From Shewanella subflava (GTDB lineage: Bacteria > Pseudomonadota > Gammaproteobacteria > Enterobacterales > Shewanellaceae): a stretch of 64,000 nt of DNA. A model generated the notes under the pieces. That model saw only the letters and a program-made list of their open reading frames with translations, did no database searches and had not been told where the DNA came from. The stretch lies in contig NZ_JAPDMX010000030.1 of the NCBI RefSeq assembly GCF_025971955.1, forward strand, positions 127,752 through 191,751, read 5' to 3'. The position numbers and the translations under genes were made by a program. Below, piece after piece: positions 1 through 64,000 of this stretch (positions within the stretch are counted from its first letter, which is position 1; each line of letters opens with the position of its first letter).

Positions 1-1132
1 CGCTGGCGGCGTCTGCATTTTTAATGCGCTCTAACTTGGCGAACCCTTGCCCCCAAATTGACTCAATACGTTTAGCCCAAGCGCGGAACAAATGCGGCTC
101 AACTTGCCAGCGTAGCAAAACATGACAATGCGGATTTGGGCGGGCATCAATGCAATCAAAAGTTTGCCCAAATTGATTAGTTTTACTTTTTATTATTTTC
201 TCTTTGGCGGGCGCCTCGGCTACCCACAAATAATCAAGCGGCTCACCACTTGGCGGTATTGTTTCTTCATCGTTTGCAATGCAATCAAAATCACCGGTAA
301 ACATATCCGTTTTTAATTCGCTTTTTGGCAAAATGACTTTTTCAGCAATCCAGCCCCGCTGATACATTTTCTGCATAGCATCAAAAAAGCGGCTGCATTC
401 AGCGCCTATCGTTGATTCGCCGTTAATAATGCGGCGGCGGGCTTTGCCTGAAAACGTCAAAGTCAAAAATGTGGTGTAGCCACCGCGAACCGCTGAAACA
501 TAGGCGCCCGAATCTAAAATATTTTTAGCGGCTTTTGTGGTAAGAAATTTTGTTACCCTGTCACCTGATTGTTGCGGCGGGGCTTTGCTTGGGCTGGCAT
601 CACTTGCAACCCTGATTCGATATTCATCAGACCACGCACGAAAACTCAAATTTGCAACGGCGGTTTTATTGGTATCAAAGGCGATTAGTTCGCCCGTTTC
701 TGCGTCAACTTCCCACGCGCTTGTTACTTTCCCCTGCGTGTCAGCGTGTAAAGCGTATTCAGACGGTAAATATCTAACAGTGGCTTTATCAAAATCAAGC
801 CCTCTTTCGTCAAGACGGGCGGCCAAGCCGCCTAAAGCGTTAAGCTTTTGGCTTAGTTCTATGTCTTGCTGTGTCCGTGTCGGACTTTTGCAATCCTTGA
901 CCAGCCTAACTGTTTCGGCCGTTGGCCGCCCTGCGGGGCTTGGTTTTAATGATGCAAAATAGTATTGATTGCGCAACATTAGCGCCTTATCTAATTCGCT
1001 TTTTGTAGCCTGGTCTTTTTCAGACACAAAAAATCCGCCCCTTGGGGCGGTTAAGTTTAGCGGCTCGAATACTAACGGCGGCGAATCTTCTATTATCTCA
1101 ACAGTAGAAACATTAAAATTATTTTGAGGCAT
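1..1132 (-). CDS. HUH rolling-circle replication initiator (phage-like), 3' end outside window
   Basis: An open frame of 377 codons runs leftward from an ATG at 1132 off the window edge with no stop. Two replication-initiator signatures are visible: FLTLTF near residue 221 (motif 1) and PHCHV near residue 335 (the His-hydrophobic-His metal-binding motif 2), followed by LLRWQVEP and WGQGFAKLERIK, a stretch I associate with ORF2/G2P-type Rep proteins of marine phages. The catalytic tyrosine motif should lie beyond the edge. Such enzymes nick one strand at the double-strand origin to start rolling-circle replication. A purine-rich GGGGG lies upstream of the ATG. The first codons overlap the preceding small gene by 14 bp, so it is probably translated from the same mRNA. 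An inovirus-like or corticovirus-like (PM2) element are both possible; the structural genes are not visible. Confidence 0.85.
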   Translation of the reverse strand, partial: MPQNNFNVSTVEIIEDSPPLVFEPLNLTAPRGGFFVSEKDQATKSELDKALMLRNQYYFASLKPSPAGRPTAETVRLVKDCKSPTRTQQDIELSQKLNALGGLAARLDERGLDFDKATVRYLPSEYALHADTQGKVTSAWEVDAETGELIAFDTNKTAVANLSFRAWSDEYRIRVASDASPSKAPPQQSGDRVTKFLTTKAAKNILDSGAYVSAVRGGYTTFLTLTFSGKARRRIINGESTIGAECSRFFDAMQKMYQRGWIAEKVILPKSELKTDMFTGDFDCIANDEETIPPSGEPLDYLWVAEAPAKEKIIKSKTNQFGQTFDCIDARPNPHCHVLLRWQVEPHLFRAWAKRIESIWGQGFAKLERIKNADAAS

Positions 1133-1310
1133 CTTTGCGCCCCCTATCAAAACCGATATTACTACTAAAACATTTCGGGCAACTAATTAGTGTTCCGTAA
1201 GGTGGAAGTATTAGCGGCTCACAATCAGCCCGCCAAACTTGCCCATACCAATTACATTTTTTGCATCTAAGATATTTATCTAAGATTGTTATCTCTGATT
1301 CCACATTCAT
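1119..1310 (-). CDS. Small zinc-ribbon protein of the replication operon
   Basis: This 63-residue protein has two CxxC pairs, CKKC near residue 16 and CPKC near residue 43, a spacing typical of zinc ribbons. I chose the ATG at 1310 because it overlaps the stop of the preceding gene as TGATG; an in-frame GTG at 1313 is an alternative. Its 3' end overlaps the replication gene by 14 bp. Function is unknown; a nucleic-acid-binding or host-takeover role is only an inference from the fold and the neighbourhood. Confidence 0.65.
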   Translation of the reverse strand: MNVESEITILDKYLRCKKCNWYGQVWRADCEPLILPPYGTLISCPKCFSSNIGFDRGRKDASK

Positions 1311-1474
1311 CACGCACCCCGCAACAATTCGGCGGCTTGGCGTCTTGCGTCTGCGGCCATTTCTAAATGCTTGGCGGCCATAACAGCATCACCAACACGG
1401 CGATAGTATTTTGAATACTCTAAAAAAGACTTTGCGCCATCAATCAGGCAAGCGGCCAAAATATCATTATTCAT
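1310..1474 (-). CDS. 54-residue phage-like protein of unknown function
   Basis: An ATG at 1474 opens 54 codons giving an Ala- and Arg-rich, probably all-helical protein (it begins MNNDILAACLIDGAK and ends AAELLRGA). Its start overlaps the stop of the upstream gene as ATGA and its stop overlaps the next start as TGATG, so it sits inside a tightly coupled translational chain, which is the main support that it is real. I do not recognise a family. Confidence 0.55.
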   Translation of the reverse strand: MNNDILAACLIDGAKSFLEYSKYYRRVGDAVMAAKHLEMAADARRQAAELLRGA

Positions 1475-1800
1475 TGGGCGGCCTCCCAATCTGCAACCAT
1501 TAAAGAGGCGGTATCTAAGTCACCCGCTTTAATTAGGGCGCTTAAAATATCAATTTGAAGTGTCAGCTTGTTTTCTATATCACTGGCGTGATGAATTGCT
1601 CTGTCTGCGGCATCTTGAAACAAACTAGCATTAGACTCTGCCATTTCAACCTGCAAAGCGGCCTCGAATAACTCAGACGTCAAAATGTTAATTCTGTTAT
1701 TTAAATCTGCAATTTCTTTTTTATTGCAAATTGGGCAAATGTTAAATTCTTCCTGTTCTCCATGCCCGCAAGACTCGCATTTATATCTAAATTTATTCAT
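1471..1800 (-). CDS. Zinc-ribbon plus helical protein of the replication operon
   Basis: The 109-residue product has an N-terminal zinc ribbon (CESC near residue 8 and CPIC near residue 22) followed by a long, heptad-like helical stretch from about residue 30 to 105, probably a coiled coil. Start and stop both overlap neighbouring genes by 4 bp (ATGA). No family is recognised. The architecture, a metal ribbon on a helical stalk, would suit a dimeric DNA- or RNA-binding accessory factor, but that is inference. Confidence 0.65.
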   Translation of the reverse strand: MNKFRYKCESCGHGEQEEFNICPICNKKEIADLNNRINILTSELFEAALQVEMAESNASLFQDAADRAIHHASDIENKLTLQIDILSALIKAGDLDTASLMVADWEAAQ

Positions 1801-1961
1801 CTTGCACCCCCTAAACGCGCTAATTTTGCTTTTAGGTGTGCAATTGCTTTGCGGCTGCGGTTCAGTTTGTTTTCATCAAAAGGCGCGGCAATTATTGCCA
1901 ATGGCAGGTAGTGAGGAATTTCGATTGTTGAATTTGGGACTTTTTGATACTTCATCTGCAT
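1797..1961 (-). CDS. 54-residue basic protein, first gene of the replication operon
   Basis: ATG at 1961 opens 54 codons. The C-terminal half is strongly basic (NRSRKAIAHLKAKLARL), and the stop overlaps the next ATG by 4 bp. It is the first gene of the leftward cluster and lies 194 bp from the divergent regulator. No family is recognised; the basic helix could bind DNA. Support comes from the translational coupling rather than from homology. Confidence 0.5.
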   Translation of the reverse strand: MQMKYQKVPNSTIEIPHYLPLAIIAAPFDENKLNRSRKAIAHLKAKLARLGGAR

Positions 1962-2155
1962 AGCTCCGTTGTCTGAATGTTAGCCCGTTGTTTTGTTCAG
2001 GCTAACGGTTTGCATCCTGCCAACCGCGCCATTAACAACAGACAAACAGACCATACACTTAACAACTTAGGACTACAATTATCTAAATACGTGCTTTGCA
2101 CACCTAACGTGCAACTACTACAATTGATTTATTAGGTACTAAAAAGGTATATAAA
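1962..2155. promoter_or_regulatory. Divergent control region of the element
   Basis: This gap separates the leftward replication operon from the rightward repressor-like gene and must hold both promoters. It contains the short palindrome GTGC-TTT-GCAC at 2091-2101, a second ACGTGC copy at 2107-2112 matching 2089-2094, and a direct repeat ACTACAATT at 2072-2080 and 2117-2125, 45 bp apart. These are plausible operators for the adjacent HTH protein. I cannot place the -10 and -35 elements confidently. Confidence 0.45.
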
Positions 2156-2452
2156 ATGAATCCTAGCGACTTGCTCGATTTAATAAAAACCGCATACGGC
2201 CTCAATTCTGACTATCAGGTGATGAAGAAATTCGGCTTTTCTCAGACTGGCGTATCGAATTGGCGGGTAAACCGTAGTTTTCCTAAAGATGACGTATTAA
2301 TCAAATTCGCCGAAGCGCTCGATATTCATTTAGGTGTTTTGCTTTTGCATTCAGCTATTTGGCGACAAAAAGACGCCACGGCAAAGGCATCACTACAAAG
2401 CATCTTAAATATGCTTCCGTACTGCGAAAAACCAAACGGCGCCACAGCTTAA
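2156..2452 (+). CDS. Helix-turn-helix regulator resembling DUF3693 phage proteins
   Basis: The 98-residue product begins MNPSDLLDLIKTAYG and has an XRE-like helix-turn-helix at about residues 19-55 (DYQVMKKFGFSQTGVSNWR, then a second helix with IKFAEALDI). This layout resembles the small DUF3693 regulators of Vibrio and Shewanella prophages. It is divergent from the replication operon, as expected for a copy-control or lysogeny repressor. AAAGGT lies 8 bp before the ATG. The 3' end is followed by about 95 bp with no gene and then a dif-like site, so it appears to be the last gene of the element on this side. Confidence 0.75.
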   Translation: MNPSDLLDLIKTAYGLNSDYQVMKKFGFSQTGVSNWRVNRSFPKDDVLIKFAEALDIHLGVLLLHSAIWRQKDATAKASLQSILNMLPYCEKPNGATA

Positions 2453-2545
2453 CCAAAAGCGTTTGGCAATATTTGCCACAATTACAAGGTGTTAAAACGC
2501 GCCTGCACCCCTTGCCCCGTCTGGGTTTGGTCTGTTTTGCGTAAG

Positions 2546-2573
2546 ATTTAACACTTTATACATTGTGCGCAGT
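2546..2573. other. dif-like Xer recombination site, probable attachment junction of the element
   Basis: On the plus strand, ATTTAACACTT (2546-2556) resembles the XerD arm, TATACA (2557-2562) is identical to the central region of E. coli dif, and TTGTGCGCAGT (2563-2573) resembles the XerC arm. By my count 22 of 28 positions match E. coli dif as I remember it, with the outer 8 bp of the XerD arm and the centre exact. The site lies between the last gene of a rolling-circle element and small genes of chromosomal type, exactly where elements that exploit host XerC/XerD leave a hybrid dif. The inner XerD-arm bases (CTT for TAA) differ, as often seen in phage-derived arms. Confidence 0.65.
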
Positions 2574-2597
2574 TATATATGGGTGTGGTGATGGGGG

Positions 2598-2831
2598 CTA
2601 TTTGTGCCTAAATGGCGCTTCTGCTGTGATGAAACTCAAATGGCCGTTGCAGTGCTGGCATGCAATGAACAACGACTCGTATTGGTCGAACCAAGATGGC
2701 TTATGGCAATCATCAAATTGCAGTTCAGGTTTATCTTGGCGCGTAACCATGGTGACACCACCAGGATACGTAATGATCTTTTTCGGTGCGCGATGAAACG
2801 ATTCAATCATTTGCTCTGCATAATTGTCCAT
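2598..2831 (-). CDS. Small protein of unknown function with a CxxC pair
   Basis: The 77-residue product starts at an ATG (2831) with a clear AAGAGGA ribosome-binding site six bases upstream, which is why I prefer this frame to the overlapping open frames on the other strand. It contains one CQHC pair near residue 58 and several other Cys and His residues (C42, H43, H63), so it may bind a metal. No family is recognised. It begins just outside the dif-like site, so it may be host sequence or belong to a second, older insertion. Confidence 0.55.
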   Translation of the reverse strand: MDNYAEQMIESFHRAPKKIITYPGGVTMVTRQDKPELQFDDCHKPSWFDQYESLFIACQHCNGHLSFITAEAPFRHK

Positions 2832-2842
2832 GGTTAGTCCTC

Positions 2843-3043
2843 TTATTTGATATTTATCGCGTCGCTGCTTGTTTGCTTGGTCAATTTACCGAGCGTTATT
2901 CCGAAGCGTTTAAGCTCAAGGCCGCCAAAGTTATTAACGATATAGTTTGAGCTATCCAATGTGTATGTCCGGCTGGATATGTTTGAATTGGGCTGGTGCC
3001 GAGTAAAGTTAATCACGCCAATAAACGGCTTGATTAATAACAT
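2843..3043 (-). CDS. Possible 66-residue protein, unknown
   Basis: An open frame from ATG 3043 ends 12 bp before the start of the next leftward gene, so the two could form a pair. It has only a weak ribosome-binding site (GTAAAGCC) and no recognisable motif. It could be a real small gene, the 3' remnant of a longer one, or a chance frame. Confidence 0.3.
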   Translation of the reverse strand: MLLIKPFIGVINFTRHQPNSNISSRTYTLDSSNYIVNNFGGLELKRFGITLGKLTKQTSSDAINIK

Positions 3044-3430
3044 AAGGCTTTACAGTCTTTATTATGCCTAATGCTTAGCAAGGATTAATATTGTTATTGA
3101 GGAAAAATGCGTTACTCGATGTTGAACCAATCGGCATAAATAACTGTTCACTTTAGCTTATGAAAATGGGTAAACAGCGTTAATTTTTTTGATTGTAATT
3201 AGCCTAACATCGTAAAAATCTGCTTTGTTACCATGCACTATTGCTGGCTATTGCTGATAACTTTTTGACTGTCCTTTAGTGTTATTTTTACTTTTTTAGG
3301 AAATTTAAAACGCAACAAATTCAACATGCTAAGTCGATGAATAATTGTATTCAGCTTTATATTAAGTCATGTAGCTGAAAGCATTTTAGCGATGCTTTCT
3401 AAAACCTAACACTAGAATGTTGTAAGGTAC
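3044..3430. other. AT-rich gap with no supported gene
   Basis: I see no credible coding frame, structural RNA or strong hairpin in this stretch. It lies between the small genes next to the dif-like site and the Fur-controlled gene, and could hold promoters or decayed sequence. Confidence 0.4.
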
Positions 3431-3652
3431 TTAAAATACAGGCAATAAAGCATCCTGACTTTGTTCATGCTCGTTCTGGTGACAGGCAACTTGTTTACAA
3501 TGAATTCGGTTTTGACAACACCATAAACACAACTGCCAAATGATTTTTTTACTCGATTTATCAAGGCATTGAATGTCTGCCGCACACAGATGTCCCTCAT
3601 TAATCAACTGGGCAATTTTCGTCTCACTCAAACCAATATTCACTGTATTCAT
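3431..3652 (-). CDS. Small cysteine-rich protein behind a Fur-type promoter
   Basis: Of the possible starts I chose the ATG at 3652, preceded by GGGGAG at good spacing; longer versions would run through the promoter. The 73-residue product has seven cysteines (one pair in CLWCC near residues 42-46, others at about 23, 29, 52 and 57) and two histidines near the C terminus, but no signal peptide. The promoter just upstream overlaps a Fur-like box, so expression is probably induced by iron shortage. The Cys content suggests metal or Fe-S handling. I do not recognise the family and it is not a match for Bfd as I know it. Confidence 0.65.
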   Translation of the reverse strand: MNTVNIGLSETKIAQLINEGHLCAADIQCLDKSSKKIIWQLCLWCCQNRIHCKQVACHQNEHEQSQDALLPVF

Positions 3653-3680
3653 GTTGTTTCTCCCCTGTAAAACTACAATG

Positions 3681-3710
3681 ATTATATATAAATGATAATG
3701 ATTATCAACT
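3681..3710 (-). promoter_or_regulatory. Sigma70 promoter overlapping a Fur-type box
   Basis: Reading leftward, TTGATA (3703-3708) and TATAAT (3681-3686) are separated by 16 bp and form a near-consensus promoter for the cysteine-rich gene starting at 3652. GATAATGATTATC at 3694-3706 sits between them and matches the core of the Fur consensus (repeats of GATAAT). Fur-Fe2+ bound here would block polymerase. Confidence 0.7.
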
Positions 3711-3827
3711 GCATTTGTGTGATTTGAAATATTTATGTGATCTTCACACAATTCATTCTACGTACCTATTAGTGGTCTACACTTAAACCAGAATGTGTTT
3801 GGTACAACGTCTTTTAGAGAGGTGAAA

Positions 3828-5399
3828 ATGCTTTTTGATATCGCTAAGAAAAAGCCTTTATTTTCGGCAAACAAAAGCAATGATCAAACTTCAGATTTAC
3901 CCCCTTGGAAGATATTGATTGTTGATGACGAGCCTGACATTCACTCTGTTACCAAGTTAGCTTTATCACGTTTTAAATTGGATGGTCGTTCGTTGGCATT
4001 CTCAAATGCTTACAGCGGATTGCAGGCCAAAGAATTACTAGAGAAAGAAAAAGATATAGCCATTGCTTTTATAGACGTCGTGATGGAAAGCGACCATGCG
4101 GGGTTAGAGTTAATCAAATGGATCCGTGATGACTTAAAAAACCGTACCATGCGAATAATATTACGTACGGGACAACCGGGACAGGCACCTGAAGAAGATG
4201 TCATTGTCAATTATGATATTAATGATTATAAGGCCAAGGCTGAACTAGACTCTCGTAAGTTAATGACCAGCGTATACTCTGCCCTGCGCTCTTATCGTGA
4301 CATAATGGAAATAGAGCAAGCCAGAATAGCACAGGCTCAACATCGTCAAGGTCTAGAAAGGGTCTTGGAAGCTACTTCAGGTTTATTCGAACTTCGCACG
4401 CTACATCGATTTGCTGATGGACTACTCAATCAAGTCGCTTCGCTTTTGAATCTAGGTAATGAAACCCTGCTATTAACTTGTAATGCGATTGATGCCATGA
4501 GTGGCCATGTTGATAGTAAAGATATTGAAATATTGGCGGGTACGGGGCGATTTCAAGACTGTGATGGTAAGGCATTACCTGAAGACATTATGTCATTGTT
4601 GAATCGTGCATTAGATGAAAAACGCTGCCTATATGAAAACAATTGCTTTATTGGCTATTTCCCTACTAAGTCCAGTAAATGGATAAACATTCTGTACATG
4701 GATGGCCTTGATAAAATCAGTGATTTAGACAAAAAACTGGTTGATATATTTGCGATTAATGTTGGCGTTGCCTTTGAAAACCTCTTATTGAATCAAGAAG
4801 TAGAAGATACTCAATCGGAATTAATTTTACGCTTGGGGGATGTGGTTGAAAGTCGCTCTAAAGAAGCTGCGCATCATGTTAAACGAATGGCAGAATATTG
4901 CTATGAGCTTGCCTTACTTGCAGGCTTGTCTGAAAGAGATGCAGATTTAATAAAACGTGCCTCACCTATGCATGATGTGGGTAAAATTGCGACGCCTGAT
5001 TCAGTCTTACTTAAACCCAGTAAATTAGATGATAAAGAATGGAACATCATGAAGCAGCACCCTATGATAGGGCATCAAATAATGGCGAATTCTGAAAGGC
5101 CGATTTTAAAAGCAGCTTCAATTATCTCTTTGCAACACCATGAAAAGTACGATGGTACTGGTTATCCACATGGCATATCAGGTAAAGATATTCACATTTT
5201 TGCCCGAATTGTGGCGATAGCGGATGTGTTTGATGCGCTAGTACATAAACGCTGTTATAAAGAGGCATGGCCGTTAACTGAAGTACTAGCGGAAATGACC
5301 CGGTGTTCAGGTAGCCATTTCGACCCAGATTTACTGGCCCTTTTTATCGATAATATTGAAATATTTGAAAAAATTAAAATTCATTGGGTAGATGTCTAG
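3828..5399 (+). CDS. Response regulator with HD-GYP cyclic-di-GMP phosphodiesterase domain
   Basis: The start at 3828 is chosen because AGAGAGGTG precedes it; an in-frame ATG at 3795 lacks such a site. Domains in order are a receiver domain (KILIVDDEP near residue 30, phospho-acceptor Asp in FIDVVM near residue 83), a central DUF3369-like sensor region of about residues 175-330, and an HD-GYP domain with HDVGKI and HHEKYDGTGYP intact. HD-GYP enzymes hydrolyse cyclic di-GMP, so the protein probably lowers it on phosphorylation by an unlinked histidine kinase. No kinase gene is adjacent. The same gene type flanks the cco cluster in other Shewanella, as far as I recall. Confidence 0.9.
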   Translation: MLFDIAKKKPLFSANKSNDQTSDLPPWKILIVDDEPDIHSVTKLALSRFKLDGRSLAFSNAYSGLQAKELLEKEKDIAIAFIDVVMESDHAGLELIKWIRDDLKNRTMRIILRTGQPGQAPEEDVIVNYDINDYKAKAELDSRKLMTSVYSALRSYRDIMEIEQARIAQAQHRQGLERVLEATSGLFELRTLHRFADGLLNQVASLLNLGNETLLLTCNAIDAMSGHVDSKDIEILAGTGRFQDCDGKALPEDIMSLLNRALDEKRCLYENNCFIGYFPTKSSKWINILYMDGLDKISDLDKKLVDIFAINVGVAFENLLLNQEVEDTQSELILRLGDVVESRSKEAAHHVKRMAEYCYELALLAGLSERDADLIKRASPMHDVGKIATPDSVLLKPSKLDDKEWNIMKQHPMIGHQIMANSERPILKAASIISLQHHEKYDGTGYPHGISGKDIHIFARIVAIADVFDALVHKRCYKEAWPLTEVLAEMTRCSGSHFDPDLLALFIDNIEIFEKIKIHWVDV

Positions 5400-5402
5400 C
5401 AA

Positions 5403-5858
5403 TTAATGCGCTTGTGCATCAGCTAAGAAATCAAACCAAACTTGCCGACTCACGCCTTGGTAATCAAAAGTCACATTTGCGCGCCAAACCATGTAACCAC
5501 TACTACAAGAACCGTAAATGAGTTGGGCTTGATATGTTTGTTGATCCTCTGTTTTTAAAATGACTGGGATAACGCCCATAAACATATCCCTGCCTTCAAC
5601 CGACATCTTTACCTCACTGACCTCATCGGAAAATGTCAGAGTCAGATCAATGGGACGTTCACTTGGCGCCATTGCTTGTGCAAAAGAAAGTTGCACCTCA
5701 ATTTCATTAACATTTTTACTACATGCGCCAGCGTAAAAGTTACATAAACTGTTATCCACTGCTAATGGCGCTGGTTTGGTGTCCACTTTAGGTTCGCATG
5801 CTATTAAAAAACATAACGAAAATAACATTAATCCCAACTTTGGATGTTTTTTGTGCAT
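5403..5858 (-). CDS. Putative lipoprotein of unknown function
   Basis: The 151-residue product has a signal peptide with lipobox LIAC ending at Cys21, so it should be lipidated and anchored in an envelope membrane. The mature part is Cys-containing and predicted mostly beta (alternating strands, for example IEVQLSFAQ and VSEVKMSVEG). It converges on the HD-GYP gene, with only 3 bp between the stops, and is divergent from ccoN; the FNR-type box at 5903-5916 lies 45 bp upstream of its start and might also serve it. No family name is assigned. Confidence 0.7.
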   Translation of the reverse strand: MHKKHPKLGLMLFSLCFLIACEPKVDTKPAPLAVDNSLCNFYAGACSKNVNEIEVQLSFAQAMAPSERPIDLTLTFSDEVSEVKMSVEGRDMFMGVIPVILKTEDQQTYQAQLIYGSCSSGYMVWRANVTFDYQGVSRQVWFDFLADAQAH

Positions 5859-5902
5859 TTTTTAACCTAATGATTCAAATTGATAACATTATGTTTCAGA
5901 CA

Positions 5903-5916
5903 TTGATCTAGATCAA
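5903..5916. promoter_or_regulatory. Perfect FNR/EtrA box between lipoprotein and ccoN
   Basis: TTGATCTAGATCAA is a perfect match to the FNR consensus TTGAT-N4-ATCAA. It lies 42 bp upstream of a second box and, for ccoN, would centre about 83 bp before the inferred start point, so it could act as an upstream activating site, or could serve the divergent lipoprotein gene. Confidence 0.75.
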
Positions 5917-5944
5917 TGTTCAGCAACCGAGTTAAGTTTCTTTT

Positions 5945-5986
5945 TTGATCTAGCTCAAGTATCATTACACCGCCTAGTGATAGATA
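5945..5986 (+). promoter_or_regulatory. FNR/EtrA-dependent class II promoter of ccoN
   Basis: The box TTGATCTAGCTCAA (5945-5958) matches 9 of 10 consensus positions. A -10-like TAGATA begins at 5981, 29.5 bp from the box centre, which puts the box at about -41.5, the normal position for FNR activation. The same spacing occurs in the uspE and hya promoters of this window. Confidence 0.75.
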
Positions 5987-6122
5987 TCAAAATCACGTGG
6001 TAACACCTTGACTATAAGTGATAAAAAAGACAGCTAGTCTCAACAGCACTTTATGTCAACTAAACAGGTAAAGTTTTACTTTACCAATAATATAAGTAAA
6101 AGTAATAAGCCGTGGAAGCATT

Positions 6123-7556
6123 ATGATGAACCATTCCCAGTCTACAGGCGCTGATTACAACTACACTATTGTCCGCCAATTTGCCTTAACCACAGTTTTG
6201 TGGGGTATTGTTGGTATGTCAGTAGGTGTATTGATTGCTGCTCAGTTAATCTGGCCGCAACTGAACTTTGATACTCCTTGGTTAACGTATAGTCGTTTAC
6301 GACCATTACACACCAATGCAGTTATCTTTGCGTTCGGTACTTCAGCCCTTTTCGCTACATCCTACTATGTTGTGCAACGTACTTGTCAAACCCGTTTATT
6401 TGCGCCTAAATTAGCCGCATTTACTTTCTGGGGCTGGCAGGCAATTATTCTTTCAGCTGCTATTACATTACCTTTAGGGTTTACCTCAGGTAAAGAATAT
6501 GCAGAACTAGAATGGCCTATTGATATCGCGATTACCATTGTTTGGGTATGTTATGCGATTGTATTCTTTGGCACTATCGTAAAAAGAACGACATCACATA
6601 TTTATGTGGCTAACTGGTTCTTTGGTGCTTTCATTATTACGGTTGCTGTATTGCACATTGTTAACTCAATGGCAGTTCCAGTGAGTTTGACTAAGTCATA
6701 CTCAATGTACTCAGGCGCTGTAGATGCAATGGTACAATGGTGGTATGGCCATAATGCGGTAGGTTTCTTACTTACAGCAGGTTTCTTAGGGATGATGTAT
6801 TACTTCGTACCTAAGCAAGCGGGTCGTCCAGTTTATTCATACCGTTTATCAATTGTTCACTTTTGGGCATTGATTGCATTATACATCTGGGCTGGTCCTC
6901 ACCACTTACATTACACCGCCCTGCCTGACTGGACTCAGTCACTAGGTATGGTGATGTCGTTAATTCTGTTTGCACCTTCTTGGGGTGGCATGATTAACGG
7001 TATTATGACGCTATCAGGTGCATGGCATAAGCTTCGTACCGATCCAGTACTTCGTTTCTTAGTTGTTTCATTGTCTTTCTATGGTATGTCTACCTTTGAA
7101 GGTCCAATGATGGCAATTAAAACCGTTAACGCCTTATCTCACTATACTGACTGGACCGTTGGTCACGTTCACTCTGGTGCATTAGGTTGGGTGGCAATGG
7201 TGTCAATTGGTTCTTTATACCACTTAATTCCTGTGTTATTTAATCAAGGACGTATGTACAGCACTAACTTAGTGAATGTGCACTTCTGGTTAGCAACCAT
7301 CGGAACTGTTTTATACATTGTATCAATGTGGATTTCAGGTGTGATGCAAGGTCTGATGTGGCGCGCAGTTAACTCTGACGGTACATTAACCTACAGCTTT
7401 GTAGAAAGCTTAGAAGCATCTTATCCTTTCTATTTTGTACGCTTTATCGGTGGTGTATTCTTCTTAACTGGTATGTTTATCATGGCATATAACGTTATTC
7501 GTACAGTTAAAGCCCCTAAAGATTCATTGCCAGCATTAGCTGAAGCAAAAGCATAA
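6123..7556 (+). CDS. ccoN: cbb3-type cytochrome c oxidase subunit I
   Basis: CcoN is the catalytic subunit of the high-affinity cbb3 oxidase, reducing O2 at a heme b3-CuB centre in the inner membrane. The 477-residue product has about twelve membrane segments and the expected ligands: RPLHTN for low-spin heme b, WYGHNA and HHLHY for CuB, and HVHSGALGW for heme b3 and heme b. Length is normal. GGAAG precedes the tandem ATG ATG start. It is first in ccoNOQP, with ccoO 12 bp downstream, and is expressed from an FNR-type promoter, fitting use at low oxygen. Confidence 0.98.
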
Positions 7557-7568
7557 GGAGCAGATTCG

Positions 7569-8183
7569 ATGAAATTTAGTCATGAGTTAATTGAAAAGAA
7601 CATCGGTTTGCTTGGTATTTTCACTGTCATCGCCATTAGTTTTGGTGGATTAGTGCAAATTACCCCGCTTTTATTCCAAAAAGACACAACTGAGCCTGTT
7701 GAAGGATTAATTCCTTATACAGCATTACAGATTGAAGGTCGTGATATCTATGTTCGTGAAGGTTGTTATAACTGTCACAGCCAGATGATCCGTCCTTTAC
7801 GTGCAGAAACAGAACGTTATGGTCATTACTCTGTTGCGGGCGAATCTGTTTGGGATCACCCTTTCCAATGGGGTTCAAAACGTACCGGTCCTGATCTTGC
7901 TCGTGTGGGTGGTCGTTATAGTGATAAATGGCATGAAGTGCATTTAATCGACCCTCGTGCTGTGGTACCTCAATCTAATATGCCTGGTTTTCCTTGGCTT
8001 ATGGACAACACCTTAGACGGTAAGTTAACCCGTAAGAAAATGGAGATTCTTAGCAACTTCCACCCAGAGCACAATTTGTATTCTGAAGAAGAGTTTGCAG
8101 GAGCGCAAAAAGCGGTTGAAGGTAAAACTGAAATGGAAGCACTAATCGCATACTTACAGTCTTTGGGTCACGCACTCAAGTAG
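7569..8183 (+). CDS. ccoO: cbb3 oxidase monoheme cytochrome c subunit II
   Basis: CcoO is a membrane-anchored monoheme cytochrome that passes electrons from CcoP to CcoN. One N-terminal membrane helix (about residues 13-35) is followed by the heme c motif CYNCHS near residue 66 and a probable axial methionine in SNMPGFPW near residue 138. The 204-residue length is normal. AAGGAG lies upstream of the ATG and ccoQ follows after a TAGGAGG site. Confidence 0.98.
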
Positions 8184-8189
8184 GAGGTA

Positions 8190-8369
8190 ATGATGGATTA
8201 TGGCACTTTTCAAGGCATTTTAACCATTGTTGTAATGGTGACATTTGTTGGTATTTTCTTTTGGGCATACAGTAAGCATAGCAAATCAAAATTTGATGAA
8301 GCCGCTAACTTAGTATTCGCAGACGATGATAAACCAACCACGTCGCAAGACTCAGGAGAACAGAAGTAA
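8190..8369 (+). CDS. ccoQ: cbb3 oxidase small subunit
   Basis: This 59-residue protein has one membrane helix (residues 8-27) followed by a charged cytoplasmic tail, the usual form of CcoQ/FixQ, which stabilises the CcoN-CcoO-CcoP complex. TAGGAGG is close to the first ATG (8190), so the second ATG at 8193 may be the actual start. The stop shares a base with the ccoP start (TAATG), implying coupled translation. Confidence 0.93.
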   Translation: MMDYGTFQGILTIVVMVTFVGIFFWAYSKHSKSKFDEAANLVFADDDKPTTSQDSGEQK

Positions 8370-9331
8370 TGATTATGAGTAACTTCTGGAGTATTTGGAT
8401 TACCGTACTCACACTAATCGTAATTGCAGGCTGTTTTTTCATCCTTCGTAAAATGTCGAAAAATAATACCGGCATCAAAGAAGGTGAATCTATGGGTCAC
8501 AGCTTTGACGGTATTGAAGAGCTCAATAACCCACTGCCAAAGTGGTGGGCTTATATGTTCTATATCACTATCGTATTTGGCTTGATTTATTTAGCTATGT
8601 ACCCAGGTCTTGGAAACTACAAAGGCTTATTTGGTTGGACAAGTTCAAACCAAAGTGTAAGGTCTATGGAAGAATCTAAAGCCGCTGTTGATGCAGCAAA
8701 AGCTGAAAACCGTTTATCACAGTACGATCGTGAAGTTGCACACGCTGATGAAAAATATGGTCCAATCTTTGCTGCTTACTTAGCCACTCCTTTGGAGGAG
8801 CTAGTAAAAAATGAAGAAGCGCTAAAAGTAGGCGGTCGTCTATTTTTACAAAACTGTGCGCAATGTCATGGTTCAGATGCTCGTGGCTCTAAAGGCTTCC
8901 CTAACCTTACAGACAAATCTTGGTTATATGGCGGTGAATTAGCTGATATCAAGACCACATTAATGAATGGCCGTAATGGCATGATGCCGCCAAAGGGTGG
9001 TTTACCAATCGAAGACAGTGAGCTTGAAGGCTTAGCTGAGTACGTTGTTAAACTGTCTGGTGGTGAACATGACGCGGCTTTGGCTGCCCAAGGTCAAGGT
9101 TCATTCATGAAAGGTTGTTTTGCTTGTCATGGTATGGACGGTACAGGCAACAAATTCATGGGCGCACCTAATTTAACCGACAATGATTGGTTATATGGTG
9201 GCAGTCGTGGCGCTATTGTTGAATCTATTAAGTATGGCCGTGCTGGTGTGATGCCTGCATGGAAAGATATATTAGGTGAAGAGAAAGTTCACGTAATTAC
9301 TGCATACGTTTATAGCTTATCTAACAAATAG
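8369..9331 (+). CDS. ccoP: cbb3 oxidase diheme cytochrome c subunit III
   Basis: CcoP receives electrons from soluble cytochromes or the bc1 complex. The 320-residue product has two N-terminal membrane helices (about residues 7-25 and 57-77) and two class I cytochrome c domains with CAQCHG near residue 164 and CFACHG near residue 249, each followed by a Met-containing loop (MMPPKGG and VMPAW). A second ATG at 8375 is an alternative start. It ends the structural operon, and a strong terminator follows. Confidence 0.98.
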   Translation: MIMSNFWSIWITVLTLIVIAGCFFILRKMSKNNTGIKEGESMGHSFDGIEELNNPLPKWWAYMFYITIVFGLIYLAMYPGLGNYKGLFGWTSSNQSVRSMEESKAAVDAAKAENRLSQYDREVAHADEKYGPIFAAYLATPLEELVKNEEALKVGGRLFLQNCAQCHGSDARGSKGFPNLTDKSWLYGGELADIKTTLMNGRNGMMPPKGGLPIEDSELEGLAEYVVKLSGGEHDAALAAQGQGSFMKGCFACHGMDGTGNKFMGAPNLTDNDWLYGGSRGAIVESIKYGRAGVMPAWKDILGEEKVHVITAYVYSLSNK

Positions 9332-9348
9332 TTACATAAATGAAAAAT

Positions 9349-9381
9349 AAAAGGCCTCGTCTTAATCGAGGCCTTTTTTTT
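9349..9381 (+). terminator. Rho-independent terminator after ccoP
   Basis: AAGGCCTCG pairs with CGAGGCCTT across a six-base loop and is followed by a run of T, giving a standard intrinsic terminator between the structural and the assembly genes of the oxidase. Confidence 0.9.
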
Positions 9382-9448
9382 AAGTGATTATTCAGGTTCA
9401 ACCCTGTAAAATGGTCGCACTATATTGATTCTAATTTGAAGGTACATC

Positions 9449-9928
9449 ATGTCAGATATACAACCTTGGTATAAGCAGTTTTGGCCGTGGTTTTTAATTT
9501 TACTGCCGCTTTGTGCTGTTGTTGCCAGTATCAATCTGTTATTCACAGCATTAGATAATTCTGACTCATTAGTTGCAGAAGATTACTACAAAGAAGGTAA
9601 AGCCATTAATATGGACTTACGTAAAATCAACTATGCTAAGCAAATCGGTATGCAATATCAGGCTAAGATAGATGACAACATGGTCGAAATCACCCAACAT
9701 GGCGGCCCTGCATATACCGCCGCATTGAATATTGACTTCTACCACAGAACCATCAAAGAGTCTGATATCAGTCTAAAGGTAACAGCCGATGGCGCAGGTG
9801 TTTACCGGATCCCTTTAGATGAATCAATAAAAGGTCCTTGGGAAATTCGTATTGAAGGATTTGATGGTCAGTGGCGCATTCAACAACGCATTGATATTAC
9901 AGATGACGTAGAGTATTGGTTAAATTAG
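9449..9928 (+). CDS. fixH: FixH-family cbb3 assembly protein (CcoH)
   Basis: The 159-residue protein has a membrane helix near the N terminus (WPWFLILLPLCAVVASINLL, from about residue 12) followed by the VAEDYYKEGK motif typical of FixH and a beta-rich extracytoplasmic domain. FixH/CcoH assists copper delivery to or stability of the cbb3 complex. It is 26 bp upstream of the copper ATPase gene and probably opens the assembly operon fixH-ccoI-ccoS. Confidence 0.9.
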   Translation: MSDIQPWYKQFWPWFLILLPLCAVVASINLLFTALDNSDSLVAEDYYKEGKAINMDLRKINYAKQIGMQYQAKIDDNMVEITQHGGPAYTAALNIDFYHRTIKESDISLKVTADGAGVYRIPLDESIKGPWEIRIEGFDGQWRIQQRIDITDDVEYWLN

Positions 9929-9954
9929 CCCCCCTTTGATCTGAGCTGTATATC

Positions 9955-12351
9955 ATGACCCCCTGTTTTCACTGTAATGAGCCTGTATTAACGGGTGATA
10001 AATTCTCCACCACTATAGATGGGCAAGCACAAGTGATGTGTTGCCCAGGCTGCCAAGCAGTCTCACAAGCCATTATCGATTCTGGATTATCGAATTATTA
10101 TCGTTTTAGAAGCGAGCCAGGTAATCGTCAAACCGCATTGGTCCCCGATGCGCTTAATCAATTTAGTGCTTATGATTTGCCTGAAGTACAGCAGGATTTA
10201 GTACATCGCCAAGGTGATCTCGACAGTATTTCATTAACCATTGATGGCATTACTTGTGCTGCATGTGCATGGTTAATTGAGCATAAAGTTAAAACCTTAT
10301 CAGGCGTTACCCAAATTGCGGTCAACTCCACCACCCAACGTGCCATGGTTAGCTGGCAAGCTGACACTATTGCACTGAGTACCATTTTAAAACAGATTAG
10401 TGACATTGGTTATCAAGCTGCGCCATATCAAGTAGATGACCAAGAAAAGCTCAGTAAATCCGAAGGTCGAAAATTTTTACTTCGCCTTGGGTTAGCAGGA
10501 TTTGCAACAATGCAGGTGATGATGTTTGCATTTGCATTATATTCTGGTTATTTCACGGATTTAGATGTTGAGTTACGTGACTATTTTAGATGGGTCAGTA
10601 TGATTTTTGCTGCCCCGGTGGTGTTTTATTCTGCGCAACCTTTTTACTTCAGTGCGATAAGAAGCTTGCTCTCTGGCAAATTGAATATGGATTTGTCGGT
10701 ATCAATTGCCATTGCTGGCGCCTATATTGCGAGTTGTATTGCCACTATAAATGGCACCGGAGAAGTGTATTTTGAATCGGTTTCAATGTTTACCTTCTTT
10801 TTATTATTAGGTCGTTATTTTGAACAACAAGCAAAGCAAAAAGCTTCTGTCAGTTCAAGTAATTTACACAAGCTTATCCCTGTTACTGCTCATATTATTC
10901 AAGATAAACAAGTTGTTGAAATAGCGGCTAAAAAGTTAAAAGTAGATGATATTATTTTAGTGCGGCCGGGTGATATTGTTGCTGCTGACGGTGATATTAT
11001 TTCAGGGTTATCCAGCATCAATGAGTCGATGCTCACGGGCGAACAAATGCCAGTGACCAAGCAAATTGGCCAAAAAGTCTTTGCCGGCACAATTAATATC
11101 GATCAACCATTAGAAGTAAGAGTTAAAGCGCTGGGGCAAGATCAACTTGTTGCTGAAATTATTCGCCTTCAGGAGTTTGCATCAAACAACAAGCCTAACA
11201 TTGCTTTATTGGCTGACAGATTGGCCAGGTATTTTTCCGCTACTATTTTAACCATTGCTACCCTCACCTATTTTATTTGGTTGCAAATATCCCCTGACGA
11301 TGCTTTTTGGATAACGCTATCTGTTTTAGTTGCTACCTGCCCGTGCGCATTGGCACTTGCAACACCTACCGCGGTAACGTGTGCCACGGCCATCTTTACT
11401 AAACTCGGCATTATTACCCGTAAATCAGGTGTATTTGAAAAGCTGCCACAGATTAATCATGTTGTGTTCGACAAAACGGGCACATTAACCTGTGGCCAAT
11501 TATCATTAGGAAGCGTGCAACTGTTTGCCGATATCAATCAAGAGACTGCATTGTCATTAGTGGCGAACCTAGAGCAAGGTTCGATACATCCTATTGCGCA
11601 AGTATTTACCCCTTATAGTGATAAAATGCTGTTGGTAACAAATATTAACCATCAAGTGGGTAAAGGCGTTCAGGGTATTTATCAACAACAGATCATCAAG
11701 GTAGGATCTTTAGCTTTTTGTCTACAAAATACCGACAATCTGAATATTGATCCACATAGCCAACATCAACATGTGTATTTAAGTCTTGCTGATAAACTCA
11801 TTGCCTCGTTCGAACTCAATGACCTCATTCGTCCTGACAGTGAACAGGTGATAAAAGCGTTAAAGGATCAATCAATCATGGTCAGCATGGCAACAGGCGA
11901 TAGTTCTGGTCATGTTAAATTTTTGGCTGATAAATTACATATTACCGATATTCACTCCGGTATGAGTCCTGAGTCAAAATTAAATCTCATTAACAGCTTA
12001 CAGCGCGATAAACACGTGGCTATGTTTGGCGATGGCATTAATGATGCTCCAGTACTAGCCGGTGCGAATATTTCGGTTGCGATGGGAAGTGGCAGTGCGA
12101 TAGCAAAAAACAGTGCTGATTTAATTTTACTCGGTGATCATTTGTCACGCTTCAATGATGCTATAACCGTCGCAAAATATACTAACAAAATTATTAAACA
12201 AAATTTGGCATGGGCGTTCGGGTATAATGTTATTATTTTACCTCTGGCGGTAACAGGCCATGTGGTTCCCTATATTGCCGCTATTGGCATGTCGTTAAGT
12301 TCTATCATTGTTGTCAGTAACAGCTTAAGGCTGCTTAGGTTAAAATTATGA
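9955..12351 (+). CDS. ccoI: Cu+-transporting P1B-type ATPase for cbb3 assembly
   Basis: CcoI exports copper for insertion into CcoN. The 798-residue product shows an N-terminal Cys cluster (CFHCNEPV, then CCPGCQ), a heavy-metal-associated domain with GITCAACAW near residue 98, eight predicted membrane helices, TGEQMP, the ion-binding CPCAL near residue 463, the phosphorylation motif DKTGTLT near residue 505 and GDGINDAP near residue 692. The combination of the extra N-terminal Cys cluster and the operon position identifies the FixI/CcoI subgroup. No strong ribosome-binding site precedes the ATG. Its end overlaps ccoS by 4 bp. Confidence 0.97.
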   Translation: MTPCFHCNEPVLTGDKFSTTIDGQAQVMCCPGCQAVSQAIIDSGLSNYYRFRSEPGNRQTALVPDALNQFSAYDLPEVQQDLVHRQGDLDSISLTIDGITCAACAWLIEHKVKTLSGVTQIAVNSTTQRAMVSWQADTIALSTILKQISDIGYQAAPYQVDDQEKLSKSEGRKFLLRLGLAGFATMQVMMFAFALYSGYFTDLDVELRDYFRWVSMIFAAPVVFYSAQPFYFSAIRSLLSGKLNMDLSVSIAIAGAYIASCIATINGTGEVYFESVSMFTFFLLLGRYFEQQAKQKASVSSSNLHKLIPVTAHIIQDKQVVEIAAKKLKVDDIILVRPGDIVAADGDIISGLSSINESMLTGEQMPVTKQIGQKVFAGTINIDQPLEVRVKALGQDQLVAEIIRLQEFASNNKPNIALLADRLARYFSATILTIATLTYFIWLQISPDDAFWITLSVLVATCPCALALATPTAVTCATAIFTKLGIITRKSGVFEKLPQINHVVFDKTGTLTCGQLSLGSVQLFADINQETALSLVANLEQGSIHPIAQVFTPYSDKMLLVTNINHQVGKGVQGIYQQQIIKVGSLAFCLQNTDNLNIDPHSQHQHVYLSLADKLIASFELNDLIRPDSEQVIKALKDQSIMVSMATGDSSGHVKFLADKLHITDIHSGMSPESKLNLINSLQRDKHVAMFGDGINDAPVLAGANISVAMGSGSAIAKNSADLILLGDHLSRFNDAITVAKYTNKIIKQNLAWAFGYNVIILPLAVTGHVVPYIAAIGMSLSSIIVVSNSLRLLRLKL

Positions 12352-12563
12352 GTATCATATACGTACTAATCCCAATTGCGATGCTGTTTGTATTAATTGC
12401 CGTTGCTATCTTTTTTTGGGCAGTGAAAACAGAACAATTTGACGATCTGGATAGACAAAGTGTTTCGATACTGTTTGATGACGATAAGCAGATTACTCCG
12501 ACAAAGTCTAACGTAGCCCAAACTACACCATTAGCCAAAGAAAAACCTGAGATGCCTTTGTGA
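12348..12563 (+). CDS. ccoS: cbb3 oxidase maturation protein CcoS
   Basis: This 71-residue protein has a single N-terminal membrane helix ending in FFWAVKTEQFDDLD, the signature of CcoS, followed by a short hydrophilic tail. CcoS is needed for cofactor insertion into cbb3 oxidases. It overlaps ccoI (ATGA) and the following gene (GTGA), so the three are translationally coupled. Confidence 0.94.
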   Translation: MSIIYVLIPIAMLFVLIAVAIFFWAVKTEQFDDLDRQSVSILFDDDKQITPTKSNVAQTTPLAKEKPEMPL

Positions 12564-13246
12564 TTGAATATAATTACCTAGGTGCTTTTGTTGTCGGCTT
12601 AATGGGCGCAGCACATTGTTTTGGTATGTGTGGCGGGTTAATCGGGGCATTTTCAACCAACCTTCCCCAACGCCCAGGCAACCAGCTTGCTAATCAACTG
12701 AGCTTCTTATTAAGTTACAACTTGGGTAGAGTGATAAGTTACACTATCGCAGGGGCACTGGTTGGCGGCAGTACTGCTGCATTAGGCCACATGTTCGCCA
12801 TAGATAACTACCTATTATATCTTCGTTTTTTTGCTGGCATCATGATGGTGTTGACCGGCTTATATATCGCACAAATTTGGTTTGGTATTGTCTATATTGA
12901 GACGATCGGCAAAGGTCTTTGGAAACTCCTACACCCCCTGACTAAACGATTGTTGCCGATTAAGCACCCAAGCCAAGCTGTAATAGCAGGCATGGTTTGG
13001 GGGTGGCTACCCTGCGGCTTAGTCTATAGTACCCTGACATGGTCTGTTGCATCTGGTAGCGCCCTTGATGGCGGATTAATTATGTTTGCCTTTGGTTTAG
13101 GAACACTTCCTGCTTTACTCAGCGCAGGTTTAGCAGCTAAAAAGCTTGCGTCTTGGGTACAAAAAAAGGCGGTGAGATTACTCAGTGGTCTACTGTTAGT
13201 TAGCTTTGGTTTACAAACAATCTATGTAGCAATTCAGCAACTTTAG
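12560..13246 (+). CDS. TauE/SafE-like (UreH-domain) membrane protein of the cco cluster
   Basis: The 228-residue product starts at a GTG overlapping the ccoS stop. It has about six membrane helices and the motif HCFGMCGG near residue 21 with a second PCGLVYS near residue 154, as in the sulfite-exporter-like UreH-domain family. Members with this motif are regularly linked to cbb3 assembly genes and have been proposed to move copper; the conserved Met, Cys and His would suit that. The exact substrate is inferred. Confidence 0.85.
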   Translation: MIEYNYLGAFVVGLMGAAHCFGMCGGLIGAFSTNLPQRPGNQLANQLSFLLSYNLGRVISYTIAGALVGGSTAALGHMFAIDNYLLYLRFFAGIMMVLTGLYIAQIWFGIVYIETIGKGLWKLLHPLTKRLLPIKHPSQAVIAGMVWGWLPCGLVYSTLTWSVASGSALDGGLIMFAFGLGTLPALLSAGLAAKKLASWVQKKAVRLLSGLLLVSFGLQTIYVAIQQL

Positions 13247-13304
13247 TGGCTGCACAATTTGATTTAGTTTAACATGTTAGTGTCATCAAGATTTAGGAAC
13301 AGTT

Positions 13305-14057
13305 ATGCCAAGTGATTCACTCAAAGTTAGACGCCCAAACACGGGTGGTTGTGCCATTCATTGTCATGACTGCAGCATGGGAGCACTTTGTATTCCTTTT
13401 ACTCTGAACAATTCAGAGCTTGATAAACTTGATAATATTATTGAAAGAAAGAAGCCTGTTCAAAAAGGCGATCAAATTTTTAAATCGGGCGATAACCTTC
13501 GCGCGTTATACGCTATTCGCTCTGGTACCATCAAAAGTTATACCATTACCGAACAAGGTGATGAGCAGATAACAGGCTTCCATTTAGCGGGAGACGTGAT
13601 TGGATTTGATGGTATTCATTCACAAATGCACCAAAGTTTTGCTCAAGCTTTAGAAACCTCGATGGTATGTGAAATCCCCTTCGACACATTAGATGAATTA
13701 TCTGGAACAATGCCAAAATTACGTCAACAAATCATGCGCTTAATGAGCAATGAAATCATGATTGATCAAGAAATGATTTTATTATTATCAAAAAAGAATG
13801 CCGAAGAACGACTAGCCGCTTTCATTTATAACCTTGCAAATCGTTTTGGGGAGCGCGGTTTTTCTCCTAAAGAATTTCGCTTAACCATGACCCGTGGTGA
13901 TATCGGTAATTACCTTGGGCTAACCGTTGAAACTATTAGCCGCTTACTTGGCCGTTTTCAAAAATCGAATTTTATTGAGGTAAACGGTAAATATATATCG
14001 ATTAAAGATCATCACGCATTAGGTTTATTGGCGGGTCATTCACGCTTATCGACATAA
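13305..14057 (+). CDS. etrA: FNR-family anaerobic regulator EtrA
   Basis: EtrA is the Shewanella orthologue of FNR. The 250-residue protein has the N-terminal cluster-binding cysteines in [14 protein letters not shown] (about residues 16-29) plus a central Cys near residue 122 (SMVCEIP), a cyclic-nucleotide-like beta-roll and a C-terminal helix-turn-helix with the [10 protein letters not shown] recognition helix. That helix contains the E-x-x-S-R set used by FNR to read TTGAT. The O2-sensitive 4Fe-4S cluster controls dimerisation. It directly follows the cco assembly genes and matching boxes occur at 5903, 5945, 14068 and 30386. Confidence 0.96.
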
Positions 14058-14067
14058 TGGTGAATGT

Positions 14068-14109
14068 TTGATCTAGCTCAAGTTATATTTATTAGTAAAA
14101 GGTGATACT
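14068..14109 (+). promoter_or_regulatory. FNR/EtrA-dependent promoter of uspE
   Basis: TTGATCTAGCTCAA (14068-14081) is identical to the second ccoN box. A -10-like GATACT starts at 14104, 29.5 bp from the box centre, the class II geometry. The inferred start point is near 14116, with a TGGAGG ribosome-binding site before the ATG at 14155. Confidence 0.72.
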
Positions 14110-14154
14110 GCTTATATCACTAACTGCTTAAATTTAAATAGCTTTGGAGGTTTT

Positions 14155-15084
14155 ATGAAGGAATATAAAAAAATACTGGTTATTATTAACCCGACCACAG
14201 ACCATCAAGCCGCCTTAGATAGAGCCATTGAATTAGCCTCTAAAAGCCAAGCACAAATTACCGCATTTTTATCTATCTTTGACTTTTCCTATGAAATGAC
14301 TTCTATCTTGTCTGCGCATGAGCGTGAAGCAATGAGACAAGGTGTTATCGATCAACGCACTGCTTGGCTAAATGCGCTTATAAGCAAAATCAATCTTGAA
14401 AATATTAAGATTGATACCCAAGTTGTGTGGCACAACCGCCCTTTTGAATCTGTGATCCAATTTGCGATGGCTGGCGAATACGATTTAATCGTTAAAAGCA
14501 CCCATGCACACGATAAACTCAAAGCGGTTATTTTTACCCCAACAGATTGGCACCTAATGCGCAAAGCGCCGCAACCGGTGTTAATGGTTAAGGAACATGA
14601 TTGGCCAGTTGCAGGTAAAATTCTTTGTGCAGTTAATGTTGCATCAGAAGATGAAGACCAACAAAATCTCAATGGAAAAATCATTCAATACGCGCAAGAT
14701 TTAGCGGTGAAGTTTTCTGCCAGCGTGCATCTAGTAAACGGTTACCCCGGTACGCCGGTTAATTTAGCCATTGAGTTACCTGATTTTGACGCTAACGCAT
14801 ATAATGACAGTGTGCGCATCCAACATGAACAGCGCGTTCAGTGCCTAGCAAACTCATACAATATTCCAAATGAAAATTGTCATGTCGAAGAAGGCTTACC
14901 TGAAGATGTGATCCCTGAATTAGCCGAAAAACTTGATGCTGAACTGGTTATTTTAGGTACAGTTGGCAGAACCGGTTTTTCTGCAGCGCTTATTGGTAAT
15001 ACGGCCGAACATGTTATTGATAGTTTAAATTGTGATTTATTAGCATTAAAGCCAGATGGGTATAAATCACCTTTAGCTGAATAA
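14155..15084 (+). CDS. uspE: Universal stress protein E, tandem Usp domains
   Basis: Two Usp domains of about 150 residues are fused (residues 1-150 and 155-305). The second ends with the GTVGRTGFSAALIGNTAEHV pattern typical of Usp loops. Members of this group act in stress resistance and aggregation; the biochemical role is uncertain. The gene lies directly after etrA and has its own FNR-type promoter, the same arrangement as fnr-uspE in E. coli. Confidence 0.94.
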   Translation: MKEYKKILVIINPTTDHQAALDRAIELASKSQAQITAFLSIFDFSYEMTSILSAHEREAMRQGVIDQRTAWLNALISKINLENIKIDTQVVWHNRPFESVIQFAMAGEYDLIVKSTHAHDKLKAVIFTPTDWHLMRKAPQPVLMVKEHDWPVAGKILCAVNVASEDEDQQNLNGKIIQYAQDLAVKFSASVHLVNGYPGTPVNLAIELPDFDANAYNDSVRIQHEQRVQCLANSYNIPNENCHVEEGLPEDVIPELAEKLDAELVILGTVGRTGFSAALIGNTAEHVIDSLNCDLLALKPDGYKSPLAE

Positions 15085-15141
15085 CTAGATTATAAACTTG
15101 AGTTGTACTTTACCCAGTAACCGATTACTGGAATAATACGC

Positions 15142-15174
15142 GCCCTGAAACACATAGTTACTGGGCGCATTTTT
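15142..15174. other. Inverted repeat immediately before the ttcA start
   Basis: GCGCCC (about 15142-15147) can pair with GGGCGC followed by ATTTTT and then the ATG at 15175. It resembles a weak terminator or a translational control hairpin; no clear ribosome-binding site lies between it and the start codon. Confidence 0.4.
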
Positions 15175-16119
15175 ATGTCTGAAGTCGATTTACAAGAACA
15201 AGTTAAAAAAAATACCACCCGCATGAACAAACTTCAAAAACGTTTACGTCGAGAAGTGGGTATGGCTATCGCTGATTACAATATGATTGAAGACGGCGAT
15301 TTAGTCATGTGTTGTTTATCTGGCGGTAAAGATAGCTATGCCATGCTTGATATCTTAATTAATCTTCAACAACGAGCGCCAATTTCTTTCAACATTGTTG
15401 CAGTCAACCTTGACCAAAAGCAACCGGGTTTTCCTGAGCATATTTTGCCTGCGTACTTAGATACGTTAGGAATTGCCTATCACATTCTTGAAAAAGACAC
15501 TTATTCTATTGTTAAAGATAAAATTCCAGAAGGTAAGACTACTTGCTCCCTATGCTCTCGATTACGTCGCGGCACCTTGTATGGATTTGCACAACGGATC
15601 GGTGCAACTAAAATCGCCCTTGGCCATCACCGAGACGATATTATAGAAACGTTGTTTTTAAACATGTTTTATGGCGGAAAGATGAAAGCTATGCCGCCTA
15701 AATTATTATCCGATGATGGCGCCAATATGGTGATAAGACCATTAGCGTATAGCAGAGAAAAAGATATTGCTGAATATGCGGCATTGAAGCAATTTCCCAT
15801 AATTCCTTGTAATTTATGCGGCTCTCAGGAAAATTTAAAACGCGGTGCGATTAAAGACATGCTGAACTCTTGGGATAAGCAATATCCTGGCAGAATTGAA
15901 ACGATATTCACTGCGATGCAAAATACCGCACCATCCCAAGGTGTTGACCGAGAAAATTTCGATTTTCTAAGTCTTAAACGGGATGAAAATGCACCTTTAA
16001 AAGGTGATGTAGCAGAATCAGATTTACCCGCATTTGATTTTTTAGATATCAGTAACAATGGCCATATTGACCTTGATGCAGCGCAACGAATTGATGTTGT
16101 AACCACATTTAAGCCTTAA
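15175..16119 (+). CDS. ttcA: tRNA 2-thiocytidine(32) synthetase
   Basis: TtcA inserts sulfur at C32 of certain tRNAs. The 314-residue enzyme has the ATP-binding PP-loop SGGKDSY near residue 50 and the two Cys pairs CSLC (near residue 123) and CNLC (near residue 213), which hold the 4Fe-4S cluster. The match to E. coli TtcA runs through the body from NKLQKRLRR onward. The ATG at 15175 lacks an obvious ribosome-binding site; an internal ATG at 15223 is also in frame but would shorten the usual N terminus. Confidence 0.97.
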
Positions 16120-16200
16120 CCTTTGGGCTTAAATCGCTCACTATAAATGCAATTGTTGAATTGCATTAGACATCACTCAACAAAAGCCCTTCATTTGCTT

Positions 16201-16232
16201 AACACCGTGCAGTTAATTAACTGTGCGGTGTT
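16201..16232. repeat. 32-bp imperfect dyad
   Basis: AACACCGTGCAGTTAA is followed directly by TTAACTGTGCGGTGTT; the arms pair at 14 of 16 positions. There is no T run after it, so it is a weak terminator candidate for ttcA or a protein-binding dyad. Confidence 0.6.
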
Positions 16233-16291
16233 ATGCAAAAATTATCCTACGAAAATGACGCTTTCATTTGAACGGGATCATTTTTTATCCC

Positions 16292-16334
16292 GAGCGACTT
16301 TTCGATACAGAGCGACTTTTCGATACAGAGCGAC
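16292..16334. repeat. 18-bp tandem repeat, 2.4 copies
   Basis: The unit GAGCGACTTTTCGATACA occurs at 16292-16309 and 16310-16327 with a third partial copy GAGCGAC at 16328-16334. The copies are identical, implying recent duplication; copy number may vary between strains. Confidence 0.9.
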
Positions 16335-16558
16335 CTGTCACCCCCAATAAACTCTCTATTTTTTGAAAAGCATTACCTATAGATTGGATTGAATTAGCAT
16401 TGGAGCAAACCAACAAACCTGGTGCTCTAGTCGCGTTCGGTTGATGCGGTGCGCAATAGCTTCACTGGAAACTATCCCAAAATCTCAACACGATGATGGA
16501 AAAGTTAAACAATTTATCTTGCCCCAAAAAACGAAAACAGCCCTAAAGTAGAACCGTT

Positions 16559-17194
16559 CTAATTAACCCAAGGACTTAATATGTTTGGTTTTTCAGAAAA
16601 AGATAAATCCTGTATCGATTCAATCTGTTTTGAACTTAAGGTGACGCGAGACTGTATCGTAGCTGTTTTACCATTCATCGTCATAGTGAGTGGTTTATCA
16701 TCCACAAACTCAAATGTCAGCCCTGTTAATGGCTTTCTGAAATATTTCATAGGAAAACCTTGCAGGGTGTCAAGTAGACCGTTCATATCATCAAGAACTA
16801 ACTGTAACGATTTGCCAGTGTAACGAATCAAGGTTTCACGTGCCCTAACCTGCATAGCGATGCCGCATTGACTCGAATCCCCCTGTACTTCAATATTAAC
16901 TAGGCCACGATTTGATTTTAAATCATCATCAAATGGCATAAAAATACGTTGGTCTTTAGTATAGGTGAGCGGAAATGATTGTGATTCAGTGGTGATATTA
17001 CCTGATACAATGGTGCAGTTTTCTGATTTAGGTACGCTAAAGACTAATTCTACATAGGGATAACTGGCTTTATTGACCCGTTTTAACGGATTGTAAAAGC
17101 CGCTGTATTCTAAAGAAACGGTATCTGAAATTGCATTAAAACTGGTAAACACTAATAACGTTAACCCTAACACAACACTCTTACGTAATAACAT
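16559..17194 (-). CDS. DUF2987 family exported protein
   Basis: The start at ATG 17194 is preferred because AGGA lies six bases upstream. The 211-residue protein has a signal peptide (cleavage probably after NAIS near residue 22) and the DUF2987 features I recall from Vibrio and Shewanella: LEYSGFYNPLKRVNKA, LTYTKDQRIFMPFDDDL and LQGFPMKYF. Two cysteines near residues 58 and 99 could form a disulfide. It should be periplasmic or outer-membrane associated; function is unknown. Confidence 0.8.
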   Translation of the reverse strand: MLLRKSVVLGLTLLVFTSFNAISDTVSLEYSGFYNPLKRVNKASYPYVELVFSVPKSENCTIVSGNITTESQSFPLTYTKDQRIFMPFDDDLKSNRGLVNIEVQGDSSQCGIAMQVRARETLIRYTGKSLQLVLDDMNGLLDTLQGFPMKYFRKPLTGLTFEFVDDKPLTMTMNGKTATIQSRVTLSSKQIESIQDLSFSEKPNILSPWVN

Positions 17195-17345
17195 AAACAA
17201 TCCTGTTCAAACAATAAACAACTACCAAATATGCCTACAATAATGCATGTTTTTTGCGTTTATCACTGTAATTTATAATACAATCAAGGCTCATATTCTA
17301 TCACATTAATTTACTTAAATTCTCAAGGAAAGAGACCGTAGCCTT

Positions 17346-18263
17346 ATGTTAAATCAACGATTAGCCAGTTTTAATAAAGTAGTTGCCATTGGCGGTGGCC
17401 ATGGTCTTGGTCGCGTTCTGGCTTCTTTGTCTTTTTTGGGCGACAGGCTAACGGGTATTGTAGCAACAACGGATAATGGTGGTTCTACGGGGCGCTTAAG
17501 GCAAGACCAACATACCATCGCGTGGGGTGATTTAAGAAATTGTCTTTCTCATTTGGCGCCAAGACCATCACTCAGTTCACAGCTATTTGATCACAGATTT
17601 GTCGGCAACAACGAACTGTCTGGGCATAATTTAGGTAATGTGATCCTTCATGCGCTCGATCAACTTTGCGTTAGGCCACTTGATGCTGTCAATCTTGTTC
17701 GTTCATTGCTTAAAATCAACACATCAATCATTCCTATGTCTGAAGCCTCTACGCATTTAACCGCATTAACTTATTGCGGTAGTAAAATTATTGGTGAATT
17801 AAGTGTTGATGAAATGAAAGAAGCTCCAGTAGCCTTGAGTCTTGAGCCAGAAGTGGATGCAACAATTGAAGCATGTGAAGCTATTATATGTGCAGATCTT
17901 ATTATATTGGGTCCAGGTAGCTTTTTGACCAGCATCATTCCGCCATTGTTATTGCCAAAAATCGCACAAAGTATTCAACAATCACAAGCAAAAGTGATAT
18001 TAATTGATAATTTAACCAATGAGTATGCGGCAGCGAATCAATTTAGTATCAGTGAAAAAATCAATTGGATCCATCAAGTTGTAGGAGCTGAAATAATCAG
18101 TGATGTGATTCAACAATCAACTCTTTCTGCCATTGAGCATTCTGACAATTCTGAACATTCAGAAATTAAGTTTCATCAATTTGATTTAGTCAGTTCTCAT
18201 CACAAAGGGTTACACGATAAAACCGCATTAGGTGATGCTATCTGTCAGATAACACGCAAATAA
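17346..18263 (+). CDS. YvcK/CofD-like protein (gluconeogenesis factor family)
   Basis: The 305-residue protein shows the CofD-like fold signatures: IGGGHGLGRVL near residue 15, TDNGGSTGRLR near residue 42, DLRNCLSHLA and LGPGSFLTSI near residue 193. Family members such as YvcK bind UDP-sugars and affect carbon metabolism and cell shape; CofD itself is a transferase, but this branch lacks a known F420 pathway here. AAGGAAAGAGA precedes the ATG. A terminator follows. Confidence 0.88.
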   Translation: MLNQRLASFNKVVAIGGGHGLGRVLASLSFLGDRLTGIVATTDNGGSTGRLRQDQHTIAWGDLRNCLSHLAPRPSLSSQLFDHRFVGNNELSGHNLGNVILHALDQLCVRPLDAVNLVRSLLKINTSIIPMSEASTHLTALTYCGSKIIGELSVDEMKEAPVALSLEPEVDATIEACEAIICADLIILGPGSFLTSIIPPLLLPKIAQSIQQSQAKVILIDNLTNEYAAANQFSISEKINWIHQVVGAEIISDVIQQSTLSAIEHSDNSEHSEIKFHQFDLVSSHHKGLHDKTALGDAICQITRK

Positions 18264-18288
18264 AAATGAACTGTATAGGCAGTCATGT

Positions 18289-18319
18289 CAGTCAGATAAA
18301 CTGACTGGCGTTATTTTTT
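18289..18319 (+). terminator. Terminator after the YvcK-like gene
   Basis: CAGTCAG (18289-18295) pairs with CTGACTG (18301-18307) across a five-base loop, followed by GCG and a T-rich run. Confidence 0.75.
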
Positions 18320-18548
18320 GTCAATATTTACAGGGTTTTCATTTCACTTGTATTGGATAAAAGCGCGGCTCACGCCTGAACGAAAAGACAACAAACTCCG
18401 CTTTTTGGTTAAATCAGTAAATTTTTACGCAATGCCGGCAAGCATTGGCTGATAAACTCTTGAGGCAACAGTCGCTGAAGCGCAGCAGCTTCAATGTTTG
18501 ATAAACAACGGTTTACAAGATTATATTGCTAACTAACCGCATAGAAAA

Positions 18549-18578
18549 AGGCCTGCAACATTTTTATTGCAGGCCTTA
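18549..18578 (-). terminator. Terminator of the aminotransferase gene
   Basis: AAGGCCTGCAA (18549-18559) pairs perfectly with TTGCAGGCCTT (18568-18578); reading leftward the stem is followed by a T run. It lies about 85 bp after the stop of the leftward gene. Confidence 0.85.
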
Positions 18579-18663
18579 ATACATCAATTAATAAAGCAGT
18601 CAACCGCTGTAAAAAATACTTATCAGATCGGCGTGCTTAGGTAGTACTTATTGTTACCGAATA

Positions 18664-19857
18664 TTAAAGCACTTGGGCAATTGCCTTACACACAGCCGGC
18701 ATATTGTCTTTGGTCAAACCCGCAACACTAATTCTGCCTGATCCGACGATATAAATAGCAAATTCATCACGTAAACGGTTAACTTGTTCCTTGTTTAGTC
18801 CAGAGAAACTGAACATACCATTCTGGCGTGAAATAAAGCTAAAGTCTTGGCTGACGCCTTCTGCTTTCAGACTGTCAACAAATAAGGTACGCATTTGCGC
18901 AATGCGCTCACGCATTTCAGCTAATTCTGCTTCCCATTCAGCTTTTAACATATCATCAGCTAAAATAGTGCTCACAATTAAACCGCCATGGGCAGGTGGA
19001 TTTGAATAATTTGAACGAATTGTCTTTTTAATTTGGCTGAAGCTGCGCTCTGCCGTTGCTTTATCTTCAGCAACTAATGTAACTGCGCCAATACGTTCAT
19101 TGTACAAACCAAAGTTTTTTGAAAAAGAGTTAGCAATTAATAACTCAGGCACAACCTTTGCTACCGCACGTAAACCTTGAGCATCTTCTTCAATACCTGC
19201 TCCAAAACCTTGGTAAGCAAAGTCAAACAAAGGCAATAATGACTTCTCTAAGCAAAGTTGGCCAACCAGTTTCCATTGTTCAATGTTTAAATCAATGCCC
19301 GTAGGATTATGACAACATCCATGCAGTAACACTATGTCTCCAGCAGATGCTTGATCTAAGTCAGCTAACATTGCGTCAAAATCCATATCATGCGTGGCTG
19401 CTACGTAATATTGATATTGCTTAACCGTTAATCCCGCTGTTTCAAAAATATTTTGATGATTCGCCCAGGTCGGATTACTCACCCATATGGTTTTAGATGT
19501 GGTGTTTGTAGCTAAAAAGTCAGCCGCAACACGTAATGCTCCGGTTCCACCTGGCGCTTGTGCGGTCACCGCGCGATGTTGCTTAACTAATTCACTATTT
19601 TCACCAAACAATAATGTCTGCACGACTTGGTTGTAGGCTTGAACGCCTTCAATTCCGAGGTAATTTTTGGTTTTTTCGATTTCAAGTAACTTAGCTTCGG
19701 CTTTTTTTACTGACTTAAGCACAGGAGTTTGACCCGCTTCGTCTTTATAAATCCCTACCCCTAAATTCACTTTATGGGCACGGTTATCCGCTTTAAAGGT
19801 ATCAGTTAAGCCTAAGATAGGATCCGCAGGTGCTTGAGAAACTTGAGAGAAAATCAT
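18664..19857 (-). CDS. aspC: Aspartate/aromatic amino acid aminotransferase
   Basis: A PLP enzyme that interconverts aspartate or aromatic amino acids with their 2-oxoacids. The 397-residue product resembles E. coli AspC along its length, from [13 protein letters not shown] at the N terminus through [22 protein letters not shown], the PLP lysine in [14 protein letters not shown] and NYSNPPAHG. TyrB has the same fold and the two cannot be separated by eye, so tyrB is an acceptable alternative name. It is a single gene with its own terminator. Confidence 0.9.
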
Positions 19858-20209
19858 TACAACATTCCTAAAAATAGTGAAATACAGATTAGTGAAGCTC
19901 TTTATACCACCCTAGCGCAATTCTGAGTAGTGAGAAGTTTGATTGATTAATCGATAAAGACACTAAACTTAAGATATATCAAAAAAATGACAAATTAATG
20001 CAGATAATTAAATAATATTGCTTATTTTTTATTATCTATAATGAACATATTGAGCTGATGGGGACTAACTGATAACCACGACAGTCTTGTTGAGGGGATA
20101 GATGACCAATCTTAAAAATCATTGCTCCTAACTTATTAAGTATAATTAAAAGATTGTTGATATTTAGCAATAAAAAAAGCCTCATCGTTTGATGAGGCTT
20201 TCTCTAATT
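19858..20209. other. Intergenic stretch upstream of the aminotransferase gene
   Basis: AT-rich and without a supported gene. It should contain the promoter of the leftward aminotransferase gene and, at its right end, the terminator of the tRNA. Confidence 0.5.
20176..20201 (-). terminator. Terminator after tRNA-Asp
   Basis: AAAGCCTCATC (20176-20186) and GATGAGGCTTT (20191-20201) form a perfect 11-bp stem with a four-base loop and a T run on the leftward transcript. Confidence 0.9.
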
Positions 20210-20286
20210 TGGCGGAGCGGACGGGACTCGAACCCGCGACCCCCGGCGTGACAGGCCGGTATTCTAACCAACTGAACTACCGCTCC
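20210..20286 (-). tRNA. tRNA-Asp (GTC)
   Basis: The leftward sequence folds as a standard 77-nt tRNA: acceptor GGAGCGG pairing with CCGCTCC, D-loop with AGTTCAGTTGGTTAGAA, anticodon loop CTGTCAC giving anticodon GTC, and T-loop GGTTCGAGTCC. CCA is encoded. It appears to be a single-gene transcript with a terminator nine bases downstream. Confidence 0.98.
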
Positions 20287-20448
20287 AAATTCTTTGTAAG
20301 TTAATTATTCAATTAACCTACTGAAAACTAGGCTTAATAACTTGTCGTTTTCAATTGCGTTGAATAATAATGCTGGTGAATTATATCGTCAACTCTTTTT
20401 TTAAAAAATACTATCGTTTTGTCAAAAAATGAACAGTCTCAGCCAAAT

Positions 20449-21786
20449 CTAGCGCTTATCATCGGGAAGCATTAAGTCAATATCATCCAATGAAAGGCTA
20501 TTTTCTGTGCCGCCTTTTTTTAGCTCTTGCTCTTTTAAGCGTATTTCCGCCGCGGCAAGGGCTTTTGCTAGCGCTTGTTTTTTACGCCAGATAATAAAAC
20601 CTATAATACCTAACAACAACAAGATACCGTTTATTGTTGCAATCCAAAAAATGGCATCATTTTTGGCTTTTTGCTCTTCAATTAAGGCCAGTTGTGCCGC
20701 TTTTGCCGCCAATTCCTCTGCGCTTGGCGGTGGTGCTGGGGGCTCAACCAGGTTAAAAAACATTTCTGGAATATTCAGTAAAATTTCACGACCACGTATT
20801 GCGGTACTGGATACGGTGCCTTTAACACGGTAGCTTCCATATTCAGAAACTGAGGGTAGCGCTAGCATATATTCTGGAGTAGGAATATCCATTAGTACCA
20901 CTGGAATTTGTAAACCTGCTGGGCCAACTAATTCAAGTTGTAAATGTGTTTGCGAAAGAAGTACTTCGGCTTCATTGACTGATATCGCTAGATGCCAGGT
21001 GCCAGTTAATGGATCCTCTGGAGCAACCATTTTGACGTTTATGGGCTGCCTTGATAATAAAAAAGGCATATTGTATTCACGTTCAAAAATATTATTACGG
21101 GCTGTTACGGTTAAATTATAATGACCTGCAGGTTGTTCTAAATTGATGCTGCCAGTAAATATGCCATCATCGGGTCGCTCATCTAACTCTTCGCCGTTAT
21201 CTTTATATGCACCAACTATAACTGTCCCCGTAGCAAAATTGTCATCTCCGGGTTGATGATCACTGGTGAACTTTGCTGTCCACTCGATCATGAACTCTAA
21301 ACCAGGCATGCGCATGGTTAAATCATCTGCCGTTAATCTTGACGCAACTTTTAGGCGCTCGCCTTGATATAAAGGTTGCGGTAACGGCTCAACATCAATA
21401 TTGATTTCAGACACTTTTTCAATTTTTGAGCCAGGTAAAACATCACCGAGTAACTGCCATGGTCCTGCTGTTGGATTAGCAATGGCTATAATATCACCCG
21501 TGATACCGTCCACCCACTTAACAGAACTAGGATGACGCGATGAGTACCATTTACTTCCATCGGGCTGCACTACAACAACGGGCGATGATCCATAATTGCG
21601 TTGAACAATTAAGGTAACTTGCTCAACTTTATGGTCGATACGAAAACGGTTTTTTAATTCCATAGCATAAGGTGCAGGAACATAATCACTGAAGGAATCA
21701 GTGTTATTAGCAGCATTCGCTACCACTGGTAGCATAAAACAAGCGCTGATTAAAACCGAGAAAAGATGAGCACCCTGTATTTTCAT
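20449..21786 (-). CDS. TIGR03503-type membrane-anchored protein
   Basis: I place the start at ATG 21786, giving a signal peptide directly (MKIQGAHLFSVLISACF); a GTG at 21813 inside dnaQ would add nine residues. The protein has a periplasmic beta-sandwich-rich region (about residues 30-340), a proline-rich linker with PPAPPPSAEELAAKAAQ, one membrane helix near residue 385-405 (FWIATINGILLLLGIIGFII) and a basic helical cytoplasmic tail. This architecture matches the TIGR03503 family of Shewanella and relatives as I remember it. Function is unknown. It overlaps no other gene with this start and follows dnaQ closely. Confidence 0.8.
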   Translation of the reverse strand: MKIQGAHLFSVLISACFMLPVVANAANNTDSFSDYVPAPYAMELKNRFRIDHKVEQVTLIVQRNYGSSPVVVVQPDGSKWYSSRHPSSVKWVDGITGDIIAIANPTAGPWQLLGDVLPGSKIEKVSEINIDVEPLPQPLYQGERLKVASRLTADDLTMRMPGLEFMIEWTAKFTSDHQPGDDNFATGTVIVGAYKDNGEELDERPDDGIFTGSINLEQPAGHYNLTVTARNNIFEREYNMPFLLSRQPINVKMVAPEDPLTGTWHLAISVNEAEVLLSQTHLQLELVGPAGLQIPVVLMDIPTPEYMLALPSVSEYGSYRVKGTVSSTAIRGREILLNIPEMFFNLVEPPAPPPSAEELAAKAAQLALIEEQKAKNDAIFWIATINGILLLLGIIGFIIWRKKQALAKALAAAEIRLKEQELKKGGTENSLSLDDIDLMLPDDKR

Positions 21787-21794
21787 TAAACGAT

Positions 21795-22523
21795 TTATCC
21801 TCTCCAGAGGCACTTACCTGATTTAGCAACTAAATCAAGTCTTTGTTCATGTAATACTATTTCATCGGCCGAGGCGTTGATCACTTTAAGATTAAACGCA
21901 TTTTGTTCAATTCTTTTAATCCCGCCAGCCTCTTGCCCCGCTTTCTCACTCGATAAATTAAATTTGATTTGACCACCGGTCATAATCAAATACACATCCG
22001 CTAAAATTTCAGCATCGAGTAATGCGCCGTGGTATGTTCGCCGGGAGTTATCTATACCGTAACGACGGCACAAAGCATCAAGGTTATTTTTCTGGCCGGG
22101 ATGTAAGCGTTTTGCGATGGCTAAGCTGTCAAGGATGCTACAGATATCTTTAGTTTTCGGCCCAACAGGATTGAGTTTCGAAAATTCATGATCCATAAAA
22201 CTAACATCGAAGGTTGCGTTATGTGCAACAATTTCAGCGCCATCGATAAAGTTAATAAAGTCTTGGGCTATTTGATGAAACCTTGGCTCACCTGCCACGC
22301 GCTCGTCAGTAATACCGTGAACTTGAATGGCTTCTGGGTCAATTAATTGCCCAGGATTAATGTATTGATGATACGTTCTCCCCGTCAATCGACGATTGAT
22401 AACCTCTACGCAACCAATCTCAATGATCCTATGGCCAATATATACAGGGCCTCCAGCTTGGTTCATGCCCGTTGTTTCAGTATCTAAAATTATTTGTCGT
22501 GATGCGGATGAAATGATATTCAT
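21795..22523 (-). CDS. dnaQ: DNA polymerase III epsilon subunit (3'-5' exonuclease)
   Basis: Epsilon proofreads replication. The three exonuclease motifs are present: DTETTG near residue 16 (Exo I), HNATFDVSFMDHE near residue 97 (Exo II) and HGALLDAEILADVY near residue 161 (Exo III-epsilon). The 242-residue length is normal. It is divergent from rnhA, with 70 bp between the starts, the same pairing as in E. coli. Confidence 0.96.
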   Translation of the reverse strand: MNIISSASRQIILDTETTGMNQAGGPVYIGHRIIEIGCVEVINRRLTGRTYHQYINPGQLIDPEAIQVHGITDERVAGEPRFHQIAQDFINFIDGAEIVAHNATFDVSFMDHEFSKLNPVGPKTKDICSILDSLAIAKRLHPGQKNNLDALCRRYGIDNSRRTYHGALLDAEILADVYLIMTGGQIKFNLSSEKAGQEAGGIKRIEQNAFNLKVINASADEIVLHEQRLDLVAKSGKCLWRG

Positions 22524-22593
22524 TTATTTAGTCATCTTCATGTTGTGGGTATACTAACGTCAAAGTTTTCTTAATATTAAGTGTAGCAATTCG

Positions 22594-23067
22594 ATGACTG
22601 AACTAAAACAACTTCATATTTATACTGATGGGTCATGTCTTGGTAATCCGGGTCCTGGCGGTTATGGTGTTGTCATGAAATATAAACTGCAGCAAAAGGA
22701 ATTATCAGCCGGTTATCAGTTAACCACCAACAACCGTATGGAACTATTAGCTCCAATCATTGCTTTAGAGTCCTTGTATGATAGTTGTAACATTATTCTG
22801 ATCAGTGACAGTCAGTATATGCGTAAAGGGATCACACAGTGGATCCATGGTTGGAAGAGAAAACACTGGATAACCTCTGCCAATGAACCCGTTAAAAATG
22901 TCGATTTATGGAAAAGATTAGATGCTGTCAGTCAAAAACATAAAATTGATTGGCGCTGGGTGAAAGGTCACTCCGGCCAAATCGAAAACGAACGTTGTGA
23001 TGAATTAGCACGGGTTGCCGCAATGGGCAAAAACCTGCTGGATGATGAACATTACCACGCAAACTAA
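22594..23067 (+). CDS. rnhA: Ribonuclease HI
   Basis: RNase HI cleaves RNA in RNA-DNA hybrids. The carboxylate set is complete: Asp in [16 protein letters not shown] near residue 11, Glu in MELLAP near residue 49, Asp in SDSQYM near residue 71 and the last Asp in ERCDELA near residue 135, with the WVKGHSG His loop. The 157-residue length is standard. The 3' end overlaps the converging methyltransferase gene by 4 bp. Confidence 0.97.
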
Positions 23068-23801
23068 CTCTTTATTCGTGATTTCAATCCTGCCCGCCCC
23101 GCACTTGGCGCTGCAGACCAATTAGTGGATTTTACCTTTTGTTTATCTCTTATAGGTGTTAACGGTGTATCCACTTTTTTTGCCACAATAAGGTAAATTC
23201 CGCCCGTACTTGGAAGCCATTTTTCAAGTTGATTATGCCAAGCAAATGTGCTCGGATAGTCTGTCAATAAATGGTGATACACCAGTCTTTCATCGGATAA
23301 GATTTGATACCCCAATAAACCTAGCCAATCTTTTACCCTTGATGGCATAAAAAAATGTCCACACCAAGGGGCTACATTCTGAAACTGCGGTAATAATTTA
23401 CCAAAAAACAGTGGGCTAATCGGATTAAATCCACTCAGAATGATGTGCCCGCCTGAGACTATTACCCTATCTATCTCTCGCAGAACACGGTAAGGATCTT
23501 GCTCAAACTCAAGTAATGAAGTCATTAACACTGTGTCGATAGAACTACTCTGCAATGGTAAGTCTTTTGTAGAGGCTTGAATAACACCGCCTTCACTTTC
23601 AAAAAGGCTAAAATGATGATTGATTTGACACTGTAAACTGTTTATTTCAGCACTTAAGGGGCCTAATTTTAAAAGATGGTAACCAAACAGCCTCGGCCAC
23701 CACAGATTTAAACGGTCTTCCAACTCGGTTTTCAGTTGCTCACCTGAAGCGAATTCAAGCCAACTTAATGGTGAGCAAGCTTCGGTCGGAATATGTGCCA
23801 A
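23064..23801 (-). CDS. YafS-like SAM-dependent methyltransferase
   Basis: I choose the TTG at 23801, because AAGGAG sits six bases before it; a longer frame would start within that site. The protein has the class I methyltransferase pattern in degraded form ([19 protein letters not shown] near residue 80 and [20 protein letters not shown] near residue 110) but no clear GxGxG motif. Gene order gloB-methyltransferase-rnhA-dnaQ equals the E. coli yafS region. The substrate is unknown. Confidence 0.8.
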
Positions 23802-23890
23802 AGAAATCTCCTTCAATTTACCTGATAGTTTGCAGTCAAACGCAGTAATGTTTACTCTAGCAAATCTGTTAGCGAAACTCGAGAATCATC

Positions 23891-24676
23891 ATGTATAAAA
23901 CCCACCGAATTCCGGCATTTAACGATAATTATATTTGGGTTATTGAAGACACTCAGGGGGCGGCTTATGTGGTCGATCCGGGATGTGGCAAAAGTGCCAT
24001 ACATTATTTAACCTCTCACAACATCCAATTAGTGGGTATTTTAATTACCCATCACCATAAAGATCACACGGGCGGAATTGCATTATTACAGCAAGCTTAT
24101 GGTCAAAAATTGTCAGTGTATGGTCCTAAAATTGAAGCCATTGGCGGTTTAACTTCACCCATTAGTTTAGCCGAGCACACTTCAATAACACTCACCCTGA
24201 AACATTGGTCACTGCCTATTCAAGTCTATAGTGTGCCTGGACACACTCTTGGTCATATCGCTTACCTGATTGATGACAATTTATTTTGCGGCGACACTTT
24301 ATTTAGTGGCGGGTGTGGACGCATGTTTGAGGGCACTGCGGCACAAATGAGTCAGTCACTTTCTTTATTGGCCTCGTTACCCGATTCAACTCAGGTTTTT
24401 TGCGCCCATGAGTATACTCAATCGAATCTCAAATTCGCTACTGCTGTAATGCCAAGTAATAAAGCGCTAAAAACCTATATCGAAAAGGTCAATCGTTTGC
24501 GCGCTGAAGGATTGCCAACCATTCCATCAAGCATTCTGCAGGAAAAAAAAGTGAATCCATTTTTACGATGTGAGGATGAAGAAATAAAATTAAGCGTTAG
24601 CTCACAATTTAATCAAAAAATTACAGATAATATTCAAGTGTTTAAAAATTTAAGGCTGTGGAAAGATAATTTTTAA
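23891..24676 (+). CDS. gloB: Hydroxyacylglutathione hydrolase (glyoxalase II)
   Basis: GloB hydrolyses S-lactoylglutathione in methylglyoxal detoxification. The metallo-beta-lactamase fold motif THHHKDHTGG is near residue 53, PGHTLGHI near residue 118, CGDTLFSGGCGRMFEG near residue 135 (bridging Asp) and the last His in FCAHEYTQSN near residue 180. The 261-residue length and the C-terminal glutathione-binding region are normal. Confidence 0.96.
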   Translation: MYKTHRIPAFNDNYIWVIEDTQGAAYVVDPGCGKSAIHYLTSHNIQLVGILITHHHKDHTGGIALLQQAYGQKLSVYGPKIEAIGGLTSPISLAEHTSITLTLKHWSLPIQVYSVPGHTLGHIAYLIDDNLFCGDTLFSGGCGRMFEGTAAQMSQSLSLLASLPDSTQVFCAHEYTQSNLKFATAVMPSNKALKTYIEKVNRLRAEGLPTIPSSILQEKKVNPFLRCEDEEIKLSVSSQFNQKITDNIQVFKNLRLWKDNF

Positions 24677-24829
24677 CCTTACATAAAGAGAGTTTAATAA
24701 GACAGGCAAATAAATTTCATCTACAATGCTGGATTCGACATTTCTAGGCTGAGAAAACATCTCGATAAAGTTAGAAAGACATCATATCAGATTTAGATTC
24801 TGAATCTTAGTTTTAGGGATTTTTATTCA

Positions 24830-26386
24830 ATGAAAACAAAGTTATCACTACTTTCTGCTAGTGTAATATTAATGTTGGGCTGTCAATCAATTACCCCCAA
24901 TGTTAATGACAACGCAATTAACGATACTTCGTCGGTAAAAATCCCTGCGAAAACCAGTAAACAGCAGCCTACCACTATTGAAGACATCGAACAGGATGTT
25001 GCCGAGGTTAATGATGTTTGGCAACGTATCCGTGATGGGATGCAACTTAAAATTGCAGAAAAAGAACTCGTTGATAAATATCGACAGTGGTACATAGATA
25101 ACCCTAAACACCTAGAAATAGTGACTCAACGTGCACAGCCATTCCTGTACTTCATCCTTGAAGAAATTGAGAAACGCAACTTACCAACAGAATTAGCTTT
25201 ATTGCCTGTGATTGAAAGTGCTTATAATCCGACAGCTTATTCACCTAGTGATGCTTCTGGACTGTGGCAGTTAACATTACCCACAGCAAATGCATTTAAA
25301 GTTAAAACAAATTGGTGGTATGACGGCAGACGTGATGTAAGAGCATCAACGCTAGCCGCATTAGATCTACTCGAATACCTCTATGTAAAAATGGGTAAAA
25401 ACTGGAATTATGCTATTGCAGCGTACAATTCTGGTGAAGGCCGAGTGCTTAATGCCATTAAACGTAATAAAAATAATGGTAAAGAAACTAATTTTTGGAT
25501 GCTAAAACTGCCAAAGGAAACTGCACATTACGTTCCTCAATTAATGGCGCTTGCAGATATTATTAAACACTCAGATGAGTTAGGTATCCATTTACCCGCT
25601 ATTGAGAATAAGCCTCAAATCGAAATAGTGAATATTGAAAGTCAGTTGGATTTGAATTTAGCTGCCGATATGGCAAAAATTTCCGTAGATGAATTAAAAA
25701 CACTTAATCCTGGATTATTACGCTGGGCAACTGCACCAATGGGGCCACATTTATTAGCGGTACCAGCAGACAATGCTAAATCATTTAAACAATCTCTCGC
25801 CGCACTTGAACCCGATGCCCGTATTAATTGGGTCAGGTATAAAATTAAAGCTGGCGACAGCATTGGTGAAATTGCTCAGCAATTTGAAACATCTCCAACG
25901 ATGATCCGCAATAGTAATGGGATTAAGGGTAATAATATTGTTGCAGGTAAATTCTTAATTATTCCTGTGGCCAGTAAAGATCCAGACTTGGCAAGTATGA
26001 GTGCTGATCAATTACTCGCACGCAAACCCGTGATAAAGTCTAGTAATCAACGCCAAATATACACGGTAAAATCGGGTGACAGTTTATGGGCTATCGCGAA
26101 CAAAAATAGTGTTTCAGTAGACCAAATTACCAAATGGAATAAGCTTAAAAAAGATCAGTCACTCAAAATTGGTCAAAGCCTCGTATTCTATCCTAACCAA
26201 ATCGCTAAAACTGACTCAAATAATGAAAAAGTAGTCAGCTATAAAGTTAAATCTGGAGATTCATTAGTACGTATTGCCGCAAGGTATAAAGTCACTGTTG
26301 CTGATTTAATGGAATGGAACAGTCTGAAAAAGAATAACTATTTACAACCAGGACAGATGTTAAAACTATTAATTAGTAATAGTTAA
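24830..26386 (+). CDS. mltD: Membrane-bound lytic murein transglycosylase D
   Basis: MltD cleaves peptidoglycan glycan strands. A lipoprotein signal ends at lipobox MLGC (Cys18). The SLT domain covers about residues 110-240, with the catalytic Glu in PVIESAYNP near residue 130, and AYNSGEGRV near residue 200. Three LysM repeats of about 45 residues follow, beginning near residues 338, 408 and 471 (YKIKAGDSIG, YTVKSGDSLW and YKVKSGDSLV). Total length is 518. It is a single gene with a terminator. Confidence 0.96.
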   Translation: MKTKLSLLSASVILMLGCQSITPNVNDNAINDTSSVKIPAKTSKQQPTTIEDIEQDVAEVNDVWQRIRDGMQLKIAEKELVDKYRQWYIDNPKHLEIVTQRAQPFLYFILEEIEKRNLPTELALLPVIESAYNPTAYSPSDASGLWQLTLPTANAFKVKTNWWYDGRRDVRASTLAALDLLEYLYVKMGKNWNYAIAAYNSGEGRVLNAIKRNKNNGKETNFWMLKLPKETAHYVPQLMALADIIKHSDELGIHLPAIENKPQIEIVNIESQLDLNLAADMAKISVDELKTLNPGLLRWATAPMGPHLLAVPADNAKSFKQSLAALEPDARINWVRYKIKAGDSIGEIAQQFETSPTMIRNSNGIKGNNIVAGKFLIIPVASKDPDLASMSADQLLARKPVIKSSNQRQIYTVKSGDSLWAIANKNSVSVDQITKWNKLKKDQSLKIGQSLVFYPNQIAKTDSNNEKVVSYKVKSGDSLVRIAARYKVTVADLMEWNSLKKNNYLQPGQMLKLLISNS

Positions 26387-26406
26387 TTTTCAACATCCCC
26401 AGTACC

Positions 26407-26446
26407 AAAAAGCGGTTCAACCTAATAGGCTGTAACCGCTTTTTTA
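26407..26446 (+). terminator. Terminator after mltD
   Basis: AAAAAGCGGTT pairs with AACCGCTTTTT around a 16-base loop, followed by T residues. The poly-A/poly-T flanks make it usable in both directions for the converging BsuPI-type gene. Confidence 0.8.
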
Positions 26447-26518
26447 ATCTTCACAATTTGACTAATGATATTGATATTCAGTTCTGTTTAATCAGGCATG
26501 GTCTGGCAAAACTAGCGT

Positions 26519-27058
26519 TTACTCAGCAAGCTGTAACTCAACGATAATATCATTCATGGATGGTAAATCACTCTCTTGAACCTTCCCGACAAACTTGGCT
26601 TGTAATCGATAGCCATTCGTATTTATCTTTTCCAGAACTTCAGCAGGCACATTAAAATTTGCCTTGAGCGATTTACCTGCCCCAATTCGAACTTGTCTGA
26701 GGGCTTGGGTAAACATCATGGTTTCAGACCATGCCCATATTTTTACACCCGATGGATTTAGCAGCCACAAATCAGCTGTCATGCCAGAATTGAATTGAAT
26801 ATCGACCCCATGTGCAGCTTGGTTTGTCACTGTTAATGACACCGGCATTGATTTAGCATTTTGATAAAATGGCACCACATCTAAATGGCCATTCAATACA
26901 GCTTGACTCATGACTTGCATTGGTTCTCCCGCTGACACCTTAATCGTCTGGTTGCTGTTAGCATCCGTTTTAACATGCTCGGCATTCACATCAGAATTCA
27001 CCGTCCCAGCACAACCAATCAAAACCCATAACGACATTGCGCCAAATATTTTGCGCAT
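26519..27058 (-). CDS. Lipoprotein with BsuPI-type domain
   Basis: The 179-residue product has a signal peptide with lipobox LIGC (Cys16) and, from about residue 60 to 165, an Ig-like domain with VSLTVTN and VKIWAWSETMMFTQALRQVRI, which I recognise as the BsuPI (intracellular proteinase inhibitor) pattern. In Gram-negative species the function of exported BsuPI proteins is unproven. The start overlaps the asmA-family stop by 1 bp, and GGAGGA lies at the end of that gene, so the pair is coupled. Confidence 0.8.
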   Translation of the reverse strand: MRKIFGAMSLWVLIGCAGTVNSDVNAEHVKTDANSNQTIKVSAGEPMQVMSQAVLNGHLDVVPFYQNAKSMPVSLTVTNQAAHGVDIQFNSGMTADLWLLNPSGVKIWAWSETMMFTQALRQVRIGAGKSLKANFNVPAEVLEKINTNGYRLQAKFVGKVQESDLPSMNDIIVELQLAE

Positions 27059-28869
27059 TACAATCCTCCTAATTTCTTAAATAAACTGTCTTTCAATTTA
27101 TCGGTTTCTTTGTTTAATTTACTTTTTAATAATGCTTGCGTATCTAAGCCAAATTGAGGTTCTTGAAAACTACCGGTAATTTTTAACGGAATATCAATAC
27201 CCGATAAAGATGTATTATCTCCGCCCTGACCGGCAAGTGAACCAACCACTTTGGTGATAAGGCTATAATCAATTTGTTGACTGATTATATTGGCGCTACC
27301 TTTACCATCTAAACGAATCAACGGTGAAGCCATCGCCAGATTGGGATTGGTTAAAAAACCATCACGCAGCGTAAAATCGCCTGTTAAGCTGGTAAAATCG
27401 GTTTTTAATTCTTGTTTATCTTCAGCAGATAAATCGCCTGATAACTTCTTTTGCGCACTGCGGATCATTTGCGGAATATTGACGCCATACAAAGAACCAT
27501 CGGCAATCTCAAATTTTCCATTGGCAACCAGTTGCTGTTTTAGCTTAGCGGGAATGAGGCTACTGCCTTGACCTTGAACAGAAAAACTCGCGGTCCCGGA
27601 AAGTAAATCCACTTCAGCAACATCAGTGAGTAATGGTCTAATTTGTACACCCTTGAGGGCGTTATTAAATTGATAGCTGGGAACCTTATTTCGCGCATCA
27701 ATAGTCGCTTTCATATTGATGTTACCCTGATACAACTGCGCTGTTAGCTGTTTTATATCAATAAGCCCTTGTTTAACTGTAGTATTTAGCTGCCAGTTTT
27801 GAGTGCTAAGATTATCAATTTTAATCGATTTAGCCTTTAGACTAACGCTTAGGTCGAGGCCTTTTAATGCGGATAAATCAGGCTCTGTTTCAGCAGGCTG
27901 CTGCGAAGGTTCACTTTTGCTGGCGTTATTTTCTGTGGATTTCGGCAATAAAGCATTTAAATCAATATCAGCAAATTCAGCATTTAGATCGATAACAGGT
28001 ACTTTTTTTGAGTAGTTAACGGTGAGTTTTGCTGAAGCTTGAATGCTATCAATTGCAAGTTGGCTGATAATCAGTTCAATATTTTTCGTGTCTAATGCAA
28101 CTGTAAAATCAGCCAGAATCGATGATTTTACGGTTTTATTGGGTAAATGATTACCTTCAACCACGTTCTGGATTGAGAAATCGCTGATTTGAATCTTATC
28201 AATATTAGTAGAAACGTTTATTTTTCCAGTTCCAGAAGAAGATAAAGCCATATCAGCTAATTCAGCTTCAAATTCGTAGGCCATGTCCGCAAACTTACCT
28301 AGAGAAAACTGACCTAAAGTAAATGACTTGAGAGTAAATTGTTGTTCTGAATTGGTTTGCATATCAATCATATTAATCTGCATATTTGTGATCGAAACAC
28401 CCCCTACTTCAAAGCTTGATAAAGGTATACGGCGCTTATGATTGGCAGCATCTACAGATTGCATTTTTTCGGTTGAGCCTGAAGACAAATCATCAAGGCT
28501 GCTATTACCTTTTTTATCTGTGATCAAATTAAGTGTCAGGCCATCTAAAGTTAAATTATCAATTTTAACTTGCTGACTAAATAACGGCAGTAAAGCAACA
28601 CTGGCAACGGCCTGTTTTACTTGCAGCATCTGTTGTGGTTGAAAATTGTCAGGGTTACTAAACGCAACGGAACCAACGTTGATACCCAGTGTAGGAAAAA
28701 AGCTCCAACTTAAATCCTGATCAATCGTTAACGTTCGTCCCGTGTGTTGTTTAACGGCATCAACAATCTGAGGTTTAAAATCATTAATGTTGAAAAACAC
28801 TGTCAAATAAAGCACCGCGCAAATACCGATAGCGAGTATTGATATCACCAGCCATTTTATTACTTTCAT
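27058..28869 (-). CDS. AsmA family protein
   Basis: AsmA-type proteins are anchored in the inner membrane and have a large periplasmic beta-groove domain implicated in lipid transport to the outer membrane. The protein of about 603 residues has an N-terminal membrane helix (VIKWLVISILAIGICAVLYL), an N-terminal AsmA domain with VDAVKQHTGRTLTI and LSWSFFPTLGINVG, and a C-terminal AsmA_2-like region with SLTGDFTLRDG and LDGKGSANI. Start 28869 has AAGGA seven bases upstream. Confidence 0.9.
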   Translation of the reverse strand: MKVIKWLVISILAIGICAVLYLTVFFNINDFKPQIVDAVKQHTGRTLTIDQDLSWSFFPTLGINVGSVAFSNPDNFQPQQMLQVKQAVASVALLPLFSQQVKIDNLTLDGLTLNLITDKKGNSSLDDLSSGSTEKMQSVDAANHKRRIPLSSFEVGGVSITNMQINMIDMQTNSEQQFTLKSFTLGQFSLGKFADMAYEFEAELADMALSSSGTGKINVSTNIDKIQISDFSIQNVVEGNHLPNKTVKSSILADFTVALDTKNIELIISQLAIDSIQASAKLTVNYSKKVPVIDLNAEFADIDLNALLPKSTENNASKSEPSQQPAETEPDLSALKGLDLSVSLKAKSIKIDNLSTQNWQLNTTVKQGLIDIKQLTAQLYQGNINMKATIDARNKVPSYQFNNALKGVQIRPLLTDVAEVDLLSGTASFSVQGQGSSLIPAKLKQQLVANGKFEIADGSLYGVNIPQMIRSAQKKLSGDLSAEDKQELKTDFTSLTGDFTLRDGFLTNPNLAMASPLIRLDGKGSANIISQQIDYSLITKVVGSLAGQGGDNTSLSGIDIPLKITGSFQEPQFGLDTQALLKSKLNKETDKLKDSLFKKLGGL

Positions 28870-28921
28870 AACCAATCCTTAACTTTAAGCTGTTCAAGAT
28901 ACAGGTAATAAATCATAGTCA

Positions 28922-29404
28922 TTATAGCGCTAATGCGACGTCACTGATTGCAACACCATTTAAGTCAGCATAAATTGTCATGCCATTTTTAATATTGATT
29001 GAATTTATTTCAAGGTCTATACCCGTTTCACCTAGCCCTTTTTTATCGGTTTTAATCGGATTCACTCCCAATGCCTTTACACCAATATTCATGCTATTGA
29101 TTGTTGCAACATCACGAATACAGCCATATATAACAATCCCTTGCCATCCATTATCTACAGCGCTTTGTGCAATCATGTCACCCAATAATGCTCGTCTATT
29201 AGAGCCGCCGCCATCAACAACTAACACTTTACCGTGACCTGGTGTTGCCAAGACATCCTTCACCTTTGAATTATCTTCAAAGCATTTAACGGTGATTATT
29301 TGCCCTGTAAATACAGTATGTTGACCGAATGTTTGCCAGGGTAAGTTAATTAACTGCAATTCTTGCGGGTAGTGATCAAAAAGATCAGGAAGTAAATCAA
29401 GCAT
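28922..29404 (-). CDS. rraA: RraA, regulator of RNase E activity
   Basis: RraA binds RNase E and slows mRNA decay. Starting at the ATG at 29404, which has GGAGG four bases upstream, gives 160 residues, close to E. coli RraA (161). Conserved segments include GHGKVLVVDGGGSNRRALLGD near residue 75 and GIVIYGCIRDV near residue 100. An upstream in-frame start at 29461 would add 19 residues and is unlikely. Confidence 0.93.
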   Translation of the reverse strand: MLDLLPDLFDHYPQELQLINLPWQTFGQHTVFTGQIITVKCFEDNSKVKDVLATPGHGKVLVVDGGGSNRRALLGDMIAQSAVDNGWQGIVIYGCIRDVATINSMNIGVKALGVNPIKTDKKGLGETGIDLEINSINIKNGMTIYADLNGVAISDVALAL

Positions 29405-29628
29405 AATGCCTCCATGCGACATAGAAAAAAGGTTTGAGTTTAAGACTAAAGAAAAAACCATGAATGAACAAGTGCTTATCTTACTCGGGATCTACAGAGG
29501 GGCAAAACTTGATCACAATACAAATCAATAGTTCAAGGGGACTACATAGTAAATTAAGTCACTAATTTAAGTGACTAATTTTTGTTTGTTATTTATACTT
29601 TATTCTTTTATTGATACTTAAATTAGCT

Positions 29629-29943
29629 ATGAAAAACAATTTAGATCTTGCTCGCGTTATTAATGCGTTTGACGAACTTGAATTTGAACAACGCACCACC
29701 ACAAACCTTGAAAATGCCCGTAACAAACCACAAATGCGCACTTATATTCAGTCACTGGATTTTAGTTTGCGTCGTTTAAAAATCTTGCAGGAAACAATAA
29801 ACGAGCTTGTTGAAGACAAACAATCTGAGTTAGTACGCCAAGAAAAAATACAAACCTATAAAACGAAAATCATAAATTTATCACGCCAATATAATCTGAG
29901 TTACCAAGACGTGCTCAATATAATGGCCAAACTGAAACAATAA
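29629..29943 (+). CDS. Small helical protein of unknown function
   Basis: I start at ATG 29629 rather than the in-frame TTG at 29611; neither has a clear ribosome-binding site. The 104-residue product is almost entirely charged helix, with FSLRRLKILQETINELVEDKQ at the centre (likely coiled coil) and a C-terminal motif YNLSYQDVLNIMAKLK that resembles a small helical DNA- or protein-binding module, reminiscent of H-NS-type termini but not close enough to assign. It is a single gene divergent from rraA. Confidence 0.6.
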   Translation: MKNNLDLARVINAFDELEFEQRTTTNLENARNKPQMRTYIQSLDFSLRRLKILQETINELVEDKQSELVRQEKIQTYKTKIINLSRQYNLSYQDVLNIMAKLKQ

Positions 29944-30471
29944 GTCCGTATTTGTTGCACTGTAACTTGGTAATGGACAAATCATCGAGTGTATTGATGT
30001 TTAATGCCCATCGTAATCCATAAGGTACATGCTAGCTGATGAATATACATGATAACGCCGGTAAATTTTATCATGACAACATATCATGAAAATCTGCCTA
30101 GTTATTCTGCATTTATTTTTTGCTTTTCCTGATCACTTATTTACTGTGATTGCTCTATATCTTTGCAATAAAGTATCTTCACAGACAGCCACAGTCTAAT
30201 TCGTCCCCCCCCTTTCAGTATTTCAACACTTCCCTCAAATATCAGCGTTAATTCATAAGGAGTCACATGTGTCACTCCATGCTTGTGCAAAATGGGTCAA
30301 AATGTCCCATATTAGCTTTAATAACGGATCGAGATCATAAAATTAACAACTGACCGTCTTAGCGTTTACATTTGTCTTTTGTGGTTTGATTTAAATCAAG
30401 TTCCACAGCTAAAGACAAACATATAGTGGAATAGATCTTATGCACCCCGACAACAATAAGAAGGTGACGTT
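29944..30471. other. Long leader region of the hydrogenase operon
   Basis: This 528-bp gap carries no supported gene. Near its right end is the FNR-type promoter. It also has a run of eight C (about 30205-30213), and repeated TATCATGA around 30068-30090. The length suggests further regulator sites for the hydrogenase operon. Confidence 0.5.
30386..30427 (+). promoter_or_regulatory. FNR/EtrA-dependent class II promoter of hyaA
   Basis: TTGATTTAAATCAA (30386-30399) is a perfect FNR box. A near-consensus -10, TATAGT, begins at 30422, 29.5 bp from the box centre, placing the box at about -41.5. The inferred start point is near 30434 and the ribosome-binding site AAGAAGGTG precedes the ATG at 30472. 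Confidence 0.82.
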
Positions 30472-31608
30472 ATGGATACTCACGCAGCCCTATATGCACA
30501 AGGCCAGCAGCGTTTAGCTTATTTACGCGCTATTGCGCCAAGGCAATCAGTCAGCCTTGAACAGAAAATGGCTGATAACGGCATTACTCGCCGAGACTTT
30601 ATAAAATGGAGCGCGGCCATGACTGCCATGCTCGCATTACCCCTACCCTTTAGTAACTTGGTCGCAGAAGCTGCTGAACTTGCAGATCGTGTGCCGTTAA
30701 TTTGGCTACACATGGCTGAATGTACTGGTTGTTCTGAATCCTTGATTCGAACCGACTCTCCGAATTTAGACACCCTGATTTTTGACCATATTTCATTGGA
30801 ATACCATGAAACCCTAATGGCTGCATCAGGTTGGCAAGCTGAAGAAAATCTTGAACATGCACTGGCACAATACAAAGGTCGTTATTTATTAGCCGTAGAA
30901 GGAGCAATTCCGACTGCCAACAACGGTGCTTTCTTAACCGTGGGTTGTAAAGGTCATACGGGTCTTCAGATTGTAAAAGATGCCGCAGAAGGTGCTGCCG
31001 CAATCATATCAGTCGGTACCTGCGCGGCTTTTGGTGGTGTCCAAGCGGCATACCCTAATCCTACAGGCGCTAAGGGGGTGCATGAAGTTGTCGATAAAAC
31101 CGTGATTAACTTAGGCGGATGTCCGCCCAGCGAGAAAAATATCGTTGGCACGCTGATGTACTTCATCATGTTTGGTAAGTTACCTGCTCTAGACATGTTT
31201 AACCGCCCTAAATGGGCATATGGCGCTCGAGTACACGATAACTGCGAACGTCGTGGCCGCTTTGATGCCGGTGAATTCGTTGAAACCTTCGGCGACCAAG
31301 GCGCAAAAGATGGCTACTGTTTATATAAAGTGGGTTGCAAAGGTCCATACACATATAACAACTGCCCAACAGAAAGGTTTAATCACCACACTAGTTGGCC
31401 AGTATTAGCAGGTCATGGCTGTATGGGCTGCTCTGAACCTAACTTCTGGGATGATATGGCCGATTTTGAAAAACCACTAGGACGACAACTTCTACATGGT
31501 ATTGATGCCACAGCAGACACAATTGGCGCCGTCATACTCGGTGCAACTGTTGTTGGGATCGGCGCACATGCCGTTGCAAGTGTATTTGCTAAGCCATTGG
31601 AGGATTAA
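30472..31608 (+). CDS. hyaA: Periplasmic [NiFe] hydrogenase small subunit
   Basis: HyaA carries the Fe-S relay of the H2-oxidising enzyme. The 378-residue precursor has a Tat signal (TRRDFIKW near residue 39). Proximal cluster ligands are in CTGCSE near residue 84, GTCAAFGG and GGCPPSEK; distal and medial ligands are in HDNCERRG, GYCLYKVGCKGP, YNNCPTERF and GHGCMGCSEP. A C-terminal helix (DTIGAVILGATVVGIGAHAV) anchors it to the membrane. It lacks the two extra cysteines of oxygen-tolerant enzymes, with G in place of C in CTGC and in AAFGGVQ. hyaB begins 2 bp downstream. Confidence 0.97.
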   Translation: MDTHAALYAQGQQRLAYLRAIAPRQSVSLEQKMADNGITRRDFIKWSAAMTAMLALPLPFSNLVAEAAELADRVPLIWLHMAECTGCSESLIRTDSPNLDTLIFDHISLEYHETLMAASGWQAEENLEHALAQYKGRYLLAVEGAIPTANNGAFLTVGCKGHTGLQIVKDAAEGAAAIISVGTCAAFGGVQAAYPNPTGAKGVHEVVDKTVINLGGCPPSEKNIVGTLMYFIMFGKLPALDMFNRPKWAYGARVHDNCERRGRFDAGEFVETFGDQGAKDGYCLYKVGCKGPYTYNNCPTERFNHHTSWPVLAGHGCMGCSEPNFWDDMADFEKPLGRQLLHGIDATADTIGAVILGATVVGIGAHAVASVFAKPLED

Positions 31609-31610
31609 TC

Positions 31611-33314
31611 ATGAACAAACGCGTAGTTATCGACCCTATCACTCGTATCGAGGGTCACTTACGTATCGAAGTTGAAGTTGATGAGAATAATGTCATCACT
31701 AAGGCTTGGTCATCATCAACATTATGGCGTGGCATAGAAGTTATTCTTAAAGGCCGAACGCCTATGGATGTGGGTTTAATCGTGCAACGAATTTGCGGAG
31801 TCTGTACTTATTCACATTATCGATGTGGTACTGAAGCTGTAGAAAATGCATTAGGTATGACAATCCCTGTAAATGCCAAGTATTTACGTAGTTTGATGCA
31901 GTCGTCATTGTACATGCATGACCACATCGTCCATTTTTATCATTTACATGGATTAGATTGGGTTGATGTTGTCTCAGCACTGGGGGCCGATCCCGCTAAA
32001 GCAGCTCAAGATTCACTGAAGTATACTGACAAACCGATTGCAACGGGCGAAGGCGAACTTCGAGCAGTTCAAGAAAGGGTTAAAGCCTTAGTTGAAACAG
32101 GTAAATTAGGACCATTTGCCAATGCGTATTGGGGTAATGGTACTTATCGTTTTACCCCTGAACAAAATCTAATTGCCCTATCACATTATCTTAAAGCGCT
32201 TGAAGTACAACGGGTAGCGGCTGAGATGTTAGCCATATTTGGTGGTAAATCACCTCACCCACAATCATTAGTTGTAGGGGGGGTTACATCGGTTCGCGAT
32301 ATGTTAAGCCCTGCTCGTCTTCAAGAATGGAAGCAAAAACATGCCATAGTGCAAGACTTCATCGAAAGAGCTTATCAAGCGGATATCGTGATGGCAGCCG
32401 AGGCATTTGGTACGGAAGCAAGTGTATTAGGCGGTGTCAATGTAAAGAGTTTTTTATGTACCAATGACTTCTTAATGGGCGATGGTCAATACCTGTTTGA
32501 ACAGGGCGTTATCATGCACGGCGATCTCGCTAACGTGACTGACATTAATCCAGACTTTATCAAAGAAGATGTTACCCATGCATGGTACCAAGCCGATAGT
32601 GCTCAACACCCTTATGATGGCACAACCGTGCCCGACTATACCGGTTTTGTCGAACGTGAAACGGTTTATGGGAAATTACCGACTCTAGATGGTGATGGCA
32701 AATACTCCTGGGTTAAATCACCTAGATATCAAGATGAACCTGTTGAAGTCGGTCCCCTATCTTGTTTGTTAGTTAACTACGCCAAAGGTAACCCAATTGT
32801 TGTTGATGCGGTTAACGGATTACTTGCCAGAACAGGTTTACCTATTGAAGCCTTATTCACGACATTAGGGCGAACCGCCGCACGTATGCTGCAAACAGTG
32901 CTTGTGGGTCAGGCGAGTTTACACACATTTGATGCTTTGATAACCAATCTTATGAGTGATGAATCAACCTTCATCGCCCCTGAAATTGACTCAAACAAAG
33001 AATATGTTGGCCATGCGATGAATGAAGCGCCCAGAGGCATGTTAAGCCATTGGATACGGATTAAAAATGGCAAAGTAGAAAACTATCAAGCCGTTGTACC
33101 TACCACTTGGAATGCTGGCCCTGTAGATGCTAATGGCAAAATGGGCCCTTACGAAGCTTCATTAATTGGTTTAACACTCGAAGATCCAACCAAACCATTA
33201 GAAGTGATCCGAATTATTCACTCATTTGACCCATGTATGGCGTGTTCGGTGCATGTGATGGATTACAAAAAGCAGACCTTAGGCCAATTTAAAATTGATC
33301 CCAACGGTTTTTAA
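31611..33314 (+). CDS. hyaB: [NiFe] hydrogenase large subunit
   Basis: HyaB holds the NiFe(CN)2CO site. The 567-residue precursor has RICGVC near residue 62 and DPCMACSVH near residue 541 as the two CxxC nickel-binding pairs. The maturation protease should cut after that His, removing a 19-residue tail that ends in PNGF. Length is normal for group 1 uptake enzymes. Confidence 0.98.
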   Translation: MNKRVVIDPITRIEGHLRIEVEVDENNVITKAWSSSTLWRGIEVILKGRTPMDVGLIVQRICGVCTYSHYRCGTEAVENALGMTIPVNAKYLRSLMQSSLYMHDHIVHFYHLHGLDWVDVVSALGADPAKAAQDSLKYTDKPIATGEGELRAVQERVKALVETGKLGPFANAYWGNGTYRFTPEQNLIALSHYLKALEVQRVAAEMLAIFGGKSPHPQSLVVGGVTSVRDMLSPARLQEWKQKHAIVQDFIERAYQADIVMAAEAFGTEASVLGGVNVKSFLCTNDFLMGDGQYLFEQGVIMHGDLANVTDINPDFIKEDVTHAWYQADSAQHPYDGTTVPDYTGFVERETVYGKLPTLDGDGKYSWVKSPRYQDEPVEVGPLSCLLVNYAKGNPIVVDAVNGLLARTGLPIEALFTTLGRTAARMLQTVLVGQASLHTFDALITNLMSDESTFIAPEIDSNKEYVGHAMNEAPRGMLSHWIRIKNGKVENYQAVVPTTWNAGPVDANGKMGPYEASLIGLTLEDPTKPLEVIRIIHSFDPCMACSVHVMDYKKQTLGQFKIDPNGF

Positions 33315-33345
33315 TGTGAGTGAACAGATTCAGGAGGGATGACTT

Positions 33346-34011
33346 ATGCAACATCAAGCAACCCATACCAGGCATTATATTTTTACCCCAGCAATCAGAA
33401 TATTTCACTGGTTAAGGGCGTTATCAATTTTTGTCTTGATTATTACAGGGTTTTACTTAGCTTGGCCGTTTTTAGTCGCACCAAGCTCAAGTGACGTGCT
33501 CGTTCAAGGTTGGCTGCGTTTTGCCCATATTATATTTGGTTTTGCGTTAACTGCGGTCACCTTTGCTCGATTCTATTTGTTCTTTTTCAGTAGACACGAT
33601 ATCGAAAGGCGTTCTTTCAAAGACGTGATGAGTGTCTCTAGCTGGATAAGCCAATTAAAATCATATATTTGGGTCGGCCACCTTAATAAAGCCGGCGTTT
33701 ATGGCCCATTGCAATTTGTGACTTACGTTGCGATTTCCATCGTGGCTTTGTTTATCTGTATCACTGGGCTTGTGTTATATGCCAATGTATATCACCAAGG
33801 TTTAGGCGGAGCATTGTGGGAAATATCGGCTTGGATCACAGCACAGATGGGTGGTTTGGCGTACGTTCGTGTTATACACCATTATTTAATGTGGGCATTT
33901 ATCATCTTTGTGGTGATCCATGTTTATATGGCGGTGTGGTCAGGAATTCGTTTTAAGCATAATTCGGTTGACTCAATCGTATCCGGTTATGATTATCATA
34001 GGGATCATTAA
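33346..34011 (+). CDS. hyaC: Hydrogenase cytochrome b subunit
   Basis: HyaC anchors the enzyme and passes electrons to quinone. The 221-residue protein has four membrane helices and several in-helix His residues (FHWLRALSIF near residue 22, FAHIIFG near residue 60, HHYLMW and IHVYMAVW near residues 178-198) suitable as heme b ligands, as in the Ni/Fe-hydrogenase b-type cytochrome family. AGGAGG precedes the ATG. Confidence 0.95.
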   Translation: MQHQATHTRHYIFTPAIRIFHWLRALSIFVLIITGFYLAWPFLVAPSSSDVLVQGWLRFAHIIFGFALTAVTFARFYLFFFSRHDIERRSFKDVMSVSSWISQLKSYIWVGHLNKAGVYGPLQFVTYVAISIVALFICITGLVLYANVYHQGLGGALWEISAWITAQMGGLAYVRVIHHYLMWAFIIFVVIHVYMAVWSGIRFKHNSVDSIVSGYDYHRDH

Positions 34012-34016
34012 GCGCC

Positions 34017-34583
34017 GTGAAAAAAATACTCATATTGGGTATTGGCAATGTATTGTACGCCGATGAAGGTATCGGCGTACATTTTGTCAATTACATCCAA
34101 GATAAATACCTGTTTAGCCATCCTAGCTATCAGTTAGACATCATTGATGGTGGCACCTTAGCCCAAAGCTTAATTCCCTTAATCAGCCAATATGATCAGC
34201 TCATTGTTGTCGATACCGTAAACAGTCACCATGCTTGTGCCGGTGAGGTATTCTTTTTTGATTTTGATCATGCACCTGCCGAAATAGACTGGCAAGGCAG
34301 TGCGCATGAAGTTGAAATGCTGCAAACATTGACCATGATGGATATGGTTGGCGACCGCCCTGCTACTCAGGTTCTTGGTGTTATTCCTACAGTAATTGAA
34401 CCTATGACCTTGGGACTTACACCTGCGCTTATTCAAGCCATCCCAACGATGGAAAAAACCTTAATCTCCTATTTATCAGCACAAGGTGTGGTTTTTGAAC
34501 AAAAAGCATCAATCCAGATTGAGGATGTGATCCCAGATGCCTACAAACGTGGAGTAAACCATGAAGCACATTATTCAGTTTGA
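34017..34583 (+). CDS. hyaD: Hydrogenase maturation protease
   Basis: HyaD cleaves the C-terminal tail of HyaB after nickel insertion. The GTG start at 34017 gives ILILGIGNVLYADEGIGVHF, with the nickel-binding Glu near residue 17, Asp in VVDTVNS near residue 64 and His in SAHEVEML near residue 95. No strong ribosome-binding site is visible; translation may depend on hyaC. It overlaps the following gene by 23 bp. Confidence 0.93.
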   Translation: MKKILILGIGNVLYADEGIGVHFVNYIQDKYLFSHPSYQLDIIDGGTLAQSLIPLISQYDQLIVVDTVNSHHACAGEVFFFDFDHAPAEIDWQGSAHEVEMLQTLTMMDMVGDRPATQVLGVIPTVIEPMTLGLTPALIQAIPTMEKTLISYLSAQGVVFEQKASIQIEDVIPDAYKRGVNHEAHYSV

Positions 34584-36444
34584 ATTTATTTGCTTAAAAT
34601 CGGTGCCGCTATATGAACATCTGTGTCAACTCTATGCACGCAGTACCGAAATATCGATTAACTTCGGGATAGTTACCGATGAACAGCAGCATGTCCATTA
34701 TTTCATTGAAGCATATGCCGAGCAGGCAGAGCTAGAGCATCTTGCGGATAACATCGCAGCCGATTTTTTACTCTCTGTATGGTTAATTGATACCAATATT
34801 CAGCGCATGTCTGAGCCGCAATTCCCAATATCAGCGATACAGGAGCAAACTAGGCCCGCACCCTTGTTATTTTGCCAACATTGCCAACCCCTATTTGGCG
34901 ATAATCAAAGTCCACACTTCGGTAAAATTGACCTAGTTTGCCATCATTGTCATGGTGAAACCGAACTCACTGCGGCGCAACGAGGTTTAACCCAGCATGA
35001 TATTCATGCCATGGTTGATACCTTATTAACCAAGGGAGAGTTAGCACTTAATAGTGAAGCACTGATGCTGTCAATTAAAGAACCACTACAACCTACAATT
35101 AACCAGAATCAAGCAAGCTATATTCGCCCCCATATCCTGATTTGTAATCCAAACACCTTAAACGCACAATTAACCGTGAATGATTATCACGTTCTGGCGC
35201 TATCAAGCATAGAGAAACCGATTTTGACTCTTGCAAGCTGCGATAAACAGCATAGCCTAGAAAATTGTACCCATGCCGTGCGCTATGATGTGCAATTTGC
35301 TTATAATCGCTTGCTACAGGTGATATGCGAGCGTTTGCGTCAAAAAGGCATAAACTGGGTTTACTTAAGTCCATTAACTGAGGTCGAAAATTTAACTCCG
35401 GCGTTACGTTTGGCCAGAGTCAATCAACACTGGATTGAAATCGGTAAAACCTCAACGACTGAAATTAAAATTGCCGCAGCTTGTTTGCATCAACAATCGA
35501 TATTTTCAAATTCGACTATTGATTATATTGCTGAAGATAAATCAACCTCAAATAGACTGCCTTATCAGGTGCACTTAAGCTGTGCGCCGCTGCAACATAC
35601 CGAGTTATCGTCATTATCCAGCGTGCAAATGCCCCATAAAAACATCGAGCAGCATTTAGGTTATCGCGCCCTACTGGGTTGTTTGTCAAATTGCCCAGAC
35701 AAACCCAAACATGCAGCTGTGCTATATTTTAGCCAACAACAAATAAGTGAAATTGCCACCATTGACGGCCAAAGTCAGTATGAATGTTTTTTCAATTTTG
35801 CTGAAATACCACAAAACGGCTATGAAATTTGTCACCAGTTGTTATCCAGTAAACAAGCGCCTTTACTGGTTAAATATAAACAACAATTTCCGCAAAGTTA
35901 TCTGCGTTTACTTGATCTAAAACTGCATAATCAAACGGCTAACTTAAGCAGTTTATTAACGCTTGCTGCAATCATTATTGGCTGCCCGGTAAATGAGCAC
36001 GCTCAACATGCTGTTCATCAACAATTATTAGATGGCATCATCAGCTCTGCTGAATGCTACCGAGGCAATAACGCGCCAAGAATTGATTTCCCTTTGATCA
36101 AAGGAGAAGCGGTCAGAAGTCTCAATTGGTGTAAAACATTGGCTACCTTAATGAGTTTTAAAATTGCGGGCGAAGAAGATAAAGCCAAACTCGCTTATGG
36201 TTTTTTTGACTCTTTCGCTGACTTTTTAAGCAATTGGTTAGAACATTTGGATCAGAATATTGGCATTAAACAAATCGTCCTTGCGGGGAGTGAATTTAGT
36301 TACCCCCCGTTAGCGAAACAAATACAGCTGCGAATAGGTAAAAACTTTCCATTAACCGTTAATCCACAATTAGATTTAGAGGGTGCCAATATTGCCATTG
36401 GCGGTTTATTACTGCCAATTCGTCGACGCGGAAACCACACTTAA
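34561..36444 (+). CDS. HypF-like protein lacking catalytic motifs (pseudo-HypF)
   Basis: The 627-residue protein lies between hyaD and hypF, overlapping the former by 23 bp and the latter by 1 bp. Three regions line up with the adjacent HypF by eye: a small alpha/beta N terminus (about 1-85) in place of acylphosphatase; two Cys pairs, CQHC and CHHC (near 105-130), for the zinc-finger region; IHAMVDTLLTKGELAL and SSIEKPILTL, echoing HypF ATVDLLAQGKIIAL and TSAEKPITLL; and a C-terminal IVLAGSEFSYPPL echoing LVLAGGVFQNKRL. Missing are GVGFRP and the metal-binding HHYAH motif. I infer an inactive paralogue kept as a hydrogenase-specific assembly partner; its own activity is unknown. Confidence 0.75.
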   Translation: MKHIIQFEFICLKSVPLYEHLCQLYARSTEISINFGIVTDEQQHVHYFIEAYAEQAELEHLADNIAADFLLSVWLIDTNIQRMSEPQFPISAIQEQTRPAPLLFCQHCQPLFGDNQSPHFGKIDLVCHHCHGETELTAAQRGLTQHDIHAMVDTLLTKGELALNSEALMLSIKEPLQPTINQNQASYIRPHILICNPNTLNAQLTVNDYHVLALSSIEKPILTLASCDKQHSLENCTHAVRYDVQFAYNRLLQVICERLRQKGINWVYLSPLTEVENLTPALRLARVNQHWIEIGKTSTTEIKIAAACLHQQSIFSNSTIDYIAEDKSTSNRLPYQVHLSCAPLQHTELSSLSSVQMPHKNIEQHLGYRALLGCLSNCPDKPKHAAVLYFSQQQISEIATIDGQSQYECFFNFAEIPQNGYEICHQLLSSKQAPLLVKYKQQFPQSYLRLLDLKLHNQTANLSSLLTLAAIIIGCPVNEHAQHAVHQQLLDGIISSAECYRGNNAPRIDFPLIKGEAVRSLNWCKTLATLMSFKIAGEEDKAKLAYGFFDSFADFLSNWLEHLDQNIGIKQIVLAGSEFSYPPLAKQIQLRIGKNFPLTVNPQLDLEGANIAIGGLLLPIRRRGNHT

Positions 36445-38837
36445 TGAACCAAAAATCAGCCTTGTTAATTCAAAAGCAAATAACCGTTGAAGGCATAGTC
36501 CAAGGGGTAGGATTCAGACCTTATGTTTTCCGTTTGGCTAATAGGCTAAAGCTTAAAGGCACAGTGCTGAATGACAGCAGAGGTGTTGAAATTGTTTTAC
36601 AAGGCAGTATGGAACAAATTGATGCGTTCATCTTTGAGCTACAAAACGCCCCGCCACCGCTAGCTCGCATTGATGAACTCATCTGTATAGCACAAGATAT
36701 CATTGAAGTACTTGAACAATTCAGCATTTTAAAAAGTGAAGCGAATGATATCCAGGCCATTGTTGCGGTATCAGCCGATAAAAGTACCTGTCAGGATTGT
36801 CTGGATGAAATTAACAGCCCAGCTAACAGACATTATCACTATCCTTTTACTAACTGCACAAATTGTGGTCCCAGATATACCATTATCAACCAATTACCAT
36901 ATGACCGTCATTTAACCTCAATGGCAACGTTTTCCATGTGTGATGATTGTGCTAAGGCCTATCATGATCCGCTTGATAGACGTTATCATGCGCAGCCCGT
37001 CAGCTGCCCTGCCTGTGGCCCACAATTGCGCTTATATATTGATAACCAGTTAGTCGATTGTTCACCGCAGCATGTCATCAAAGCAACTGTAGATTTACTA
37101 GCCCAAGGAAAAATAATTGCCCTTAAAGGCTTAGGTGGATTTCACTTAATTTGTGATGCCACCAACGAACAAGCGGTAGCCACATTAAGGCAACGAAAAC
37201 ACCGCCCAGCTAAACCCTTAGCCGTGATGGTGCCAAATATAAGTCAGGCTAAACAGTTCGCGACAGGCACGAGTCTTGAGTGGCAAGTGTTAACCAGTGC
37301 CGAGAAACCGATTACTTTATTAAACAAATTAACTCTGGATAAGGGTGAAACTCCTTTTCTGGCAGCGTCAGTTGCACCAGGCATAGATCGTATTGGGTTA
37401 TTTTTGCCCTATACACCGTTACATCATTTAATACTTGAGGCATTTAACAAACCCATTGTGGCGACAAGTGCTAATCGCAGCGGTGAACCTATCATAGGCG
37501 ATATCGCAGGCATTTTTGCATGTTTAGCGGATGTGGTTGATGCCATTGTTGACCATAATCGTCCGATAGCCAATGCCTGTGACGACAGTGTGGTGCAAGT
37601 GATTCATAACCAGCTGCAAGTGATCCGCCTTGCCAGAGGTTTTGCGCCGCTGACACTTAGCCATGGTTTAACTACATCAAACATTAAGCCAACACTTGCA
37701 GTGGGTGCACAACAAAAAAATACCATTGCATTGGCATTTAACCGCAATATGATTTTATCCCCACATATTGGCGATTTATTTAGCATTGAAGCGGATCAAT
37801 ATTTTAAGGACAACCTAGCCACATTTAAGCGGCTTTATCAATTTAGCCCTAGGGCTATTGTCAGTGATCATCATCCGGATTATTCCCCAAGTATTTGGGC
37901 TAAACAATTTGTTCAACATCATCACGGTGTCAACTTGGTGTCAATTCAACATCATTATGCACATATTATGGCAGTGATGGCCGCTAATCAGTATCAACAC
38001 AAGGTGATTGGATTTAGCTTTGACGGCACAGGTCTTGGTGAGGATGATGCGCTATGGGGCAGCGAGGTAATGCTTGCCGATACGAGCCAATTTACAACTC
38101 TAGGCCATTTTAGTTCGTTTAAACTCATTGGTGGAGAGCAAGCCATTAAGCAACCTGTGCGGATATTACTGTCATTGCTATTTGAAACATGTTCCCTTGA
38201 ATACATCAAAACGTTGCCGATTAAGGCAATTAAGCAATTAAGTGAGTCAACCCTTAACAATCTCCATAAGTTATGGCTGAGTAATCATCATTGTATTCCT
38301 TGCCGCTCTGTTGGGCGTCTGTTTGATGCGTTAGCCGTAGCACTGGAATTGATTGATACCAACCAGTTTGAAGGACAAGCCGGCATGATGATTGAGTCAC
38401 AAGCGGCCAAAATGGATTTAAATGACCAAAACCCATCGATTGATTTACCTGATTTATCAATCACACCACAATACGTTGATAATAAAATCGTTTGGCAAAG
38501 CCAATTACTGTTTAGCCAGATAATCAACATTATCTCCCAAGCTAAACCACTAAACGACAGCTTAAGATCTTACCTTTGCCATCAGTTTATCGAAGCGATT
38601 GCTGAGGCCGTTAATGATGTTGCACAAGGATACCCTCAATATCCTTTGGTATTGGCTGGCGGCGTATTTCAAAACAAACGCTTATTACATCGTTGTTTAA
38701 CCAATGCTGAAACCAACCAACATCAGGTGCTACCATCTCAATATGTCCCAGTGAATGATGGTGGCATCGCATTAGGTCAACTTTGGTATGGGTTAAATAA
38801 CCAACAAAATGAGAACTTAGTCACAAACTCGCATTAA
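36444..38837 (+). CDS. hypF: Carbamoyltransferase HypF
   Basis: HypF makes the thiocarboxamide on HypE, from carbamoyl phosphate, for the cyanide ligands. Domains: acylphosphatase (GVGFRPYV near residue 21), zinc fingers (CQDC, CTNC, CDDC and CPAC between about 115 and 190), YrdC-like domain (KHRPAKPLAVMV near residue 250) and Kae1-like carbamoyltransferase domain with HHYAHIMAVM near residue 505 and FSFDGTGLGEDD near residue 527. 797 residues is slightly longer than E. coli HypF. It follows the HypF-like gene with a 1-bp overlap. Confidence 0.97.
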   Translation: MNQKSALLIQKQITVEGIVQGVGFRPYVFRLANRLKLKGTVLNDSRGVEIVLQGSMEQIDAFIFELQNAPPPLARIDELICIAQDIIEVLEQFSILKSEANDIQAIVAVSADKSTCQDCLDEINSPANRHYHYPFTNCTNCGPRYTIINQLPYDRHLTSMATFSMCDDCAKAYHDPLDRRYHAQPVSCPACGPQLRLYIDNQLVDCSPQHVIKATVDLLAQGKIIALKGLGGFHLICDATNEQAVATLRQRKHRPAKPLAVMVPNISQAKQFATGTSLEWQVLTSAEKPITLLNKLTLDKGETPFLAASVAPGIDRIGLFLPYTPLHHLILEAFNKPIVATSANRSGEPIIGDIAGIFACLADVVDAIVDHNRPIANACDDSVVQVIHNQLQVIRLARGFAPLTLSHGLTTSNIKPTLAVGAQQKNTIALAFNRNMILSPHIGDLFSIEADQYFKDNLATFKRLYQFSPRAIVSDHHPDYSPSIWAKQFVQHHHGVNLVSIQHHYAHIMAVMAANQYQHKVIGFSFDGTGLGEDDALWGSEVMLADTSQFTTLGHFSSFKLIGGEQAIKQPVRILLSLLFETCSLEYIKTLPIKAIKQLSESTLNNLHKLWLSNHHCIPCRSVGRLFDALAVALELIDTNQFEGQAGMMIESQAAKMDLNDQNPSIDLPDLSITPQYVDNKIVWQSQLLFSQIINIISQAKPLNDSLRSYLCHQFIEAIAEAVNDVAQGYPQYPLVLAGGVFQNKRLLHRCLTNAETNQHQVLPSQYVPVNDGGIALGQLWYGLNNQQNENLVTNSH

Positions 38838-38941
38838 CCTTTCACTAACAGTAAAACAATTCATTAAAACTGATTTTCATCAAGGTTTTAAACTCAAAAT
38901 TAACGCAGACTGTATTTATTGACATCTAGTTAGGAAAGATT

Positions 38942-39691
38942 ATGTGCCAGGACTGCGGCTGTTCAATGACTCATGACCATCATGATCATTCATTGAAAAC
39001 CAACCCTCAATTGAATGATAAAAAAACCTTATCGGTCATTCATAAAATCCTCAATAAAAATGATCTCGAAGCTCAGCATAATCGCGATCATTTTCGTCAG
39101 CATCAGGTTACCGCATTTAATCTTATGAGTAGTCCTGGCAGTGGCAAAACTACTCTTTTAGAGCATCTTTGCCAACACTCAAACTTAAAATATGCAGTCA
39201 TTGAAGGTGATTTAGAAACATCACGAGATACAGACCGATTAATTGCTAAGGGCATTTCGGCCTATCAGATACAAACGGGTTCTGCCTGTCATTTAGATGC
39301 CTTTATGGTGCATGGCGCCTTACATCACATTAAGCTAGATGAATGTGATATTTGTTTTGTTGAAAATGTCGGTAATCTTGTTTGCCCAGCCAGTTACGAT
39401 GTAGGCACACATAAAAACATCGTGCTGTTATCGGTACCTGAAGGTGACGATAAAATAGAAAAATATCCGGTCATGTTTCGTAAAGCGGATGTCGTTGTGA
39501 TCACAAAAACCGACTTACTGCCCTATTTTGATTTTAATCTTCAACACGCCAAAGCTGAACTTTATAAACTCAATCCCCATGTCGAGTTAATCGAATTATC
39601 GGTAAAAGATGCTGCAACATTTAGCCCTTTGGCCAACTGGCTCACCACTGCCCACGACAAAAACCTGACTGCAAATATCCAGGAGGTATAA
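38942..39691 (+). CDS. hypB: Nickel-inserting GTPase HypB
   Basis: HypB hydrolyses GTP and, with HypA, delivers nickel. The 249-residue protein starts MCQDCGC, the N-terminal metal site, followed by a short His-rich segment HDHHDHS; P-loop SSPGSGKTT near residue 62, ENVGNLVCP near residue 140 and TKTDLLP near residue 185 are the GTPase motifs. AGGAAAG precedes the ATG. Confidence 0.97.
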   Translation: MCQDCGCSMTHDHHDHSLKTNPQLNDKKTLSVIHKILNKNDLEAQHNRDHFRQHQVTAFNLMSSPGSGKTTLLEHLCQHSNLKYAVIEGDLETSRDTDRLIAKGISAYQIQTGSACHLDAFMVHGALHHIKLDECDICFVENVGNLVCPASYDVGTHKNIVLLSVPEGDDKIEKYPVMFRKADVVVITKTDLLPYFDFNLQHAKAELYKLNPHVELIELSVKDAATFSPLANWLTTAHDKNLTANIQEV

Positions 39692-39693
39692 GC

Positions 39694-39933
39694 ATGTGTT
39701 TATCTGTACCTTCACAAGTTGTCAGTATTCATGACGATGCCAGCGTAACGGTTGACACCATGGGGGTTAAACGCCGTGTCAGTAGCCATTTAATGTCTGA
39801 GCCATTAGCCATTGGTGATTACGTACTCATTCATATTGGCTTTGTGATGAACAAAATTGATCATCAAGATGCACAACAAAGCTTGGCGTTATACCAACAA
39901 ATTGTGGCATCAATGAATGAGCATGGTGAATAA
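39694..39933 (+). CDS. hypC: Hydrogenase chaperone HypC
   Basis: HypC carries the Fe(CN)2CO unit with HypD. MCLSVPSQV at the N terminus supplies the essential Cys2; 79 residues is normal. AGGAGG lies nine bases before the ATG. Its 3' end provides the ribosome-binding site for hypD. Confidence 0.96.
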   Translation: MCLSVPSQVVSIHDDASVTVDTMGVKRRVSSHLMSEPLAIGDYVLIHIGFVMNKIDHQDAQQSLALYQQIVASMNEHGE

Positions 39934-39934
39934 C

Positions 39935-41065
39935 ATGCAATTAACCGATCTTTACCAAGGTTTTAGAGATCCCGCTACGATTTATTCGTTGGCAACCGAA
40001 ATTAAAACACTGGCATCCGGATTAGACACAGATGTGAATATCATGGAAGTCTGCGGCGGTCATACTCATACCATAATGAAATATGGCTTACTGCAGTTAT
40101 TACCAGAAAATATCAAATTTATACATGGGCCAGGATGCCCGGTATGCGTGATGCCCAAAGAGCGAATCGATCACGCCATTGCGTTAGCCAATCAGCCTAA
40201 TGTGATCTTAGTGAGTTTAGGTGACATGATCAGAGTGCCGGGCTCAACGCGCAGTTTGGCCAATCACCGAGCAAAAGGCTGTGATATTCGGCCCATTTAT
40301 GATCCACTCGATACCCTCAAAATTGCTGAGGATAACCCAGATAAAACGGTGATATTTTTTGCCATTGGCTTTGAAACTTCCACACCCATGACCGCGGCAC
40401 TGATTGAGCAAGCTGAACAGCAAGGGGTTAATAATCTACTGTTTCACATTAACCATGTGCTTGTACCGCCGGCGATCGACGCGGTAATGGCAGAGAAAAA
40501 TGCCAAAGTGAATGCTTTTATTGGTCCTGCCCATGTCAGTGTGATTTCTGGTGCAAAAATCTATCAAGCAGCGGTTGATAAATATTCTACCCCAGTTGTG
40601 GTATCAGGTTTTGAACCTGTCGATGTGATGCAGTCAATTTTATCTATTGTTAAGCAAAAATCTGCCAATGAAGCCAAACTGGAAATTCAATATACCCGTT
40701 CAGTCACTTTTGCTGGCAATGTGCACGCCCAACAATTAGTTAATCGCTACTTTGAGCTAAGGGATGAATTTAGATGGCGCGGACTCGGGCCAATTGCTAA
40801 ATCCGCGCTCAAGCTTAAAGATGAATTTATTCAACGCGATGCAGAACAATATTTCCAATCAATATTACCGACAAAGCCTATCGATGATCATAAAGCATGT
40901 CAGTGCGGGGATATATTACGCGGTCTTGCCAGCCCGAAAGAATGCAAAGTCTTTGGCCGTGGATGCAGTCCGCAAACACCACTAGGCAGTTGCATGGTAA
41001 GTTCTGAAGGCGCATGTAACGCTTATTATCGTTACGGAGAAATACCCCATGGTTTATGCAAATAA
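39935..41065 (+). CDS. hypD: Hydrogenase maturation Fe-S protein HypD
   Basis: HypD assembles the Fe(CN)2CO unit. ATG at 39935, with GGTGA five bases upstream, gives 376 residues close to E. coli HypD; ATGs at 39917 and 39923 inside hypC are alternatives. Motifs CGGHTH near residue 40, GPGCPVC near residue 68 and the C-terminal cluster cysteines in CQCGDILRG, ECKVFGRGC and SCMVSSEGAC are all present. It overlaps hypE by 17 bp. Confidence 0.96.
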   Translation: MQLTDLYQGFRDPATIYSLATEIKTLASGLDTDVNIMEVCGGHTHTIMKYGLLQLLPENIKFIHGPGCPVCVMPKERIDHAIALANQPNVILVSLGDMIRVPGSTRSLANHRAKGCDIRPIYDPLDTLKIAEDNPDKTVIFFAIGFETSTPMTAALIEQAEQQGVNNLLFHINHVLVPPAIDAVMAEKNAKVNAFIGPAHVSVISGAKIYQAAVDKYSTPVVVSGFEPVDVMQSILSIVKQKSANEAKLEIQYTRSVTFAGNVHAQQLVNRYFELRDEFRWRGLGPIAKSALKLKDEFIQRDAEQYFQSILPTKPIDDHKACQCGDILRGLASPKECKVFGRGCSPQTPLGSCMVSSEGACNAYYRYGEIPHGLCK

Positions 41066-42059
41066 AACAATTCAGCTGAGTCACGGTGGTGGTGGCAAGG
41101 AAATGGATCATTTAATTAAATCGATTTTTTTTAAGGCATTTGATAACCCTATTCTGCGCGCCGAAGAAGATGCTGCTAAATTACAACTTTCTGGCCCTGT
41201 AGCCTTTACAACCGACTCTTTCACTGTTTCACCGCTTTTCTTCGCGGGAGGAAATATTGGCAAATTGGCGATAGCGGGCACTGTTAACGATCTCGCCATG
41301 ATGGGAGCACAACCTGAGTACCTCAGTTGTAGTTTTATCATTGAAGAAGGATTTTCAATAGCCGATCTCAAAATCATAGTCGAAAGTATGGCGCAAGAAT
41401 TACAACAATCGGGCGCACGGATAGTCTGTGGAGATACCAAAGTGGTTCCTCGGGGTTGTGCAGATGGCTTATTTATCAATACCACGGGCATTGGCAGAAT
41501 CATCATGCCAAATATATCGAGCAAAAACCTAGCAGATGATGATGTCATCATTGTCTCTCGGGATATTGGTCGACATGGCGCAGCAATACTCATGGCACGA
41601 GAAGGACTTGAACTTGAGTCAGAACTCACCAGTGATTGTGCCAGTTTATGGCCTATGGTTGAGCAATTAATTGCAGCAAACATTCCCATTCATGCAATGC
41701 GTGATGCTACCCGCGGTGGACTTGCAGCCGTGTTGAATGAGTGGGCTAAAGCGTCCAATGTGGGTATTAATTTAAATGAAAAAGCGATCCCCATTGCTGA
41801 TGAAGTTAAAGGCTTGTGTGAGCTATTTGGATTTGAAGCCCACGATCTTGCCAATGAGGGTACTTTTGTTATTGCACTTCCGCGTGAAGTCGCCGAAGGT
41901 GCGGTAGAAATTTTACAGCGCTACGGCCACTGTGAAAAAGCCTGCATCATTGGCAATGTCGTTGCAGCACATTTAGGCAAAGTGGTATTAACCACTCCAT
42001 GGGGAAGTCATCGCTATTTAGACTTACCCCAAGGTGAATTACTGCCAAGGATTTGTTAA
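41049..42059 (+). CDS. hypE: Carbamoyl-dehydratase HypE
   Basis: HypE dehydrates the thiocarboxamide to thiocyanate. The 336-residue protein has LSHGGGGKEM near residue 10, GDTKVV near residue 131 and ends in PRIC, the C-terminal Cys modified by HypF. Its stop overlaps the hypA start codon by one base. Confidence 0.97.
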   Translation: MVYANKTIQLSHGGGGKEMDHLIKSIFFKAFDNPILRAEEDAAKLQLSGPVAFTTDSFTVSPLFFAGGNIGKLAIAGTVNDLAMMGAQPEYLSCSFIIEEGFSIADLKIIVESMAQELQQSGARIVCGDTKVVPRGCADGLFINTTGIGRIIMPNISSKNLADDDVIIVSRDIGRHGAAILMAREGLELESELTSDCASLWPMVEQLIAANIPIHAMRDATRGGLAAVLNEWAKASNVGINLNEKAIPIADEVKGLCELFGFEAHDLANEGTFVIALPREVAEGAVEILQRYGHCEKACIIGNVVAAHLGKVVLTTPWGSHRYLDLPQGELLPRIC

Positions 42060-42403
42060 TGCACGAATACTCTATCGTGATGGCACTCATAGAACAATGT
42101 GAAGCGTTAGCAAAGCAGCATCATGCGATTGCGGTTGAACGCGTGAACATTAAAGTGGGCATTTTAAGTGGGGTTGAACCAAGCCTATTGGCGCAGGCGT
42201 TCAATACGTTCAAATTAGACGGTTTATGCGCCAAAGCTAGTTTAGACATGCATATTCAGCCCTTAGTGTTGCAATGCAATCACTGTCATAAACGCACAGA
42301 GCAAATGCAGCGAGTTGTGTTGTGCCCAGATTGCAATTCAGCAGATACACAGGTTATTGACGGTGAAGACATGATGCTAATGCAATTAGAAATGGATACG
42401 TAG
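42059..42403 (+). CDS. hypA: Nickel-binding protein HypA
   Basis: HypA binds nickel through its N-terminal MHE and a structural zinc through CNHC near residue 73 and CPDC near residue 90. Starting at ATG 42059 exposes MHEYSIV at the N terminus, needed for nickel binding, so I reject the in-frame TTG six bases upstream. Length is 114 residues. Confidence 0.95.
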   Translation: MHEYSIVMALIEQCEALAKQHHAIAVERVNIKVGILSGVEPSLLAQAFNTFKLDGLCAKASLDMHIQPLVLQCNHCHKRTEQMQRVVLCPDCNSADTQVIDGEDMMLMQLEMDT

Positions 42404-42486
42404 ATTTAACGCAACCACTTCGTCTTAGCACTGATGTCATTATAAAAACAATGTTTTACTTATACATATAAATTAAGGAAATGGTA

Positions 42487-42651
42487 ATGAATAAACTTAT
42501 CGGGTCTCTCTCTTTAATGGCTATTTCTGGAGCCGCATTTGCCCATGAAGGACATGGTGCACCTGGGTTGTTCCATCATTTTGAACAAATGGCCCCTGCC
42601 ATCATTTTAATCGCTTTGGTAGCAGGCATTATGTGGAAAATGAAAAAATAG
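42487..42651 (+). CDS. His-rich exported membrane microprotein at the end of the hyp operon
   Basis: This 54-residue frame (ATG 42487, with TAAGGA at good distance) encodes a signal peptide ending in AAFA, then HEGHGAPGLFHHFEQ, a second hydrophobic helix (APAIILIALVAGIMW) and a basic KMKK end. After cleavage the five-residue block HEGHG would be the N terminus, an ATCUN-like or His-rich metal site, exposed to the periplasm. It follows hypA by 80 bp and precedes the terminator, so it is probably in the hya-hyp transcript. Similar HEGHG starts occur in HupE/UreJ and CbtB-type metal transporters, but the protein is too short for those. Confidence 0.65.
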   Translation: MNKLIGSLSLMAISGAAFAHEGHGAPGLFHHFEQMAPAIILIALVAGIMWKMKK

Positions 42652-42764
42652 CTAAAGCGAATTAAGTCAAACTGTTCTAATCAATAACTTGTTGCGATTA
42701 ACGGGTTGCTGTCGGCAGGCGATACTGAATATCGCAGCGGTTAATCCATACTTGCTACAAACAA

Positions 42765-42789
42765 AAACGCACTCAAAATGAGTGCGTTT
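42765..42789. terminator. Bidirectional terminator between the hyp and pgm operons
   Basis: AAACGCACTCA and TGAGTGCGTTT form a perfect 11-bp stem with a three-base loop, flanked by A and T tracts, suitable for both converging transcripts. Confidence 0.88.
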
Positions 42790-42813
42790 GTTTGAGTCAT
42801 ATTACAGATTAAA

Positions 42814-44457
42814 TTAACGTTTTAACGCGCTATCAATCATTTGCTGTGCTTGCACAATAATGTCGTCTAAATGTTGTTGGCTAATAAAACTTTCGGCATA
42901 GATTTTAAACAGTGCTTCAGTTCCCGACGGGCGAGCAGCAAACCAGCCATTTTCAGTGGTCACTTTAATCCCCCCAATTGCAGCCTTGTTGCCCGGCGCG
43001 TGTGACAAAATTGCTGTAATGGTCTCACCTGCAAGTGATGTCTCGGTAAAACTTTGGCTATTTAGTTGCTCAAATTTAGCTTTTTTCTTTAAGCTAATTG
43101 GACTATCGATTCGGTTATAAAAGCTTTCACCAAATTCAGCCGTTAACTCTTGATAGCTTTGTGCGGGTGTTTTACCTGTGACAGCTGTAATTTCAAGGGC
43201 GAGTAGCGCTAATATAAAACCATCTTTGTCAGTACACCATGTACTGCCATCGCGCTTCAAAAATGCCGCACCGGCACTTTCTTCACCACCAAACGCAATA
43301 GTGCTGTTTGCTAAACCATCAACAAACCATTTAAAGCCAACAGGGACTTCTAAGCAGGCTCTGTCCAAACTTGCACACACTCGGTCGATCATGGCGCTCG
43401 ATACCAGTGTTTTACCGATGGCTAAATTTTTGTCCCATTGTGGACGGTGGCGAATTAAATAATCTATCGCTACAGCTAAATAGTGATTAGGATTCATCAA
43501 GCCAAATCCAGGACAAACTATACCATGACGGTCATAGTCGGGATCGTTACCCACACATAAATCAAAATTGTCGCTGTGTTGTAACAAACCCGCCATGGCA
43601 AAAGGCGATGAACAATCCATGCGAATTTTGCCGTCTTTGTCTAATGTCATGAAACTAAAAGTAGGATCGACCTTCTCGTTAACTAGCGTAATATCTAAGC
43701 CATAGCGTTGAGCGATATGTTGCCAATAATAAATACCCGATCCCCCTAAAGGATCGACCCCCAAACGAAGATTGGCTTTTTTGATAGCGTCAAAATCAAT
43801 CACCTCAGCCAAAGACTCAACGTAAGGGGCGATAAAGTCTGTTTCTTGTACCCAACCTGAAGCCAGCGCAACGCCATAGTTGATTTTTTTAACACCACTT
43901 AATTGTTGCGCTAAATAGGCATTGGCTTTATTTTCAATTTGCTTGGTAATTTCACCTTCAGCAGGTCCACCATGTGGTGGATTGTACTTAATCCCCCCAT
44001 CTTGAGGAGGATTATGTGAAGGAGTAATAATTAAACCATCTGTTAAATCAATGGATTTGCTTTTGTTGGCACTAATGATGGCCTGTGACACAACAGGTGT
44101 CGGTGTAAAACCATCATTGGCTTGGATCAGCACTTTAACTTGATTCGCCGTTAGCACTTCAACAACAGACATAAATGCCGCATAGGATAAGGCATGTGTG
44201 TCATAGCCTACAATCATAGGCCCAGTAATGTTAGCCGCTTGACGATAATCAACCACAGCTTGAGCAATCGCCCAAATATGATTCTGATTAAAACTTGAGG
44301 TTAAAGCACTACCACGATGTCCTGAAGTGCCAAAGGTCACTTTTTGTTGAACATTTTCAACATTTGGGATCATTCGGTAGTAGTAACTCATTAACTTAGG
44401 AATATTCACTAAATCTTCTGCTAATGCTAACGTCCCTGCTCGCTCATGAATTGCCAC
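42814..44457 (-). CDS. pgm: Phosphoglucomutase (alpha-D-glucose specific)
   Basis: Pgm interconverts glucose 6-phosphate and glucose 1-phosphate, feeding the glg operon. GTG 44457, with AAGGAGA six bases upstream, gives MAIHERAG as in E. coli and 547 residues (E. coli 546). TFGTSGHRGS near residue 41, the catalytic Ser in TPSHNPP near residue 145, metal loop GNDPDYDRHG near residue 303 and sugar loop GGEESAGA are present. It follows seqA by 21 bp, so the two are co-transcribed as in E. coli. Confidence 0.96.
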   Translation of the reverse strand: MAIHERAGTLALAEDLVNIPKLMSYYYRMIPNVENVQQKVTFGTSGHRGSALTSSFNQNHIWAIAQAVVDYRQAANITGPMIVGYDTHALSYAAFMSVVEVLTANQVKVLIQANDGFTPTPVVSQAIISANKSKSIDLTDGLIITPSHNPPQDGGIKYNPPHGGPAEGEITKQIENKANAYLAQQLSGVKKINYGVALASGWVQETDFIAPYVESLAEVIDFDAIKKANLRLGVDPLGGSGIYYWQHIAQRYGLDITLVNEKVDPTFSFMTLDKDGKIRMDCSSPFAMAGLLQHSDNFDLCVGNDPDYDRHGIVCPGFGLMNPNHYLAVAIDYLIRHRPQWDKNLAIGKTLVSSAMIDRVCASLDRACLEVPVGFKWFVDGLANSTIAFGGEESAGAAFLKRDGSTWCTDKDGFILALLALEITAVTGKTPAQSYQELTAEFGESFYNRIDSPISLKKKAKFEQLNSQSFTETSLAGETITAILSHAPGNKAAIGGIKVTTENGWFAARPSGTEALFKIYAESFISQQHLDDIIVQAQQMIDSALKR

Positions 44458-44478
44458 GCCGCGTCTCCTTAAAATCAA

Positions 44479-45177
44479 TTAAATGTATTTTGCAATAGTC
44501 GTCGCTTGTTGGGCATCACACCCAAGATGAATAAGTACTTCAGATAAAATGGTTTGTTTTTTCGCGGTGTTATTATTGGTGGTGACCCAATATCCGCTTT
44601 GTCCAATTTCTTTAGGGTTAGCAGATTGGCTTGCATCTAATAATGCTTGTTTTGAAGTGGCAAAATACAAACGCCCCTTTCCTTGAATTTGTAATACCTG
44701 TTCAAAATGACTGCCCGCTTGTTTTGCTAGGGCATCAAGTAAAAACATAAAACGACCAACAGCCCCCTTTTGCTGGCTAATTAAGTGTTCATTAACCACC
44801 GTTTTAAAGTCCATGGTAGTCGATAAGCCTGAAACCGCTTTAGTGTCATCAACAACAGCTGGTGTCGGCGTTGCTTCTTGGGGGGTAGGATGCTTAATCG
44901 CTACATTTACCTGAGGTGACGATTCAGCTTTCACTTGAGCGCGATGGTTGACTAATTGCTCAACAATGGATTTTGCTTTATTAAAAAGCGCATCTCTTGC
45001 ATTTGCGTCAAGGGCATCTAACCCCGGCTGGCTAATGGACTCAGGTGTATGATCGGCAACATTTTCAACGGGAAGACCTAACAAACGACGTAAAATCTCT
45101 GAAGCACTTTCACCAATTCTTTCAGTTTTACTTGCAATAAAACGGTAAAGTTCTTCATCAATTTCAATGTATTTCAT
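44479..45177 (-). CDS. seqA: Negative modulator of replication initiation SeqA
   Basis: SeqA binds hemimethylated GATC and delays re-initiation at oriC. ATG 45177, with AAGGA eight bases upstream, gives MKYIEIDEELYRFIASKT as in E. coli. The N-terminal multimerisation domain (GESASEILRRLLG) and the C-terminal DNA-binding domain (YFATSKQALLDASQSANPKE, then SGYWVTTNNNTAKK near residue 197) are present, joined by a long low-complexity linker (about residues 80-120) rich in P, T and V. Two GATC sites lie 94 bp upstream. Confidence 0.93.
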   Translation of the reverse strand: MKYIEIDEELYRFIASKTERIGESASEILRRLLGLPVENVADHTPESISQPGLDALDANARDALFNKAKSIVEQLVNHRAQVKAESSPQVNVAIKHPTPQEATPTPAVVDDTKAVSGLSTTMDFKTVVNEHLISQQKGAVGRFMFLLDALAKQAGSHFEQVLQIQGKGRLYFATSKQALLDASQSANPKEIGQSGYWVTTNNNTAKKQTILSEVLIHLGCDAQQATTIAKYI

Positions 45178-45270
45178 TTCAATCATCCTTTTGTCTGTCG
45201 AAGATATGAACCCAATCGCGATTATCACCCGCGTATTGACCATATCTTACTTATTCAATTTATTGTTTTA

Positions 45271-45284
45271 GATCGATTGCGATC
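45271..45284. promoter_or_regulatory. Two GATC sites 10 bp apart in the seqA-ybfF intergenic region
   Basis: GATC occurs at 45271 and 45281, exactly one helical turn apart, inside the divergent region between seqA and ybfF; a third lies at 45427. Paired GATC sites in phase are the kind of target SeqA prefers, so SeqA may bind its own promoter region. Confidence 0.4.
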
Positions 45285-45483
45285 GTTTATTGTGCCAGTT
45301 TAAGCTAAGCGCCTCGCAAGAATAAAGCCCCAAATTGATTAATTGCTAGATAATCAACATTAACTGACAATTTTATTTAAAAATCGTTACCCTGCTGCAG
45401 ATTAAATCGGCAACAAAACTTGATTTGATCCCCGTCATCACGCAAAATTCGCCGCCATCAGAGTCAGATAGTTAGGCAAGTAA

Positions 45484-46260
45484 ATGCATTACGTCACGTC
45501 AGGCAATGGCGAACCGGTTATATTAATCCACGGTTTGTTTGGTAACTTAGATAATTTAAAGTCATTAGGCATGTCCCTTGAAACAGATTTTCAAGTCATT
45601 CGTGTCGATGTGCCTAATCATGGGTTAAGTGAACATTGGCAAACCATGGACTATCCCAGTTTAGCGAAGGCCGTAATAGAGTTAATCGACAAGCTTGGAT
45701 TTGATTGCGTTAAACTTGTTGGCCATTCAATGGGCGGTAAAATCGCCATGGCTGCAGCATTGTTATATCCTGAGCGCATCTCTAGCCTAGTCGTGGCAGA
45801 TATTGCTCCTGTAAGCTATCAACCTCGCCATCAACTGGTATTTGCAGGGCTAACCTCTTTACCTCTCAATCAAAATACAAGCCGCAAATCAGCGTTAAGT
45901 CATCTTATTAATGCAGGCATTGACGAAGCTACGGCTCAATTTCTACTGAAAAACCTACAACGTACTGAGACAGGTTTTGAATGGAAAATGAATTTATCTG
46001 GGCTAATTAATTGCTACGATCGTATCATCGGCTGGCAGTTAACCAACGATAACCGTGCACTACAATACAACAAACCTTGCTTGTTTATTCGTGGTGGCGA
46101 GTCAAACTATGTTACCGCTGATCATCGTGCAGCTATAATGCAGCAATTTCCGAAGGTCACAGCGAAAACACTTAACGGCACAGGTCATTGGTTACACGCC
46201 CAAAAACCTGAAATATTTAATCGAATTGTCGGCGATTTTTTGCGCAAAGCTGACGATTAA
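45484..46260 (+). CDS. ybfF: Esterase YbfF
   Basis: An alpha/beta hydrolase of 258 residues with oxyanion motif HGLFGNLDN near residue 15, nucleophile elbow GHSMGGK near residue 83 and the terminal His in GTGHWLHAQ near residue 236. YbfF hydrolyses short acyl esters and palmitoyl-CoA in E. coli; its physiological role is uncertain. It is divergent from seqA as in E. coli. Confidence 0.9.
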   Translation: MHYVTSGNGEPVILIHGLFGNLDNLKSLGMSLETDFQVIRVDVPNHGLSEHWQTMDYPSLAKAVIELIDKLGFDCVKLVGHSMGGKIAMAAALLYPERISSLVVADIAPVSYQPRHQLVFAGLTSLPLNQNTSRKSALSHLINAGIDEATAQFLLKNLQRTETGFEWKMNLSGLINCYDRIIGWQLTNDNRALQYNKPCLFIRGGESNYVTADHRAAIMQQFPKVTAKTLNGTGHWLHAQKPEIFNRIVGDFLRKADD

Positions 46261-46359
46261 TTTTCAAGCATTTACACTATGACAGATAGCCGTTGCGAGT
46301 ATGATGTGATATATTCGCGCCTCTTTTTTGCCGTAGCAGAAGTCTTTAAAAGGTGAAGT

Positions 46360-46581
46360 ATGCTGAATCAATATATGGAACAAATAGAAAGCCTCAGTTT
46401 GGATTTCTTTTTTGCAGCAATTTTCTTTTTTATTGGTATGGCCATTCGAGATGTACTGAAACAAGGTAATGTACCCAAATTCGGGCGATTGATCGTCTGG
46501 GGTGTTTTATTTTTAGGATGTGCTGGTTTTGTGGCAAAAGGCATTATTCAAATGACCTGGGAAGGTTCAGGTATTGGTTAA
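46360..46581 (+). CDS. DUF2788 small membrane protein
   Basis: The 73-residue protein has two membrane helices (about residues 14-31 and 44-65) joined by RDVLKQGNVPKFGR, the pattern of DUF2788. AAAGGTG precedes the ATG. It lies between ybfF and ybfE, 9 bp before the latter, and is probably co-transcribed with it. Function is unknown. Confidence 0.8.
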   Translation: MLNQYMEQIESLSLDFFFAAIFFFIGMAIRDVLKQGNVPKFGRLIVWGVLFLGCAGFVAKGIIQMTWEGSGIG

Positions 46582-46589
46582 TAAGAGAT

Positions 46590-46862
46590 ATGGCAAAAGA
46601 AACAGCAGATAGAACCACCATTGACCTTTTTGACAGTGAAAAACGACGTGGCAGACCAAGAAGTAATCCACTGACTCGTGAACAACAATTAAAGATCAAT
46701 AAACGTAACCAAATTCAGCGTGATCGCGCTAACGGTTTAAAGCGAATAGAGTTAAAGGTGTCACAAGATTTATACGACGCCTTGAATCAACAGGCTTTGG
46801 CCAGTAACATCAGTCGTAGCCAGTTAATCGAGCATATTCTGCAACAGCAAGTCGACAACTGA
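46590..46862 (+). CDS. ybfE: YbfE-like protein (LexA-regulated family)
   Basis: Starting at ATG 46590 gives MAKETADRTTIDLF, matching E. coli YbfE. The 90-residue protein has the RRGRPRSNPLT AT-hook-like segment near residue 19 and a C-terminal ribbon-helix-helix-like region (LKRIELKVSQDLYDALNQ, then NISRSQLIEHIL). It is presumably DNA-binding. The E. coli gene is LexA-regulated, but I see no clear CTGT-N8-ACAG box here. Confidence 0.85.
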   Translation: MAKETADRTTIDLFDSEKRRGRPRSNPLTREQQLKINKRNQIQRDRANGLKRIELKVSQDLYDALNQQALASNISRSQLIEHILQQQVDN

Positions 46863-46913
46863 TTCATTTTTCGAACATCGCACAAAGCGAAATTGATATT
46901 GAAAGGATACCCC

Positions 46914-47441
46914 ATGGCAACTGTAGGTCTATTTTTCGGTAGCGACACTGGTAACACCGAAGCTGTCGCCAAGATGATCCAGAAGAAACTGGGCAAACAC
47001 ATGGTTGATGTTAAAGACATCGCCAAAAGCACTAAAGAACAAATCGCAGAATATGATTTATTATTATTCGGCATTCCAACTTGGTATTACGGTGAAGCAC
47101 AATGTGATTGGGATGACTTCTTCCCAGAACTTGAACAAATCGACTTTAACGACAAGTTAGTCGCCATTTTTGGTTGTGGTGATCAAGAAGATTACGCTGA
47201 ATACTTCCTTGATGCGATGGGAATGGTGCGTGACATAGTTGAAGCGCGTGGCGGTATTATTATTGGCCACTGGCCTACCGAAAGTTACGATTTTGAAGCT
47301 TCAAAAGGCCTTGTTGACGCAGACCACTTTGTCGGTTTAGGTATTGATGAAGACCGTCAGCCTGAACTTACCGAAGAACGTGTTGATGCTTGGGTTAAGC
47401 AAATTTACGAAGAAATGTGCTTAGCTGAACTCGAAGGTTAA
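46914..47441 (+). CDS. fldA: Flavodoxin I
   Basis: A long-chain flavodoxin that donates electrons to biotin synthase, IspG/IspH and others. ATG 46914 gives 175 residues with FMN phosphate loop GSDTGNTEAVA near residue 9, GIPTWYYGEAQCDW near residue 52 and FGCGDQEDYAEYF near residue 90. Gene order ybfE-fldA equals E. coli; no fur gene follows here. Confidence 0.95.
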   Translation: MATVGLFFGSDTGNTEAVAKMIQKKLGKHMVDVKDIAKSTKEQIAEYDLLLFGIPTWYYGEAQCDWDDFFPELEQIDFNDKLVAIFGCGDQEDYAEYFLDAMGMVRDIVEARGGIIIGHWPTESYDFEASKGLVDADHFVGLGIDEDRQPELTEERVDAWVKQIYEEMCLAELEG

Positions 47442-47465
47442 TTCTCACCTTATTGCTCTTCGAAC

Positions 47466-47491
47466 AAGCGGCTATGATTAGCCGCTTTTTT
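47466..47491 (+). terminator. Terminator after fldA
   Basis: AAGCGGCT (47466-47473) pairs with AGCCGCTT (47480-47487), loop of six, followed by T residues. Confidence 0.88.
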
Positions 47492-47640
47492 AATTTTCTA
47501 TCCACAGCGAAATCACAGGTGTTTTAGTTAATACCATCAAGATCCACCGTCAAGTGGATCTTCACACTACTGATACAACTGCTTTAAATACTATCAATTC
47601 AATATCTAACATAATATTTTGTTAGCTACAGGATCATGCA

Positions 47641-48531
47641 TTGTTCGAACTTGGAAAAAGCGTCAAATTTAAAATCGATAATGTGATTGTTCAATACCAC
47701 ATTTTTGATAAATGTCAGCCGATAATGGTCACCTTCCCGCCCGTTTGTCAGTCAATACCGTTAGCGTTAATTGATTCTGATCCTACGGTGTGGTCATTTG
47801 ACTTTTTTGCTAAACGCAAAATGAACATCATCGCATTCAATCATATTGGCAGTGGTAATTATTTTGATTCAGCCGAATTTATTTCATTTTTAGCGTCAAT
47901 CGTCGATGATTTAGCCCTTTTTCCCCAACGAATTGGTTATGGCGCAAGTTTAGGCGGCTTTGCATTAACGTTACATGCAGATAGATTAAAACTCTCTAAA
48001 GCTTTACTCATGATGCCTCAAACTACTTATGATAAAGCTATCGCATCATGGGACCCTGTCGTCATGAAGGCACAACCCAGCATACATAATCCTATGGCAT
48101 CGCTTGATGGCGCTCATTGTCAAACGCCACTCACCGTCATTTATGATCCGCTGTGGATACCTGATAAACTTCATGTTGCAAGGTTTACTCATCCCATTCA
48201 GCGACTCACCATTCAAGGTATTGGCCATAGAACGCCACGCGCGTTACTGCATATGGGGATGTTGACCGATGTTGTCTTGGCTTTTATAGAAGGCGAAATA
48301 GACAAACACGATTTTTATCAACGTATTAAAGCAAAACGTAATCTTTCTTATTATTTTAGAGATGCATACAAATTACCAGGACTGAATTTAACCAAAAAAC
48401 GCTTGTTCATTATTTATAAACACAAATTGATTTTCAGAGTCAATAATCTTAATTTTGAACCCCAAAAAATTGCCACTCGACTAAAAGAAAGCGTTGATAA
48501 AAGAGTGAATAAACTCAAGCATAAACCTTAA
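47641..48531 (+). CDS. Alpha/beta-hydrolase-like protein of unknown function
   Basis: The frame can start only at TTG 47641 (AGGA seven bases upstream) or further in. The 296-residue product has the nucleophile elbow GYGASLGGFAL near residue 100 and a late His in GIGHRTPRAL near residue 195, so a serine-hydrolase fold is likely; the Asp is less certain (FID or IYDP near residue 170). The C-terminal third is basic and helical. Nearest neighbours, fldA and earP, give no functional link. I do not recognise the family; similar proteins may act in polysaccharide metabolism. Confidence 0.65.
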   Translation: MFELGKSVKFKIDNVIVQYHIFDKCQPIMVTFPPVCQSIPLALIDSDPTVWSFDFFAKRKMNIIAFNHIGSGNYFDSAEFISFLASIVDDLALFPQRIGYGASLGGFALTLHADRLKLSKALLMMPQTTYDKAIASWDPVVMKAQPSIHNPMASLDGAHCQTPLTVIYDPLWIPDKLHVARFTHPIQRLTIQGIGHRTPRALLHMGMLTDVVLAFIEGEIDKHDFYQRIKAKRNLSYYFRDAYKLPGLNLTKKRLFIIYKHKLIFRVNNLNFEPQKIATRLKESVDKRVNKLKHKP

Positions 48532-48559
48532 ATTTTCGAATGAATATGGACTTCTCTCT

Positions 48560-49750
48560 GTGGATATAAAAGCATCAACCATTGCTAATCATAAGCATTG
48601 GGACATTTTTTGCGTTGTTGTTGACAACTATGGTGACATCGGTGTGACCTGGCGTTTAGCAAAACAATTAGCAGCAGAATATGCCATCACGGTTAATTTA
48701 TGGGTAGACGATCTTAATAGTTTTGGCCACATTTTACCCGCCCTTGACCCTGGTAGCACTTATCAAACTTTCTTTGATGTTAATATTATTCACTGGAATG
48801 ATTCATCAATTGAAAAATACACTCCAGGAGTTTGTTTAATAGAAGCATTTGCCTGTGAAATACCTTCATCAATAATTGAAAAATTAATTAATTTAAAACA
48901 AATTTTCCCTAAAGAATTACCCGTGTGGCTCAATTTAGAATACTTATCGGCAGAAGACTGGGTTGAAGGATGTCATGGCTTACCCTCATTTCAAAGTTGT
49001 GGATTACAGAAATATTTCTATCTACCTGGCTTCACAGACAAAACGGGTGGATTAATATGCGAGCAAAACCTATTTGATTTACGAGATAGCTGGCAAAGTG
49101 ATAAAGCCAACAAGATGGCTTTATTTGCTCAGTTAGGCTTAAGGGGCATTGAAGTAGAACATCGGGTGATTTCAGTATTCAGTTATGAAACGCCATCATT
49201 GCTAGCGTTAATTCAATGGTGGCAGACAGAGAAGTCCCCTGTGCATGTGCTTATTCCTAAAGGCAGAAGTTTACATAGCTTAACTTCAATTTTGCCCTGC
49301 TCTTTAAATGAACTTGTCGCGGGTCAGTCAATTCCCCTCGACAATGTCACACTGCACATACTCCCGATGACAGATCAACAAGGTTACGATCGATTATTGT
49401 GGAGTTGCGATGTTAACATTGTACGCGGTGAAGATTCTTTTTTGCGAGCTCAATGGGCTGCAAAACCCTTTATTTGGCACATTTATCCGCAAGAAGATGA
49501 TTATCACCTAATAAAATTAGAAGCTTTTATGCAAATTTACTGCGATAATCTAGCGCCTGATTTAGCTAAGCCATGGTGTGAATTGAACCTGTCGTTCAAC
49601 CAAGGTAATCAAATTGACACTGTCAATCATTGGCAAAAACTCGAATTTAATCATTTGTCATTACAGCAACATGCTAAAAAATGGCCGATGACAGCATTAA
49701 ATAGTGCAGATCTTGCTTCGCGACTAGTTCAATTCGTAAAAAGTCGCTAA
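48560..49750 (+). CDS. earP: EF-P arginine rhamnosyltransferase EarP
   Basis: EarP transfers rhamnose from TDP-rhamnose to Arg32 of EF-P. The 396-residue protein has DIFCVVVDNYGDIGVTWRLAKQ near residue 15, the EarP/DUF2331 N-terminal signature, and a GT-B C-terminal domain with RGEDSFLRAQWAAKPFIWHIYPQ near residue 292 holding the conserved acidic residues. Start GTG 48560 is the only in-frame start near that end. It is immediately upstream of efp, its substrate. Confidence 0.93.
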   Translation: MDIKASTIANHKHWDIFCVVVDNYGDIGVTWRLAKQLAAEYAITVNLWVDDLNSFGHILPALDPGSTYQTFFDVNIIHWNDSSIEKYTPGVCLIEAFACEIPSSIIEKLINLKQIFPKELPVWLNLEYLSAEDWVEGCHGLPSFQSCGLQKYFYLPGFTDKTGGLICEQNLFDLRDSWQSDKANKMALFAQLGLRGIEVEHRVISVFSYETPSLLALIQWWQTEKSPVHVLIPKGRSLHSLTSILPCSLNELVAGQSIPLDNVTLHILPMTDQQGYDRLLWSCDVNIVRGEDSFLRAQWAAKPFIWHIYPQEDDYHLIKLEAFMQIYCDNLAPDLAKPWCELNLSFNQGNQIDTVNHWQKLEFNHLSLQQHAKKWPMTALNSADLASRLVQFVKSR

Positions 49751-49801
49751 GATACTGCTCGAATTAGAAATCGACGTCGATAAATTATAGGAAATAGTGT
49801 A

Positions 49802-50362
49802 ATGAAAACTGCTCATGAAATCCGTCCTGGTAACGTGATCATGTTAGATGGCAGCCCATGGGTTGTGCAAAAAACTGAAACAACTCGTTCTGGCCGTAAC
49901 GCTGCAATCGTTAAGTTAAAACTAAAAAACTTATTGCTTGATTCAGGTACTGAACAAACATTCAAAGGTGAAGACAAGTTAGACGATATCATTTTAGAAC
50001 GTCTTGACTGTACTTATTCTTACTTCGCAGATCCTATGTATGTATTTATGGATGAAGAATACAACCAATACGACGTTGAAGCTGACAACTTAGGTGATGC
50101 AGCGGCTTACATCGTAGATGGTATGGATGATCAATGCCAAGTGACTTTCTATAATGGCAAAGCGATTTCAGTAGAACTTCCTGTCCATATCGTTCGTGAA
50201 GTTATCTACACTGAGCCTTCTGCTCGTGGCGATACTTCAGGTAAAGTCATGAAGCCAGCAACTATTACTGGTGGCGGTACTGTGACTGTTGCTGATTTCG
50301 TTAAAGTTGGCGACAAGATTGAAATCGATACTCGTACTGGTGAATTTAAAAAGCGTGTTTAA
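49802..50362 (+). CDS. efp: Elongation factor P (Arg32 type)
   Basis: EF-P relieves ribosome stalling at polyproline. The 186-residue protein has, in the domain I loop, [11 protein letters not shown] with Arg at residue 32 instead of the Lys modified by EpmA/B. This is the EarP substrate class and agrees with earP next door. AGGAA precedes the ATG, and a terminator follows. Confidence 0.97.
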
Positions 50363-50382
50363 TCACATTTTGTAAATAAGCC

Positions 50383-50410
50383 AAAAGCCAGCTTAATCGC
50401 TGGCTTTTTT
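50383..50410 (+). terminator. Terminator after efp
   Basis: AAAAGCCAGC (50383-50392) pairs with GCTGGCTTTT (50399-50408) around a six-base loop, with further T residues. Confidence 0.9.
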
Positions 50411-50599
50411 GTTTCTTTACAGCATAAAACACTAAATCTATCACTTTAAACCCCATTAAATAAGATTTATACACTATTTATCTTTATAAAATCAGCGCGA
50501 TCATCTAAAAAAGCGCTAAAAAATCATTATCAAACACTTCCACAAAGCCAATAAATTCGTTATGGTTCGCCCACTTAGTTGTATTTTAACGAGAGCGGT

Positions 50600-51814
50600 A
50601 TGCGTCCAATCATCAAATCCAATAAATTAGATACTGTGTGTTACGACATTCGTGGACCAGTTCATAAAGAAGCACGTCGCTTAGAAGACGAAGGCCATCG
50701 CATTTTAAAGCTAAATATCGGTAACCCTGCACCATTTGGATTTGAAGCCCCGGAAGAAATCGTTCGTGATGTGATTTTAAACCTTCCCAGTGCCCAAGGT
50801 TATTGTGAATCTAAGGGGTTATTCTCTGCTCGTAAAGCGATTGTGCAGCATTATCAATCACAAGGAATTTTCGGTGTCGATATTGAAGATATCTATATTG
50901 GTAATGGGGCTTCTGAGCTGATCGTAATGGCCATGCAGGGTTTACTTAATCCTGACGATGAGATGTTAATCCCCTCACCTGATTATCCACTGTGGACTGC
51001 TGCGGCAAATTTAGCGGGCGGCAAAGCCGTGCATTACCGCTGCGATGAAGAAGCTGATTGGTTTCCGGACATTGAAGACATCAAAAGTAAAATCAGTCCT
51101 CGTACCCGTGGCATTGTATTAATTAATCCGAATAACCCAACAGGCGCTGTGTATTCAGAAGAATTAATCCAACAGGTGATAGAGCTTTGCCGTCAACATG
51201 ATTTGATTTTATTTTCTGATGAAATTTACGATAAGATTTTGTATGACGAAGCCCAACATGTGCCAGCTGCACGTCTGTCGGATGACATTTTAACCGTGAC
51301 CTTTAACGGACTTTCTAAGGCCTATCGAGCGGCAGGTTTTAGAGTCGGTTGGATGATGCTTACGGGCAACTTAAAAGCGGCAAAAAGCTATATTGAAGGC
51401 TTAGAAATGCTTGCTTCTATGCGATTGTGTTCAAACGTACCCAATCAACATGCTATCCAAACGGCACTGGGTGGATATCAATCGATTAACGAGCTGATCT
51501 TGCCAAACGGCAGACTAACCGTGCAACGCGATGCTTGCTATGACATATTGAACGCTATTCCGGGCGTGAGTTGCAAAAAACCCAAAGGTGCCCTGTACGC
51601 GTTCCCAAAACTCGACATGAAAAAGTTTAATTTACGTGACGATGAACGCTTGGTCTTTGAATTACTTAAACAAAAAAAGATTTTGTTAGTTCAAGGAAGC
51701 GCATTTAATTGGCCTGAACCTGATCACTTAAGGGTTGTTTTCTTACCGCATAAGGAAGACTTAACTAAAGCATTGCATGAATTTGGTAATTTCTTAGAAG
51801 ATTATCGCCAATAA
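50600..51814 (+). CDS. alaA: Glutamate-pyruvate aminotransferase AlaA
   Basis: A PLP-dependent aminotransferase making alanine from pyruvate. ATG 50600 gives MRPIIKSNKLDTVCYDIRG, aligned with E. coli AlaA; the body shows NIGNPAPFGF, AQGYCESKGL, INPNNPTGAVY, the PLP lysine in FNGLSKAYRAAGFRVGW near residue 235 and MLASMRLCSNVP. The 404-residue length is normal. An in-frame TTG at 50579 is less likely. Confidence 0.94.
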   Translation: MRPIIKSNKLDTVCYDIRGPVHKEARRLEDEGHRILKLNIGNPAPFGFEAPEEIVRDVILNLPSAQGYCESKGLFSARKAIVQHYQSQGIFGVDIEDIYIGNGASELIVMAMQGLLNPDDEMLIPSPDYPLWTAAANLAGGKAVHYRCDEEADWFPDIEDIKSKISPRTRGIVLINPNNPTGAVYSEELIQQVIELCRQHDLILFSDEIYDKILYDEAQHVPAARLSDDILTVTFNGLSKAYRAAGFRVGWMMLTGNLKAAKSYIEGLEMLASMRLCSNVPNQHAIQTALGGYQSINELILPNGRLTVQRDACYDILNAIPGVSCKKPKGALYAFPKLDMKKFNLRDDERLVFELLKQKKILLVQGSAFNWPEPDHLRVVFLPHKEDLTKALHEFGNFLEDYRQ

Positions 51815-51834
51815 ATTGCAGTGATAAATAAAAC

Positions 51835-51865
51835 CAAAATGGGCTGATTGATTCAGCCCATTTTG
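51835..51865. terminator. Hairpin terminator between alaA and the YfbR-like gene
   Basis: CAAAATGGGCTGA pairs with TCAGCCCATTTTG around a five-base loop; a short T-rich tail follows. It is usable in both directions. Confidence 0.75.
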
Positions 51866-51915
51866 CTTTCTAAGGTATGATAAATGACTCAGTACCAAAA
51901 CAGATAAGGAAAAAC

Positions 51916-52518
51916 ATGAAACAAAGTACCTTTATGGCTTGGATAACCCGATTACCCTTGTTAAAAAGATGGGCGTTAATGCACTGTTTTCAAGAGGAGA
52001 ATGTTTCTGAACATTGCCACCAAGTTGCGGTTATTGCCCATTTGTTGGTGGTGATTAAAAACACCCGTTTTGGGGGCACCTTAAACCCTGAAAAAGCCGC
52101 AACATTAGCGCTTTACCATGAGGTGTCTGAGACTAAATTACAGGACATCAATTCAAATACTAAATACCATAATCCAGAATTCACCAAAGCCTTTAAGCAA
52201 CTTGAAGATTTAGCCGAAAAAGAGTGCCTTGCAACTCTTCCCGAAGACTTACGTGCTGCAATGGAGCCATTAATTGTACAAGCTGAAGTCGACCCCGAAT
52301 ATAAAGCCATTGTTAAAGCAGCTGATATTCTACAAGCCTATGTAAAAACCAACAATGAACTCAGATTTCACAACAATGAATTTGAGCATGTAAAACAAAA
52401 TCTTGATCGAAAACTGGCTGAACTTGAAGCCAGCATGCCGGAAGTAAAATGCTTCATCGAAATATTTCTCGATAGCTGCACAACAACTTTAGATAAAATA
52501 AGTGAAGTGCAGTATTAA
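51916..52518 (+). CDS. yfbR: YfbR-like 5'-nucleotidase family protein with HE in place of HD
   Basis: ATG 51916 with AAGGA upstream gives 200 residues starting MKQSTFMAWITRLPLLKRW, similar to E. coli YfbR, a dNMP 5'-nucleotidase. The metal-binding His in NVSEHCHQVA near residue 33 and the late Asp in VKAADILQAYVK near residue 138 are present, but the central motif reads YHEVSETKLQDI where E. coli has YHDASEVLTGDL. So the HD-domain Asp is Glu and the following loop is altered. Activity may be changed, or the metal site may tolerate Glu. It lies next to alaA, as yfbR does in E. coli. Confidence 0.85.
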   Translation: MKQSTFMAWITRLPLLKRWALMHCFQEENVSEHCHQVAVIAHLLVVIKNTRFGGTLNPEKAATLALYHEVSETKLQDINSNTKYHNPEFTKAFKQLEDLAEKECLATLPEDLRAAMEPLIVQAEVDPEYKAIVKAADILQAYVKTNNELRFHNNEFEHVKQNLDRKLAELEASMPEVKCFIEIFLDSCTTTLDKISEVQY

Positions 52519-52677
52519 TCAACAATCATTGTGGGTTTATTTATTCGATAGCGTCAATTCGGGCAGCTATGGTTGTCATCAGGGTTTAATTTAATGAACA
52601 CGTATTCAAGGCATTTAAAAAACTTGTTAATTACACTATGATTAGCCAGCAAATTTATTATTCAGATCGGAAGTAAT

Positions 52678-54090
52678 ATGGACAAGCAAGTGAGCTCTCG
52701 CAGTACCAAAGAAAAAGCCCTTAGACTTAATTTGGATGACAAAAAATACGGCACAATTGTAGAGATTGGTGCAGGCCAAGAAGTGGCGCGTAATTTTTTC
52801 GTCGCGGGTGCCGCCGCGGGTACAATTGCAAAGACCATGTCCGCATATGACATGAAGTTTTCCGATGCGATTTATGGTGTGCAACAAAACGGTCGTTATG
52901 TCAGTAAAGGCCGCGTACTTGCCATGATGGAGCAAGAATACGACCTAGTGGTTGAACGTGTGGCAGATGTGCGGTCTCGCTCATCACGCTACTTTAGTTA
53001 TGCCGCTACCGTTGCCGCTAAAAGCTTTAATCGTGATAATGAGTGTCATGCTTGGTGTGGCGTAAGAGTACAAATGTACCCCGGTGCTGAGCCATCAAAT
53101 ATTGTGGTTCATGTTCGCATGTTTGATGACAATGCTGAAGACCAGCAGCAGGCACTGGGCATTCTTGGTGTGAATTTAATTTATGGCAGCTATTATTATT
53201 TTGAAGATCCTAAAAAATTAATTGATTCGCTCACCGATAACATGAAAGCAAATCGTATTGAGATTGACTCGATTGAATTTCAAGGCCCCTATTTTGAAGA
53301 TATAGATAATAAAGCTAAAAACATCCATTTAATTCGCAGTTGGAAAACCCGCGCGGTGATGTTTAAACCCGATGGCAGTGTAGGTGTTCCGGCAGAAATG
53401 CTGTACAAAAAGAACGTGCTGACCATTCGCGGCTCCTTTAAACCTGTCACCAAGTTGAATGTTGACATGATTGAGCAAGGTCAAAAGGCGTTTTCTGAAT
53501 TAGAAGGGGTTGAGATTGATAACACCATTTTAATCGCCGAAATATCCTTAAATGACTTGCAAGGCCATGACGCGAATATGTCAGAAAAAGACATTCTAGA
53601 ACGCGTTCGCTTACTCAACCTGCTGGGTTATAACGTACTCGTATCAGATTACACTCGTTACTTCTCATTACGTGCCTATTTCCGTCAATTCACCAATCAT
53701 CAAATTGGTATTGTTGTGGGTATGATTAACATTAAACAAATTTTTGATGTTGAGTTTTATCGTGGTCTTGAAGGCGGAATTTTAGAAGGTTTTGGTAAAT
53801 TATTCCCCGATAATACCCGCTTATTTGTGTACCCTGAACTGGATGATAAAGGCGTATTAAACGACTTGTCGAATGTGACTGTGCCTTCAAATTTACGTTA
53901 CTTGTACCGTCATCTGGTAGAAAACGGGTTCATTAAAGGCATTGAAACCAGTAATATTGAGCTGTTCAGTATTTATTCTCGCGAAATTCTTAAGCAACTT
54001 GCGCGCGGATCAGACGAATGGCAGCAAGCATTACCCGATACAGTGGTTGAAGAAATTATTAAGCACAAATTATTTGGCTACCGTGGATAA
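52678..54090 (+). CDS. Large soluble protein of unknown function
   Basis: The 470-residue product has no signal peptide and no membrane helix. Notable segments are IVEIGAGQEVARNFFVAGAAAGTIAKT (residues 26-52, glycine- and alanine-rich, perhaps nucleotide-binding), YVSKGRVLAMMEQEYDLV, WCGVRVQMYPGAEPSNIVVHVRM near residue 127 and LIYGSYYYFED near residue 172. The 3' half is acidic alpha/beta with no motif that I know. Homologues exist in marine bacteria as I recall, with inconsistent names, and I assign no function. It is a single gene with a strong terminator. Confidence 0.75.
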   Translation: MDKQVSSRSTKEKALRLNLDDKKYGTIVEIGAGQEVARNFFVAGAAAGTIAKTMSAYDMKFSDAIYGVQQNGRYVSKGRVLAMMEQEYDLVVERVADVRSRSSRYFSYAATVAAKSFNRDNECHAWCGVRVQMYPGAEPSNIVVHVRMFDDNAEDQQQALGILGVNLIYGSYYYFEDPKKLIDSLTDNMKANRIEIDSIEFQGPYFEDIDNKAKNIHLIRSWKTRAVMFKPDGSVGVPAEMLYKKNVLTIRGSFKPVTKLNVDMIEQGQKAFSELEGVEIDNTILIAEISLNDLQGHDANMSEKDILERVRLLNLLGYNVLVSDYTRYFSLRAYFRQFTNHQIGIVVGMINIKQIFDVEFYRGLEGGILEGFGKLFPDNTRLFVYPELDDKGVLNDLSNVTVPSNLRYLYRHLVENGFIKGIETSNIELFSIYSREILKQLARGSDEWQQALPDTVVEEIIKHKLFGYRG

Positions 54091-54157
54091 AGATAAGTCT
54101 TTCAGTGTGTTTCAGCACCTAGAATATAAGCTACAAAACCGATACAGTTAACAATGT

Positions 54158-54190
54158 AAAAGGCCATTTACCCTAAGTAAATGGCCTTTT
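54158..54190 (+). terminator. Strong terminator after the 470-residue gene
   Basis: AAAAGGCCATTTAC (54158-54171) and GTAAATGGCCTTTT (54177-54190) form a perfect 14-bp stem with a five-base loop. Confidence 0.9.
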
Positions 54191-54418
54191 GGTTTTCAGT
54201 CCTAAACCACATCACTTAGGCTCTGCCTGAAGTATCTTCAACGGTATAAGGCAATGTTTAACGGCTTATAAGTCCATTTGAACCTAGCTGATTAACTCAA
54301 GTGATAATTGCTAATGGTGCGGTACAAGCTTCTAAATCAGGGATGATTTAGTAGAGCCTTTAGGGATATATTTACGGCGTCTTTTAACGCACGGTAGGAA
54401 AGCGCCCTTTTAGAGCGT

Positions 54419-54460
54419 GATATCAAAGCCACCTTCTTCAGAAGGTGGCTCTTTGATATA
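54419..54460 (-). terminator. Long hairpin at the end of the glg operon
   Basis: GATATCAAAGCCACCTTC and GAAGGTGGCTCTTTGATAT pair almost perfectly, with one extra base in the right arm and a four-base loop. It lies 31 bp after glgA on the leftward transcript and is the likely end of the glg operon. Confidence 0.75.
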
Positions 54461-54490
54461 TGATTAATTCTGCTCACAGTGAAACTGATC

Positions 54491-56170
54491 TCAATCACAG
54501 TAAAGCTGCTCATTGTAACTTTGCGCTACCCTAGCCCAATCAAAACGCGCTTTGGATGCGGCAAGCTTAACACTTGCCAACGTTTCATTATCGTATGCAA
54601 GACAAAGGCGAAATTGTTCAACAAAATGTGTAGCTTGTTGCGGTGCATCTACCCCCTCAAATACCCACCCATTTTGTTGATGCTTGACAGTATCCTTTAA
54701 CCCTCCAACAGCATGAACCAAACAGGGTTGTCCATGCTTCATTGCCAACATTTGGCTTATGCCGCAGGGCTCGAAGCTGCTTGGCATCAAAAACAAATCT
54801 CCTTGCTGATACAAGTCCTCAGACAAAGCTTCATCATAGCCATTTAAGAAAAGGCAATTAGTATGCTGTGCTGCAATGGTTTTTATTTGCGAAGATAAAT
54901 GCTCATCACCACTGCCAAGAATAATCATTACAGCTTGTGGATCGTGATTAGCTAAATCGACCAAGATTTGTACTAACGCAGGTTTGCCATTGCTTAACTT
55001 TTGCAAAAACAACATCACTTTTTGTGACGTTAAGCGCCCAACTGATGTGATCAATAAACCCGCATTGGCCGTCTTTCGTGATGATGACAATTTAGCAATG
55101 TATTGCTGCAACCTTTGACTGGCGACAAAATCCGCCGCGCTTACTGTGGTTTTATGCGCCTGCCATTTGATTACAGCATTCTGCGCGATGTTGAGCAGAG
55201 ATAATCTTTGCTTAATCTGAATTGATTGGCCGTTAAATGTATCTACCTCAGGGTAATTACAACCATTGATAATACCGACAAGTTGATTCTGCTGTGCTTT
55301 TGTCTGTAAATCCTGCTCTAAGCCCTCACCCCCAATAAAACCGATTTGTGGCTCGGATGCGCGTAATATCTCTTTGGCATAGGTCGGTGACACCACATGA
55401 ACCAGATCACTAAACACTATGCCCATCCGCATCGGATTTACGCAGCTGTTATAGCGAGGATCTAATATCGCATTTGAAAACCATTGATGTTGATGCAGCA
55501 TATCAACCGAAAACCATCGTGCAAACCAATGGCAAAATGACGATTGCTCACCCGAAAAAGGTCTGATCCCTTGTAAGGCAAGATTGTGGATCGTAAACAC
55601 ACACTTTATGGCCTTCAGTGCTGCAAACTCGGCTACAGTTGCTCTTAACATGGCAATCATTGCAGTATGCCAGTCGTGCAAATGCATCACTTGATAATCA
55701 CCCAGTTTGCCTTCTAACAACGCTTGTGCGACCGCTAAACTAAATAAAGCAAATTTATTAGCATCATCAGCAAAAGGTCTGTCTGCACTGCTCTGGGTGT
55801 AAATACTGCCATCATGTTGGTTAAACAATGGATGCGCGAACAGGTACACCCAATTTTGCTGCTGTTGCGGGTCATTGTCACTTTCTGCAAAAGCTATCTG
55901 GCTATCTATCACAGTATATTTGGTTTTAGGCCGCAACATCTTATAAATCATCACAGACTCAGTCCTATTTCCATAGGGGACGACGACTTCGGCTGTGTGT
56001 GTTGCAGCGTAATAATCTTTTAAAAATCCATATTCAGGCATCGCCACATCGGCTGAAACCGCACAGGTATTTAATGCTTCAGGCAGATCGCGAATAACAT
56101 CGCCCATCCCTCCGACTTTGGCATTAATTAACGCATCATTTTCTGCAGCAACAAGTAACACTTTTTTCAT
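54491..56170 (-). CDS. glgA: Glycogen synthase
   Basis: GlgA transfers glucose from ADP-glucose to glycogen. ATG 56170, with AAGGA seven bases upstream, gives 559 residues, longer than E. coli GlgA (477). KVGGMGDVIRDLP near residue 18 binds ADP-glucose; LHDWHTAMIA near residue 160 and SSFEPCGISQMLAMKHGQPC near residue 455 are the other GT-B catalytic motifs. Insertions in the middle explain the length. glgC ends 9 bp upstream. Confidence 0.95.
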   Translation of the reverse strand: MKKVLLVAAENDALINAKVGGMGDVIRDLPEALNTCAVSADVAMPEYGFLKDYYAATHTAEVVVPYGNRTESVMIYKMLRPKTKYTVIDSQIAFAESDNDPQQQQNWVYLFAHPLFNQHDGSIYTQSSADRPFADDANKFALFSLAVAQALLEGKLGDYQVMHLHDWHTAMIAMLRATVAEFAALKAIKCVFTIHNLALQGIRPFSGEQSSFCHWFARWFSVDMLHQHQWFSNAILDPRYNSCVNPMRMGIVFSDLVHVVSPTYAKEILRASEPQIGFIGGEGLEQDLQTKAQQNQLVGIINGCNYPEVDTFNGQSIQIKQRLSLLNIAQNAVIKWQAHKTTVSAADFVASQRLQQYIAKLSSSRKTANAGLLITSVGRLTSQKVMLFLQKLSNGKPALVQILVDLANHDPQAVMIILGSGDEHLSSQIKTIAAQHTNCLFLNGYDEALSEDLYQQGDLFLMPSSFEPCGISQMLAMKHGQPCLVHAVGGLKDTVKHQQNGWVFEGVDAPQQATHFVEQFRLCLAYDNETLASVKLAASKARFDWARVAQSYNEQLYCD

Positions 56171-56179
56171 TAACAATCC

Positions 56180-57445
56180 TTATTCGTAGCCAACTGCTAG
56201 TCCAAGCATTTTACGAGTCACTAAGGTAATGCCTTTTTCGGACACCCTAAAACCTCGTGCTTTATCATGCTCATGGTTATAACCAATCTCCATGCCCTCG
56301 GGAATAATGCAACCGCGATCGAGTATCGCATTTTTGATTTTGCAGTTTTTCAGTACCACAACATCAGGCAAGAGCACTGAGTCTTTAACCAATGAATAGG
56401 AGCAAATACGCACTTCATCAAATAACACGCTACGTTTAACTTTTGCGCCTGAAATAATGCAGCCCCCCGATACGATAGAATCAACCGCCATACCGCGACG
56501 GTCTTCATCATCAAATACAAACTTCGCCGGCGGTAATTGTTCCTGATAGGTCCAGATTGGCCATTTAGCATCGTAGAGATTTAATGCTGGCGTGGGTGAC
56601 AATAACTCCATGTTGGCCTGAAAAAATGAATCTAACGTCCCCACATCTCGCCAATATGCGGGTTCATCTTCAATAGCACTGACAAATGGAAACGCAAATA
56701 CATTATGTTCTTTAATGATTTTGGGAATAATGTCTTTACCAAAATCGCGTTCAGAACCTTCACTCACGGCATCTTTTTTCAATTGGTCGAATAAAAACTT
56801 CGTGTTAAAAACATAGTTACCCATCGAGGCTAAGCATTTATCCGGTTTGCCCGGAATAGGTTTAGGATGCAGCGGTTTTTCTTCAAATCCAATAATGCGA
56901 TTGTTCTCATCAACCTCCATGACACCAAAAGCACCTGCAGCTTCTTCTAAAGGCACTTCTAGGCAACACACGGTCATATCCGCTTGCGACTCTGAATGTT
57001 CAGCCAATAGGCCAGCATAATCCATACGGTAAACATGGTCGCCCGATAAAATCATCACATACTTAGGAATTTCATGGCGAATAATATCAATGTTTTGAAA
57101 CACGGCATCGGCAGTGCCTTCATACCAGTTTCCTGAGGTTTGCTGTGATGCGGGTAATATCTCAACCGATTCACCTAATTCTTTTTTAAAATGTCCCCAA
57201 CCTCGGCTCACATGACGGATCAATGAGTGTGATTTATATTGCGTCACCACCCCCACTCGCCGAATCCCTGAGTTAATGCAATTTGACAAAGGAAAATCGA
57301 TAATTCTGAATTTACCGCCAAAATACAGCGCAGGTTTTGCACGCCAATCGGTTAATTCATGCAAACGTGATCCTCGTCCACCAGCTAAAATGATTGCATA
57401 AGTATCACGCGTTAAATTACTAATATAACGAACACTTTTATTCAT
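56180..57445 (-). CDS. glgC: Glucose-1-phosphate adenylyltransferase
   Basis: GlgC makes ADP-glucose. The 421-residue protein has [22 protein letters not shown] near residue 18 with the ATP-binding and activator-site residues, [14 protein letters not shown] near residue 53, [10 protein letters not shown] near residue 135, and a left-handed beta-helix C-terminal domain. GGAG precedes the ATG; it is the fourth gene of the operon. Confidence 0.96.
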
Positions 57446-57511
57446 ATACTCACTCCGTGTAAATCATAGTTAAATTGGGTGTTTACGTCCCTGTGTTATG
57501 CAATGTCCACA

Positions 57512-60058
57512 TCACGCTTGGTCATCATCAGCTTGGGTTGTCGTTACTGAATTGAATGACGCCTTAAACCAGATATGTTGTTGATATCCTTCAATCGTTT
57601 TATCACTTGAAAATCGACCACTTGCCGCAGTGTTGCGTATACTGGTCTTTTGCCACTGGGTTGGCTTGGCATACAGTGCTGACACCGCTTCTTGAGCACG
57701 ACAATAATCATCAAAATCAGCGGCGAGCATCCATTGGTCGTGTGGATCACAAATCGCATTGATGATGTTGTCGAAAATGCCTGGCTCAACGAGGTTAAAA
57801 TGCCCCCCGCGCAACATATCCAATACCCCTTTCAACGCTGGCGATTTATCGATATAGGTTTGTGGGTTGTAAGAGGCTTTCAATTGCTGAACTTCTGTGG
57901 TGGTTAGGCCAAATAAAAAGAAATGCTCTTTACCCACTTCTTCGATCATTTCAACGTTCGCACCATCTAAGGTGCCGATAGTAAGTGCGCCGTTCATCAT
58001 AAATTTCATATTGCCAGTACCAGAGGCTTCTTTTCCCGCGGTTGAAATTTGTTCAGACAAATCGGTACCTGGGCAGATTTTTTCCATCGCACTGACGTTG
58101 TAATTTGGCAAAAATGCTAATCTAAGATAAGGCGTAACTAAGGGATCGTTATTGACCATGTGCGCCACATTGTTGATCAATTTGATGATTTGCTTGGCCA
58201 TGGCATAACCTGGTGCAGCTTTACCGCCAATTAATACACAACGTGGTGCCATATTGGCGGTATCACCGTTGAGAATACGTCGATACAAATGAATGACGTG
58301 CATCACATTTAACAGTTGGCGCTTGTACTCGTGAATGCGTTTAACTTGCACATCAAACATCATGCTTGGGTCAAAACGTACGCCACTTTGTTCGAACACA
58401 AAGTCCGCTAACACTTGCTTATTCGCTTGCTTCACTTCTGCCCATTTTTTTACAAAGGCTTTATCTGCCGTGAAAGCATTCAGTGCGGTTAGGTGGGATA
58501 GATCATGGATCCACTCTTGACCTAAATGGCGGCTTATAAGCTCGGTTAAGCGCGAATTACAATTGACTAACCAGCGCCTTGGGGTGACGCCATTGGTACG
58601 GTTATTAAACTTATGCGGCCATAGTTGGTAAAAATCATTAAACAAGCCAGCTTTGAGTAACTGCGTATGCAGGCCAGCAACCCCATTAACCGAAAAACTC
58701 CCCACAATAGCCAGATAGGCCATTCTCACCTGTTGCTGTGGTCCTTCTTCAATAATCGACATTGCGGCTAACTTGTTAATATCTCCAGGCCATTTATGGG
58801 CGACTTGCTCCAAAAATCGCGCATTGATCTCATAAATGATCTGCATTATTCGTGGCAACATATGCTGCATTAACGACACTGGCCAACGTTCAAGCGCTTC
58901 GGGTAATAGCGTATGGTTAGTGTAAGCCATACACTCAGTGGTGATTTTCCACGCGTTGTCCCAACCTAACCCATAAATATCCATTAGCAATCGCATTAAT
59001 TCAGGTACTGCAATGCTGGGATGGGTATCATTCAGCTGAATAGCGTTTTTAGCGCTAAATTGACTGAAATCATCACCATAAATGGCCACATAGCGGGCAA
59101 GTAAATCCTGTAAGCTTGCAGAGCTTAAAAAGTATTGTTGGCGTAAACGTAATTCTTTACCATTTTCACTGGCATCATTGGGATACAGCACCATGGTAAT
59201 TTGTTCAGCAAGGTTTTTATCTGCAACCGCTTCGGCATAATCACCCTCATTAAATTCAGCCAAATCAAAGTCATCATTGGCCTCTGCTTTCCATAACCGC
59301 AAGGTATTGATGCGTCCATTACGGTATCCCGGAACCGGCATATCATAGGGTACGGCTAATACATACTGACAATCCTGCCAAACGTGTTGAATGTGCCCCG
59401 CTTTGTCTTGATAGCTGGTGCAATGACCAAAAAACGGTACTGAGACAATACGATGCGGCATTCTCACTTCCCAAGGGTTACCTTGGCGAAGCCAACGATC
59501 GGGCTTTTCCACTTGGTAGCCATTGACAATTTTCTGGGCAAACATGCCGTATTGATAACGAATACCATAACCCGTTACTGCTAAATCTAAACTGGCACAA
59601 CTATCAAGAAAACACGCGGCTAAACGCCCTAAGCCGCCATTACCTAAACCTGCATCATGTTCACATTCTTCGACGGTTTCTAAATCAACGGCATAGTCAG
59701 TTAGCAAGGTTTTGGTGTCTTGAGTTAAATCTAAATTTAATAACGCATTGCCTAATGTACGGCCCATTAAAAACTCTAACGATAAATAGGCCACTTGCTT
59801 TTGTTGATATTGATTATCTTTCAGACGCGTACCTCGCCATTGGTCGAGCATTTGCTCTTTCACCCCAAATGCTACTGCGTCAAATATTGCCGAATCTGCC
59901 TGCTCGTTATGGCACAATCCATAGCGTATTTGACGGGCAACACCAGCAGATAATGTGTCGCATGGCTCGCACGGCTGCGATGCACTATGCAACTGTTCGC
60001 TTGCTTTCGATGCTCCCTTTGCTGGCTTCTTTGCACGAGTACTTTTAGTGGCCGTCAT
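57512..60058 (-). CDS. glgP: Glycogen phosphorylase
   Basis: GlgP releases glucose 1-phosphate from glycogen ends. ATG 60058 has AGGAG six bases upstream, inside the end of glgX. The 848-residue enzyme has an unusual basic N-terminal extension of about 35 residues (ATKSTRAKKPAKGASKAS) before NPD-type sequences, SLEFLMGRTLGNALLN near residue 95, LGNGGLGRLAACFLDS near residue 140 and the PLP Lys in EASGTGNMKFMMNGALTIGT near residue 690. Confidence 0.95.
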   Translation of the reverse strand: MTATKSTRAKKPAKGASKASEQLHSASQPCEPCDTLSAGVARQIRYGLCHNEQADSAIFDAVAFGVKEQMLDQWRGTRLKDNQYQQKQVAYLSLEFLMGRTLGNALLNLDLTQDTKTLLTDYAVDLETVEECEHDAGLGNGGLGRLAACFLDSCASLDLAVTGYGIRYQYGMFAQKIVNGYQVEKPDRWLRQGNPWEVRMPHRIVSVPFFGHCTSYQDKAGHIQHVWQDCQYVLAVPYDMPVPGYRNGRINTLRLWKAEANDDFDLAEFNEGDYAEAVADKNLAEQITMVLYPNDASENGKELRLRQQYFLSSASLQDLLARYVAIYGDDFSQFSAKNAIQLNDTHPSIAVPELMRLLMDIYGLGWDNAWKITTECMAYTNHTLLPEALERWPVSLMQHMLPRIMQIIYEINARFLEQVAHKWPGDINKLAAMSIIEEGPQQQVRMAYLAIVGSFSVNGVAGLHTQLLKAGLFNDFYQLWPHKFNNRTNGVTPRRWLVNCNSRLTELISRHLGQEWIHDLSHLTALNAFTADKAFVKKWAEVKQANKQVLADFVFEQSGVRFDPSMMFDVQVKRIHEYKRQLLNVMHVIHLYRRILNGDTANMAPRCVLIGGKAAPGYAMAKQIIKLINNVAHMVNNDPLVTPYLRLAFLPNYNVSAMEKICPGTDLSEQISTAGKEASGTGNMKFMMNGALTIGTLDGANVEMIEEVGKEHFFLFGLTTTEVQQLKASYNPQTYIDKSPALKGVLDMLRGGHFNLVEPGIFDNIINAICDPHDQWMLAADFDDYCRAQEAVSALYAKPTQWQKTSIRNTAASGRFSSDKTIEGYQQHIWFKASFNSVTTTQADDDQA

Positions 60059-62213
60059 GTTCATCTCCTTGAAAATTGCTATGAAATATCATCAAGCTGC
60101 GCGGTAGTAGGCTGTATTGGCCATCAGGTTGAATGGTGATCGATTGTCCATCGGTATTTTGTTGTGTGTGTAAAAGACACAGCCACGATGGGAAGTGCGT
60201 TAACTGAGGCAGATGGAATGTGTGCTGAATATCATCGGCATTAAAAAGCAATAATAAGGCCTGAGTATTTTCTGGCACCGCGCCAATCTCGCTTTGAAGT
60301 AAGTTGCCAGTGACAATCACACTTAATGTTTTGCAGTGATACTCGCCCCACAACATTTTGGTCATCGGCTCCCCCAACTTATTGAACCAAGCGATGCCGT
60401 TATCAAATAATGCTTCAGGTTGATGCATAAATTGCTGATGACATAACAACGGAAATTGTTTGCGCAGTTTGATCAATTGCCGCGTAAAACCAACCAGCTC
60501 CCAATCGATTTTTTGCCAGTTAAACCAGTTTTCTGGCCTATCCTGGCAATAAGCATTATTGTTGCCCTGCTGGCTGTGGCCTGCTTCATCTCCGGCCAAT
60601 AACATCGGTACGCCCTGCGACAATAATAATGTCGCCAAAAAGTTGCGCTTTTGCCTTAAGCGAAGGGTATTTATTGCCGCACAATTGGTTTCACCTTCAA
60701 CGCCATAATGACAACTGAAATTCTCTTGATGACCATCGCGATTATCTTCGCCATTTGCTTCATTATGTTTAGCTTGATATGTCACTAAATCATGTAAGGA
60801 GTAACCGTCATGACTGGTGATAAAGTTGATACTGGCTGAGGGCCCGCGGCCATTATGTTCAAATACGTCACTAGAACCATGAAATCGTTTGGCAAACTCA
60901 GATAACATGGCATCGTCACCGCGCCAAAATCGGCGCATGGTATCGCGGTATCGGTCATTCCACTCACTAAACACCACGGGGTAATTGCCTAACTGATATC
61001 CACCGGGGCCAATATCCCAAGGTTCAGCGATCAATTTAACCTGACATAGCACGGGGTCTTGCATCAGGGCATCGAAAAAACCGCTACAGGGATCAAAACC
61101 ATAGTTTTCTCGGCCTAGACAACTGGCAAGGTCAAATCGAAATCCGTCTACGCCCATCACTTCAACCCAGTAACGTAACGAGTCCATTACCAGCATCAGT
61201 ACTTGTGGATGATTAATATTAAGGGTGTTACCGCACCCCGTATCATTGATGTAATAACGTGCTTCATTAGGCATCAAACGGTAATAGCTAGCGTTATCTA
61301 TACTTCTGAAGTGATAACTGGGACCAAGATGATTACCTTCTGCGGTATGGTTATAAACCACATCTAAAATCACTTCGATACCCGCCTGATGCAGACTGGA
61401 TACCATTTGACGAAATTCACTAATATCATCAGCGCTGAGATAATGCGGATGGGGTGCAAAAAAGCCCACCGTGTTGTAGCCCCAGTAGTTTTTAAGATTT
61501 TTCTCTATCAAAAAAGGTTCATCGACAAAAGCATGAACAGGTAATAGCTCTATGGCTGTTACGCCAAGTTGACTGAGATAATCAATCACCACAGGACTGG
61601 CCAATCCAACAAATTTACCGCGACTTTGCTGACACAATTTAGGGTGTAATTGGGTAAAACCTTTCACATGGGTTTCATATACAATGCTGTGGTTGAGCGC
61701 GCGTTTTATAGGGGCAATCTTTATGTCAGTAAGCGCTTTAGTATCAACCACCACAGATTTAGGTACATAGGGTGCATTGTCTTTGACACAAAAGGACAAA
61801 TCGGCATTGGCATCATCAACATCATAGGCGTAAATGGCTTTATCGTATTTCAGCTCGCCCACCAACTGCTTGGCATAGGGATCCATAGCCAATTTATGGT
61901 GATTAAATCGATGGCCTAATTCCGGCTGATAAGGACCAAATACCCGATAGCCATAAATTAACCCCGCCTGCGCGCCAACTAACTCACCATGCCAAATATG
62001 ATGGGTTTTGTGGGTCAGTATGTATTGGGCAACTTCGGTATGGGTATTTTGATCAAATACACATAACACCACCTTGGTAGCATTGGCAGAAAACACAGAG
62101 AAGTTGACGCCATCGGTTGTGATGGTAGCGCCAAGGGGATAAGGCTCGCCTGCCGCTAACTGAAAAGAATTCATAGCCATTGGGGGTTGTGAACCATTGG
62201 GTTGTCTATTCAT
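60045..62213 (-). CDS. glgX: Glycogen debranching enzyme
   Basis: GlgX hydrolyses alpha-1,6 branches of phosphorylase-limited glycogen. I start at ATG 62213 because GGGAGG lies six bases upstream; a longer frame to 62240 exists. The 722-residue GH13 enzyme has an N-terminal CBM48-like domain (GVNFSVFSANATKV), DVVYNHTAEG near residue 295, GFRFDLAS (nucleophile Asp) near residue 365, LIAEPWD (acid Glu) near residue 402 and TSHDG near residue 466. Its last codons overlap the glgP start by 14 bp. Confidence 0.95.
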   Translation of the reverse strand: MNRQPNGSQPPMAMNSFQLAAGEPYPLGATITTDGVNFSVFSANATKVVLCVFDQNTHTEVAQYILTHKTHHIWHGELVGAQAGLIYGYRVFGPYQPELGHRFNHHKLAMDPYAKQLVGELKYDKAIYAYDVDDANADLSFCVKDNAPYVPKSVVVDTKALTDIKIAPIKRALNHSIVYETHVKGFTQLHPKLCQQSRGKFVGLASPVVIDYLSQLGVTAIELLPVHAFVDEPFLIEKNLKNYWGYNTVGFFAPHPHYLSADDISEFRQMVSSLHQAGIEVILDVVYNHTAEGNHLGPSYHFRSIDNASYYRLMPNEARYYINDTGCGNTLNINHPQVLMLVMDSLRYWVEVMGVDGFRFDLASCLGRENYGFDPCSGFFDALMQDPVLCQVKLIAEPWDIGPGGYQLGNYPVVFSEWNDRYRDTMRRFWRGDDAMLSEFAKRFHGSSDVFEHNGRGPSASINFITSHDGYSLHDLVTYQAKHNEANGEDNRDGHQENFSCHYGVEGETNCAAINTLRLRQKRNFLATLLLSQGVPMLLAGDEAGHSQQGNNNAYCQDRPENWFNWQKIDWELVGFTRQLIKLRKQFPLLCHQQFMHQPEALFDNGIAWFNKLGEPMTKMLWGEYHCKTLSVIVTGNLLQSEIGAVPENTQALLLLFNADDIQHTFHLPQLTHFPSWLCLLHTQQNTDGQSITIQPDGQYSLLPRSLMIFHSNFQGDEHDGH

Positions 62214-62266
62214 TGCCATCCTCCCTTTAATCTCATTCACACAGCCTCAATCCAATTCATCATTGG

Positions 62267-64000
62267 TTAGTTTGGCAACTCGTCAGTTGCGTCAATCACC
62301 GTTGGAGTTAAGAATATGCAAGCCAATGGCGGCACAGTAATCAATGCGCTATAAGGTTGACCTTGCCAGGGCTGTGCTTGAGGAGTGATGGGATTGTCAT
62401 TTATGACATTCGTGCCGTGATAACAGGCATTATCGCTGTTTAACGACTCTTCATAGATAACATCTTGCGGTAGTCCGATACGAAATCCGTGATGAACCTC
62501 TGGTGTCATATTCACCACAATCACCACATGTTGAAGATCGTTAGGTGCAAACCGAGCAAACACCAACACGCTATTGGCATCGTTATGGCAATCTAACCAA
62601 CTAAAACCCGAGTGTTGATGGTCTAAAGCAAACAACGCTGGCGTTGCCTGATAGAAGTGATTTAAATCCCGCACCCAATCTTGCATCCCTTGATGGGGTA
62701 AATATTCAAGCAAGTGCCAATCTAAGCTTTGATTATGGTTCCACTCGTTACGCTGAGCGAACTCACTGCCCATAAAGAGCAGTTTTTTGCCTGGATGCGC
62801 CCACATAAATCCAAAATAAGCACGTAAAGTGGCAAATTTCTGCCAATCATCACCAGGAATTTTAGCAATTAACGCCCCTTTGCCATGCACCACTTCATCA
62901 TGACTAAGCGACAAAATGAATTGCTCAGTAAAAGCGTAAACGAGTCCGAAGGTCAGTTCATTATGATGATAGCGACGATATAATGGATCGCGACGCAGAT
63001 AACTTAATGTGTCATTCATCCAGCCCATATTCCATTTATAACCAAAACCTAAACCATGATGTTCAGTGCTTTGCGTCACACCTCCCCAGGCTGTAGATTC
63101 TTCGGCAATCATATCGATCCCCGGAAATGCAGCGTACATGGCGCGGTTTAAACGTTTCAGAAAGGCAATGGCGGCAAGGTTTTCACGACCACCCAATTCG
63201 TTTGGCAGCCATTGGTCATCGGTGCGGGAATAATCTAAATACAGCATGGATGAAACAGCATCTAGTCTTAAACCATCAAAGTGAAACTCGCTTAACCAGT
63301 AATAGGCATTACTGAGCAGGAAGCTTTGCACTTCAGCGCGGCCATAATTAAAAATTAACGTATCCCAATCAGGATGTTCGCCTAAACGGGGATCGGCATG
63401 TTCATACAAACAGGTACCATCAAAATGGGCTAAACCATGGGGATCTTTGGGAAAATGTGCTGGCACCCAATCCAAAAGGACTGCCAAACCTTGTTGATGA
63501 CACTCATCAATGAATGCTTTTAGTCCATTGGGTTGGCCAAAGCGATAGGTAGGAGCATATAAGCCTACAGGCTGATATCCCCACGAGCCATCAAACGGGT
63601 ATTCACTTATCGGCATTAACTGCAGATGGGTAAAACCCATTTCTAATGCATAGGGAATTAGCTCATCAATGAGTTGTTGATAATCATAGTAATCTTGCCC
63701 TAACTCGCCCTTGCGTCTCCATGATGCCAGCTGCACTTCATAGATAGACATAGGTTGCTGGTGGCTTTGACTGCCAAGCTTATTATGTTTAATTGCACGC
63801 TGGGTTAGCCAGCATTCATCTTGCCATTGATGCGTCTCTTTTTCAGCAATAACGGATGCATTTCCTGGCGCAGCTTGCATCATACTGGCATAGGGATCTG
63901 ATTTTTCAATTCGATGACCATTTGCCAATTCAATACTGAATTTATAGTGCATTAAAGGCGCAATATCTGGAATGAAAATATCCCATAAACCACTGGCGGG
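62267..64000 (-). CDS. glgB: 1,4-alpha-glucan branching enzyme, 5' end outside window
   Basis: GlgB makes the alpha-1,6 branches. The visible 577 residues run in frame to the right edge, where [10 protein letters not shown] continues the CBM48 domain, so the start is outside; E. coli GlgB has 728 residues. [25 protein letters not shown] (nucleophile Asp), MIAEESTAW (acid Glu) and [11 protein letters not shown] are present. It is the first visible gene of glgBXPCA, with a 54-bp gap to glgX. Confidence 0.96.

Follow-up and report, generated by a model that had tools for sequence, protein, structure and literature searches.

A probable temperate corticovirid prophage in the dif site of Shewanella, with a possible Xer activation gene beside its attachment site

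The analysed window, a 64-kb stretch of a Shewanella genome (G000:C32:127752-191751, within the 238,780-b contig C32), carries near its left edge a dif-like site that follows a set of replication genes. This raises the question of what is integrated here, and by which recombinase. Our preferred reading, to which we give a probability of roughly 85%, is that the Shewanella dif holds an intact-looking temperate corticovirid prophage of 11,644 bp, which would depend on host XerC and XerD, an altered recombination arm and activation by the phage protein gp a.

The 28-bp site at 2546-2573 reads ACTGCGCACAA-TGTATA-AAGTGTTAAAT on the minus strand. It was the sole match in the window to a dif pattern allowing up to three mismatches, and none of 100 shuffled windows contained any match, which confirms the dif-like site with the centre TATACA and two Xer arms that an earlier note on this DNA had described. 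Its count of 94 bp from the HTH gene, which ends at 2452, to the site also holds. Across the whole genome (4,094,210 b in 34 contigs) the pattern gave two matches, both on the minus strand, and a reversed control pattern gave none. The partner is a canonical dif 11,644 bp from the right site, in the same orientation as a direct repeat; the note had predicted a second site about 6-12 kb leftward, and had suggested looking for structural genes to the left of the window, where a capsid, ATPase and lysin set does lie between the two sites. The features are listed below, with coordinates of the window unless contig C32 is named.

1-2573, no strand: part of the prophage inside the window; the element extends leftward as far as the canonical dif at G000:C32:118653-118680
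1-1132, minus: in-window part of the HUH replication-initiation protein (phrog_38601, E 7e-74)
1119-1313, minus: small zinc-ribbon-like ORF, 64 aa (weak zinc-ribbon matches, below cut-off)
1310-1489, minus: small ORF, 59 aa, no family match
1471-1800, minus: small ORF with CxxC pairs, 109 aa (homologue recognised in genome G010)
1797-1961, minus: small ORF, 54 aa, no family match
2156-2452, plus: gp c-like HTH protein, 98 aa, probable lysogeny repressor (phrog_4441, E 1e-12; PF07022, E 9.1e-5)
2546-2573, minus: right prophage junction with altered XerD arm (pattern search, empty-site comparison)
2546-2556, read on the plus strand: phage-derived XerD arm of the right junction, ATTTAACACTT
2557-2562, read on the plus strand: centre of the right junction, TATACA
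2563-2573, read on the plus strand: chromosomal XerC arm of the right junction, TTGTGCGCAGT
C32:118653-118680, minus: canonical dif at the left end of the element, outside the window, TATGCGCACAA-TGTATA-TTATGTTAAAT
C32:118788-119327, plus: gp a, XafT-like, 107 bp from the canonical dif
C32:124085-124918, minus: major capsid protein, MCP (PF18628, PF25513, PDB 2vvf)
C32:125167-125865, minus: P9 ATPase (P9-type packaging ATPase)
C32:130297, minus: the right site (2546-2573 of the window) as matched by the genome-wide dif pattern

The XerD arm of the right site (AAGTGTTAAAT) is changed at three centre-proximal positions, 3 of its 11 bases. Together the two junctions imply an attP that would read TATGCGCACAA-TGTATA-AAGTGTTAAAT, in which the core of the XerC arm and the centre would be host-like and the XerD arm altered. 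The exact altered site was absent from the other 128 Shewanella genomes when searched with up to two mismatches, and none of the results that the earlier note had named as refuting its proposal was obtained. We also compared related strains without the element, as it had suggested. Genomes G042 and G035 lack a capsid match and show an empty site: their only dif is intact and runs straight into the right flank known from our genome, with identities of 84% and 85% respectively up to dif; the G042 dif differs by one base in the XerC arm. Identity between our genome and the empty sites stops at the border of the centre and the XerD arm, as expected for recombination there, returns over the arm's outer eight bases and is lost beyond them. 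The left-flank gene is found across dif, about 1.3 kb off in G042 and G035 and 0.6 kb off in our genome. The match of the right flank to these empty sites supports the proposal that 2546-2573 is the chromosomal junction of a prophage. The motif is short, and it might have been a chance or relic sequence with no relation to the Rep genes; the paired site and the empty sites already refute this, recurrence in relatives speaks against it too, and we regard it as next to impossible.

The note had also placed the locus in the terminus region, and two measures agree with this. To the left of the element, the GC skew of C32 in 10-kb bins is positive with the exception of two bins (20-40 kb); to the right it is negative with the exception of the bin at 130-140 kb. 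Its sign changes, with these exceptions, in the region of the element. The polarity of GGGNAGGG octamers agrees, with 4 on the plus and 1 on the minus strand to the left and 0 and 2 to the right, although they are few in number.

From the left site the genes run gp a, P6, P5 lysin, P1-like spike, gp j, a P3-like ORF, the MCP and the P9 ATPase, followed by small ORFs, the HUH Rep, further small ORFs and the gp c-like HTH gene; order and orientation are as in PM2 and NO16. Both PM2 P2 domains are recognised in the capsid protein (PF18628, E 5.6e-33; PF25513, E 1.4e-31), which also matches the structures 2vvf (PM2, E 1.3e-39) and 9t9v (E 9e-55) and among its best phage records is 47% identical to PG21, about 42-44% to NO16 and 34-37% to PM2. 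The P9-type ATPase and P5 lysin are recognised by phrog_2666 (E 1e-28), phrog_873 (E 6e-49) and synteny with PM2. The whole Rep gene spans G000:C32:127060-128883 (607 aa counted from the ATG) and matches PF23343 at E 1.3e-4, under the family cut-off; the HxH and YxxK motifs are invariant in all seven Reps compared, those of PM2 and NO16 among them. A gp c homologue was found by BLAST in 16 of 19 mapped elements or phage genomes (two being reference phages). By gene content, the element is a corticovirid (PM2/NO16-like, Vinavirales) prophage, related to PM2-type phages, which are icosahedral and contain a membrane. The earlier note had likened it to filamentous phages of the CTX or VGJ type, to which the use of dif, the HUH Rep and a weak RstR-family match of the gp c-like protein (E 0.0019) would be suited. 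We rejected that reading, which now has virtually no probability: the PM2-type double-jelly-roll capsid protein refutes it, the P9 ATPase, PM2-like lysin and gene order also stand against it, and no filamentous-phage structural genes were seen among the scanned ORFs.

The HUH Rep was not recognised in the related elements of genomes G033, G058 and G075, where a similar-looking ORF of 196-198 aa lies in the Rep region (L049:5855-6451, L050:3372-3962 and L118:13227-13823). That of G075 has no NCBIfam match, and the replication module of these three elements has perhaps been exchanged.

Turning to the recombinase, the tyrosine recombinase family PF00589 has 19 matches in the genome, none of them on C32, and none of the 22 element ORFs scanned against Pfam encodes a recombinase. 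The host XerD and XerC score above their equivalog cut-offs. With dif-like direct repeats at the chromosomal dif and no integrase of its own, the element has these two features of an integrative mobile element exploiting Xer, and the earlier description of an integrase-free HUH-Rep element at dif, with 2546-2573 as its junction near the terminus, stands.

A different tyrosine recombinase could in principle integrate the element, such as an enzyme of about 434 aa or the integrase of another resident element. The gene for the former occurs in 104 of 129 Shewanella genomes, and 16 of the 30 dif loci fetched have a recombinase of about 430-434 aa no more than 1.5 kb from dif (a count that omits one weak 21% match), on either side of dif and outside the prophages (for example L043:2094-3398 of G017:C17). 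Such enzymes could be mistaken for a prophage integrase; they are distant from XerC/XerD, scoring 64.5 bits against the TIGR02224 cut-off of 335. Our genome also has 17 further PF00589 matches, and Vibrio tailless prophages at dif regularly carry integrases, the choice between XerCD and their own integrase having been left 'inconclusive' in 2024 (PMC11630473). We rejected the 434-aa enzyme as the integrase of the element, since its gene lies outside the elements elsewhere and has no match at E <= 1e-40 in our genome; G025, G033 and G058 also lack it, yet have dif prophages. With no PF00589 match on C32, and with arms and a centre that are those of dif, another recombinase is improbable, and integration by XerCD appears very likely. 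An element without an integrase, in a genome without the dif-adjacent 434-aa recombinase, bears directly on the question left open for Vibrio.

How regularly do such elements occupy dif? The capsid gene was found in 11 of 129 Shewanella genomes by profile and in 10 by sequence search, and all 11 copies lie within 10 kb of dif or a broken dif. The dif pattern gives only 0-2 hits per genome, with at least one in 123 of the 129, so that 11 of 11 is far from chance. Nine copies have both junctions; G055 has the broken site alone, on a contig that ends near the expected position of the second, and G025, whose ATPase ORF is truncated, has the canonical site alone. In an order-wide sample we found 22 capsid matches in 20 of 394 genomes and examined 20 of the matches: six have a 6-bp-centre pair, one is of PG21 type with an 8-bp phage centre, one is irregular and 12 have no pair, some of these on contigs too short to tell. 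An integrase resembling the one in Vibrio phage 1F53_PE004 is present in five of these 12, and two more have a distant recombinase-like ORF. Many corticovirids outside Shewanella are thus away from dif. A second contig collection gave a site pair in 6 of 10 loci, two of these being G010 and G017 again.

The altered arm proved to follow a rule. We compared both junctions in 16 elements with a 6-bp centre (nine from Shewanella, seven others). Left out were G055 (one site, contig end), G025 (second site not found), Vibrio sp. CK2-1 (G208; PG21-type, with centres that differ between the junctions), G296 (centres of the two sites differ), P. prydzensis L017 (no clear second site), and the free phages and viral contigs, which have one attP each. 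The centre is identical at both ends in all 16, in four versions (TGTATA, TTTATA, CATAGA and CGTATA). Ignoring the two outermost XerC-arm bases, one arm is also identical at both ends in 15, G077 differing by one base, and the other arm differs by 3-7 bases. In 11 elements, ours included, the XerD arm is altered (class A); in the remaining five the site is flipped relative to the genes and the XerC arm is altered (class B), as also in the free phages PM2, Cr39582 and GXT1010. Regardless of class, and without exception, it is the junction next to gp c that carries the altered arm and the one next to gp a that is a canonical dif; no element keeps both arms intact. The gp c gene was identified directly by BLAST in 13 of the 16 and by way of the gp c of G075 in G033 (79% identity), G058 (74%) and G282 (31%); BLAST found gp a in 15, and the Hydrogenovibrio element has a weakly matching HTH ORF there. 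In the capsid tree the two site orientations are intermixed and neither class forms a clade (6 changes for class A, 4 for class B); as long branches also meet there, we do not claim a single flip.

From this arrangement, one junction would be a working dif and the other crippled. It is possible that the altered arm reflects neutral decay and has no stabilising role: altered arms vary among elements, outer positions are partly kept, and G246 is an exception in retaining the inner TTA. Decay of this kind would not be expected to leave none of 16 elements with both arms intact, to fall always on the arm away from gp a in both orientations, or to concentrate near the centre, where, in class A, the inner three positions of the XerD arm have a mismatch fraction of 0.70 against 0.28 for the outer eight (0.73 at the inner three against 0.43 at the outer positions in class B). 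We consider neutral decay unlikely, and stabilisation of the prophage by the altered arm likely.

A third type of junction is found in PG21, the best capsid match of our element. Vibrio sp. CK2-1 carries a near-identical copy of this phage as a prophage (L014:5315-15360, DNA identity 99.8-100%). Its gp c-end junction is AGTGCGCATTA-TGTATC-TTATGTTAAAT, with a 6-bp host-like centre; the gp a-end junction, as in PG21 itself, is AGTGCGCATTA-TTAGTTCT-TTATGTAAAAT, with an 8-bp phage-like centre. The XerC arm is common to both, and the centre is different, and longer, at the gp a end. Judged by these junctions, a corticovirid isolated as a free phage is integrated here at a dif-like site. The copy breaks the rules of an identical centre and of a canonical site at gp a. 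PG21 and our element are both corticovirids with an XafT-like gp a; they differ in attP, that of PG21 having an 8-bp centre unlike the host's and only the XerC arm matching. The arrangement resembles VGJphi, with homology failing on the XerD side (PMC4246890). A gap-free scan for 6-bp centres missed both the PG21 site and the Xer-like sites beside XafT-like genes described below; the 8-bp centre was found by comparison with the prophage copy.

Against NF040522, the 'VC1465 family Xer recombination activation factor', our gp a scores 28.4 bits (E 1.4e-6) and that of PM2 31.2 bits (E 1.9e-7). We scanned 22 gp a-position proteins, 21 of them distinct (the match of CK2-1 is that of PG21), and 19 of the 21 match at E <= 7.2e-6; the Hydrogenovibrio protein matches at E 0.001, behind another family, and that of G246 has no NF040522 match. 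Scores of 19-48 bits lie below the curated cut-off of 70, which no match in any of 394 genomes reaches. Because the profile also catches generic HTH proteins (in 129 of the 394 genomes, many within the first ~50 profile positions), we limited the XafT-like comparison set to matches running past the HTH, which gave 12 proteins from 23 loci; all 12 match NF040522, the best at 56.9 bits. Alignment of eight Shewanella gp a sequences with this set by hhalign gave a probability of 96.2% (E 2.4e-9) over 74 columns, spanning the W-x-G-F and TP motifs beyond the HTH, compared with 0.5% for a gp c control. On these profile grounds gp a is a remote homologue of the XafT family and not a filed member. Midonet et al. 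reportedly tested the function of XafT in TLCphi in 2019.

Scanning for Xer-like sites with centres of 5-8 bp, we found one scoring above all 40 block shuffles at 17 of the 23 XafT-like loci and at none of seven HTH-only loci, mostly with 7-bp centres. Three of the 17 are corticovirid (L147, L162 and L166), and the other 14 all have a 7-bp centre. The latter, non-corticovirid genes beside 7-bp-centre sites, are at L139, L140, L142-L145, L148, L149, L152, L153, L157, L159, L160 and L164, with the site mostly within ~150 bp upstream of the matched stretch. The Pfam family DUF3653 is matched by our gp a at 21.5 bits, just below the cut-off of 22.4. It has hits in 9 of 129 Shewanella genomes, eight of the nine 0.1-0.43 kb from dif, and six of those near dif are in capsid-bearing genomes; of the 11 genomes with the capsid gene, the profile finds gp a in only 6. 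Two DUF3653 genes less than 0.5 kb from dif occur without a capsid match (G096:C1:2963772 and G112:C71:9465, genome G112 being only 52% complete), and are perhaps other Xer-exploiting elements. NO16 gene 7 (L004:3558-3989) and its PG21 counterpart (L005:1-417) score 47.5 and 46.4 bits against NF040522, under the cut-off of 70, and are deposited as S-adenosylhomocysteine hydrolase, probably a misannotation.

It may be that XerCD acts here and gp a is simply an HTH transcriptional regulator, no phage factor being needed, as in VGJphi. The sub-cut-off NF040522 scores would fit this, as would Foldseek, whose hits were for the most part HTH proteins and others that bind DNA, none of them at E <= 0.001, and the PG21 prophage, whose gp a scores 46.4 bits beside a VGJphi-like site with a non-matching centre. 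A tblastn search of gp a against phages found PG21 only, at E 6e-3. A plain regulator would not account for a match that runs past the HTH (W-x-G-F to TP), for the hhalign result with its near-zero control, for the tie of the DUF3653 genes of the genus to dif, or for an attP of the TLCphi type, at which integration depends on XerD catalysis (PMC4246890). We regard the plain regulator as a real possibility that we nonetheless doubt, and lean somewhat towards activation of XerD by gp a.

TLCphi is a close parallel. In its attP the XerC arm and the centre resemble those of dif and the XerD arm is degenerate, and the phage integrates by a reversible, XerD-first exchange without FtsK (PMC4246890); its XerD-activating factor, XafT, is phage-encoded (PMC9765430). 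The attP of our element is of this type, with XerC arm and centre intact and XerD arm altered, and not of the CTX/VGJ type, although the TLCphi XerD arm has 'very little similarity' to that of dif (PMC4246890) and ours is less altered, at 3 of 11 bases. Unlike our element, TLCphi, from Vibrio cholerae, is a satellite phage without morphogenesis genes of its own. In the gonococcal genomic island and Legionella LME-1, two integrative mobile elements exploiting Xer, only one end is a modified dif, as in our element, and the opposite end is wild-type; this arrangement is linked to stable integration, and the three substitutions in the modified site of LME-1 influence stability (PMC9765430); neither is a corticovirid, and LME-1 uses the single recombinase XerL.

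Integration at dif by phages like ours has been proposed before, and our element adds to a known kind: for NO16, XerCD/dif integration was put forward, and a dif-like sequence in PM2 noted (PMC9966536). NO16 is temperate, like our element, with the same gene order and orientation, an XafT-like gene at the gp a position, and a dif-like site right after the HTH gene in the same orientation, its XerD arm similarly altered (GGTGCGCATTA-TGTATA-ATGTGGTAAAC). It differs in its Vibrio host and in its Rep, ~30% identical to ours, and in the capsid tree groups with Photobacterium and Grimontia elements, away from our element. 'Asemoviridae' was proposed for it, and GenBank files it under Corticoviridae; the accessible part of PMC9966536 describes neither an activator nor a broken-arm rule. 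PM2, a Corticovirus of Pseudoalteromonas, has in common with our element the capsid fold, the gene order and the module of gp c, dif-like site and gp a; it is described as lytic, its site is flipped relative to the genes and the XerC arm is altered instead of the XerD arm. A 2007 survey by Krupovic and Bamford found integrases in three PM2-like elements and mentions the use of Xer by CTXphi (PMC1950889). Jorvik (Rhodobacter) and PhiCjT23 (Flavobacterium) are double-jelly-roll membrane phages at dif-like sites for which XerCD was proposed, Jorvik having no predicted integrase (PMC10589892, PMC9719478); unlike our element, Jorvik is alphaproteobacterial and inserted in a RuBisCO operon, and PhiCjT23 is an ssDNA phage.

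In the mechanism that we propose, the phage genome would circularise and host XerC and XerD would recombine attP with dif. The canonical dif restored at the gp a end would serve the host, and the altered arm would keep FtsK-driven dimer resolution from excising the prophage. Less surely, gp c may be the repressor, and gp a, encoded beside attP, may activate XerD in place of FtsK, as in TLCphi, which would bring integration and excision under phage control. We give about an even chance to a wider reading, in which corticovirids including PM2 have a conserved lysogeny module of gp c repressor, half-broken attP and gp a Xer activator, by which an icosahedral membrane phage that lacks an integrase would integrate and excise through XerCD independently of FtsK. 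In 6-bp-centre elements the broken arm would always be the one towards gp c, whatever the orientation of the site; dif would be restored at one junction, and at the other FtsK-driven loss would be blocked. PM2, long regarded as lytic, would be temperate or a recent derivative of a temperate phage. The broken-arm rule would account for the coexistence of two dif sites in one terminus. The link of gp a to XafT, if true, would provide a function for PM2 gp a, make it testable whether PM2 is temperate, and extend Xer activation from a satellite phage to icosahedral dsDNA phages. The literature searched, which takes in a minority of subscription journals, contained neither this link nor the two-class rule nor the Shewanella series; it also gave no published link of XafT or DUF3653 to corticoviruses, which is weak evidence.

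Two minor observations concern other dif-like loci. Genome G041 has a second dif-like site on another contig (L136:10749, G041:C22:96748) with its centre as the reverse complement, TATGCGCACAA-TATACA-GAGTGTTAAAT; the surrounding 19.9 kb showed no homologue of corticovirid genes. Just outside the Grimontia and Photobacterium elements are extra gp a-like or P5-like ORFs (L016:5054-5221; L013:15806-16357 and 18264-18746), which suggest tandem or successive insertions at dif.
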